Shown here: piece after piece, positions 1 to 39,549 of the stretch
Layout: the number at the start of each line of letters is the position of its first letter
Numbering within the stretch: position 1 is the first letter of the stretch
Assembly (NCBI GenBank): GCA_021820445.1
Contig: JAKADN010000011.1
Location: 1 to 39,549, forward strand
Direction: 5' to 3'
Length of the DNA stretch: 39,549 bases
Source of the DNA: Nitrospirota bacterium
Lineage (GTDB): Bacteria > Nitrospirota > Leptospirillia > Leptospirillales > Leptospirillaceae
Notes under the pieces: model-generated
Database searches by the model: none
Seen by the model: the letters and a program-made list of their open reading frames with translations, nothing else
Told to the model about the DNA's origin: nothing
Made by a program: the position numbers and the translations under genes

Positions 1-230
1 TGGTGAGGCTGGGAGGTCGTCTGGTCCGGGTCGATCCCAGGAACACGTCCCGGGCCTGTTTCGTCTGCGGTCACGTGTCGAAAGAGAACCGGCCGGACCA
101 AGCGACGTTCCAGTGCGTCTCCTGCGGGTACAAAGACCATGCGGACGTGAACGCCGCATGGAACATTCTCAGGGCGGGGCACGCCCGAAGCGCCTGTTCG
201 GAGGGAACTCCCTCCGAGTCGGTGGCCTGA
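1..230 (+). CDS. tnpB: TnpB/OrfB transposon-associated RNA-guided nuclease, C-terminal fragment
   Basis: Only the C-terminal ~75 residues lie in the window; the gene runs in from the left edge, with the reading frame starting at base 3. The fragment holds the OrfB zinc ribbon: a CxxC pair (CFVC), a second CxxC about 18 residues on (CVSC), then DHADVNAAWNI, whose Asp matches the last RuvC catalytic acid of the family. TnpB proteins of IS200/IS605 elements are RNA-guided nucleases and not the transposase itself. No tnpA is visible here. The stop at 228-230 is followed by a hairpin-rich stretch expected for the element's right end. Family assignment is firm; whether the full protein is intact cannot be seen. 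Confidence 0.9.
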   Translation, partial: VRLGGRLVRVDPRNTSRACFVCGHVSKENRPDQATFQCVSCGYKDHADVNAAWNILRAGHARSACSEGTPSESVA

Positions 231-309
231 CCGTTCAGGCTCCCGATCCATCCCCGTTAAAAGCCGGGGAGTTGGCAGGAAGGAATCCCCTTCCTTTCCG
301 CTTTTGCGG
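199..309 (+). ncRNA. Possible omega-RNA / right end of the tnpB element
   Basis: Four perfect inverted repeats follow one another across the 3' end of tnpB: CGGAGGG/CCCTCCG (199-205 with 210-216), CCTGA/TCAGG (226-230 with 235-239), TCCCCG/CGGGGA (251-256 with 265-270) and CCGC/GCGG (298-301 with 306-309). TnpB guide RNAs are known to overlap the 3' end of tnpB and run to the right end of the element, so position and structure fit. The exact end of the element, and hence where a guide would begin, cannot be fixed from one copy. From about 310 to 424 I see nothing further except a repetitive GCGAGCGAAGCGAG run. Confidence 0.4.
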
Positions 310-424
310 CGAGCGAAGCGAGAGGGAGGGGAGGATGTCAAAAGGAGTGTCTCATCCGGGACCCCGTATTGATCCTTCCAAAAAGACAACACACCAGGAT
401 TGACTTTCAGCCGTCCAGGACTTC

Positions 425-1504
425 CTATCTAAGATTCTGCTGTTTCTGGTGGAAGGCCAGATAGGGATCCCACATCGCCCCCGTTGCCGTCATGGCAAAG
501 TCGGCTCCCGATGCTAAAAAGAGGTCGTAGTCCTCGACCGTCATCAGACCTCCCACGCCAATGACCGAAAGGGGAATTTTCATGGAAGAAATTCTCCCGG
601 AAAGTCTGGAGACGACTTCCAGGGCCGCCTTTCGGATGGCGTTTCCACAGACTCCGGAGCGTTCGCGCCCGGGTCCTGGGAGAGCGGGACGCCCTTCCGG
701 ATTGATCACGGTTGCCGAAAGGGTATTGATCGCCGCGATCGCATTGATATGGGGCCCGATCTCCCGAAGAAGCCGGTCCGCCTCGGCATCGCTTCCGATG
801 TATCCCACCTTGACGATCAGAGGATAGTCCGGACCAAGCTCCCGCCGCACCGTTTTTGCCACTTTCCCGGCGGTTTCGGGATCCTGAAAAATCTGTCCTT
901 CTGTCCCCTTCACGTTGGGACAGGAAAAATTGACCTCTACGGCCTGGGCTCCGGACTCCTTGGCCATTTTTGCGGCCCTGGCAAAATTCTCCGCGATGGA
1001 TTCCCCCTCCCTTTCGGTTCCGACGACGCTGACGATCAGGACTTGCCCCGGCCCGATTTTTTTTCTGGCCCGGGAGACGTCCTCCTGCCAGACAGCCGGA
1101 GCCTGGCTTGGCATTCCGAAGGAATTGGTGATCGTGATGTCGCGCATCGATGCGGGCTCCATGCGCGGCGTCCCGATCAGCGGGGTGGAGAGGGATGTCG
1201 GAGTCAGGTCTCCGCTCACCGAGACATAGAGGCAATTGGGGGGCGGGTAGGAGGGATGGGCGTGCGTTCTGACCGTTTTATAAACAAGGAGGTCGAATCC
1301 CATGGTGGCATAAAATCCGATCCAGTCGGAATTCAGCAAAGGTCCCGCGGGAATGCCGAGGCGGCTGTTTGCCGTTATTCCCAGGAAGGAGACCGGGCGA
1401 GTCGACGGCATGGAGGCAGGAATGCGCCCGTGGAAGACCGGTCCATCGCGATAATTGTCGTCGTAGGATTTCTCTATATTGTAAACTGGCTCAGGGATTA
1501 GCAA
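425..1504 (-). CDS. Dihydroorotate dehydrogenase family flavoprotein (PyrD-like)
   Basis: A 359-residue FMN TIM-barrel protein. The motif VNFSCPNVKG (around residues 191-200) carries the catalytic Cys (C195) typical of class 1 dihydroorotate dehydrogenases, with the flanking Asn residues; the FMN-phosphate region near the C-terminus (VIGVGGLMTVEDY) is also clear. Class 1 enzymes are cytosolic and oxidise dihydroorotate to orotate in pyrimidine synthesis. It is longer than usual (about 300-310), with an N-terminal extension, so a related activity such as dihydropyrimidine dehydrogenase is possible; no symbol is given. The start is TTG, chosen because AAAGGAG lies just upstream. The start overlaps the end of the homoserine kinase gene by 14 bases, so the two are probably co-transcribed and translationally coupled. 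Confidence 0.8.
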   Translation of the reverse strand: MLIPEPVYNIEKSYDDNYRDGPVFHGRIPASMPSTRPVSFLGITANSRLGIPAGPLLNSDWIGFYATMGFDLLVYKTVRTHAHPSYPPPNCLYVSVSGDLTPTSLSTPLIGTPRMEPASMRDITITNSFGMPSQAPAVWQEDVSRARKKIGPGQVLIVSVVGTEREGESIAENFARAAKMAKESGAQAVEVNFSCPNVKGTEGQIFQDPETAGKVAKTVRRELGPDYPLIVKVGYIGSDAEADRLLREIGPHINAIAAINTLSATVINPEGRPALPGPGRERSGVCGNAIRKAALEVVSRLSGRISSMKIPLSVIGVGGLMTVEDYDLFLASGADFAMTATGAMWDPYLAFHQKQQNLR

Positions 1505-2438
1505 TGCGCACTCCTTTCGGGTCGATGGTCGAGAAGAACAGGGAGGCTTCGATCCTCAGGGTGTTCAGGACAGCCTGAAGAGAGTCTTTGATGGCCTCGA
1601 TTCGTTTTTTGTCGGGAGTAAGGGCGACCATTGTTGAGCCGGCTCCGGAAATCGCAAACCCTGTGGCCCCCGAGGAAAGGGCCGTTTCCTTCAGGGAGTC
1701 GAATCCCGGTATCAGATTCTTCCTATAGGGTTCGATGAGGGGATCCGAAACGCGCCTACAAAATAGGTCAGGGTCCTTCCTCATGACGCCCGCCAATATG
1801 CCGGCGGTGTTGGCAAGGGCTCCCACCGCGTCACCTCTGGGAACCATGTCCGGGAGGATCCGGCGGGCCTCTGAGGTTTTGACTGTCGCTTTAGGAACGA
1901 CAAAAACAAGATGCACCCCTTCGATGTGCCCCACCGGCAAGGCGGTGCGACTCGCTCCATGGCTGACGGTCACTCCTCCGAAAAGGCAGGCCGAGATGTT
2001 GTCGAGAAACACTCCGCCGCTGACTTCGGATTCGGCCGTGAGAGCCGCATCCAGAATCTCCGCATCCGTAAATTTTTGTCCTGACAGAAGATGGCCCAGA
2101 AAGGCGCCTCCGACGGCCGACGCGGCAGACGACCCAAGGCCAGATCCTGGAACACCCTTTGCAATGGTCATCCGGAAAGGGGTTTTGATTCCTGCACGGT
2201 CGAGAAGAATCCGGGCCGAAATGCTGGCGGTATTCTGATCCGGTATGGTCGGCAGCGCCGTCCAGGCTCCCGTGATCGATTCGATCCTGTCTTTGTCGAG
2301 GGAGTGGTCGAGTTCGCCCGTAATACGATCCCCCATGCCTGTTATGGCCATTCCGAGGGTATCAAATCCGGGGCCAATGTTTCCGACCGAGGCGGGAGCA
2401 TAAACCGATACGGGTCGGGAAATGGATGATCCGGTCAT
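1491..2438 (-). CDS. thrB: Homoserine kinase
   Basis: A GHMP-family kinase of 315 residues, the usual ThrB length. It phosphorylates L-homoserine with ATP in threonine synthesis (cytosol). The N-terminus has the substrate-domain signature VYAPASVGNIGPGFDTLG, and residues near 95-107 hold the GHMP ATP-binding loop GVPGSGLGSSAAS. The C-terminus has the GHMP motif SGATGFAISGAGSTMVAL. ATG start with GGAG upstream. It is the first gene of a two-gene minus-strand unit with the dehydrogenase gene; no other threonine gene lies nearby. Confidence 0.93.
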   Translation of the reverse strand: MTGSSISRPVSVYAPASVGNIGPGFDTLGMAITGMGDRITGELDHSLDKDRIESITGAWTALPTIPDQNTASISARILLDRAGIKTPFRMTIAKGVPGSGLGSSAASAVGGAFLGHLLSGQKFTDAEILDAALTAESEVSGGVFLDNISACLFGGVTVSHGASRTALPVGHIEGVHLVFVVPKATVKTSEARRILPDMVPRGDAVGALANTAGILAGVMRKDPDLFCRRVSDPLIEPYRKNLIPGFDSLKETALSSGATGFAISGAGSTMVALTPDKKRIEAIKDSLQAVLNTLRIEASLFFSTIDPKGVRIANP

Positions 2439-2489
2439 GCGGAGGGTTCTCCAGGGGATTTAAGGAAGGAAAGTTTCCAATTGTTGATC

Positions 2490-2498
2490 ATTCTAACA
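2490..2498 (-). promoter_or_regulatory. Possible extended -10 promoter upstream of thrB
   Basis: On the minus strand TGTTAGAAT gives a TGn-extended -10 (TAGAAT, 5 of 6 matches) about 50 bases before the thrB start. No good -35 is placed at 17 bases, so this rests on the extended -10 alone. Confidence 0.3.
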
Positions 2499-2523
2499 TA
2501 GCGCGCGAGAAAATGACCCAGTC

Positions 2524-3267
2524 TCAGTGAATCAGGGAGAGGAAACGGGGAAGGATCGTCCCTATAAAGAGTCCTGCGACCCCGGCGATGCCGCCCAGAA
2601 TCACCATTTCTCCCGCACCCTTGAGGGGTGGCTCGTTTGAGAGCCGGGACTTGATGCTTCCGGTCAGGAAAAGGGCCAGACAGGAGAAGAGAAGCGAGTC
2701 CGTAAATGCGGATCCGATTTTGGAAAGGAAAAAATAGGGAAGAAGAGGGGGAAGGGCCCCGATGATGAAGGATCCTCCAAGAAGAAGCCCTCCTTTCAGG
2801 GGGTTCTCGATGTCTTCCTCATGAATGCCCAGTTCCTCCCTGACCATGAAGCGATGCCATACAGAAGGATCCGATGTAATCTTCTCTGTCACGTGGTCGG
2901 ACTGTTCCGGGTTGAGGCCGAAGGAAAGAAAAAGGTTTCGAACCTCTTGGCGTTCTGTGTCGGGGATATTTTCGATCTCCCATTTTTCCCGGGCCATCTC
3001 TCTCCTGAAAATATCATTTTGTGTCCGGGAGCCGAGATATCCCCCGATCGCCATGGAAAGGCTTCCCGCGATGGCTGTCATCAGGGCGGCATAAAGGATT
3101 GAAGGACGGGGGAGGGAGGACCCGGTGAGTCCTCCAAGGAAGCTGACCATTGTCACCATCCCGTCATTCATGCCCAGTATGAAGTCTCGAAACTTCCGCT
3201 TGGCGGGAAGGTGGCCGCCTTCGGAGGAGTCGGATGAAAATAAGGAGTTTTTTAAAGGAAGTGCCAT
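2524..3267 (-). CDS. VIT/CCC1-family iron/manganese transporter
   Basis: A 247-residue membrane protein of the VIT1/CCC1 family, which exports or sequesters Fe2+ and Mn2+. The first helix has the family signature RDFILGMNDGMVTMVSFLGGLTG, followed by a helix with the SMAIGGYLGSRTQ pattern; a cytosolic Glu-rich segment (about residues 95-150, REMAREKWEIENIP and EELGIHEED) matches the metal-binding domain; three more helices follow. The open frame extends 59 codons further upstream, but the added residues do not look like family sequence, so I place the start at the ATG before ALPLKNS; no strong ribosome site is seen there. Iron handling fits an iron-oxidising lifestyle. It is divergent from the oxidase cluster. 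Confidence 0.85.
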   Translation of the reverse strand: MALPLKNSLFSSDSSEGGHLPAKRKFRDFILGMNDGMVTMVSFLGGLTGSSLPRPSILYAALMTAIAGSLSMAIGGYLGSRTQNDIFRREMAREKWEIENIPDTERQEVRNLFLSFGLNPEQSDHVTEKITSDPSVWHRFMVREELGIHEEDIENPLKGGLLLGGSFIIGALPPLLPYFFLSKIGSAFTDSLLFSCLALFLTGSIKSRLSNEPPLKGAGEMVILGGIAGVAGLFIGTILPRFLSLIH

Positions 3268-3362
3268 AAAACCATCATAGACAAGTCGCTCCCGGGTATT
3301 CCAGTTAAAAATCTCTGTTGCAAAAATACAGAAAAAATTAGGAGCCTCGCTTGAGGATTGTC

Positions 3363-3391
3363 TTGACAACGATTTCTCCAAAGCGTATTCT
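3363..3391 (+). promoter_or_regulatory. Sigma-70-type promoter for first oxidase unit
   Basis: TTGACA (3363-3368), 17-base spacer, TATTCT (3386-3391). The -35 is perfect and the -10 matches 4 of 6. It lies about 90 bases before the GTG of the first small membrane protein, in the divergent gap with the VIT gene, and would drive the unit that ends at the terminator at 5350-5384. Confidence 0.55.
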
Positions 3392-3482
3392 TCGAGGTGT
3401 AATGCCCTCAAAAATACGGGTCCGCAAGGATCGGTGCGGATCAAGGCACTTATTCCTTATCTACATTTGTAAGGGGGTTGTC

Positions 3483-3719
3483 GTGGCTCAAAGTCATCAG
3501 AAAGGTATCGTGGCCTATTGGCTCGGTGCAGCCTTCTCGGCAGTGGGAAGCGGATCAGTTGTCGGGTTTTGTCTGCAGGAGTGGTTCGGTGCCCATCGGT
3601 TTGAAACATGGCGTGAATCCTACATCTGGATTTACTGGATCATGGTGCTTTCCACGATTGCTGGTGCCCTTATCGGGCTTTACTCCTACTCCTATCACAG
3701 AAAGCGCGAAGGCTGGTGA
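3483..3719 (+). CDS. Small two-helix membrane protein, oxidase cluster
   Basis: 78 residues from a GTG start with an AAGGGGG ribosome site five bases upstream; the frame is open further upstream but without a better start and across the promoter. Two hydrophobic helices are visible (about residues 11-30, YWLGAAFSAVGSG..., and 47-69, YIWIYWIMVLSTIAGALIG), joined by a His/Trp-containing loop, with a basic C-terminus (YHRKREGW). I recognise no family. As the first gene of the unit carrying ccoO it may be an accessory subunit or assembly factor of the terminal oxidase; this is inferred from position only. Confidence 0.7.
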   Translation: MAQSHQKGIVAYWLGAAFSAVGSGSVVGFCLQEWFGAHRFETWRESYIWIYWIMVLSTIAGALIGLYSYSYHRKREGW

Positions 3720-3779
3720 TCATGCGCTTTTCCTGTGGAGTCAAAAGGTCTGAATCCTAAAAATTTGGGAGGTGCCAGT

Positions 3780-4004
3780 ATGTGGATGTTAAGTGCAATT
3801 ACATCGCTTTCAAGCGCACAACTTAAAGAGCTTTCCGATCCGAGCCATTGTTGTGGAATGACACCCGGGGGCGCCAGTCAGGGAGTTGCGTCCTTTGCGG
3901 CCTTTATGGGAACTTCGACTGCTATTGGTAGCATGGTGCTGTTGCTTGTTTGTATGTCGGGGATTGCTGGACGGGCGAAATTCGATCCTTCTCGCAAGAA
4001 ATAG
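3780..4004 (+). CDS. Small membrane protein with CC motif, oxidase cluster
   Basis: 74 residues, ATG start preceded by GGGAGGTG. The N-terminal third is polar with a His-Cys-Cys group (PSHCCGM, residues about 22-28); a Gly/Ala-rich hydrophobic stretch (about 37-61) probably spans the membrane once. The C-terminus is basic. An in-frame ATG exists beyond about 15 codons further upstream, but the ribosome site favours 3780. No family is recognised. The adjacent cysteines and histidine could bind a metal such as copper, but that is conjecture. Confidence 0.65.
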   Translation: MWMLSAITSLSSAQLKELSDPSHCCGMTPGGASQGVASFAAFMGTSTAIGSMVLLLVCMSGIAGRAKFDPSRKK

Positions 4005-4026
4005 GGTGTCCGGATGGGAAAGGAAT

Positions 4027-4073
4027 GCCGGGGTCCCCGGCCTCCTTTTCTTGGGGTGCGGATCACTTCCGCA
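4027..4073 (+). promoter_or_regulatory. Tandem hairpins in the leader of ccoO
   Basis: The 134-base gap between the 74-residue gene and ccoO holds two hairpins: GCCGGGG/CCCCGGC (4027-4041), followed by a pyrimidine run CTCCTTTTCTT, and TGCGGA/TCCGCA (4057-4062 with 4068-4073). The first resembles a weak intrinsic terminator, so the pair may set the ratio of upstream to downstream product. No gene is seen in the gap. Confidence 0.4.
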
Positions 4074-4138
4074 TCTGGAATGTCTTTCATTCCTGAATGG
4101 AAGACAGATTAAAACTCAAGAGCGTTAAGGAGTGCGAG

Positions 4139-4669
4139 ATGGCATTTCGCGAGTACAAATTTGGCGTTATGATGACCGGAACTGTGTTTGCTGTGACGTT
4201 GTCCATTACAGTGTTGTTTCCGGCCATGGAGATGAGCAAGGTTCCCCCCTCCGCAACAGCCATCCAGAAGTCCAAAGACTACGGTCCGGAGAGCGGGTTC
4301 ACCATCGAAGATCCCTTCATGACGGGTGAGGATCGTCCGACCATGATCGGAAAGGGAAAGGTTATCTTTGTCCGGGAAGGATGCTGGTGGTGCCATACCC
4401 TTCTTCCTGAACAGACCCAGGACTGGCAGTATTTCGGTGCCCCTCCCAGGGTTTCGGACTTTGTCGGAGAGTCCCCGACCGTTTTCGGTTCGGACCGTAA
4501 GGCTCCGGATCTTCTCCATGTCGGGAGCCGTCTGCCCATCAAGGGGTGGCATCTTGTCCATCACGCCAACCCCCGCGCGGTTCAGCCCATGTCTCAGATG
4601 CCCGCCTTCAACTATCTTTCTAAGAGAGATTTGAATGCGTTGGCTGATTACATGATGAGCCTCAAGTAG
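4139..4669 (+). CDS. ccoO: cbb3-type cytochrome c oxidase monoheme subunit (CcoO/FixO-like)
   Basis: 176 residues. One N-terminal anchor helix (about 8-29), then a periplasmic cytochrome c domain with GCWWCH (C82, C85, H86) and the family-typical run CHTLLPEQTQDWQYFG. Met151 or Met154 (PMSQMP) is the likely axial ligand. CcoO passes electrons from soluble or membrane cytochromes to the catalytic subunit CcoN at the periplasmic face. It is slightly shorter than usual (about 200). ATG start with AAGGAG a few bases upstream; an earlier in-frame start at 4097 lacks a ribosome site. No full-length ccoN lies beside it, which is unusual. Confidence 0.88.
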   Translation: MAFREYKFGVMMTGTVFAVTLSITVLFPAMEMSKVPPSATAIQKSKDYGPESGFTIEDPFMTGEDRPTMIGKGKVIFVREGCWWCHTLLPEQTQDWQYFGAPPRVSDFVGESPTVFGSDRKAPDLLHVGSRLPIKGWHLVHHANPRAVQPMSQMPAFNYLSKRDLNALADYMMSLK

Positions 4670-4681
4670 TTCTTCAATAGG

Positions 4682-4719
4682 AGCCGAGCTCTTTGATGAC
4701 TCTTTCAAAGAGCTCGGCT
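4682..4719 (+). terminator. Strong hairpin after ccoO (no U-tract)
   Basis: A perfect 15-bp inverted repeat (4682-4696 with 4705-4719, 8-base loop) begins 12 bases after the ccoO stop. It is not followed by a T-run, so it is more likely an mRNA-stabilising or processing hairpin than a true terminator. Confidence 0.5.
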
Positions 4720-4789
4720 TCGGGTATAGCTGACACTCAAATCGGACCGAAATGGTGGTCCCATGAATACCTCTGAAAGGAGAGGCATT

Positions 4790-5122
4790 ATGGCTGATGT
4801 CGAAGAGCTTTTGAATGAACGCTTTGATGGAATGCTCGAGGGGACGAACAATATCCCGGGCATCATCATTCTTCTTCTTGTGATGACAGTGGTCACGGCG
4901 GAACTTCTGACCTTTCCCCTGTTCGGAGCGCGTCCCCAGCTTCCAGGACACCTTCATTATTGGCTTGTTCAGGGAGTTCCCGTTTTGAAAGCCCATACCT
5001 CGCCCAACTTGGCCCGTCCGTGGTGGGATCAGGGTTATGTGATTAATTCGATCTATGTGTCGATCTTCTTCACCTGGGTCGGTTTGTTGATGAAAAGAAC
5101 GGAAGTTGCTCGGGATTTTTAA
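4790..5122 (+). CDS. Two-helix membrane protein, oxidase cluster
   Basis: 110 residues, ATG start after GAAAGGAGAGG; an earlier ATG at 4763 is in frame but lacks a ribosome site. An acidic N-terminus (about 1-30) precedes a helix (IPGIIILLLVMTVVTAELL), a loop rich in Pro, His and Trp (PQLPGHLHYW, ARPWWDQG), and a second helix (YVINSIYVSIFFTWVGLLM). The orientation puts the His/Trp loop on one face of the membrane. I know no family for it. Its place between ccoO and a 34-residue membrane peptide suggests an oxidase-associated subunit (inference). Confidence 0.7.
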   Translation: MADVEELLNERFDGMLEGTNNIPGIIILLLVMTVVTAELLTFPLFGARPQLPGHLHYWLVQGVPVLKAHTSPNLARPWWDQGYVINSIYVSIFFTWVGLLMKRTEVARDF

Positions 5123-5193
5123 GGAATATTCGTTACGGCTAGGCCCGGCAACTTCTTTGTGTTCCACTCACAATCCAAAGGGAGGTGAGTCCT

Positions 5194-5298
5194 TTGTGGA
5201 ATGTCAATAGTCCTATCGTTTTCTGGAGCATCACGTTGATAATGCTTTTCTCTGCACTCATTTATTCCTTCTTCATCGACGATGTGAAGCCTGAATAA
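5194..5298 (+). CDS. 34-residue single-helix membrane peptide
   Basis: A TTG-started frame of 34 residues, beginning MWNVNSPIVFW and ending IDDVKPE, with one hydrophobic helix (about 7-27). The case for translation is a very strong ribosome site, GGGAGGTGA, eight bases before the TTG, plus the position as last gene before a perfect terminator at 5350. An in-frame GTG at 5185 is possible but overlaps the ribosome site. The size and layout recall the tiny CcoQ/CydX-type oxidase subunits, but there is no sequence match I can claim. Confidence 0.6.
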   Translation: MWNVNSPIVFWSITLIMLFSALIYSFFIDDVKPE

Positions 5299-5349
5299 TC
5301 CTTAGGCTTTATGAAGAAGCTTGGCGGGGAATTTGGGCCCCGTATACAT

Positions 5350-5384
5350 AAAAAAGGCGGTTTCCTGCGGAGGCCGCCTTTTTT
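5350..5384 (+). terminator. Rho-independent terminator dividing the oxidase cluster
   Basis: AAAAAAGGCGG (5350-5360) pairs with CCGCCTTTTTT (5374-5384), with an inner CCT/AGG pairing; the T-run follows the GC stem directly. It ends the first oxidase unit, and the flanking A/T runs could make it work on both strands. Confidence 0.88.
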
Positions 5385-5396
5385 ATTGCTTTAAGG

Positions 5397-5426
5397 TTGC
5401 GGATATTTGTCAGGCGGGTGTACAAT
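5397..5426 (+). promoter_or_regulatory. Candidate promoter for second oxidase unit
   Basis: TTGCGG (5397-5402), 18-base spacer, TACAAT (5421-5426; 5 of 6). It sits right after the terminator and 20 bases before the first gene of the second unit. The -35 is weak. Confidence 0.4.
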
Positions 5427-5445
5427 CGGGTTTGCGAGGTGTTGC

Positions 5446-5652
5446 ATGTCGATTAAAATGTCTGTTTCTGTTGTGATTTTTACTTTTCTCACGGCCTCGG
5501 TTATCACCTTTGCCATCATGTCCCGCTATATCATCGGTCCCTTCAAAAAGCTCAAACGCGGAGAACAGGTCATCATCGCGATGAGCTTTGTCGGTATTAT
5601 CAGCGTTATATCCTTTGCCATTATTCAGTTATTAATGAGAATCCTGGTGTAA
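5446..5652 (+). CDS. Two-helix small membrane protein, oxidase cluster
   Basis: 68 residues from ATG 5446, preceded by GCGAGGTG; a second in-frame ATG lies four codons on. Helix 1 is about residues 5-26, helix 2 about 41-66, with a short basic loop (FKKLKRGEQ) that should be cytosolic by the positive-inside rule. No family is recognised. It is the first gene of the second unit and ends 7 bases before the cytochrome c gene, so they are probably co-translated. Confidence 0.65.
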   Translation: MSIKMSVSVVIFTFLTASVITFAIMSRYIIGPFKKLKRGEQVIIAMSFVGIISVISFAIIQLLMRILV

Positions 5653-5659
5653 CGGCCGA

Positions 5660-6091
5660 ATGAAAACGGGCGAAAAAGTCGTATTTCTCCTTTCAGGATT
5701 AATGGTATTGTCAGCAGTTGTTCTTTACGTTTTGGCACGAATGAACGTGGTGACCTTCTGGACGACAAACGACATCTACCTTTTTTCAAAAAAATCAGAT
5801 GCCGGCTATCAGGTCTTCCAGAAATATGGTTGCCGGGATTGTCATGTCGTTTATGGTGAAGGCGACTATGACGGTCCTGACATGGACGGGGAAGGAACGA
5901 GGCGCACTGCCGATTGGCTTCACCGCTATTTCGACAATCCAGGCTCCCTTGTTCCAGGGACGGCTCATGCAGGAAAGTTCGCGCCAACTTTCAGCAAGTT
6001 GTCGCCGAAAGAGAAAGACGAACTCGTCGATCTCTTGATGAGCCTGAAGTCGTTGCCTGGTTCCCCGAATTATCCAAAGCCTCCCAAGTAA
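5660..6091 (+). CDS. Membrane-anchored monoheme cytochrome c
   Basis: 143 residues. One uncleaved anchor helix (about 7-26), then a single c-type domain with CRDCH (C58, C61, H62). The domain ends in the usual C-terminal helix (LSPKEKDELVDLLMSLK). In related oxidase-type cytochromes the axial Met sits just before the Pro that precedes this helix; here the stretch reads HAGKFAPTF, with no Met there. A His (H103) lies a few residues upstream, so bis-His or another ligation is possible. Probably carries electrons to an oxidase at the periplasmic face. It follows the 68-residue gene closely. Confidence 0.85.
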   Translation: MKTGEKVVFLLSGLMVLSAVVLYVLARMNVVTFWTTNDIYLFSKKSDAGYQVFQKYGCRDCHVVYGEGDYDGPDMDGEGTRRTADWLHRYFDNPGSLVPGTAHAGKFAPTFSKLSPKEKDELVDLLMSLKSLPGSPNYPKPPK

Positions 6092-6130
6092 GGGGCTTTT
6101 GGGAGTTAGCCAAAATATAAGGAGCTACCA

Positions 6131-6343
6131 ATGAAACTGCCAGAAGGGATTGTTGCCTATCTGTGGACGGCAACCGGTCTTGTTTCACTTGTGATTATTG
6201 TCTTCGGGATCTATTGGGCCTACAAAAATGGCCAGTTTGATGAAAATATCAAGTATATTATTTTCAACGATGAAGACGGAGACACACAAAAACCCCCTCA
6301 CGAACAGGCGGAAGCCCACCCCCCGGCACCCAAAGGAAAGTAA
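6131..6343 (+). CDS. ccoS: CcoS/FixS-like cbb3 oxidase assembly protein
   Basis: 70 residues: one N-terminal helix (about 8-29), then the family-like motif WAYKNGQFDEN and an acidic stretch (NDEDGD), ending in a Pro/His-rich tail. CcoS is needed for cofactor insertion into the cbb3 oxidase catalytic subunit. ATG start with AAGGAGC seven bases upstream. The order differs from the classical ccoGHIS, since ccoH and ccoI (copper ATPase) are absent from the window. The match is by motif, so the symbol is likely but not certain. Confidence 0.72.
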   Translation: MKLPEGIVAYLWTATGLVSLVIIVFGIYWAYKNGQFDENIKYIIFNDEDGDTQKPPHEQAEAHPPAPKGK

Positions 6344-6376
6344 TTTTCGATATCAGCCTTTTCAAAGAGGTCGTGT

Positions 6377-6817
6377 TTGAAAAAGAAATTAAACCGGATC
6401 AACGCAATCGTTGGAATTGCCTCTGGATTCCTGCTGTTCTGGGTGGCAGACAAAGTTTTTGGTTTGACGAATGGGGCGTTTCATCACATTTTTGGAACAG
6501 GCATCCTCTTCTCTTATCTCCTTGCACCGCTTGCCGTCTCCCTAGTCACGGGTTACATCATCGGACCCTATGGAAAGCTGCTGGCTCCCGTGCCTCCGAT
6601 GGGATACCTGCTTTTCTCCTATCTGTATGAAGTCTATCATCCCTCAGGACAGACGGTTGGAATACCGGTGGCTCCCTTCATGATGATTTTCTTCATAACG
6701 GTTCCGGAGGTATCGTTCCTGGGAGGATATGTCGGCGAGGTCATCCGGAGGAGACGCTCCTCGGGGAAGTCCGGAGAAGGCCGACCCAGATCGAGGGGCC
6801 CTGAAAGGGTTTCCTGA
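6377..6817 (+). CDS. Polytopic membrane protein of unknown function
   Basis: 146 residues with about four hydrophobic segments (roughly 9-28, 37-62, 74-87, 97-122) and a strongly basic, Ser/Arg-rich C-terminal tail (from about residue 123). Starts at TTG, with AAGAGG six bases upstream. Histidines in the first loop (AFHHIFG) and a conserved-looking YHPSGQ are the only polar features. I recognise no family. It sits between ccoS and a short subunit-I-like protein. Confidence 0.62.
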   Translation: MKKKLNRINAIVGIASGFLLFWVADKVFGLTNGAFHHIFGTGILFSYLLAPLAVSLVTGYIIGPYGKLLAPVPPMGYLLFSYLYEVYHPSGQTVGIPVAPFMMIFFITVPEVSFLGGYVGEVIRRRRSSGKSGEGRPRSRGPERVS

Positions 6818-6836
6818 ATTTGAAAAGAGGGACATC

Positions 6837-7412
6837 ATGAATCAGGCCAGCGAGACAGAACGGTTAAACAGTCCGACAGATCGGCTGGGACTTCGGTTTA
6901 TTCTTTTCGGAGTTTTTTGTCTGTTTGTCGGAACGCTCCAGGGTTTTCTCCAGTCCACCCCCAGAATTCGCCACTGGGTCCATATGACCGGACAGGCCGG
7001 CCATTTGGTGGACCCATTGGCCCATGCCCATATCAACCTTATCGGAGGAGTGGTATCGGTTGTCATGGCCATGGTGTATTACCTTCTTCCAAGACTTTCC
7101 GGGAGACAGATATGGAGCCAGATGTTAGGGGAGTTGAGCTTCGTTTTCATGGTTTCGGGGGTCCTGGCCTTCTATAGCGTTCTTCTGACATTCGGCATTC
7201 TGGAGGGAAACAGGATGCTCGATCAGGGGATCGTCTATCCATTGGCGAGGGCCGTCTATCAGCCCTATCACAAAATTGGATTCGTGCTGGCGGCCCTTCT
7301 GATGGGGATCGGTCACTGGACCTTCGTCTTCAATGTTTTTGCCACCGTCTGGTCCCGTGACCCCAAAAAGGGTTTGGAGACGATGACGCGGCCCGCGAAG
7401 GAAAGGGTTTGA
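6837..7412 (+). CDS. Short heme-copper-oxidase subunit I-like membrane protein (paralogue A)
   Basis: 191 residues with about four membrane helices. ATG with AAGAGG six bases before; the open frame extends upstream through another gene. The central motif AHAHINLIGG followed by a helix ending YYLLPR resembles the helix II heme-ligand region of CcoN/NorB-type subunits, and there are further His residues at RHWVHMTGQAGH, YHKIG and GHWTF. It is far too short for a 12-helix catalytic subunit and lacks the helix VI-VII copper site. It probably binds heme b or acts as an accessory subunit. A second copy of the fold lies at 8571. The stop overlaps the next start (TTGA). Confidence 0.75.
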   Translation: MNQASETERLNSPTDRLGLRFILFGVFCLFVGTLQGFLQSTPRIRHWVHMTGQAGHLVDPLAHAHINLIGGVVSVVMAMVYYLLPRLSGRQIWSQMLGELSFVFMVSGVLAFYSVLLTFGILEGNRMLDQGIVYPLARAVYQPYHKIGFVLAALLMGIGHWTFVFNVFATVWSRDPKKGLETMTRPAKERV

Positions 7413-8548
7413 GCAGGATGGAAGAGGAAAAAAATAAGGAAATACTTGAAAGTAAAACTCCCTCCGACAATCTAGAAAAGAAGGCATCCCCTCGGATCAG
7501 TTCTGACGACGACGATCTGGCCCCCGCCGAAATGTCCCCCTGGCAGCTCCCCTGGAAGGCCATTACAATCACCTTTGTCCTTCTCATCCTCATTGCCGGG
7601 GCCGTTCATGTCGTGGGACTGGCGTCGAACAGGATCGTCCGTCTTTCGACGGCAGGGGTCCGAAAGCATGGCACCGCCCCCGGAGAATTTCGTCCGATGG
7701 GGGGAGTCCTGACGGAAGCCCTTCCCGGGACGAACGCATCCAAACTCAGCGCAGCATCGAAGAGCCTCCAGGAAGGGAAAAATCTCGCTCCGACCCCCCA
7801 GATCAATGTTGACGCTTCGGGGTACAAAATTCCGCAGGGATTCGTCCTGATCCCGGCGGGTCCATTTTGGATGGGTTCCGAAGACAACTTCGCCAACTTC
7901 GACGAAAAACCGGTGCACAAGGTTTTCCTGCCCCCTTTTCTGATTGAGAAAACCCTGGTGACAAACAGGGAGTACAAGGAATTTGTTGACGGGGCCCATT
8001 ATATTCCGCCCGCCAACTGGAAACACGGAACCTATCCTCCTGGAAGGGGCGACTACCCTGTGACCTTTGTGTCCATGGACAATGCCAAGGACTATGCGCG
8101 ATTCAGGAGCGGGAGGTTGTGTACGGAGGAGGAGTGGGAAAAGGCCGCCCGGGGCGTAGACAAGAGAATGTGGCCGTGGGGTGATGTCTGGGATCCCAGA
8201 CGAGCCAATGCGAATTATACTGTCGGAGACACCTCCCCCGTAAACCGGTATCCCATGGGAGCCAGCCCCTATGGCGTTCTCGACATGGCCGGGAATGTCT
8301 TTGAATGGACGAGCTCGAAGTATAGACCCTATCCGGGAAACACGGCTAACAAGGCCCGGTTCTATTCCTATCGGGTCGATGCGACGGGAGCTCTTCATCC
8401 CGTCAAGGGAAAGTCCTACTTTGTGTTGCGTGGGGGATCCTGGAAGAGCGATCAATACAGCGCCCGGGTCAGCGCCAGAAATCCGACCTGGCCATTCTAT
8501 GCCTCGGACTTTTTCGGGTTTCGCCTTTGCATGGATGCAAAACGATAA
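7409..8548 (+). CDS. Membrane-anchored SUMF1/formylglycine-generating-enzyme fold protein (NirV-like)
   Basis: 379 residues: an acidic cytosolic N-terminus, one helix (about 50-71), a linker, then an FGE-sulfatase fold from about residue 141 (GFVLIPAGPFWMGS) to the end, including GRLCTEEEWEKAARG, YGVLDMAGNVFEWTSS and RGGSW (341-345). True FGEs have a catalytic Cys pair shortly after the GGS motif; here that stretch has no Cys, so formylglycine formation is unlikely. SUMF1-fold proteins (NirV) occur in nitrite reductase operons, so a structural or maturation role for the oxidase is inferred. The start is TTG 7409 (coupled to the preceding stop) or ATG 7418. Confidence 0.82.
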   Translation: MSRMEEEKNKEILESKTPSDNLEKKASPRISSDDDDLAPAEMSPWQLPWKAITITFVLLILIAGAVHVVGLASNRIVRLSTAGVRKHGTAPGEFRPMGGVLTEALPGTNASKLSAASKSLQEGKNLAPTPQINVDASGYKIPQGFVLIPAGPFWMGSEDNFANFDEKPVHKVFLPPFLIEKTLVTNREYKEFVDGAHYIPPANWKHGTYPPGRGDYPVTFVSMDNAKDYARFRSGRLCTEEEWEKAARGVDKRMWPWGDVWDPRRANANYTVGDTSPVNRYPMGASPYGVLDMAGNVFEWTSSKYRPYPGNTANKARFYSYRVDATGALHPVKGKSYFVLRGGSWKSDQYSARVSARNPTWPFYASDFFGFRLCMDAKR

Positions 8549-8570
8549 ATGAACGGTGGAGGAGTCTGTC

Positions 8571-9173
8571 ATGACGAGGGATGAAAAGATCAAGGATTAC
8601 ATCATGAAGTTTTACTACGCCTGTCTCCTGTACGCGATTATCGGCTTTTCCTGGGGTGCGGTGATGGGCGGGGTGGAAACCTTTCGGAACTTCGTCCAGG
8701 CCGGCGCAGGGGGCCCCTCCGATCTGATCGTGCTCGGACACACCCATATCAATCTTCTGGGGTGGGTCGAAATGGCGATCTTCGGTTCGATGTATTTTAT
8801 TGTCCCGAAGATATTCAATGGTCCTCTTTACAGCTACCGACTTCTGAAAATTCATTTCTGGATGCACAACATCAGTCTCGTCGGAATGGTCCTCGCCTTT
8901 TGCATCGCCGGATACAAGGGCGGAATGATCCTTCTCCACGGAAATGTGGCCGATATCAAGCCCGTGGAAGCCCCTTACATGGAAATGGTCGGGATCTTCG
9001 GCCTTTTCGTCCTTCTGGCCAATATCATCTTTGCCTATAACATCTACATGACGGTCCAGGTGGCCAAGGGACGGCGTCAACTCCCGGCCAGCGAGCGCGA
9101 AGAGACTCCCGCCGGAATCATGCCTGGCATGTCGCCATCGGCCGGAACGCTCCGCCAGTCGGGAAATCATTGA
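8571..9173 (+). CDS. Short heme-copper-oxidase subunit I-like membrane protein (paralogue B)
   Basis: 200 residues with about four helices. ATG start with GGAGGAG seven bases upstream. Helix 1 (YYACLLYAIIGFSWG) is followed by GHTHINLLGWVEMAIFG, then a helix ending YFIVPK, a His-rich turn (KIHFWMHNIS) and a last helix (LLANIIFAYNIYMTV). The order matches the N-terminal part of the heme-copper oxidase subunit I family, but the copper-site helices are missing. It shares HINL(L/I)G and layout with the protein at 6837, so the two probably arose by duplication and may pair. The C-terminal 40 residues are polar. Confidence 0.78.
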   Translation: MTRDEKIKDYIMKFYYACLLYAIIGFSWGAVMGGVETFRNFVQAGAGGPSDLIVLGHTHINLLGWVEMAIFGSMYFIVPKIFNGPLYSYRLLKIHFWMHNISLVGMVLAFCIAGYKGGMILLHGNVADIKPVEAPYMEMVGIFGLFVLLANIIFAYNIYMTVQVAKGRRQLPASEREETPAGIMPGMSPSAGTLRQSGNH

Positions 9174-9445
9174 AAAGCGGCCGTCTTTTGACAAGACTTT
9201 ACAAACCCCTTCTCCTGGGGGCAATATGGGGATTGGGGATCGTAGGCCTACCGGATTTGTCCTGGGCCTACCTTCCCCGGTATGTTCACGTTACTCTGGG
9301 ACTTCCCTGGTTTGCCTACCTTTTCTTTTTGCTGGGGGTCCTGGTCCCCGTCTTTCTCTATCTTGGAATTTCCTGGTATTTCAAGCGGGAGCTGGAGCAG
9401 ACGGGACACGGCAAGGGACCACGGGACGAAGATTCCGAGGAGTAG
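9170..9445 (+). CDS. Two-helix small membrane protein, oxidase cluster
   Basis: 91 residues from a TTG that overlaps the preceding stop (ATTGA). An alternative in-frame TTG lies six codons on. Helix 1 (about 12-33, LLLGAIWGLGIVGLPDLSWA) could also be read as a signal peptide with a WA-Y junction; helix 2 spans about 45-68. The C-terminus is charged (GHGKGPRDEDSEE). No family is recognised; membrane placement and operon position suggest oxidase association. Confidence 0.62.
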   Translation: MKSGRLLTRLYKPLLLGAIWGLGIVGLPDLSWAYLPRYVHVTLGLPWFAYLFFLLGVLVPVFLYLGISWYFKRELEQTGHGKGPRDEDSEE

Positions 9446-9493
9446 GAACTCCGGGGGCGGCTCATTCACTCAAGGAACGGGAGCCCTCATTCC

Positions 9494-10822
9494 ATGGAAC
9501 AGACGCAACCTCTCATACCGATGCCGAAAATCGGCACTCAGCCAGTCAAAACCCAAAAAATCCGGGTCACCCATATTCGTTACGCCGTACAGATCGCTGT
9601 CATCCTGCTCCTGATCACCCTGCCATTTACCGGTATCTTTCATATCGACCTTTCGACCGGACGGTTCGTTTTGTTCGGATACCAGGTATGGTGGAGCGAT
9701 TTCTTTTTGATCCTTCCTTTCTGGCTTTTTGTGATCACAGCCATGACGGCTGTCTATGCCGTCCTCGGGATGGTCTATTGCGGTTGGGCCTGCATTCAGA
9801 ACACCTTTGCCGAGTGGACGAACGGGTTGGCCAAGCTGGCCTTCGGGTCCGCAACGCTTGGGCCCGGGATCGGAGAGGTCTCTCTTTCCGCCCCTCGGAT
9901 CCGGAAGGTTTCTTTTTTCAGGAAGGGAGTCCAGTGGTCGATCTTCCTGGCGGGCGTGACCCTGTTTTCCCTCGTCGTGTCGGTGATCATAACGGCCTAT
10001 GTGATCCCTCCGAAGACTCTGTATCAGGATCTCGTCACGGGCCGCAACCATACCGCCTACTGGCTGATCTTCGGAATCGGGGGAGTGATGTTTCTCAATC
10101 TTCTCCTCGTCCGGCACTACTGGTGCAAATGGGTCTGCCCCTACCCTCTCTGGCAGCACATGTTCAAGACGGACGACACACTGAAGGTGGCCTTTGACCA
10201 CAAACGCCGAAACGAGTGCACCGGGTGCAATCTGTGTGTCAAATCCTGCTTTATCGATATCGACCCGAGGGATACGAAAAACTATTCGAGGTGCATCAAT
10301 TGCGGTGAATGCGTGGTGGCCTGCGAAGACTATTCGGCCAAGAGGGGCCTTCCGTCCTTGCTGACCTTTCACAAGAACGGGGTCTATGTTGATACGGACG
10401 GGGTCATGAAGGGGCGGAAGCTTTCTCCGGGCACCGTCCGTTTTGTCGTGGCCGGGATCGGAAGTCTCTTTCCACTGGCTCTCTTTATCTACGGGATTGT
10501 GACCTATTCCCCCTATCATGTGACGGTCAGTCAGGTCCCCGGTCGACTGGACCAGTTCGAGGTGGGACTTTACAACAAGACCCCCAGGCCTGAACAGTTC
10601 ACCATCGCCCAATCCGGATTGCCCTCCGATCGCGTCGCCTTCGAAACGACGAAGGTCGCCATTCCGCCCGGAGAGCACCGGAAAATTTATTTCACCGTGA
10701 ACTCCGGGCGGGATCTCCCTCCCGGTCTGCACAATTTCACTGTGACCGTGAATGCCCGAACACCCAACCCCGGACAGTACAGTCAGGCGGCGACGGTGTA
10801 TCTTCTGGGCGGGAAGTCCTAG
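9494..10822 (+). CDS. ccoG: Cytochrome c oxidase accessory protein CcoG (FixG/RdxA)
   Basis: 442 residues. N-terminal membrane helices (about 31-50, 65-95, 147-171, 189-207), Cys pairs YCGWAC (C96, C100) and WCKWVC (C211, C215), two 4Fe-4S motifs (C242, C245, C248, C252 and C267, C270, C273, C277), another helix near 318-338, and a C-terminal immunoglobulin-like FixG domain to the end. CcoG is a copper(II) reductase that supports copper delivery to cbb3 oxidases. It ends the plus-strand run and overlaps hisS tail-to-tail by four bases. Its presence is the best evidence that this locus serves a copper-containing oxidase. Confidence 0.93.
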   Translation: MEQTQPLIPMPKIGTQPVKTQKIRVTHIRYAVQIAVILLLITLPFTGIFHIDLSTGRFVLFGYQVWWSDFFLILPFWLFVITAMTAVYAVLGMVYCGWACIQNTFAEWTNGLAKLAFGSATLGPGIGEVSLSAPRIRKVSFFRKGVQWSIFLAGVTLFSLVVSVIITAYVIPPKTLYQDLVTGRNHTAYWLIFGIGGVMFLNLLLVRHYWCKWVCPYPLWQHMFKTDDTLKVAFDHKRRNECTGCNLCVKSCFIDIDPRDTKNYSRCINCGECVVACEDYSAKRGLPSLLTFHKNGVYVDTDGVMKGRKLSPGTVRFVVAGIGSLFPLALFIYGIVTYSPYHVTVSQVPGRLDQFEVGLYNKTPRPEQFTIAQSGLPSDRVAFETTKVAIPPGEHRKIYFTVNSGRDLPPGLHNFTVTVNARTPNPGQYSQAATVYLLGGKS

Positions 10823-12105
10823 ACCGGATCCGGGGTCCAAGGCTCTCGAAGGGCCTTGGACAGGTACTCGGGAGGAAATGTCGGCAGGGACTTCTGGATT
10901 CCCGTCGCCAGATGCTTGATCGTGATTGTCCCGGTCGACAGCTCGTCGCCTCCCAGGAGCCCGATAAAGAGGGCTCCTTCCCTCTCCGCCTGGAGGAAGG
11001 CCTTTTTGAGACGGGTCTGACCGAAAATGCCGACCGCCGAGATCCCATTGTCTCTGAGCGAAGCGAGAATCCTGTGGGCATAAGGCCTTGCCGCCTCCTC
11101 GAGGGGATGGACCGCCAGATGGACGGCCGCTCCGGCTTTTTGGGGGAGCGTTCCGGCAAGTTCCCTGAGCAGGAAGAGTCTTTCGATTCCGATGGCCAAC
11201 CCGACCCCCGGAACATCGCCACCCCCGAGGTGACGGACAAGCCCGTTGTAGCGACCGCCGGCCGCCCACGTTGACTGAGCTCCCAATGCGTCAGAAACCC
11301 ACTCGAATGCCGTTTCGGTATAGTAGTCCAGCCCTCTGACGAGTCTGTGGCTCACGGTGAAGGAGATGCCCTCCCCTTCAAGACCCCGGCAGACCCTGTC
11401 GAAATGGCTTCTGGAGGCCGGGCAGAGAAATTCCACCAGGTGGGGGGCAGACTCGAGCACCGGCTGGCAGGAAGGAATTTTGCAGTCGAGAACCCTGAGG
11501 GGGTTGGTCTTTGTGCGGCGACGGCATGTCTCGCACAAAAGGTCGTGGTTCTTTTCGAGGTAATCGACCAGGATTTCCCGGTAGCCAGGACGGCATTCGG
11601 GGCAGCCCATGCTGTTGATGAGAAGACGGGAGGCCGGGACCCTTGATATCCCCGCATGGCGGCTGACCGTGGCAATCAGATCCACATCGTCGTCAGGGTC
11701 CGACGAGCCAAGAATTTCCGCTCCGGCCTGATGGAACTGTCGCAGGCGACCGGCCTGGGGACGTTCGTGTCTGAACATCGGACCCTGGTAGAAAAGTCTT
11801 TCCAGACGTCCCGGCTCCGCCAGCCGGTGTTCGATCGCCGCCCGGATCAGGGAGGCAGTCCCCTCCGGTCTGAGAGCCAGAGACTCTCCGCCTTTTCCGG
11901 AAAACAGGTACATCTCCTTTTCCACAATATCGGTCGACTCGCCGATCGATCGGGCGAAAAGGTCGGCGGACTCGAAAAGGGGAAGCCGGATTTCCCTGAA
12001 CCCGGAACGGCCGAAGACCTCTCGGACTTCGTCTTCCAGAAGGCGGAACAGTTCGGATTCGGGGGGGAGGAGATCTTTCACGCCACGGGGAGCTTGATAT
12101 TTCAT
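10819..12105 (-). CDS. hisS: Histidine-tRNA ligase
   Basis: 428 residues, normal length for bacterial HisRS. It charges tRNA-His in the cytosol. Visible class II features: motif 1 region near the N-terminus, motif 2 (FYQGPMFRHERPQAGRLRQF), the histidine-specific LVRGLDYYTETAFEW, motif 3 (GVGLAIGIERL) and a C-terminal anticodon-binding domain. I chose ATG 12105 (MKYQAPRGVKDLLP), because that is the classic HisRS N-terminus; the frame is open 68 codons further but the extra residues do not match. A mini zinc-like Cys group (CETCRRR) appears mid-protein. Confidence 0.95.
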   Translation of the reverse strand: MKYQAPRGVKDLLPPESELFRLLEDEVREVFGRSGFREIRLPLFESADLFARSIGESTDIVEKEMYLFSGKGGESLALRPEGTASLIRAAIEHRLAEPGRLERLFYQGPMFRHERPQAGRLRQFHQAGAEILGSSDPDDDVDLIATVSRHAGISRVPASRLLINSMGCPECRPGYREILVDYLEKNHDLLCETCRRRTKTNPLRVLDCKIPSCQPVLESAPHLVEFLCPASRSHFDRVCRGLEGEGISFTVSHRLVRGLDYYTETAFEWVSDALGAQSTWAAGGRYNGLVRHLGGGDVPGVGLAIGIERLFLLRELAGTLPQKAGAAVHLAVHPLEEAARPYAHRILASLRDNGISAVGIFGQTRLKKAFLQAEREGALFIGLLGGDELSTGTITIKHLATGIQKSLPTFPPEYLSKALREPWTPDPV

Positions 12106-12186
12106 TCGAATCCAATCTTGTGGTAGGAAATGAGAGGAAAAAGGGCCGTGGTTTTTTGCCGGCCCGGTCGTGATTGTCAAAAATTT

Positions 12187-12192
12187 ATTGTA
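12187..12192 (-). promoter_or_regulatory. Possible -10 box for hisS
   Basis: TACAAT on the minus strand (5 of 6 to TATAAT) lies about 80 bases before the hisS start, just inside the divergent gap with the methyltransferase gene. No convincing -35 is seen. Confidence 0.25.
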
Positions 12193-12202
12193 GCAGAGGG
12201 CG

Positions 12203-13333
12203 ATGAGAAACAAAAAGAGTCGAAAGGTGGCCGTTCTCGAGGCGCTGTCACGTGGATTCACCCAAAGAACCCTCGACGCCGGGTATATGGACGATCCCGA
12301 ATCCCGCAAGGCCTACGGGGAGTATTTCGGAACGGTGGGCTTCGAAAAGGGAGCTGCGATTTCCCGGGAGATCAGGAACAGGAACCTCCTGGCTTTTGAA
12401 GGAAAAAAGCGCCTGTCGATGGTCGACCTCGGAACCGGAACCGGGGAGTTTGTCCGTGGGCTTTCGGAGGGTTTTCTTCCGGAGAACGCGGCAGGGATCG
12501 ATCTTCTGTGCGTCGACCGCTCCATGGCCGTCCTCCAGGACTTTTCGGATCTGTGGAATCCTTCCGGCCCCATCCGCCTTCGTCTCCTTCCGGCCCTCCT
12601 TCCGGAGACAAAGGAGCTCCTCAAAGAAGTGGAGGGGGGGATCGATCTTCTCTCTATGGCCAACCTTCTGGCGGAAAATGAAGCGCGTCTGCCGGAGTTC
12701 CGTGAACTTCTCGCCACCCTTTTCACCCGACTGTCTCCGGGAGGGATGATGGTCCTCGTCGAGCCGGCGGACAAACGCTCATCCCGTTCCCTGCTCTCTC
12801 TTGGGGACGATCTTATGACACTCTTTCCGGACCTTCGCGTGGACGCTCCCTGTCCGAACGACCGGAGAGGCCCTTGTCCGGCCCTCGACGATCCGGGAGA
12901 CTGGTGCCACGAGGACAGACCGATGGCCTTTTCGTCCGCCCTCACCCGAACCGCGGCCTCTCTGGGCCACGTCAAGGATTCCCTGAAGATGACCTATTTG
13001 CTCCTTTCCCGGAGGGAGGGCAGGGTCGAGGGGGACAGCAGGCCTACCTTGCGTCTCGTTTCCCCGCTTCACAAGGAAAAAGGGTTGTCGTGGGGGCTGT
13101 TCTGCGACGGGAGATCCCTCATTCGTCTGCGTCTCCTGAACCGGAACCGGGACAGGGACACGAAGTCCTTCGGCCGGTTGAGACGCGGTGACACCCTCAT
13201 TGACCCGAGGATCGGGGAGAACCTTCCGGCGAGCCCGGAGGGACCGTTCGTGGAGTGGCCGGCCGGACGTCCCGTGGTCGGGGTCCGACGTCCGGACGGA
13301 GCCCCCTGGAATGCCCAGACGGAGGAGGGATGA
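12203..13333 (+). CDS. Rsm22/METTL17-family SAM-dependent methyltransferase-like protein
   Basis: 376 residues. A SAM-binding Rossmann motif is clear (MVDLGTGTGEF, about residue 72-82), and the family hallmark lies near 218-242: PCPNDRRGPCP followed by DWCHEDRP. In mitochondrial Rsm22/METTL17 these Cys residues bind an Fe-S cluster and the protein aids small-ribosomal-subunit assembly; bacterial members are annotated as ribosomal methyltransferases without firm proof. ATG start with GAGGG only two bases upstream, so an alternative start is possible. The stop overlaps the next gene (TGATG). Confidence 0.8.
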   Translation: MRNKKSRKVAVLEALSRGFTQRTLDAGYMDDPESRKAYGEYFGTVGFEKGAAISREIRNRNLLAFEGKKRLSMVDLGTGTGEFVRGLSEGFLPENAAGIDLLCVDRSMAVLQDFSDLWNPSGPIRLRLLPALLPETKELLKEVEGGIDLLSMANLLAENEARLPEFRELLATLFTRLSPGGMMVLVEPADKRSSRSLLSLGDDLMTLFPDLRVDAPCPNDRRGPCPALDDPGDWCHEDRPMAFSSALTRTAASLGHVKDSLKMTYLLLSRREGRVEGDSRPTLRLVSPLHKEKGLSWGLFCDGRSLIRLRLLNRNRDRDTKSFGRLRRGDTLIDPRIGENLPASPEGPFVEWPAGRPVVGVRRPDGAPWNAQTEEG

Positions 13334-14127
13334 TGGAGATTTGGCCGGTGATGGCGCCGCACAGCCCGGATCTCCTGTCCTCCTGGAAGGCTGGATCCGA
13401 TCGGGAGATGCTCGGAGGGTTCGTGAAGTTGCGGCAAGAGCTTTTCTCCCGCTCGTCCGAACCCTTTTCCGCGGTCATTGCCTATACGCCGGGGTGGCAA
13501 ACCCGCCATGTGACCCTTGTCGATGCCGCCCCCGAGCACTGCTCCTCCCGTGACTTTGCCGGATTCGGTCACCATTACCAGTACGACCCTCCGGGAGACC
13601 CTGTCCTGGCACGACGTATGATGGCTTCCGCCCGCACACGGGGGATCTCCGTCGCCGAAGGAATCCATGGCGTGGACCATGCGATCTCGGTGCCCCTTTT
13701 CTTTCTCCTCCCGGAAGGGGTGACCCCTGTCGTTCCTGTCTCCCAGTCACTCTCGGGGGTCAGGCAGGCCTCTCTTCTGGGGGAATCCCTCAGGAAGCTC
13801 GAAAGCAACGGTTTGAAAAGGCTCCTCCTGCTTGTGTCGGGGGTCTGGTCCCAGAATCCCCTCGAGATGGCCAAAGGGCAGGAAGATCCCCTCATTCCGC
13901 GCTGGACGGAACGAATCATGAAAAGTGTCCTCGAGCGGGAGATCCCGGACTGGAGCTTCCTTCCGGAGGTCGGCCGGGAGATCCTCGATCGGCTCGACCC
14001 TCCGGGACGGTTGCGGGAACTGCATCTTCTCAAGGGACTGGATGTCCGTGGAGGACGGTTGTGGGCCAAGGAGCGGATCCCGGGTCTTGTCCAGATCCTG
14101 GCCAGCTTCGAGCCGGTGATCGTCTGA
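13333..14127 (+). CDS. LigB/DODA-fold protein (extradiol dioxygenase-like), possibly degenerate
   Basis: 264 residues; ATG 13333 is spaced seven bases from GGAGG, with ATG 13330 as an alternative. The fold is suggested by APHSPDLL at the N-terminus, GFGHHYQYDPPGDPVLARRM in the middle, and GIHGVDHAISVPLFFLLP, which matches the DODA/class III extradiol dioxygenase motif. Such enzymes bind Fe or Zn by several His residues. Here the usual S-x-H-W His after the first strand is replaced (AYTPGWQ) and no late His motif is obvious, so catalysis is uncertain. It is coupled to the Rsm22-like gene by overlapping ends. From 14128 to 14299 I see no gene. Confidence 0.55.
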   Translation: MEIWPVMAPHSPDLLSSWKAGSDREMLGGFVKLRQELFSRSSEPFSAVIAYTPGWQTRHVTLVDAAPEHCSSRDFAGFGHHYQYDPPGDPVLARRMMASARTRGISVAEGIHGVDHAISVPLFFLLPEGVTPVVPVSQSLSGVRQASLLGESLRKLESNGLKRLLLLVSGVWSQNPLEMAKGQEDPLIPRWTERIMKSVLEREIPDWSFLPEVGREILDRLDPPGRLRELHLLKGLDVRGGRLWAKERIPGLVQILASFEPVIV

Positions 14128-14299
14128 GGCGAGGCCTCTTGCGCGGCATTTTTCCGCAGGAGTCATTCCGGTCGCCTGGGACTCCGGCCCTTCACAGGAA
14201 AATCAGAGGTTTTCCCGGGCCTCTCCCTTTTTCATTTGGACATCCGAGATCCCTCCCCCGCATCCTCAATCCCTATAACCCGTGGCTCATGTTCAGCTT

Positions 14300-14327
14300 T
14301 TGAAAAAAGTCCCGATAAGAGTATCAT
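14300..14327 (+). promoter_or_regulatory. Sigma-70-type promoter of the chemotaxis operon
   Basis: TTGAAA (14300-14305), 16-base spacer, TATCAT (14322-14327), each 5 of 6 to consensus. It lies about 50 bases before the first chemoreceptor gene. A CCCGATAA inside the spacer resembles a flagellar sigma-28 -10 (7 of 8), but no TAAA box is placed upstream of it. Confidence 0.55.
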
Positions 14328-14375
14328 GGTGAGCGTTTCCGGCTCCTAACAATTCATCACTTCCGGAGGAGTTCC

Positions 14376-15563
14376 ATGAGTTTGTTCGGGGGAGGCAGTC
14401 GTCGCGAGGAAGGGCAGAAGCAGGCGGCCTCAATTTCAGAGGGATCCGAGAAGGATTTTCTAAACGACCCCCGGGTCCTCCGGAAGATTCTGGACGCGGT
14501 CCCCGATCTGGGGATCGCGATCGCCTCAACGGAGGCGGGAAGCGGCCGCACGGGAAATCGGATTCTTTACATGAACCAGGCCATGAAGTCGATCGTCTCC
14601 GCCATGGAGGAAGAAATGAAGCGCTCCTTCGGCGTCTCCTCCTCCGAGGTGATGGACGGCTCCATTCACCGGTTCCACAAGGATCCGGACCGGATCCGGA
14701 AGATTCTCGAAGGGCTTCGCCCGGGAGAGGTCAGGCGAAACCAGGTGATGGAGATCGGGGGGATTTCCCTGCTCTCCACAACGGAGAAGATCTCGGATCC
14801 TGATTCCGGGCGGAACCTGGGATACATGACCCTCTTCCGGGACGTCACGGCCGACAAGATGCTCGAGAATTCGGTCGCGTCCCAGAGCCGTTCCTCCCAG
14901 GGCCTTTCCACGGCGATGGGGGAACTCGATTCCGGCATCCGGGAAATCGTGGCGGCGACCGGCAAGGTGGCGGCCGAGTCGCAGAAGACGCGCTCCGAAG
15001 GAGAGGCGGGACGCCAGACCCTCGAAGCGCTCCTCTCCCAAGTCCTGGAGGCGGGAGAGGCGATGCGCGCCCTGGCCGAGGTCGTGAACGGGCTCAACAC
15101 CCGGAGCCAGGAGATCGGAAAGGTGGTCGAGGTGATCGACGACATCGCGAGCCAGACGAATCTTCTGGCCTTGAACGCCGCGATCGAGGCGGCGCGGGCC
15201 GGGGAGCAGGGGCGGGGGTTCGCGGTGGTGGCCGACGAAGTGAGAAAACTCGCGGAACGGACCATCCGGGCCACCAAGGAGATCGGCTCGACCATCCGGG
15301 AGACCCAGGGAGAGACGACCCGCACGGCGACGCTCATCCGTGGAACCCTCGGAAAGGTCGAGGAAAGCCAGAAAAAGGCCCAGGGGGTGGGAACGGTCTT
15401 CGCCTCGATCGTCGATCATGCGTCGATTCTCTCCGAGACCCTCAAGGGCATCGTGGGGGTGACGGAAAAGCAGTCCCGCAATGTGTCGGCCGTCCGGGGG
15501 CAACTCGATTCATTGGTGGCCGAACTCAACGGGAATCTCAAAAAGGTGACAAAAGGACACTGA
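14376..15563 (+). CDS. Cytoplasmic methyl-accepting chemotaxis protein with N-terminal PAS-like domain
   Basis: 395 residues with no membrane helix or signal peptide, so soluble. Residues about 31-160 form a PAS-like domain ([12 protein letters not shown] ... ILYMNQAM ... FHKDPDR ... [11 protein letters not shown]). The signalling domain follows from about 165, with the hairpin tip near 257-296 ([32 protein letters not shown]). Such receptors control CheA via CheW/CheV. ATG with GGAGGAG upstream. It is the first gene of a four-gene operon with an ODP-like protein, a second receptor and CheV. The PAS ligand cannot be read from sequence; two His residues (H98, H101) lie in the domain. Confidence 0.92.
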
Positions 15564-15626
15564 CCCGGATCCATTCAGAGAAGTCCTTTCGGATCGGGCG
15601 TCGGTCAACATCGAGGAGGAGGTGCG

Positions 15627-16376
15627 ATGGCATCGGAGATCGTCTTTGATTCCCCCAACCACAAATTCGTCTGGCTCGGCCGCGACGAGACCGGCCTCGA
15701 GGAGGGGGTGCAGACGAATCAGTACCTGATCGTCGACAACGGCCGGGGGACCCTGCTCGATCCCGGGGGGTTCGGAGTCTTCTCCCGGGTCGTCGTGAAC
15801 ATGAGCGAGTTCGTGGATCCGGAGAAGATCGACCACATCTTCCTCTGTCACCAGGATCCCGACGTGGGGGGCGGACTCGCGTCCTGGATGGACATGACCC
15901 CGGCCCGTGTCCACGTCTCGGCGCTCTGGATCCGCTTTCTCCTGCACTACGGAGTGACGGCCCTGGACCGGATCGAAGGGATCCCGGACGGGGGCGGGTC
16001 CCTGGCCCTTCCCTCCGGCAACCGTCTGGATTTCATCCCGGCCCACTTTCTCCACTCTCCCGGGAACTTCCACGTCTTCGACCATGCGTCGGGAATCCTC
16101 TTCACGGGAGACCTGGGCGCGGCGATCTATCCCAAGGGTGAAACGCCCCTTTATGTGGAAAACTTCGAGGACCATGTCCGGCATATGGAAGGATTTCATG
16201 TGCGCTATGTGGCCACCTCGCGGGCGATCGAATACTGGCTTGGAAAGATCCGGAACCTTCCGATCCGGATGATCTGTCCCCAGCACGGATCGATTTTCAA
16301 GGAAAAAGAAGCCCGGATGTTTCTGGAGTGGATCGGGAAGGCGCGAGTCGGCTTCGATGCGAACATCTTCACCTGA
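15627..16376 (+). CDS. ODP-like di-iron metallo-beta-lactamase-fold protein (oxygen/iron sensor candidate)
   Basis: 249 residues, soluble. The fold and spacing match the flavodiiron/ODP branch of the metallo-beta-lactamase family: HQDPD (H75, D77, D79) in place of HxExD, then H143/H148 (HFLHSPGNFH), TGDLGAA with D162, and H220 (CPQHGS). There is no flavodoxin domain, so it is not a complete oxygen/NO reductase. ODP proteins of Treponema and Thermotoga bind O2 at a di-iron site and signal through cytoplasmic chemoreceptors lacking sensor domains; exactly such a receptor gene follows here. ATG start with GAGGAGG eight bases upstream. A hydrolase role cannot be excluded. Confidence 0.83.
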   Translation: MASEIVFDSPNHKFVWLGRDETGLEEGVQTNQYLIVDNGRGTLLDPGGFGVFSRVVVNMSEFVDPEKIDHIFLCHQDPDVGGGLASWMDMTPARVHVSALWIRFLLHYGVTALDRIEGIPDGGGSLALPSGNRLDFIPAHFLHSPGNFHVFDHASGILFTGDLGAAIYPKGETPLYVENFEDHVRHMEGFHVRYVATSRAIEYWLGKIRNLPIRMICPQHGSIFKEKEARMFLEWIGKARVGFDANIFT

Positions 16377-16426
16377 GATTCCGCTGAGACAGAGTGTAGA
16401 CGGAAGGACCGACAGGGAGGGGCACC

Positions 16427-17068
16427 ATGGGTGACGGAATGTGCGAAAAGGAGCGTCTCGCGCTGGGCGAGCTTCAGGCGGATCTTGTTTTTGTGAGGAA
16501 CTACATCGTCCAGCTCGAGGAAATCAACCGGATGCACGACCGGGACATCGGGTCCATGACCGACATCCTCCGGACGAGGATGGAGCGGATCGATGTCTCG
16601 ACCATGATCCGGAAAGGACAGGAGTCGATCGCCAACCTTGAACGTTTCCAGACGGTTCTCGAGCGGATTTCCAGCATCGGGCTCGAGATCCGGGAGATCT
16701 CGACCCAGGTGAACCTCCTGTCGATCAACGCCGCGATCGAGGCGGCCCACGCCAAGGAAGCGGGCCGCGGGTTCGCCGTGGTGGCGGAGGAGATCAAGAA
16801 GCTTTCAGACCGGACGCGAAAGTCCGTCGAGGAGATTTCGAAGACGGTGGAGTCGATCGGATCCGAACTCGGCGCCATGCGGGAGAGCATCGAGGACGTC
16901 CAGCGCCGGATCGGAGAAATGCAGGACTTTTCGGAGAAGATCGAGCAGAGCGTGTCCCATATGAAGGATGTCGCCTCCGGCAATCTTCTGAAAAAATTTC
17001 TGGGGATCGTTGTCGGCCGGTCCGACCGGATGAGCCAGCTGATCCGGTCAGTCTTCTCGAAGGCCTAG
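16427..17068 (+). CDS. Short cytoplasmic chemoreceptor without sensor domain
   Basis: 213 residues, no membrane helix. Only about 80 residues precede the signalling hairpin ([17 protein letters not shown] and [18 protein letters not shown], about 91-130), so there is no room for a sensor domain; the rest is coiled coil. This is the type of receptor paired with ODP proteins, which would supply the missing sensing function. ATG start with GGGAGGGG before it. It lies 50 bases after the ODP-like gene and 51 before cheV. Confidence 0.9.
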
Positions 17069-17119
17069 GAATGATGGCCGGAGGCCGGAAAAAAAACACC
17101 TTGTCAGGAGCCAGGGACG

Positions 17120-18106
17120 ATGAGCGGTAAAACAGATATCGAGAATCTCGTTCTTCAGGTCGGGACCAACCAGATGGAGCTTGTGGACTTCCGCATCTTC
17201 CAGGTGGACAAGAACAATCCCGAGAAAGTCCTGGAGGGAATCTACGGGGTCAACGTCGCCAAGGTGATCGAGATCATCAAGCTTCCGGAGATCACGCCCG
17301 TTCCCAACGCCAACCCTTTTCAGGACGGGGTCATCAATCTTCGGGGGATCGTCATCCCCATCATCAATCTGGCCCGGTGGATGCGGGTGACCGAGCCACC
17401 CGGCATCACCTCCTCCCAGGTGATCGTGACGGAGTTTTCGAACATCCGTCTCGGATTTCTCGTCCACCAGAGCGTCCAGATCCGGCGGGTCTCCTGGAAG
17501 AGCATCGTCCCGATCAACCTCCCTTCCTCGGCGACGCACAAGGATTCGAGCGTCGTCGGGACGATCAAGCTCTCCGACGGGCCCGATGCGGGGAAGGTTC
17601 TCCTGATCCTCGATTTCGAGAGCATCGTCGAGGAGATGGGGCTGTATTCGCGACAGGAGCACGACCTCGAATCCCTGCCCAGGGCGGAGTCGACCGGGAA
17701 GACCGTCCTCGTGGTCGACGACAGCGGGGTCGCGCGGAACATGCTGTCCAAGGCTTTGGACAAGGATGGCTACAAGGTCGCGCTGGCGCGGAACGGGGAA
17801 GAGGGGTTATCGGCCATGGCGCAGATCTGGAAGAAAAACCCCGAAGAGCTGGCCGCCATCATTTCCGACGTCGAGATGCCGGTCATGGATGGCTATTCCT
17901 TTGTGAAGAAAATCAAGGAAAACCCTGAATGGAAGAACATTCCCGTCATCATGAACTCCTCCATGAGCGGAACGGAGAACATGCGGAAGGGGCGGGAGCT
18001 CGGGATCGATGAATATGTCGTGAAATTCGAGCCCCAGAAGTTTCTGGAGGCACTCAATGCGGCCCTCACCCGACACAGGGAGCAGGGGATCGCGGTCAAG
18101 CCTTAA
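17120..18106 (+). CDS. cheV: CheV: CheW-like coupling domain fused to receiver domain
   Basis: 328 residues. A CheW-like domain (about 15-175; GVNVAKVIEIIKLPEITP, GVINLRGIVIPIINL) is followed by a receiver domain (about 194-320; VLVVDDSGVARNML, phosphoacceptor D250 in ISDVEMPVMDG, Ser in MNSSMSG, Lys in VVKFEP). CheV couples receptors to CheA and its phosphorylation tunes adaptation. As the last gene of the operon it probably links the two receptors to a CheA encoded elsewhere; no cheA or cheW is in the window. ATG start. Confidence 0.93.
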   Translation: MSGKTDIENLVLQVGTNQMELVDFRIFQVDKNNPEKVLEGIYGVNVAKVIEIIKLPEITPVPNANPFQDGVINLRGIVIPIINLARWMRVTEPPGITSSQVIVTEFSNIRLGFLVHQSVQIRRVSWKSIVPINLPSSATHKDSSVVGTIKLSDGPDAGKVLLILDFESIVEEMGLYSRQEHDLESLPRAESTGKTVLVVDDSGVARNMLSKALDKDGYKVALARNGEEGLSAMAQIWKKNPEELAAIISDVEMPVMDGYSFVKKIKENPEWKNIPVIMNSSMSGTENMRKGRELGIDEYVVKFEPQKFLEALNAALTRHREQGIAVKP

Positions 18107-18122
18107 AAAGGAGTCCTTCGAC

Positions 18123-18440
18123 TCAGAATTTGGGAAAATAGAAAAAGGATTCTCCGTACATCAGAAACAGGGCGAAAATCCAGGGAAGCTGGGGAGAGAC
18201 TCTCCAGAGTAACCCTGGATCCCGTCCCGCCTCCGGCTCAGGACGGGCCTCCGAAAGAAGGGCCCCGAATCCCACCCCCGCCGCAAGGCTGCCCGTGATG
18301 GCGAACCAGGACACCATTTCAAGCCCGCCGATGTTGTGTCTCGACCCGTAGAGATTGAGGGTCATTCCTCCCTGAATCAGGAGAAATTCAATACCGAGGT
18401 ACAGAATCACCTTCATGATGAAGGGTTGGGTCTGGCTCAC
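18123..18440 (-). CDS. Three-helix membrane protein of unknown function
   Basis: 105 residues from a GTG, with a strong GGAGGAG site that overlaps the rlmN stop, so it is translationally linked to rlmN. Helices near 9-27, 42-62 and 84-102. A charged stretch (SEARPEPEAGRDP) separates the last two. No family is recognised. Confidence 0.65.
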   Translation of the reverse strand: MSQTQPFIMKVILYLGIEFLLIQGGMTLNLYGSRHNIGGLEMVSWFAITGSLAAGVGFGALLSEARPEPEAGRDPGLLWRVSPQLPWIFALFLMYGESFFYFPKF

Positions 18441-18455
18441 GGAACGGTCTCCTCC

Positions 18456-19520
18456 TTAGTATTCGGCTCCGGCCGATGCGACTCTTTCTCGGGCCAGCTG
18501 GCCGCATGCCGCAAGCACGTCCGGACCCATGGACTTCCGCACTGTCGCCGTAATGTGAAATCCCGAAAGAATATCGGCAAAGCCCTGCACGACCTCCTCT
18601 TCCGGCCGTTCGAAGGGCGATCCTGGAAAGGGATTGAAGGGAATGAGGTTGACCTTCGAGCGAAAGGGCGCCAACAGACGTCCAAGTGACCGGGCCTGCT
18701 CCGGGCGGTCGTTCTTGCCCTTCAAAAGGACGTATTCGAAGGTGACGCGCTCCCGGTTCCGGAGAGGGAACTCCCGGCATGCCTCCAGAATTTCGGCGAT
18801 GGAGTAGATCCGGCCGACCGGCATGATCTCCCGCCGCAGAAGGTCATCGGGAGCACAAAGGCTCACGGCAAGCTGGATTCCCAGATTGGCTTCGCCCAGA
18901 AGGCGCATCTTGGGGACGAGACCCGATGTCGAGACGGTGATTCTCCGGGGGGAGAGCCCGATGCCGTCGGGATGGGTCAGGCTCCGGATGGCCGGAATCA
19001 GGGCATCGAGGTTGGCCAGGGGTTCTCCCATACCCATGAAGACCACATGGTCGATGCTGAGGCCCTCCTTCGCCCTGTCCGTGGGAAATCCGAGGAGGCG
19101 CATCGCCTGGATCCATTGCCCCAGTATTTCAGAGGGGGAGAGATTCCGGATGAGTCCCATGGCGGCGGTACGGCAAAATCGGCACCCGATGCCGCATCCG
19201 GCTTGCGTGGACAGGCAGAGGGTCATGCGTCCCTTGCGAGGGATCAGAACCGATTCGATGACCGGTCCGTCCGCGAGGCGCAGGGCCAGCTTTCGGGTTC
19301 CGTCCACGGAGGTGTGCGCCGATTCGAGGGAAGGGATCCCGAGCCTCCTCTCCTCTTCCAGAAGGGCACGGGTGGAAGGGGGAAGATTGGTCATCGCCCG
19401 GGGATCGGTGATCCCTTTCCGGAAGACCCAATGGGCGGTCTGGCGGCCGCGATAGGAGGCCTCCCCCAGTTCCTGAAATTTATCCGGCCATTGACTCGCA
19501 GGGAGATCGAGGAGATTCAT
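18456..19520 (-). CDS. rlmN: Dual-specificity 23S rRNA/tRNA adenine-C2 methyltransferase RlmN
   Basis: 354 residues. A radical SAM enzyme that methylates A2503 of 23S rRNA and A37 of some tRNAs. The CxxxCxxC cluster motif is present (CGIGCRFC), with QTAHWVFRKG in the N-terminal RNA-binding part, FMGMGEPLAN, and RITVSTSGLVPKM. ATG 19520 is chosen since it overlaps the stop of the PAP2 gene (ATGA); the longer frame adds 20 residues without a family match. The essential C-terminal Cys is likely the one in VLAACGQL. Confidence 0.94.
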   Translation of the reverse strand: MNLLDLPASQWPDKFQELGEASYRGRQTAHWVFRKGITDPRAMTNLPPSTRALLEEERRLGIPSLESAHTSVDGTRKLALRLADGPVIESVLIPRKGRMTLCLSTQAGCGIGCRFCRTAAMGLIRNLSPSEILGQWIQAMRLLGFPTDRAKEGLSIDHVVFMGMGEPLANLDALIPAIRSLTHPDGIGLSPRRITVSTSGLVPKMRLLGEANLGIQLAVSLCAPDDLLRREIMPVGRIYSIAEILEACREFPLRNRERVTFEYVLLKGKNDRPEQARSLGRLLAPFRSKVNLIPFNPFPGSPFERPEEEVVQGFADILSGFHITATVRKSMGPDVLAACGQLARERVASAGAEY

Positions 19521-20110
19521 GGAGTCGGCCCCGGGCCGTCCGGGGTGGCGTCTGCCCGGACCCACCGGGGGGCGATCCACCGCATGACCAGAAAGGTTGA
19601 GAGAAGGCCGATGGCCGCCCCTCCCAGAACATCGAGGGGGAAGTGGGCTCCCACATAGATCCTGGACAGGCCCGTCAGGGTCGCCAGGGCGAAGAGAGGA
19701 ATGGCCAGGGGGGGATACAGGCCGGAAAAAAGCGAAGCGGTCGAAAATGCGGTAAAGGTGTGGCCCGAGGGAAAGGAGTTGGCGTAGAGGGAGGGGCCCA
19801 GAACATGGATTGTGACGGCATGGGAGACGATGGCCGAATGGAATGCGGACAGGGGGCGGTCGCGGTGGACCAGATGCTTGAGGGTTGTCCCGATGATGAA
19901 GGAGGCGAAGGAGGTCGAGGCCCAGAGGACAAAGTCGCGGCGGAAGTTCTTTCGGGCGAACAGGGCCATGAGGGCCAGGCCGATCGGGAAAAGATAGAAG
20001 CCGTTTCCGAGGGCGGTGGCCGCCTCCATGACCGGATCGAGCCAGGAGCGGTCAAGTGTATTGTTGACCCAGAGAAAAAGGCTCTGGTCGGCATGGATCA
20101 GGCTGTTCAT
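19517..20110 (-). CDS. PAP2-family membrane phosphatase
   Basis: 197 residues with about five to six membrane helices. All three PAP2 catalytic motifs are visible: KHLVHRDRP, the FPSGHTF motif and SRIYVGAHFPLDV. Family members dephosphorylate lipid phosphates such as phosphatidate or undecaprenyl pyrophosphate; the substrate here is unknown. The frame is open upstream, but ATG 20110 starts the family-like sequence (MNSLIHADQSLFLWVN). It has no normal ribosome site; a triple 9-base repeat sits directly upstream. Its stop overlaps rlmN. Confidence 0.88.
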   Translation of the reverse strand: MNSLIHADQSLFLWVNNTLDRSWLDPVMEAATALGNGFYLFPIGLALMALFARKNFRRDFVLWASTSFASFIIGTTLKHLVHRDRPLSAFHSAIVSHAVTIHVLGPSLYANSFPSGHTFTAFSTASLFSGLYPPLAIPLFALATLTGLSRIYVGAHFPLDVLGGAAIGLLSTFLVMRWIAPRWVRADATPDGPGPTP

Positions 20111-20117
20111 TATTTTT

Positions 20118-20144
20118 TTCGGGCCTTTCGGGCCTTTCGGGCCT
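20118..20144. repeat. Three perfect 9-base tandem repeats before the PAP2 start
   Basis: TTCGGGCCT occurs three times in tandem (20118-20126, 20127-20135, 20136-20144); on the coding strand the unit is AGGCCCGAA. The block occupies the place of the PAP2 ribosome site, so copy number might affect translation. Confidence 0.8.
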
Positions 20145-20159
20145 CGCGGGGGGTGCGGT

Positions 20160-20453
20160 CTAGTCTGAACGGTCCCTGGCCAGAAGCGCCCTGAGACGGT
20201 CGCCGACGGTCTGCTTGGACCAGTCGGAGGGATAGGAGACGCGGTAGACACCACCGGCTTCCGAGAAGCCATGTTTCTCGATCAGGTAACGTCCCACTTC
20301 AAGAATCTGTTCCCGCCAGGTGGCGGAGCTTGTCCATTGCATGGCCTCCAGGACGAGTTCTCCGAACTCCTCCTCGGGGATCCGTTCCGGATGCCAGAGG
20401 TCGAACTCTCCGGAATGATCGGGATCCCGGCTCACAAGGGAATAGACGGGCAT
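20160..20453 (-). CDS. Hypothetical cytosolic protein
   Basis: 97 residues, soluble and acidic, with no signal or helix. AAGGAG lies ten bases before the ATG. The sequence contains several Trp and Tyr residues (WHPERIPEEEFGELVLEAMQW, SYPSDWSKQTVGDRL) but no motif I know. It precedes PAP2 and rlmN in one run, separated by 49 bases that hold the tandem repeat. Judged real from its ribosome site and from the lack of a better competing frame. Confidence 0.62.
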   Translation of the reverse strand: MPVYSLVSRDPDHSGEFDLWHPERIPEEEFGELVLEAMQWTSSATWREQILEVGRYLIEKHGFSEAGGVYRVSYPSDWSKQTVGDRLRALLARDRSD

Positions 20454-20503
20454 GAGGTGTGGACTCCTTGCGTGGAAAGTGATTTGGAGATCCGTTTGAG
20501 GCT

Positions 20504-20509
20504 ATTATA
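20504..20509 (-). promoter_or_regulatory. Perfect -10 box upstream of the hypothetical/PAP2/rlmN unit
   Basis: TATAAT on the minus strand, about 50 bases before the start at 20453, in the divergent gap with the antiporter gene. The -35 region does not match well. Confidence 0.35.
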
Positions 20510-20555
20510 CACGAATAACTCTTCTCCGGTATATCGGTGGCCATGAAAGGATCCT

Positions 20556-21776
20556 GTGGAAAAAGCCTCACTCCTGTTCCTTCTTCTCTCCGGACTTCTG
20601 GTTGCGGCCCTCTTCCTCTCCCGCCTTTCCGAGAGGCTCCGCACTCCGGACATTCTCTGGTTCATGCTGCTCGGGCTTCTGCTCGGTCCGACCGGACTTC
20701 GGGTCCTTTCCGGAGAGTCCCTCATGGGAGCCGGCCATGTGCTTCTCCTGGGGGCCGTCTTTCTCGTCCTCTACGAAGCCGGGATCCGGACGCGGATCGA
20801 CCGGGTCCGCGACCACGGGATCGCCATCGCCCTCCTGGTGTCCATGGGGATTGTTCTGACCGCCGTTCTTCTTGCCCTCGCGCTCCATGGCCTCTTCGGA
20901 ATGACTTTTTACGAAGGGCTTCTCCTGGGGGCGATCCTGTCCACGACCGATCCCGCCTCCATCCTTCCGATCCTCCGAAAGCTCCCGATCCCTCCCCGGG
21001 TCTCGGAGACACTGGTGGCCGAGAGCGCCCTGGGGGACGTCACGGGAAGCCTGATGACCCTCTTCATCCTTTCGCTCTCCCGACCGGAGGGATCCCTTTC
21101 GGGGACGCTCCTTGACTTCTCCTTCTCCCTCCTCTGGGGCGCTCTTTCCGGGGCCTTACTGGGGATGGCCGTCATCCTTCTTGCCACCCACCGGAAAATA
21201 GGCCTTTTCCGGGACAATCTGCCGGTTCTGATGCTGTCGGCCCTTTTCGCGGGATTCGGTCTCTCCCTCTTTCTCCATGGCCAGGCCCTCCTTTGCGCCT
21301 TCGTGCTCGGGATGGTCGTGGGCCGGGCCTCCGAGGCCGCGAAGAAGGAGGCCTCCCCCTTTTCGGGAGAGGCCTTCAAGACGGTGAACGATCTCGTCGC
21401 CTACCTGGCCAGCTTTTTCATCTTTCTGGTCATGGGAACACTGATCCCGGGGTCGACGGAAGGGATTTCCTGGATGCGTCTCCTGCTGCTGGTCCTCTTC
21501 CTCGTCGTTCTGGTCCGTCCCCTGGTCGTCTTTCTTCTTCTTCCCCTCGACCGAAGGTCCCGGTTCTCTCTTCAGGAGATGGGATTCATGTCCGTCGTCC
21601 GGGAGACCGGGATCATGGCGGGAGCCCTTCTGGGACTCGCCCACGACGCTCTTCCCCCCCAGGCCTCCCTCATCGTCTTTTCGGTCGTGGTGGGGACCAT
21701 TGCCATCGGGGCCCTGGGATCGGCGCCCATGGCCCGATTCTTGGGCTTTGCGGACACCGACGGGAGCCGTCCGTGA
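20556..21776 (+). CDS. Monovalent cation:proton antiporter (CPA family)
   Basis: 406 residues with about twelve hydrophobic helices. Family markers are STTDPASILPILRKL (the TDP motif of CPA transporters) and ESALGDVTGSL, with RETGIMAGALLG near the end (the CPA1 Arg-Glu helix). It exchanges Na+ or K+ for H+ across the inner membrane, useful for pH homeostasis in acid. GTG start with AAAGGA four bases upstream. Its stop overlaps the next start (GTGA). Confidence 0.88.
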   Translation: MEKASLLFLLLSGLLVAALFLSRLSERLRTPDILWFMLLGLLLGPTGLRVLSGESLMGAGHVLLLGAVFLVLYEAGIRTRIDRVRDHGIAIALLVSMGIVLTAVLLALALHGLFGMTFYEGLLLGAILSTTDPASILPILRKLPIPPRVSETLVAESALGDVTGSLMTLFILSLSRPEGSLSGTLLDFSFSLLWGALSGALLGMAVILLATHRKIGLFRDNLPVLMLSALFAGFGLSLFLHGQALLCAFVLGMVVGRASEAAKKEASPFSGEAFKTVNDLVAYLASFFIFLVMGTLIPGSTEGISWMRLLLLVLFLVVLVRPLVVFLLLPLDRRSRFSLQEMGFMSVVRETGIMAGALLGLAHDALPPQASLIVFSVVVGTIAIGALGSAPMARFLGFADTDGSRP

Positions 21777-22801
21777 AGAGGGGGCCCGGACTGTTCCTGA
21801 CACTCCTTTTTCTCGGGCTCTCCTCCTGCGGAATTCCCTCGAACCCCGTCACCCCTCCCGAGGTTCTTGTGGCCGGCGAATCGGGCGCTTCCGCAGGAGG
21901 GGCAACGGCCTACAGCCTTCCCTTTTCCGGATCTCCCGCCGCATTGTCGAGCCTTTCCATCCCTTCGGGAGAGACGATCTGGGGAAGTGCCGACGTGGAC
22001 AACGACCTTGTCTTTCTCGTCCGGAGCGGGAGCCAGGGGCTCTTCCAGATCGCTCCCCTGCCTCTTTCCTCCGCAGCCCCGTTTGTGACGGTGAATCTCC
22101 CCGCGGGAGACACTCCCTGGGCACTTGCGACGGTGACCCCCCAGGTCCTGGTTGTGCTCATGACCACTCCGGCGGATCCGGGCGGGTGCCTCGCCCTCAT
22201 TGACGCCAACACCCTGGTTCAGATGACGGGGGGCGGGGCGATCACTCCATCCTCCTGCCAGCCCATCTCCGGTCAAACGGCCTCTCTCACGGGAGGATTT
22301 CTGCTGCCCCTGGCGGACGGGGTCATGTTTCTCGCCGGGATCGTGACCGGCAGCGGATCGTCCGCCACGACCACGCTTCTTCTGCTGCCCCAGTCCAATG
22401 TTCTGTCCGGCGGCCCCCTCGCCCCCCAGTCCACATGGACCCTGCCCGTGTCCTACTCCGGGGAGAGCCCTCTGGCGGGGGCGGCATTGCCCGAGGCCGT
22501 CCTCCTTCCGGACCCGGCATCCGCCGCGGTCGACATCTACTCGATCACGGCCCTTTATGACTCGGGAGGGGGCACCCTTTCGCCTCTTTCCAGAACCAGA
22601 CTCTCCCTGACGGCTCCCCCCAAGCTTCTGGCGATCGATCCCGCCAGTAATTTTATGGTCGCCGGGTCGGATCAGACGATCTCCCTCTTCGGCCTCGACG
22701 CCATCCTGAATACGGGAGGAACGCTGGGGACCATCGGATCCCTGGGCAGTCTGCCCGGGGAGTCCGTCGAAACCTTGACGATCTATACGGGAAGCTCCTG
22801 A
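21773..22801 (+). CDS. Secreted lipoprotein, possibly beta-propeller-like, unknown function
   Basis: 342 residues from GTG 21773 (GTGA overlap with the antiporter stop, GGGAG upstream). A lipoprotein signal is clear: basic start, hydrophobic core, and lipobox LSSC (C19), with Gly next, so outer-membrane sorting is likely. The mature part is Ser/Thr/Gly-rich with repeating hydrophobic patches (for example GETIWGSADVDNDLVFLV, PWALATVTPQVLVVL, LLAIDPASNFMVAGSD), which suggests a propeller of degenerate repeats; this is only an impression. No family name is offered. Confidence 0.72.
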   Translation: MKRGPGLFLTLLFLGLSSCGIPSNPVTPPEVLVAGESGASAGGATAYSLPFSGSPAALSSLSIPSGETIWGSADVDNDLVFLVRSGSQGLFQIAPLPLSSAAPFVTVNLPAGDTPWALATVTPQVLVVLMTTPADPGGCLALIDANTLVQMTGGGAITPSSCQPISGQTASLTGGFLLPLADGVMFLAGIVTGSGSSATTTLLLLPQSNVLSGGPLAPQSTWTLPVSYSGESPLAGAALPEAVLLPDPASAAVDIYSITALYDSGGGTLSPLSRTRLSLTAPPKLLAIDPASNFMVAGSDQTISLFGLDAILNTGGTLGTIGSLGSLPGESVETLTIYTGSS

Positions 22802-22820
22802 GGGGGCCAGGAAGGGAAGA

Positions 22821-23612
22821 ATGGTACAGGGGGCTGTTCTCGTGGGGATCTACCTCGGGTTGGGAGGCGTGTCGGGCTTTCTGTCGGGGCTCCTGGGGAT
22901 CGGGGGAGGCGTGGTGCTCCTTCCCGCCCTGCTCTTTCTTCTTCCTCTGGTGGTCGGCCAGGGGATCACGCCCTTCCAGGCCACCGAGATCTCCATGATC
23001 CAGGTCACCTTTGCGGCGCTCATGGGAATTCTCGTCCACCGACCGGCGGCCCATGTCCCGATCCGGAGAATCGTTCTCTGGGCCCTGTCGGCCCTCTCCG
23101 GAGGCGCCATCGGGGGATTCCTCTCCTACCGGTTTTCCGGGCGGCTCATCCTTCTTCTTTTTCTGGCCGAAACCTGTCTCGCGCTTCTTCTCCTTTTATT
23201 CCGTCCCTCGGAGCATCCGTCCGGAGCGGCCCGGGCCGGGTCTCCCCTGGAATTCCCTGTCCTGTCGGCCATCGGTCTCACGAGCGGAATCCTGGGGGTC
23301 GGGGGGGGATTCCTCTTCTACCCCGTTCTGACCCTTTTCTTTCGATACCCCTCCTACGTGGCGGTGGGATCGAGCCTGGCGGTCATGTTCCCCATGGCCG
23401 CCGCCGCCTCCCTTTTCAAGATCGTAGCCTCCGGAAGCCTCGCGCCGCCGACGATTCCGATCGTCCTTGGGGCCCTCGTGGGATCGGTCCTGGGATCGCG
23501 CTTCACGAAGCGGCTGGGATCCTCCCGGATTCGTCTTTTTCAGGGGATCCTTCTCGTGCTGACGATCCTTCGGATTCTGGGGGAACTTATCAAATGGAAG
23601 GACCTCGGATGA
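22821..23612 (+). CDS. TauE/SafE-family anion permease
   Basis: 263 residues with about eight helices. The two half-repeats each carry the family-type Gly-rich motif: GFLSGLLGIGGGVVLLPAL near residue 18-36 and GLTSGILGVGGGFLFYPVL near 150-168. Members export sulfite or sulfoacetate, or move other organic anions. ATG start with GGAAGGGAAG ahead. It follows the lipoprotein by 19 bases and may be co-transcribed. Its end faces the minus-strand regulator gene. Confidence 0.88.
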   Translation: MVQGAVLVGIYLGLGGVSGFLSGLLGIGGGVVLLPALLFLLPLVVGQGITPFQATEISMIQVTFAALMGILVHRPAAHVPIRRIVLWALSALSGGAIGGFLSYRFSGRLILLLFLAETCLALLLLLFRPSEHPSGAARAGSPLEFPVLSAIGLTSGILGVGGGFLFYPVLTLFFRYPSYVAVGSSLAVMFPMAAAASLFKIVASGSLAPPTIPIVLGALVGSVLGSRFTKRLGSSRIRLFQGILLVLTILRILGELIKWKDLG

Positions 23613-23657
23613 TCTCGAGGCCGTGGTGGGACTCCTGAAGAAAGGAGGGGGAGAGGA

Positions 23658-25037
23658 TCAGGGCTCCTCTTCGATCCCGTATTCCCTCATCTTGGCATAG
23701 AGGGCCTTTCGGCTGATGCCGAGAATTCTCGCCGCGAGGCTCTTGTTCCCTTCCGCTTCGGAAAGGGCGCGCCGGATCTGGTCCTTTTCCCCTTCCTTCA
23801 GCGTCCGGGGCAGGGAAGGGAGCGGAGAAGATTCTGTGGAGGAAGGGAGATGGTGGAGAAGGGGAGCGATCATGTCTTTTTCGAGATCGAAGCGGTTCGG
23901 GGAGGTCGTTCCCTGGATCACCGCAACCTCGATCATGCGGTTCTTGAGTTCCCGGACATTGCCGGGCCAGGGGTAGCTCCTCAGGATTTCGCTTGCGGCA
24001 GGGGAGATGCCGATGGCGATTCCGGGGCTGTCGAAGGCCTCCGCGAGGAAGCGGCGTGCCAGGAGAAGAATGTCCTCCCCCCGTTCGCGAAGGGGGGGAA
24101 CGTTGATGGGAAAGACATTCATGCGGTAATAGAGATCTTCCCGAAGGCGGCCCTGGTTGACGAGAAGAAGGGGGTCGATGTTGCTCGCTCCGATGATCCG
24201 GGCATAAAAGGAGAGCTCTTCCGTCCCGCCGACACGATAGAAGGTCCTGTTCTCCAGGACCCGGAGGAGGGCGATCTGAGTCGAAAGGTCCATGGTTCCG
24301 ATTTCGTCGAGGAAGAGGGTCCCCTTTCCGGCGGTTGAAAGCCATCCGTCCTTTCGGGAAAGGGCGCTGGTGAAGGAGCCCTTTTCGTGGCCGAAGAGCT
24401 CCGAGTTGACCAGCTCCCGTGAGATCGCCCCCGTGTTCACCGCGATGAACGGCTCTTCGCGCCGGGGCGAGAGCTGGTGAATGGATCGGGCGACCAGCTC
24501 CTTGCCTGTTCCCGACTCACCGGTGATCAGGATCGGAATGGAGTGGGAGGCGGCCTTCCGGATGCGTTCGGCCAGTCTTTTGACGGCCGGACTCTCCCCG
24601 GCGAGGAGGGGAAGGGGGAGACCCTCTTCCGACCGGTTCGGCCTCTCCGGTCTGACGGGAGCCGAGGTCAGATCGCCAAGCAGGGTCAGAAGCTTCTTCT
24701 CGTCGATCGGTTTTTCGAGATAGTTGGCTGCCCCTTTCCGGATCGCCTCGACGGCCGTCTCCACCGTGGCATGGGCGGTCATGAGCACCACCGGCACCTG
24801 GGGGGCCAGGGCACGAAGGGGTTCGACCAGCTCGATGCCGGTCGTGTCGGGAAGCTTCAGATCCAGAAGAATCGCGGAACGGTGCGCCGGCAGAGGATCG
24901 GCCTTCAGAACCTCGAGGGCCTCCCGCCCGCTCCCCGCCTCGTAGACGACATATCCTTCGTGGGTCAGGAGAGTCCGGAGATAAAGGCGCGTGTTGGCGT
25001 AGTCGTCCACGATCAGGATGCGGCCCTGGGCCTTCAT
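23658..25037 (-). CDS. NtrC-family sigma-54-type response regulator (GlrR-like), altered GAFTGA loop
   Basis: 459 residues: receiver domain (D10/D11 and phosphoacceptor D59 in LLDLKLPDTTG), AAA+ domain with Walker A GESGTGKE (173-180) and Walker B LFLDE (241-245), and a C-terminal Fis-type helix-turn-helix (KSLAARILGISRKALYAKM). Bacterial enhancer-binding proteins touch sigma-54 through a GAFTGA loop; here residues 220-225 read GSFTSA, a change at two of six positions. That may weaken or alter sigma-54 use. It overlaps the lipoprotein gene by four bases, in the order kinase, lipoprotein, regulator seen in glrK-qseG-glrR. Confidence 0.9.
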   Translation of the reverse strand: MKAQGRILIVDDYANTRLYLRTLLTHEGYVVYEAGSGREALEVLKADPLPAHRSAILLDLKLPDTTGIELVEPLRALAPQVPVVLMTAHATVETAVEAIRKGAANYLEKPIDEKKLLTLLGDLTSAPVRPERPNRSEEGLPLPLLAGESPAVKRLAERIRKAASHSIPILITGESGTGKELVARSIHQLSPRREEPFIAVNTGAISRELVNSELFGHEKGSFTSALSRKDGWLSTAGKGTLFLDEIGTMDLSTQIALLRVLENRTFYRVGGTEELSFYARIIGASNIDPLLLVNQGRLREDLYYRMNVFPINVPPLRERGEDILLLARRFLAEAFDSPGIAIGISPAASEILRSYPWPGNVRELKNRMIEVAVIQGTTSPNRFDLEKDMIAPLLHHLPSSTESSPLPSLPRTLKEGEKDQIRRALSEAEGNKSLAARILGISRKALYAKMREYGIEEEP

Positions 25038-25564
25038 TTCAGGGACTTTTCCAGATTCGAGAACTCCTTCAGGGTTTTCTTCACCTGGGTGAGCTTCTGG
25101 AGGAGCAGGGCCCGCTCCTTGCGTAGCCTCGAGGCGTCCTGTGCATCCGCAAGAAGCCTCTGGGACGCCTCCTTCAACTCCGTCGGCGTTTTTTCCCCGT
25201 TGAGGGTTCTCAAAAGGTCTCGTCCTTCGTGGCGCTTCCCGGGGCCCAGATGAAGGTCGGCGAGGGCCCAGGCGAAGACGAGCCTGTCGCGGACGGCGGA
25301 AGACAGGTCTCCGAGGGACGATCGCTGCTTCAGAAGAGCCCGGGCGGCCCTGTAGTAGTGTTTCGTAAAGAGGTAGGACATCCCTGCGAAGTACTGGGCG
25401 TCGTGATGGCTGATCTCTGCGATGGCAAAGGGAGGAAGAATGACGACGGGAGGAGGGCAGGAAGGAGGAGTCCGGACCGGTGGAAGCGACTGGCAGGCCA
25501 CCACCGGAAGAAGCAGAAGGAAGAGCGCATGCCGGAACAGGGACTTTGTGCGGACGCTATTCAT
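25034..25564 (-). CDS. QseG-like lipoprotein of the two-component operon
   Basis: 176 residues. Signal peptide with lipobox VVAC (C24, then Gln), so probably outer membrane. The mature part has a helical, TPR-like stretch (AQYFAGMSYLFTKHYYRAARALL) and a long C-terminal coiled coil (ASRLRKERALLLQKLTQVKKTLKE). It overlaps both neighbours: the kinase by eight bases and the regulator by four. In enterobacteria a lipoprotein gene qseG (yfhG) sits between glrK and glrR and its product activates the kinase; the same place and type here suggest an equivalent role, though sequence identity is not claimed. Confidence 0.72.
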   Translation of the reverse strand: MNSVRTKSLFRHALFLLLLPVVACQSLPPVRTPPSCPPPVVILPPFAIAEISHHDAQYFAGMSYLFTKHYYRAARALLKQRSSLGDLSSAVRDRLVFAWALADLHLGPGKRHEGRDLLRTLNGEKTPTELKEASQRLLADAQDASRLRKERALLLQKLTQVKKTLKEFSNLEKSLK

Positions 25565-27047
25565 GGGATCCCTCCTCGTATAAAAGGGGGAGGGAGACGA
25601 TGAAGATCGTTCCTTTCGGAGCGTTCCGGGCTATCTCGATCGACCCTCCCATGGTGACGACAATTCCTTTTGTGACGGCGAGCCCCAGTCCAAGGCCTTC
25701 CTTTGTCCGGATGTCGAAGGGGGCCACCTGATAAAACTTGTCGAAAAGAAAGGGAATGTTCTCCGGGGGAATTCCGATGCCGGTGTCGGCGATCTCGAAG
25801 CGGAGCGTCCTCAGCTCCCGGGTGACCGAAAATCGGACCTTTTCCCCCTCCTGCGTAAATTTAAACGCATTTCCCAAAAGGTTGTCCAGAACCTGGGCCA
25901 GTTTGTTGGCATCGGTCCGGATGACCTCCGGAAGCTCCCCGTCGATATGGGCCTCGAAGCCTCTTCCCGATCCTTCGGCGGCCAGGCGATACCGTTCGAT
26001 GATGCGCCCCAGAAAAGTCCGGAGCTCCAGCGGCTGGAGATCGATCCGCATCTGTCCCGCCTCGATTCGGCCCAGATCCAGGAGCTGGTTGACGAGATCG
26101 ACGAGATGGTCGATCTCCTCCCCCACGACGGTCAGGCTTTTTTGCTGTTCCTCGTTCAGAGGGCCCAGGGCCTGCCGTTTGAGCATCGCGATGAATCCGC
26201 GGATGCTGGTGAGCGGGGTCCGAAGTTCATGGGAGGCCACCGTGACGAATTCGGATTTTTTTCGGGAGAGTTCGCCCAGGCGATGGGCCATTTCGTTCAG
26301 GGCGCGTGCGAGATCTCCCATTTCATCGGTGTTGTCGAGGGTCACGGGGTTGTGAAAGGCTCCCTGGGAGATGCGGCGCGTTCCGGCAATGAGGGCATTG
26401 ATCGGAACGAGGACCATCCGGGAGAAGGAGACCAGAAGAAGAAGCACGAGGAGCGACCCGATCGCGGTCATCTCGATGCTGACCGTCGTCATCTGCTCTT
26501 CCCGGGCCGTCGTCTCGGCGATCCGTCTCTCGAGCGTCCGCTGGTACCCATCCTTGAGATCCCTCAAGAGTCCGGCCATGTAAATAAGAAGGGGGCCGGT
26601 GGAGCCTCTGCTGATGGCGATGGCCAGCGATCGGTTGCCGTGGGCCAATGCGTTTCGTTCCTTCCCGATGGCATCAAGAAGTCCGACCTCTGCCGCCTGG
26701 GTTCCGCGTACGAGGTTGGCGGTGGCGGCATCCGGCTGGGGAAGGGACTTCAGAAGGGCCAGGAGAAGTGGAAGCTCCGTTTCGACAGGAGAGGGCGACT
26801 GGGGGGGAAGGGGAACGAAGAGAATATACCGCTTGTCCTCCGCCAGGATGACCCCCACCCGGTTCTGGATCTGTGAAATCATCAGGAGGCCGGAAACGGA
26901 CTGGTTCTTGATTTCGAGAAATATCCGGTGGAGAGCGTAAAGGCTGGTGATGGCATAAAGGTTCGAGGAGAGGATGATCCCCAGAAGAACGGCCGAAAAG
27001 AGAAAGATTTTGGCTCGAAGGCGCAACCCCCGAGTGCGTTGGCTCAA
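25557..27047 (-). CDS. Membrane sensor histidine kinase (GlrK/QseE-like)
   Basis: 496 residues. Helix 1 about 12-36, a periplasmic domain of roughly 150 residues with helical character, helix 2 about 193-214, HAMP (about 214-265), phosphoacceptor H273 in VASHELRTPLTS, and a HATPase domain (N box LAQVLDNLLGNAFKF, G1 DTGIGIPP, G2 GLGLGLAV). It should autophosphorylate and pass phosphate to the regulator at 23658. TTG start with AGGGGG five bases upstream. The gene order kinase, lipoprotein, regulator fits glrK-qseG-glrR. Confidence 0.9.
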   Translation of the reverse strand: MSQRTRGLRLRAKIFLFSAVLLGIILSSNLYAITSLYALHRIFLEIKNQSVSGLLMISQIQNRVGVILAEDKRYILFVPLPPQSPSPVETELPLLLALLKSLPQPDAATANLVRGTQAAEVGLLDAIGKERNALAHGNRSLAIAISRGSTGPLLIYMAGLLRDLKDGYQRTLERRIAETTAREEQMTTVSIEMTAIGSLLVLLLLVSFSRMVLVPINALIAGTRRISQGAFHNPVTLDNTDEMGDLARALNEMAHRLGELSRKKSEFVTVASHELRTPLTSIRGFIAMLKRQALGPLNEEQQKSLTVVGEEIDHLVDLVNQLLDLGRIEAGQMRIDLQPLELRTFLGRIIERYRLAAEGSGRGFEAHIDGELPEVIRTDANKLAQVLDNLLGNAFKFTQEGEKVRFSVTRELRTLRFEIADTGIGIPPENIPFLFDKFYQVAPFDIRTKEGLGLGLAVTKGIVVTMGGSIEIARNAPKGTIFIVSLPLLYEEGSHE

Positions 27048-27159
27048 TCAGGCCCCCTGCGTCACCTTGTGTTGTGTCGTCGGAAGAGTCGCCTTCCGGA
27101 GAGATGCAACAGCATCAGGGGCATTCTAGAACAAACAAAGGATTTTAACCAGAAGGCTC

Positions 27160-27182
27160 CGGAGAGGGGAGACCCCTCTCCG
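27160..27182 (-). terminator. Hairpin terminator-like element after the M23 peptidase gene
   Basis: CGGAGAGGGG (27160-27169) pairs with CCCCTCTCCG (27173-27182) around a 3-base loop, 13 bases after the stop. The tail on the minus strand is T-containing but not a clean T-run. The rest of 27048-27195 shows no gene. Confidence 0.55.
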
Positions 27183-27195
27183 AGATCATGGATGA

Positions 27196-28131
27196 TCAGA
27201 AGCGGTTCAGGATGTAGCGTTTGGGATTGACCGGGCTCCGGTTGACCATAATCTGATAGTGAAGATGGGGGCCGGTTGAAAGTCCGGAATTCCCCAGGTA
27301 TCCGATGACGTCCCCCCGTTTGACATGTTCTCCCTCGTAAACGGCCACCTTTTCAAGGTGTCCGTACAGGGTGGAGATGGTTCCCGTATGATCGATGACG
27401 ACCGTCTTCCCGAAGCCCTGATCCCAGCCCGCCAGGGAGACGGTCCCGGATGCGGTGGCGATGATCGGTGTTCCCATCGCTCCCGCAATGTCGACTCCCG
27501 GATGAAAGTCCCGGCCCAGTCCGAACGGCGAGGTCCGCCATCCGAACCGTGAGGTCACGACCCCATGGGCTGGCCAGATGCTCGGCGTGAAGGCCCATTC
27601 AGTCTGTCGATCCTGAATGACATGCTTGAGACCCGCGAGGGATTCCTCCTGATTGAGGACTCCGTGTTCAATGTCCCCGATCTGTCGGTCCATTTCGGTC
27701 ATGAGGTCGTCCATTCCCCGACGGCCCTTCTGAATGAGGACCGACGGAGCCACGGAGTGTTCCGGCCCCCCGAGGCCCAGCACGACGTTCGAGCTGTTCG
27801 ATTCGGTGGTGTTCATGATCAGCCGGACCTTGCGCTCGAGTTTTGCCACGTCGACCATCGTGGAGTGAATGTCCTGGAGCCTCCGGTAGATTCGGACGAT
27901 CTCCTCCTTCTGGAGCCGGCTCTGATGCTGGAGGGCGATCATCCGGGCTTCCTTTTCAAAAAGCAGGAAGGCGAGAACGGAAAAAACCCCCGCAAAGGCG
28001 ATGAAGACGAGGCCGGCCACTCCACCCCACCGAATCCATCGGCCAGAAATTTCATAGCGGCGAATTCGGTCGTTCGGAGAGGGGACGACAAGAACTGTGA
28101 AGGTTTTTTCCCTGAGCGTCTTCGTGTCCAT
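27196..28131 (-). CDS. Membrane-anchored M23 (LytM) peptidase
   Basis: 311 residues: cytosolic N-terminus, one helix (about 36-58), a coiled coil (about 60-108), then an M23 domain (about 187-300) with FHPGVD (H210, D214) and HLHYQ (H289, H291), the zinc and catalytic residues. Such proteins cut peptidoglycan cross-bridges during growth and division, or act as inactive regulators; here all metal residues are present, so activity is likely. ATG 28131 is chosen for its GGAGGG site seven bases upstream; the frame extends 36 codons further. A strong promoter lies about 90 bases upstream. Confidence 0.92.
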   Translation of the reverse strand: MDTKTLREKTFTVLVVPSPNDRIRRYEISGRWIRWGGVAGLVFIAFAGVFSVLAFLLFEKEARMIALQHQSRLQKEEIVRIYRRLQDIHSTMVDVAKLERKVRLIMNTTESNSSNVVLGLGGPEHSVAPSVLIQKGRRGMDDLMTEMDRQIGDIEHGVLNQEESLAGLKHVIQDRQTEWAFTPSIWPAHGVVTSRFGWRTSPFGLGRDFHPGVDIAGAMGTPIIATASGTVSLAGWDQGFGKTVVIDHTGTISTLYGHLEKVAVYEGEHVKRGDVIGYLGNSGLSTGPHLHYQIMVNRSPVNPKRYILNRF

Positions 28132-28221
28132 TTCACGTCCCTCCTGCCTGTCGGAAGAGAGTCCTTCCCAAATGTCCGCACCACCTGGATCGCGGATAAT
28201 CCTCTGGATCACTCTGGTACG

Positions 28222-28249
28222 ATTATGGCTCAAATCCAATAAATGTCAA
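28222..28249 (-). promoter_or_regulatory. Sigma-70-type promoter of the M23 gene
   Basis: On the minus strand TTGACA (complement of 28244-28249), 16-base spacer, CATAAT (complement of 28222-28227, 5 of 6). One of the best promoter matches in the window; gives a leader of about 80 bases. Confidence 0.62.
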
Positions 28250-28297
28250 GAGCCATTAGGGGGGTATATGGCGTGACGACAATCACGGTTTTTTTTA

Positions 28298-28345
28298 AAT
28301 TATTATTAATAATATATTTTTAGTTTGTAATAAAAAAATATTATT
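28298..28345. other. AT-only hairpin between plsY and the M23 gene
   Basis: A stretch of almost pure A/T in a GC-rich genome. It holds the 12-base palindrome ATTATTAATAAT (28301-28312 region) and a 14-base near-perfect inverted repeat (28308-28321 with 28332-28345, one mismatch, 10-base loop), starting 8 bases after the plsY stop on the minus strand. It may end or stabilise the plsY transcript, or act as a DNA-bending site. No gene is visible from 28250 to 28352. Confidence 0.55.
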
Positions 28346-28352
28346 GTAAAGT

Positions 28353-28970
28353 TTATAGCCTATTTTCATTCTTTGAGATCAGTCGGGCGATGTTGTCGCG
28401 ATGGCGGACGAAAACAAAAATGGCCATGATGGCGAAGAGAGTCGTCCCCTCCGTGGGCAGGGGCGGGCGCCTGAGGGCGGGCAGGTGCCCCCAGAAAGCC
28501 GCCAGGAGAGGCATGAGTGCAAAGCTTCCCAACGAGGCGATGGAGGCGGTGCGGGACGCGAGAAAGAGGAGGAGCCAGGGGATGCAGACCAGCAGGCCGA
28601 AGAAGGGATCTATCCCGAGTGCCACGCCGAGCCCGGTCGCGACCCCCTTTCCGCCCTTCCCCCGGAGCCAGAAGGAAAAGATGTGTCCGAGGAAAACAAA
28701 AAGGCCGGCGAGAAAAGGGTCGAGGGGCCCCCCGAAAAGAAATCCGGTCCGGACCGCCAGAAAGCCCTTCCCCATGTCTCCCGCCAGGGTCAGGAGTCCC
28801 AGGATCTTCCCGCTCCGGTCCTTCCCGACCACACGCATGACATTGCTGAAGCCGATGTTCCCGCTTCCGGCCTTGCGGATGTCGACCCCCCGGATTCGGG
28901 CCAGAAGGAGGCCAGTCGGGATTGAGCCGAGAAGGTAGGCAAAGGCGACAAGGAGGGCCTCCTTCGTCAT
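28353..28970 (-). CDS. plsY: Acyl-phosphate:glycerol-3-phosphate acyltransferase PlsY
   Basis: 205 residues with about five helices. PlsY makes lysophosphatidate at the inner membrane, starting phospholipid synthesis. Motifs seen: GSIPTGLLLARIRGVDIRKAGSGNIGFSNVMR (motif 1), GHIFSFWLRGKGGKGVATG (motif 2), and HRDNIARL near the end (motif 3). The start overlaps the pgsA stop by four bases (ATGA). Last gene of the envelope run. Confidence 0.94.
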   Translation of the reverse strand: MTKEALLVAFAYLLGSIPTGLLLARIRGVDIRKAGSGNIGFSNVMRVVGKDRSGKILGLLTLAGDMGKGFLAVRTGFLFGGPLDPFLAGLFVFLGHIFSFWLRGKGGKGVATGLGVALGIDPFFGLLVCIPWLLLFLASRTASIASLGSFALMPLLAAFWGHLPALRRPPLPTEGTTLFAIMAIFVFVRHRDNIARLISKNENRL

Positions 28971-29539
28971 GGGGTGTCGTCCTGGCCCGTGACCCAGAGA
29001 TACCAGAGAAGGTACTGAAGACCGGAGAGGATCGTCAGGACAATCGCGATCCAGAAGGTCAGAAGTCCGATCCAGTGGAAGTTCAGAAGGAAGTTCGACC
29101 CGGGAATGGCCATATGGCGGTTGTTGTCGAGAAGAAGGGCGATCGAGATCGTCTGGACGACCATTTTTGCCTTCCCGCTTTTTTCGGCCGGAATGATGAT
29201 GCCCCGGGACGCCGCGACCGATCTGAGTCCCGAGACGGCGAATTCGCGGGCCACCACGATGATCGCCAGAATCGCAGGAAGAAGGCCATGGGCCACCAGG
29301 AGAAACAACACGGAGCTCACAAGGATCTTGTCGGCAACCGGATCAAGAAGTTTACCCATGGCGGTGACCATATTGTAGCGGCGGGCCACGAAGCCGTCCA
29401 GGATGTCTGTGAGGGAGGCCAGAAGGAAGAAAAAGGCCGCGAGGTGGCTCGGCCCCACCTTCGGAGAATGGTCGGCCATGATGACGGCCGGAATGAGGAG
29501 AAGCCGTCCGATGGTCAGGGCATTGGCGAGGTTCAGCAT
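28967..29539 (-). CDS. pgsA: CDP-diacylglycerol-glycerol-3-phosphate 3-phosphatidyltransferase
   Basis: 190 residues, polytopic. The CDP-alcohol phosphatidyltransferase motif is complete: DILDGFVARRYNMVTAMG then LLDPVADK, giving the DxxDGxxAR...GxxxDxxxD pattern. It makes phosphatidylglycerol phosphate from CDP-diacylglycerol at the inner membrane. The start overlaps kdsC by seven bases and the end overlaps plsY. N-terminus MLNLANALTIGRLLLIP is typical, so the ATG is secure. Confidence 0.94.
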   Translation of the reverse strand: MLNLANALTIGRLLLIPAVIMADHSPKVGPSHLAAFFFLLASLTDILDGFVARRYNMVTAMGKLLDPVADKILVSSVLFLLVAHGLLPAILAIIVVAREFAVSGLRSVAASRGIIIPAEKSGKAKMVVQTISIALLLDNNRHMAIPGSNFLLNFHWIGLLTFWIAIVLTILSGLQYLLWYLWVTGQDDTP

Positions 29540-30069
29540 CGATGATCCTCTCCGGTCCCTTTCCCGGTTCTTTTTTGTGCGAAGAGCAGGGCATCCGAGA
29601 CCTGTCTGACCGCTCCCGCTCCGCCCGGAGCCGTCGTGATCCAGTCCACGGCTCTCAGAACGGACCGATGGGAATCGGCGGGGGCAATGGAGAGTCCGGC
29701 CCTTCCGAGGAGAAGCATGTCCGTGACGTCGTCCCCCATGGCGGCGATAAGGGAGGAGTCGAGGGACCAGCGGGTCAGGAGGGTGTCCATCGCGGAGGAC
29801 TTGTCCCGGACTCCCAGGATAAAGTCCCTGATGCCGAGGTCCGAGAGACGCCGTTCGGTGGCCGCTCCCGATCGGCCCGAGATGACCCCCACAAGGAAGC
29901 CGGACCGGAGAAGGAGGGCGATGCCGTGGCCGTCACGCACATGGAAGGATTTCATTTCGTCCGGGGGACCGAAGGAAAGCCGTCCGTCCGTGAGGACCCC
30001 GTCCACGTCGAGGATGAGCCCCCGTATGGCGGGAAGCCTGCGGAGAACGGGCAGGGGAATGCGGGCCAT
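29533..30069 (-). CDS. kdsC: 3-deoxy-D-manno-octulosonate 8-phosphate phosphatase
   Basis: 178 residues, HAD superfamily, the length of KdsC (about 180). It removes phosphate from Kdo-8-phosphate. Motif I LILDVDGVLTDG, motif II in VISGRSG, and the C-terminal MGDDVTDMLLL (motif IV) are clear. The start shares one base with the kdsD stop (TGATG), and it sits in the kdsA-kdsD-kdsC order that supplies the LPS core sugar Kdo. Confidence 0.94.
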   Translation of the reverse strand: MARIPLPVLRRLPAIRGLILDVDGVLTDGRLSFGPPDEMKSFHVRDGHGIALLLRSGFLVGVISGRSGAATERRLSDLGIRDFILGVRDKSSAMDTLLTRWSLDSSLIAAMGDDVTDMLLLGRAGLSIAPADSHRSVLRAVDWITTAPGGAGAVRQVSDALLFAQKRTGKGTGEDHRC

Positions 30070-31066
30070 CAGGGAACCCCCGCCCGCAAGAGATCATGGA
30101 GATGAACGACTCCCAGGACGACGCTGTCCCCGTCGGTCACGACGACGCTGGTGATCTGACGGGACTCCATGAGGGTCAGAGCTTCCGAGGCCAGGGTCTC
30201 CGGGGGGAGGGTGGCCGGTGACCGCGTCATGATGGATCGGGCCGGAATGTCCAGAATGGGGGCCGCATTCGATCGGGATGACTCGAGGGTCCGGCGGAGG
30301 TCGCCGTCCGTCAGAACGCCGAGAAGACATCCTGCGCCATCGGTGACGGTTGTCATTCCCAGCTTCTTGGCGGTCATTTCGACGATGACATCCCGGAGAG
30401 GGGTGTCCGGAGAGACTGCGGGAAGACGGTCTCCCCCGTGCATGAGGGCGTCGATCCTGAGAAAGTATTGCCGACCCAGGGAGCCTCCCGGGTGAAGGGA
30501 GGCGAAGTCCCGGATGCCGAAGTTCCGCTCGGAGAGAACGACCATGGCCAGCGCATCGCCCATGGCGAGCATGGCTGTCGTGCTCGATGTGGGGGCGATG
30601 CCCAAGGGGCCGGCCTCCCGGGCGACCGCAGAGGAGAGGGTCCAGGCCGCTTTGCGTCCCATGGTGGAGTCGGGCTGGCCGAGAATGGCGATCATGGGGA
30701 TCTCCATTCTTTCGAGGAGAGGCATGAGGGCCAGGATCTCTTCCGTTTCTCCGGATTTTGAAAAGGCCAGAAGGATATCCCTCGACTCCAGCATTCCGAG
30801 ATCCCCGTGGAGGGCCTCCCCCGGATGGAGAAAAAAGGCCGGTGTGCCGGTCGAGGAGAATGTGGCGGAGACCTTCCGTGCGATATGACCCGATTTTCCT
30901 ATTCCGGTGACGGCCAGCTTCCCGGGGTTCGAAAGGATCGCCTCCACCGCCCGGGCGAAGGTCCCGTCAAGAGAGTCTCCCAGGGAGCGGACAGCCTGGG
31001 CCTCCTCCTCGAGGATGCGCCGTCCCCGTTCGAGTCGTTCGCGATCTTTTTCCGGGGAGGATCCAC

Positions 31067-31070
<4 letters not shown>
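30069..31070 (-). CDS. kdsD: D-arabinose-5-phosphate isomerase
   Basis: 333 residues. An N-terminal SIS domain (LAVTGIGKSGHIARKVSATFSSTGTPAFFLHPGEALHGDLG) and two C-terminal CBS domains (about 205-330), the KdsD layout. It converts ribulose-5-phosphate to arabinose-5-phosphate, the first step to Kdo. GTG 31070 overlaps the kdsA stop (GTGA) with GGAGG upstream; the longer frame runs through kdsA and is not used. Confidence 0.94.
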
Positions 31071-33582
<2,512 letters not shown>

Positions 33583-33681
33583 AGCGAATTGCGCCGGGGT
33601 GTCCCCTCCGTTGGCGAAGGGGATCTGACGCGGGAAGTCCCGGCCCTCTCCTTTCGGTTTTGCGCCGTTATCCGATGGATC

Positions 33682-33712
33682 TTCGAACGGTTCTTACGAG
33701 GATCCGTTCGAA
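33682..33712 (-). promoter_or_regulatory. Inverted repeat spanning the kdsB stop codon
   Basis: TTCGAACGG (33682-33690) and CCGTTCGAA (33704-33712) form a perfect 9-bp stem with a 13-base loop that includes the kdsB stop (33694-33696). No T-run follows. The 111-base gap to pyrG also holds a GGGG/CCCC hairpin next to a GGAGGGG run, with no clear ribosome site near the pyrG ATG. Confidence 0.45.
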
Positions 33713-34524
33713 AATGTTTTTGCAAAGAGCGCAAGGTCTTCCGGTGTGTCGATCCGGAAGGAGGGGAAATCCGTCCGGGCGACATAGATGGCAAAGCCGT
33801 AATCCAGGGCCCTCAGCTGTTCGAGTTTCTCGAGCTCCTCGAGAGGGGAGACCGGAAGACGCGCGAATTCCAGCAGGGCCGCCTTTCGGAAGGCATAAAT
33901 CCCGAGGTGCTGGTCCCAGCGGAGATCGGGGCGTTGCGGCCCGATCCCGTCCCGGTCCATGGGAATGGGGCTCCTTGAAAAATAAAGGGCCAGGTTCCTC
34001 TGGTTGCAGACGACCTTGACGATATTCGTATTCAGGATCTCGGCTGGGTCGGAAAGGGTCCGCCGCACGGTGGACATGGGAAGGCGATCGTCTCTAAGAA
34101 GGGGTTCGACGGCCTGGTCGATGATGCGGGGATCGCCCATGATCTCGTCGGCCTGGAGGTTGACGACGATCTGCGTGGAGAGTGTCCGGGCGACCTCTGC
34201 GACCCGATCCGATCCCGTATGGGCGCCGCTTGACGTCATGACGGCCTCGATGCCTTGAGCCTGGGCCTCCTTCAGGATCTCGGGAGAATCGGTCGCGATC
34301 AGGACCCGGTCCGTCACCTCGGATTTCTGGGCCATCCGGGCCACGTGGATGATGAGAGGGATCCCATTGACGCGGACGAGCGGCTTGCCGGGAAACCGTG
34401 TCGAGGCCATACGGGCGGGAATGACGACGACGACCTCCGCATCGGTCTCTCCGGTGGTCTGGGGTTCGGTGGGCATCGCCCCCGGGAAGGCCGCAAAAAA
34501 AGGATGGTCGAAGGGTTGGGCCAT
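33694..34524 (-). CDS. kdsB: 3-deoxy-manno-octulosonate cytidylyltransferase
   Basis: 276 residues. KdsB activates Kdo with CTP to CMP-Kdo. Motifs: VVVIPARMASTRFPGKPL, IATDS, TSSGAHTGSDRVAEV, VNLQADEI, SRSPIPMDRDG and the C-terminal FRIDTPEDL. There is an N-terminal extension of about 30 residues before the usual start, but AAGGAG six bases before the ATG supports the long form. Downstream pyrG would supply its CTP. Confidence 0.95.
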   Translation of the reverse strand: MAQPFDHPFFAAFPGAMPTEPQTTGETDAEVVVVIPARMASTRFPGKPLVRVNGIPLIIHVARMAQKSEVTDRVLIATDSPEILKEAQAQGIEAVMTSSGAHTGSDRVAEVARTLSTQIVVNLQADEIMGDPRIIDQAVEPLLRDDRLPMSTVRRTLSDPAEILNTNIVKVVCNQRNLALYFSRSPIPMDRDGIGPQRPDLRWDQHLGIYAFRKAALLEFARLPVSPLEELEKLEQLRALDYGFAIYVARTDFPSFRIDTPEDLALFAKTFSNGSS

Positions 34525-34535
34525 GGAGTTCTCCT

Positions 34536-35594
34536 TCAGAGCCGAACCCGGGGACGGAAGCCGGCCGGGCGGAAGACGCCTCGATTCGTTTCGAAAAGCG
34601 AGGAGAGGGTCAGCACTTCCCGGAGCTGTTCCCGACTGACGGTCGAGGTTCCGACCATGCCGACCACGATTCCGGCCGCCAGATTCGAGAGAACGGCCGC
34701 TTCGAGGAGGGAGGCTCCCGCCGCATGGGCGAGCGTCAGCGTGGCCATGACGGTGTCTCCGGCTCCGGTCACGTCGAAGACGTCCTGGGCGACGGCCGGG
34801 ATGTGGGAGGCGTGGAGTGAATCTCCTCCTTCGAACAGGGTCATGCCGGCCTCTCCCCGGGTGATGAGGACGGCCTGGGAGGATGTCCGGTCGAGGAGGG
34901 CCTGTCCCGCCAGCAGCAGGGTGGCCTCGTCGGTGATCTCGATCCCCGCCGAGCGGGACGCCTCCAGGTGGTTGGGCGTCAGAAGCGTCGCTCCCCGGAA
35001 AAAGTCGATCGAGGCGACCTTCGGATCCACGAATACCGGGATCTCCCGATCGCGGGCCATGTCAATCATGGCTCGGACCATGGAGGGAACAAGCATTCCT
35101 TTGGCGTAGTCCGAAAAGATGACCCCCTGGACCGAATCGAGAGCGCGGGAAAAGAGCTCGAGCGACTCCTTCCGGGTTTCCTCCGGAATCTCGGAGCGGA
35201 CTTCACGGTCGATGCGGAGAAGCTGCTGGTTGTGGGCCATGATCCGTGACTTGGTCGTCGTGGGGCGGCCCGGGACAAAGAGCAGCCCCGAGGTGTCGAT
35301 TCCGATGCGCTCCATGTCCTCCCGGAGGCGGAGGCCCTCTCCGTCGTTACCGGCCACCGACAGGATGGAGACGGAGCCTCCGAGGCGGCTGATGTTGTGG
35401 GCCACGTTGGCCGCACCCCCCAGCCGGTAGGAGTCGCTTGTCACTCCGACGACCGCCACGGGGGCTTCGGGAGAGATCCGGTCGACCCGCCCCCAGATAT
35501 AGTGGTCAAGCATGATATCCCCGACGACCAGGATCCGGGCCGACGAAAAATGATCCATCGTCTCGACCAGTCGGGAGAGAAGGACTTCGCTCAT
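34536..35594 (-). CDS. hldA: D-glycero-beta-D-manno-heptose-7-phosphate kinase (RfaE1-type)
   Basis: 352 residues, PfkB/ribokinase fold. Motifs: ILVVGDIMLDHYIWG, RLGGAANVAHNI, and the catalytic DVTGAGDTV near the C-terminus. It phosphorylates heptose-7-phosphate at C1 in ADP-heptose synthesis. Only the kinase half of HldE is present (HldE is about 475 residues); the nucleotidyltransferase half (HldC) is not in the window. ATG with CAGGAG five bases before. It follows lepB and precedes kdsB by 11 bases. Confidence 0.92.
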   Translation of the reverse strand: MSEVLLSRLVETMDHFSSARILVVGDIMLDHYIWGRVDRISPEAPVAVVGVTSDSYRLGGAANVAHNISRLGGSVSILSVAGNDGEGLRLREDMERIGIDTSGLLFVPGRPTTTKSRIMAHNQQLLRIDREVRSEIPEETRKESLELFSRALDSVQGVIFSDYAKGMLVPSMVRAMIDMARDREIPVFVDPKVASIDFFRGATLLTPNHLEASRSAGIEITDEATLLLAGQALLDRTSSQAVLITRGEAGMTLFEGGDSLHASHIPAVAQDVFDVTGAGDTVMATLTLAHAAGASLLEAAVLSNLAAGIVVGMVGTSTVSREQLREVLTLSSLFETNRGVFRPAGFRPRVRL

Positions 35595-35622
35595 GAATTC
35601 TCCTGTCGCACGCCGTTCCCGC

Positions 35623-36270
35623 TCAGTGAATGATCTTCCCGAGGCGGGACAAACGGAGAGAGTCGCTGTTCTTGTTCCAGGACCAATAGATCAGGACGGC
35701 CCGGCCGACGATCTTCCGGCTTTTCACGAATCCCCAGAAGCGGGAGTCGTAGGAGTCGTCCCGGTTGTCTCCCATCACGAAATAAGAATGGGGAGGTACG
35801 ACCGTTTCGAAGTTGTCCCGGGGCACCTGGTCCGTGACCGATGGGTCGAGAGTCTGGATATAGGGCTCCTTCTGGAGCTGGCCATTGACATAAAGCTGTT
35901 TTTTGACGATCCGGATGGTGTCTCCGGGAATCCCCACCACCCGCTTGATGAAGTCTTTGGTCTCGTCCTTTGGATACTTGAAGACGATGACGTCCCCCCT
36001 GTGGGGATGTCCCGTCCGGAACAGATAGCGGTCATGAAACGGGTTCTTGACGCCGTAGGCCAGCTTGGACACGAGGATCTGGTCTCCCACGAGGAGGGTC
36101 GGAATCATCGAACCCGAAGGGATCCGGAAGGCCTGAACGATGAAAAGCTTGAGGACGGCGGCGATGACGAAGGCTGTCAGAAGCCCTTCGGTGAGCTCTC
36201 TCACGAGCCCTTTTTTCTTCGGGGAGATCGCGTCCTTGGTGATATTTGGCTCGTCGGGGGAGGGGGTCAC
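35623..36270 (-). CDS. lepB: Signal peptidase I
   Basis: 215 residues. A cytosolic start, one clear membrane helix (about 29-46), then the catalytic Ser54 in [10 protein letters not shown] and Lys109 in [11 protein letters not shown], plus [16 protein letters not shown]. It cleaves signal peptides on the outer face of the inner membrane. GTG 36270 overlaps the lepA stop (GTGA), the usual lepA-lepB order. Confidence 0.95.
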
Positions 36271-38087
36271 TTTTCCCTGCTTCCTTCCGAAACCCGAAGA
36301 ACGGCCATGAAGGCCTCCTGGGGAACTTCGACGCGGCCGATCTGCTTCATCCGTTTCTTTCCTTCTTTCTGTTTTTCAAGGAGCTTTCGCTTTCGGGTAA
36401 TGTCCCCGCCGTAGCATTTTGCCAGAACGTTCTTTCTCATGGCTCCGATCGTCTCGCGGGCGATGACCCGGGAGCCGATGGCCGCCTGGATGGCCACCTC
36501 GAACATCTGCCGGGGAATGACCTCCTTGAGCTTTTCCACGAGAAGCCGTCCCCTGGAATAGGACCTGTCTTTGTGGACGATGAAGGAAAGGGCGTCCACC
36601 CGTTCCCCCGAGACGAGGACGTCCACCTTCTCGAGTTCGGCGGGCCGATAGCCCAGCCATTCGTAGTCGAAGGAGGCGTAGCCCTTGGACAGGCTCTTCA
36701 GGCGGTCGTAGAAGTCCAGGACAACCTCGTTTAAGGGCAGTTCGTACTGGACCTGGACCCGGCGGGAGTCGAGGTAACGAAGGTCGCGCTGGATGCCCCG
36801 TCGCTCCTGGCAAAGGGTCATGACCGGACCGAGGTATTCGGTGGGCATGTAAAGAGAACCGAGAATGAAAGGTTCGAAGATCGTCTCGATCTTGTTGGGA
36901 GGCGGCATCTCGGCGGGATTCACCACCGTCACCTCCTCCCCGCCTTCGAGACGGACTTGGTAAACGACGGTAGGGGCGGTGCTGATGAGCGAGAGAGAGA
37001 ATTCCCGTTCGAGCCGTTCCTGGACGATCTCCATGTGGAGAAGTCCAAGGAATCCGCACCGGAAACCGAAGCCCAGGGCGAGCGATGTCTCCATTTCGTA
37101 GGTGAAGGAGGCATCATTCATCCGAAGCTTGTCGAGGGCTTCCTTGAGGTCCTCGTACTGGTCCGAATCCGTTGGGAAAAGACCGCAGAAGACCATGGGC
37201 TTCGTTTCCTGGAATCCCGGGTAGGGCGCGACCTCGGTGTTGCCCTCGTCGGCCACCGTGTCGCCGATGCGGGTTTCCCGGACCGACTTGATGCCCGTGA
37301 CGACGAAGCCGACCTCTCCGGCCGAGAGGGAGTCGAGCTCCACCCGCTTGGGGGTGAAGGCTCCGACCGAGAGGACCGGATAGTCCCTTCCCGTCGAGAG
37401 AAGCCGGATGGATTTCCCCGGAGAGAGGCGTCCGTCGAAGACGCGGACGAGAATGACCGCCCCGAGGTAGGCGTCGAACCAGGCGTCGAAAAGGAGCGCC
37501 CGAAGGGGCGCCTCCCGGGCGCCTGCCGGAGGCGGGACCTGATGAACGATGGCCTCGAGGACGTCTTCGATCCCGATCCCTTCCTTGGCCGAGATGAGGA
37601 TGGCTCCCGACGCATCGAGGCCCACGGCCTCCTCGATCTGTTCGCGCGTCCTCGGGAGATCGGCCCCGGGGAGATCGATCTTGTTGATGACGGGAATCAT
37701 GTGGACGTTGTTTTCAAGGGCCAGATAGGCGTTGGCGATGGTCTGGGCCTCGACGCCCTGCGAGGCGTCGACCACGAGAAGGGCGCCTTCGCAGGCGGCC
37801 AGCGACCGGGAGACCTCATAGGTGAAATCGACATGTCCCGGCGTGTCGATCAGGTTGAGAAGATAGTCCTTCCCGTCCTTGGCCCTGTAGTTGAGGCGGA
37901 CGTTGTGGGCCTTGATGGTGATGCCGCGTTCACGCTCGAGGTCCATCGCGTCGAGGATCTGTTCCCGGGATTCCCTCTTCGTGACAGCCCCTGTCAGGTC
38001 GAGCAGACGGTCGGCCAAGGTGGATTTCCCGTGGTCGATATGGGCAATGATGCAGAAGTTGCGGATTCGCTCGATCGGATAGTCCAA
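36267..38087 (-). CDS. lepA: Elongation factor 4 (LepA)
   Basis: 606 residues, usual length for LepA (about 600). A ribosome-associated GTPase that can back-translocate. G motifs: [32 protein letters not shown] and SAKEG; the LepA-specific C-terminal [25 protein letters not shown] is present. TTG start with AAGGA upstream, from the classic [14 protein letters not shown]. First gene of the long envelope run. Confidence 0.96.
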
Positions 38088-38238
38088 AAACTACAGTCCT
38101 TCTGTCTGGGTAAAGTCCGGACCCAGGAGTCCATGTCAACAGTGAAGGAGACGGACGGGCGAATCTGAGAAGCCCGCGCTCCGGGGGAGGACGATGTCGG
38201 ATTTTTATGGAAAATTAAAAAGCCGTCTAGTCCTTCCT

Positions 38239-38267
38239 ATACTAACAGAGGGCCCCGGACGGTTCAA
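38239..38267 (-). promoter_or_regulatory. Candidate promoter of the lepA-to-plsY run
   Basis: On the minus strand TTGAAC (complement of 38262-38267), 17-base spacer, TAGTAT (complement of 38239-38244; 4 of 6). It lies about 150 bases before lepA in a 285-base stretch (38088-38373) without a gene. Confidence 0.35.
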
Positions 38268-38338
38268 GAAAACAGGAGTCCGGACTCTTTTTCGCGCGCC
38301 TGAAAGAGAAGGGCTGCTCGAAAAAGGTCCGGAGAAGG

Positions 38339-38371
38339 AAAAAAAAGGGAGAAGGGACTTCTCCCTTTTTA
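38339..38371 (-). terminator. Rho-independent terminator after the DUF2892-like gene
   Basis: GGGAGAAG (38347-38354) and CTTCTCCC (38358-38365), extended by A/T pairs, with an eight-base T-run on the minus strand. A shorter T-run also follows on the plus strand, so it may work both ways. It lies 3 bases after the stop at 38374. Confidence 0.88.
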
Positions 38372-38373
38372 GA

Positions 38374-38574
38374 TCAGGAATCCTTGCGCTTCATGGGGCA
38401 GGTATTGATCCCCAGAAGGGCATACAGCGCGCAGAAACCGATAACGCCTGTCGCGAGAGGCAACAGGCCGATCCAGCCCCATGGAGTCTTTGGCCCCACA
38501 TAGACGAGCGAGATGAGGACAAGCCCCAACAGAATCCGAACCGCACGATCGATTGCCCCTTCATTCACCTTCAT
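38374..38574 (-). CDS. Small DUF2892/YgaP-type membrane protein
   Basis: 66 residues: MKVNEGAIDRAVRILLG, two helices (about 14-28 and 34-55), and the ending GFCALYALLGINTCP, which fits the YgaP-type DUF2892 family, often fused to or next to rhodanese or sulfur proteins. Its role is unknown. ATG with AAGGAGGATC upstream. Ended by the terminator at 38339-38371. Confidence 0.83.
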   Translation of the reverse strand: MKVNEGAIDRAVRILLGLVLISLVYVGPKTPWGWIGLLPLATGVIGFCALYALLGINTCPMKRKDS

Positions 38575-38715
38575 TTGATCCTCCTTGGAATCCGGGACGT
38601 TTCTGACGTTGCCCGATGGTCGCCATCCGGTCCGTTTCCCAAAGGGCCCGGACGACGACCCGTCTTTCGATTTGATTATACTCCTGTCCGGGTGTCGTGC
38701 AACGGAAGGACAGGG

Positions 38716-39348
38716 TCAGTGTGCGGTTGAGGAGGGACAGATGTCGGAGAGAACGCATCTCTGGCAGAGCGGAGACTTGGCCAGGCAGACGTAACGTCCG
38801 TGGAGGAGGAGTCGCGAGGCGGTGGAAGCCCACCGTTCCGGGGGAAGCATCTTCGCGAGGGTCTGCTCGATGATCTCGGGATCATTCGAACGGCTCCATC
38901 CCAGTCTCCGGCAGACGCGGCCCACATGGGTGTCGACGAAAATCGCCGGTTTGTGGAAGGCATTGGCCAGGACCACGCTGGCCGTTTTTCGTCCGACACC
39001 GGGAAGGGTCACGAGGTCTTCGAGGGTGTCGGGGACCCTTCCGCCGAAGTTCTGAAGGAGGGCCTGGGCGAGATCCCGGATGTGACCCGCTTTCCGGCGA
39101 AAGAACCCGGTCGGTCTCAGGATCTCCTCCAGGTCGGAGGGCGCGGCGTTCGCGAGTGACCGTGGGTCGGGATAGCGTCCAAAGAGGGCGGGAGTGACCC
39201 GGTTGACGGTTTTGTCGGTGGTTTGCGCCGACAGGACTGTCGCCACGAGAAGCTCGAAGGGGTTCCGATAGTCGAGTTCCATGTCAGGATTCGGAATGGA
39301 GCCTTCAAGCCTTTTCAGGACCTCCCCGACCGGGGCCGGGGAAGTCAC
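38716..39348 (-). CDS. nth: Endonuclease III
   Basis: 210 residues, typical length. A DNA glycosylase/AP lyase for oxidised pyrimidines. The helix-hairpin-helix has LPGVGRKTA with catalytic K121, followed by VDTHV with D139, and the C-terminal 4Fe-4S loop has the C-x6-C-x2-C-x5-C pattern (CLAKSPLCQRC...C). GTG 39348 overlaps the stop of the glycoside hydrolase gene (GTGA). Oxidative repair suits an iron-rich aerobic habitat. Confidence 0.95.
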   Translation of the reverse strand: MTSPAPVGEVLKRLEGSIPNPDMELDYRNPFELLVATVLSAQTTDKTVNRVTPALFGRYPDPRSLANAAPSDLEEILRPTGFFRRKAGHIRDLAQALLQNFGGRVPDTLEDLVTLPGVGRKTASVVLANAFHKPAIFVDTHVGRVCRRLGWSRSNDPEIIEQTLAKMLPPERWASTASRLLLHGRYVCLAKSPLCQRCVLSDICPSSTAH

Positions 39349-39549
39349 GGGATGTCATCCCATGGATGGCGGTCCTGGCCGGATTCGAAGAGCTCGACCA
39401 TGGTCAGTACCCATTCGGCGTGGCTCCAGGTGAGGGGGGAGGCGGACAGAGGGGCCATCGTTTCCGGATGGTACTGCTCCGCCAGCATCCCTGTCTTCCC
39501 CGCCCGGGCGACCACCCAGTCGAGGAGGGTGCGGATCCGGTCGGAGTGG
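39345..39549 (-). CDS. Glycoside hydrolase family 15 protein, C-terminal fragment
   Basis: The last 67 residues of a gene that continues past the right edge. It ends MLAEQYHPET, SASPLTWSHAEWVLTM and DRHPWDDIP; the AEQ...PLTWSHAE motif is typical of the catalytic end of GH15 glucoamylase-like enzymes, which hydrolyse alpha-glucans or trehalose. Its stop overlaps the nth start. The full gene and its signal peptide, if any, are out of view. Confidence 0.78.
   Translation of the reverse strand, partial: HSDRIRTLLDWVVARAGKTGMLAEQYHPETMAPLSASPLTWSHAEWVLTMVELFESGQDRHPWDDIP

Follow-up and report, generated by a model that had tools for sequence, protein, structure and literature searches.

Gene content of the operon

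The window analysed here, a 39,549-nucleotide stretch of a Leptospirillaceae (Nitrospirota) contig, carries at positions 3483–10822 a 14-gene operon on the plus strand in which ccoO-, ccoS- and ccoG-like genes are present and a full-length ccoN is absent, as stated in a preliminary description of this DNA. The operon is kept across the Leptospirillaceae. When relatives were compared, as that description had proposed, the gene order proved unchanged in 12 related loci over the part that each contig covers, and this repetition places the locus far beyond chance. The predicted genes are the following:

3483–3719, plus strand: sA, a 78-aa membrane protein kept in 11 Leptospirillaceae homologues
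3735–4004, plus strand: sB, a small membrane protein, start uncertain, with a weak match in a second Nitrospirota family
4097–4669, plus strand: CcoO-like membrane monoheme cytochrome c, CWWCH motif (FixO, E = 9e-18, score below the NCBIfam equivalog cut-off)
4763–5122, plus strand: sC, a headless CcoP-like membrane protein with the FixP N-terminal motif and without the heme c domain
5185–5298, plus strand: 37-aa single-helix protein, 65–97% identical in every Leptospirillaceae locus covering the stretch
5446–5652, plus strand: sD, a membrane protein of about 68 aa, start uncertain, kept in Leptospirillaceae
5660–6091, plus strand: cytC, an N-terminally anchored, NorC/CcoO-like monoheme cytochrome c, CRDCH motif (Cytochrom_C, 4e-8)
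6131–6343, plus strand: CcoS-like protein (FixS, 2e-4, weak on its own)
6377–6817, plus strand: sE, hydrophobic, probably four helices (homologue in the second-family module, 1.5e-12)
6837–7412, plus strand: N1, 191 aa, four transmembrane helices, HAHINL motif (COX1, 6e-15)
7409–8548, plus strand: FGE/SUMF1-like protein with an N-terminal membrane anchor (PF03781, 2e-50), overlapping N1 by 4 bases
8571–9173, plus strand: N2, 200 aa, four transmembrane helices, HTHINL motif (COX1, 4e-14)
9170–9445, plus strand: sF, a small membrane protein overlapping N2 by 4 bases
9494–10822, plus strand: CcoG-like ferredoxin-type copper/oxidase assembly protein (TIGR02745, 2e-37, score under the curated cut-off)

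Seven small membrane proteins (sA, sB, sC, the 37-aa ORF, sD, sE and sF) lack a clear family, in agreement with the earlier count of at least six. The cytC and FGE-like genes, which lie between the named genes, had gone unmentioned. The CcoS-like protein is the sole match in its own and sister genomes, and the CcoG-like protein has one clear copy per genome in the Leptospirillaceae genomes tested. The FixP_N match of sC, 0.04 in the window, reaches 5e-4 and 2e-3 in sister genomes. cytC also matches the NorB cytochrome c-like domain (1e-4). Neither hmmsearch nor hhalign linked sE to any CcoN arc. sD is 62% identical to its counterpart in the other genus. A scan for promoters stayed near chance (8 sites found, 5.7 expected), with the best site at 3363–3391, upstream of sA, and an Rfam scan gave no matches.

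The FGE-like proteins of the Leptospirillaceae carry the sequence RGGSWKSDQYS, with Ser at what we take to be the position of the FGE active-site cysteine pair, and other Cys residues are present in the second family, in an alignment that holds no reference FGE. The window protein is probably not an FGE.

N1 and N2 and the helices of subunit I

By profile and structure comparison, N1 and N2 are the equivalents of helices IX–XII of heme-copper subunit I, with the HxH motif, which supplies the heme b3/b ligands, at helix X. Searched quarter by quarter against full-length relatives, their profiles scored best on the C-terminal quarter (19–58 bits for N1 and 25–68 bits for N2); none of the other quarters gave more than about 24 bits. 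hhalign placed N1 on CcoN columns 299–461 and N2 on columns 336–450. Against NorB in the PDB, N1 alone gave 21 vs 22 bits on two arcs, an ambiguity that the full-length oxidases removed. N2 matches the CcoN of 3mk7 at 8e-16, with about 30% identity to CcoN helices X–XII. AF2 single-chain models predict four long helices for N1 (pLDDT 81) and four helices for N2, the latter matching CcoN chains in Foldseek (6e-5).

The two proteins had previously been taken as half-size versions of subunit I with an HxHxNL motif like that of helix II. Their lengths of roughly 190–200 residues and the motif itself stand; the helix II assignment was rejected in favour of helix X, and of the 12 helices each protein represents roughly a third, not half. 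The CuB helices VI–VII are absent from both N1 and N2, as had been noted, and only helices IX–XII are present rather than about 12.

H56, H63, H65, H145 and H160 of N1 are invariant across both families, and the HxH is invariant in N2 and its relatives. Between the window and another genus, N2 (82% identity) and N1 (71%) are conserved like the core subunits CcoO (80%) and CcoN (74%), while CcoG (51%), sE (49%) and cytC (57%) are less similar. N1 was found at full strength in 16 of 21 Leptospirillaceae genomes; a 17th gave a weak match to CcoN. In the tree, both proteins branch away from the CcoN of their own lineage.

A ccoN in trans and a split arrangement in a second family

A full-length ccoN is encoded alone elsewhere in Leptospirillaceae genomes, about 100 kb away in one closed genome. 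The RPxH, HAH, WWxxHN and YxxxxxHH motifs are invariant in the nine aligned sequences, and by these motifs the heme, CuB and Tyr ligand set of a cbb3 oxidase is complete in the trans-encoded CcoN. In the window's own genome (88.7% complete), neither a second strong FixO/ccoO, nor a CcoP, nor a complete ccoNOP operon was found, the last being the arrangement that would have spoken against an oxidase-subunit role; one closed relative has a further ccoO copy, apart from ccoN. No FixP_N above the cut-off was found in nine genomes, and sC retains the N-terminal segment of CcoP alone. Some described C-family oxidases lack CcoP.

In all four genomes of a second Nitrospirota family, the same parts are divided between an oxidase operon (loci L053 and L054: sB-like, sA-like, ccoN, ccoO, sC-like) and a separate module (L041 and L043: ccoS, cytC, sE, N1, FGE-like, N2, sF-like, ccoG), the homology of each part to the window proteins having been checked by profile search. 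The sA homologue lies immediately upstream of ccoN (L054, 8549–8764, 1.4e-6; also in L055 and L053), the CcoO proteins share 54.5% identity, and the sC homologue follows ccoO (7e-11). sB weakly matches a protein of 71 aa whose gene lies two positions upstream of ccoN (L053, 10838–11053, 8e-5; 0.04–0.1 in two other loci). In the module, homologues of cytC (1e-17) and CcoS (5e-14) were detected, as were weak ones of sF between N2 and ccoG (0.002–0.1); a profile search of the second-family loci gave no sD homologue. The order of the N1/N2 module is the same in both families. Judged from these homologies, the Leptospirillaceae operon is the second-family oxidase operon minus ccoN, joined to the module.

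In a set of 396 Nitrospirota genomes, this ccoN subfamily (full-length matches above 850 bits, with 280 for the next best) and N2 (above 170 bits, with 72 for the next best) occur in the same two families only, and all 8 genomes of these families with a completeness of 90% or more have both. The CcoN proteins of the two families are sisters (100/100), separate from other Nitrospirota CcoN. A single inheritance or transfer common to the two families, and not repeated selection, may lie behind this joint presence.

For ccoO, sA and sC there is good support for the earlier suggestion that the locus provides parts for a CcoN from another place in the genome: their second-family homologues flank ccoN, and the Leptospirillaceae ccoN stands alone elsewhere. 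The other suggestion, an undescribed accessory or electron-transfer complex, remains plausible for N1, N2, cytC, the FGE-like protein and sE, because these are encoded at a locus of their own in the second family.

Proposed role and comparison with known systems

We propose, with a probability of roughly 0.5, a divergent cbb3 oxidase whose non-catalytic half comes from this operon, with the N1/N2 module as an integral part that replaces electron entry through CcoP. The CcoN encoded alone elsewhere would receive from the operon CcoO, the headless CcoP-like sC and the small membrane subunits, with CcoS and CcoG as assembly proteins, and cytC, sE, N1, the FGE-like protein and N2 would form a conserved accessory module. 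N1 and N2 may be old, free-standing versions of helices IX–XII that kept both helix-X histidines. Helix II, the source of the other low-spin heme ligand in CcoN, is missing from both, so heme binding would need a partner; a pairing of N1 with N2 is the probable form in which they could carry b-type heme. Together with cytC and the membrane-anchored FGE-like domain, they would take over the role of CcoP in electron entry. Homology, helix assignment, gene order, co-occurrence, histidine conservation and the finding of no CcoP are results of the analysis; that these proteins are expressed together with CcoN and associate physically, that N1 and N2 pair and bind heme, and in which direction electrons flow, we infer. 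N1 and N2 are probably heme-b-binding accessory membrane subunits of this oxidase. We hold only tentatively the more specific proposal of a heme-b-binding N1/N2 heterodimer inside a cbb3-type complex, which would add extra b hemes and represent, as free-standing copies of the C-terminal repeat, a living example of the four-helix unit from which subunit I may derive.

The presence of CcoS and CcoG within the module of both families, where they are the only clear copies in most genomes tested, also fits an assembly role, in which N1, N2, sE and the FGE-like protein would assist heme or copper insertion or the folding of CcoN and be absent from the mature enzyme. The second-family module stands apart from the structural operon and also encodes a thioredoxin-fold, SCO-like protein, recognised by sequence inspection alone. 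However, N1 and N2 evolve at the pace of CcoO and CcoN while CcoG and sE evolve faster, the module holds a heme c protein, and we know of no cbb3 assembly factor that resembles a subunit I fragment; we consider this explanation possible but rather improbable. Its own locus in the second family means that the module could also be a separate complex. In that case cytC, sE, N1, the FGE-like protein and N2 would form a membrane redox complex merely co-regulated with the oxidase, which might, for example, exchange electrons between cytochromes of the periplasm and a carrier in the membrane. CcoN is more distant from N1 than are other heme-copper subunits and those of NOR type (NorB being the best match of N1 in the PDB, with Azoarcus and Paraburkholderia oxidases also near), and cytC is similar to the cytochrome c domain of NOR. 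The strict co-occurrence with one CcoN subfamily, the fusion in one operon with ccoO in the Leptospirillaceae and the inclusion of CcoS and CcoG make such independence unlikely.

Subunit I consists of three pseudo-repeats of four helices, and N1 and N2 (four helices each in the models) and sE (probably about four) could in principle be its three pieces, giving a catalytic oxidase or NO reductase. Yet no similarity of sE to any quarter of subunit I was detected, on which ground this split 12-helix enzyme was rejected, N1 and N2 are both of the IX–XII type and not complementary, no CuB/FeB histidine set is present and the genome encodes an intact CcoN, leaving this arrangement very improbable. 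Decaying remnants of a lost ccoN would explain why N1 and N2 lack two thirds of subunit I, but their strong conservation across genera and between both families and their branching apart from the CcoN of their own lineage led us to reject this origin, which the identical module order also renders scarcely credible.

The publications consulted on Leptospirillum, a major iron oxidiser in acid mine drainage and bioleaching, describe its oxygen reductase as a cbb3 oxidase without further distinction, and a published Leptospirillum "cbb3" qPCR primer maps to the ccoO-like gene (4536–4555, one mismatch). In the literature that our search covered, we found no earlier description of the locus and no paper joining Leptospirillum with ccoO. 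If N1, N2 and their partners are subunits of the divergent cbb3 oxidase, the Leptospirillum enzyme would be built differently and take up electrons by another route, perhaps in keeping with a donor of high potential at very low pH. If N1 and N2 bind heme, they would bear on the origin of the three-repeat heme-copper oxidase fold and offer a natural test system for it.

Among known systems, the TO complexes of Manganitrophaceae were rejected as a match, being bd-like. The operon shares CcoO, CcoS and CcoG homologues with cbb3-type (C-family) oxidases encoded by ccoNOQP with ccoGHIS, but here ccoN lies outside, CcoP is represented by its N-terminal segment (sC) alone, and N1, N2, sE, cytC and the FGE-like protein form an extra module. 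The window protein shares the PF03781 domain of the FGE/SUMF1 family and differs in its membrane anchor and in the Ser at the presumed cysteine-pair site. As in cNOR (NorCB), cytC has a NorC-like layout and N1 finds its best PDB match in NorB (9e-9), although the locus has no FeB ligands and no full NorB, and N1, N2 and sE no FeB-site helices. Short solo COX1-like proteins of other Nitrospirota (about 125–165 aa) are of the same four-helix type with HxH, and two of them group with N2 (94/89, on long branches); unlike N1 and N2, they have no paired N1/N2, FGE or ccoO neighbour where the neighbourhood is readable. A further likeness is to helices IX–XII of CcoN, NorB and other subunits I (PDB 3mk7, 9g6b, 4xyd and 8smr; TMq 0.61–0.66), with which N1 and N2 share four helices, a similar predicted fold and an HxH starting helix X, N2 also having the HFW at helix XI. 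In contrast to heme-copper subunit I, both proteins are free-standing and lack helices I–VIII, the CuB ligands and the helix II heme ligand.

Organization of the operon in Leptospirillaceae

The source draft genome (2.22 Mb, 88.7% complete) carries at window positions 3483–10822 an operon of 14 genes, all on the + strand and mostly separated by short gaps; N1 and FGE overlap by 4 bases, as do N2 and sF. The genes are arranged in the following order:

sA, small membrane protein
sB, small membrane protein
ccoO
sC, small membrane protein
37-aa ORF
sD, small membrane protein
cytC, membrane monoheme cytochrome c
ccoS
sE, small membrane protein
N1 (6837–7412, +), short subunit-I-like protein
FGE-like, PF03781 protein
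N2 (8571–9173, +), short subunit-I-like protein
sF, small membrane protein
ccoG

Domain searches identified CcoO, cytochrome c, COX1 (N1 and N2), FGE-sulfatase and CcoG, and weakly CcoS. The comparison of gene order across relatives proposed in the preliminary description revealed an identical order, including the 37-aa ORF, wherever the contig of the related locus reaches far enough. A family search matched N1 in 17 of 21 Leptospirillaceae genomes, one match (G014) being a weak one to CcoN; the genomes lacking a match are 71–89% complete. In one relative, an HNH, IS200/IS605-associated IscB-like gene (L014:6859-8238, characterized by sequence inspection) lies between sE and N1, both intact. 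At the contig edge, window positions 3–230 encode the C-terminal end of a TnpB/OrfB-like transposase.

Outside Leptospirillaceae, strong N2 matches in the phylum scan (>170 bits) were found only in a second Nitrospirota family, in 4/4 genomes seen, where the genes occupy two loci:

Locus A: small proteins, sB-like, sA-like, ccoN, ccoO, sC-like
Locus B: ccoS, cytC, sE, N1, FGE-like, N2, SCO-like protein, sF-like, (sensor-like), ccoG

The sensor-like protein precedes ccoG in three of the four B loci. Part-by-part profile searches between the families supported ccoO, sC, sA, cytC, ccoS, sE, N1, FGE, N2 and ccoG, with a weak and uneven match for sB, a marginal one for sF, and no counterpart of sD or the 37-aa ORF in the second family. 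Together, this split and the part-by-part homology indicate that the Leptospirillaceae operon corresponds to locus A minus ccoN, followed by locus B. Another membrane protein, whose motif is HIH or HVH (L041:8048-8647, L043:7474-8091), is encoded upstream of the module in the second family, next to a CopZ-like protein and a CbiMQO-like transporter of the Ni/Co type.

CcoN, CcoO and CcoP across genomes

The search for a ccoN elsewhere, and for a ccoO of its own, that had been suggested from the sequence located ccoN away from the operon, with no ccoO beside it in G004, G009, G011 or G001. Of the three CcoN-type genes in the window's own genome (L019:9742-11115, L020:9053-10267, L021:9648-10691), which are 87–93% identical to one another, one is complete and the other two are truncated at contig ends. 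The closed genome G004 has a single ccoN, located at 753.7 kb; its operon is found near 649–655 kb. CcoN keeps its catalytic ligands. The operon's ccoO is the sole strong FixO match in the own genome; G004 carries an additional ccoO encoding an identical protein, far from the operon and from ccoN (L031:7061-7591). CcoP was not found in nine genomes, and sC resembles only the N-terminal segment of FixP. A published qPCR primer for a 'cbb3' gene of L. ferriphilum (PMC6695575) maps to the operon ccoO (window 4536–4555, one mismatch), so that the expression data of that study appear to report the operon under study.

An alignment of CcoN from the two families was scanned against the same 396 Nitrospirota genomes as N2, the phylum to which in-depth scanning was confined. 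Full-length matches above 850 bits were confined to the two families, the next best reaching 280 bits. This CcoN subfamily and N2 occurred together in 19 genomes, including 8/8 genomes of these families at least 90% complete, a co-occurrence that amounts to few independent events since only two families are involved; four genomes of the families, 71–89% complete, had one of the two but not both.

Placement of N1 and N2 on subunit I

When N1 and N2 family profiles were run against six full-length subunit I proteins and scored by quarter, both scored highest on the C-terminal quarter, helices IX–XII; the weak secondary scores on the remaining quarters are what the pseudo-threefold repeat of subunit I predicts. 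Using hhalign, N1 aligned to CcoN columns 299–461 and N2 to columns 336–450, and the two proteins aligned with each other along their entire length (98.5% probability). In AF2 single-chain models, each protein shows four long helices, with a mean pLDDT of 81 for N1 and 78 for N2. The top-ranking Foldseek matches of N2 were CcoN chains of cbb3 oxidases (E 6e-5); those of N1 were subunit I chains of oxidases or NOR, at E values of 0.02 at best. The HxHxNL motif, previously likened to helix II, is therefore reassigned to helix X.

In a tree of helices IX–XII, N1 and N2 formed separate long branches (the program warns of long branches) outside CcoN of their own lineage, and N2 clustered (94/89) with short, free-standing proteins from other Nitrospirota. 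Annotated plasmid matches to N1 and N2, among the matches listed, were full-length oxidase genes. One solo COX1-like protein, 127 aa long and carrying an HSH motif (L046:7818-8201), is encoded beside a CRP/FNR-type regulator in divergent orientation; other Nitrospirota commonly have short proteins of this kind.

Proposed role of the module

Most likely, CcoN is served in trans by CcoO, sC, sA and other small proteins, and N1 and N2, with cytC, sE and the FGE-like protein, would be accessory subunits of the same oxidase. An assembly role for N1, N2 and their module partners, or a separate complex formed by them, are real alternatives. Identity to another genus (N2 82%, CcoO 80%, N1 71%, sC 71%, FGE 68%, CcoG 51%, sE 49%) supports what may be a core rather than auxiliary role; CcoN of the own genome is 74% identical to that of G004.

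H56, H63, H65, H145 and H160 of N1 are invariant in both families; in N2, H57 and H59 stay unchanged even when the alignment includes CcoN and short proteins, and H95 and H99 are invariant among the N2 rows. These conserved ligands suggest that N1 and N2 could bind heme, in which case, as both lack helix II, the second ligand must come from a partner or another histidine. In CcoN itself, the helix X histidines hold heme b3 and heme b, as seen in cbb3 structures such as 3mk7.
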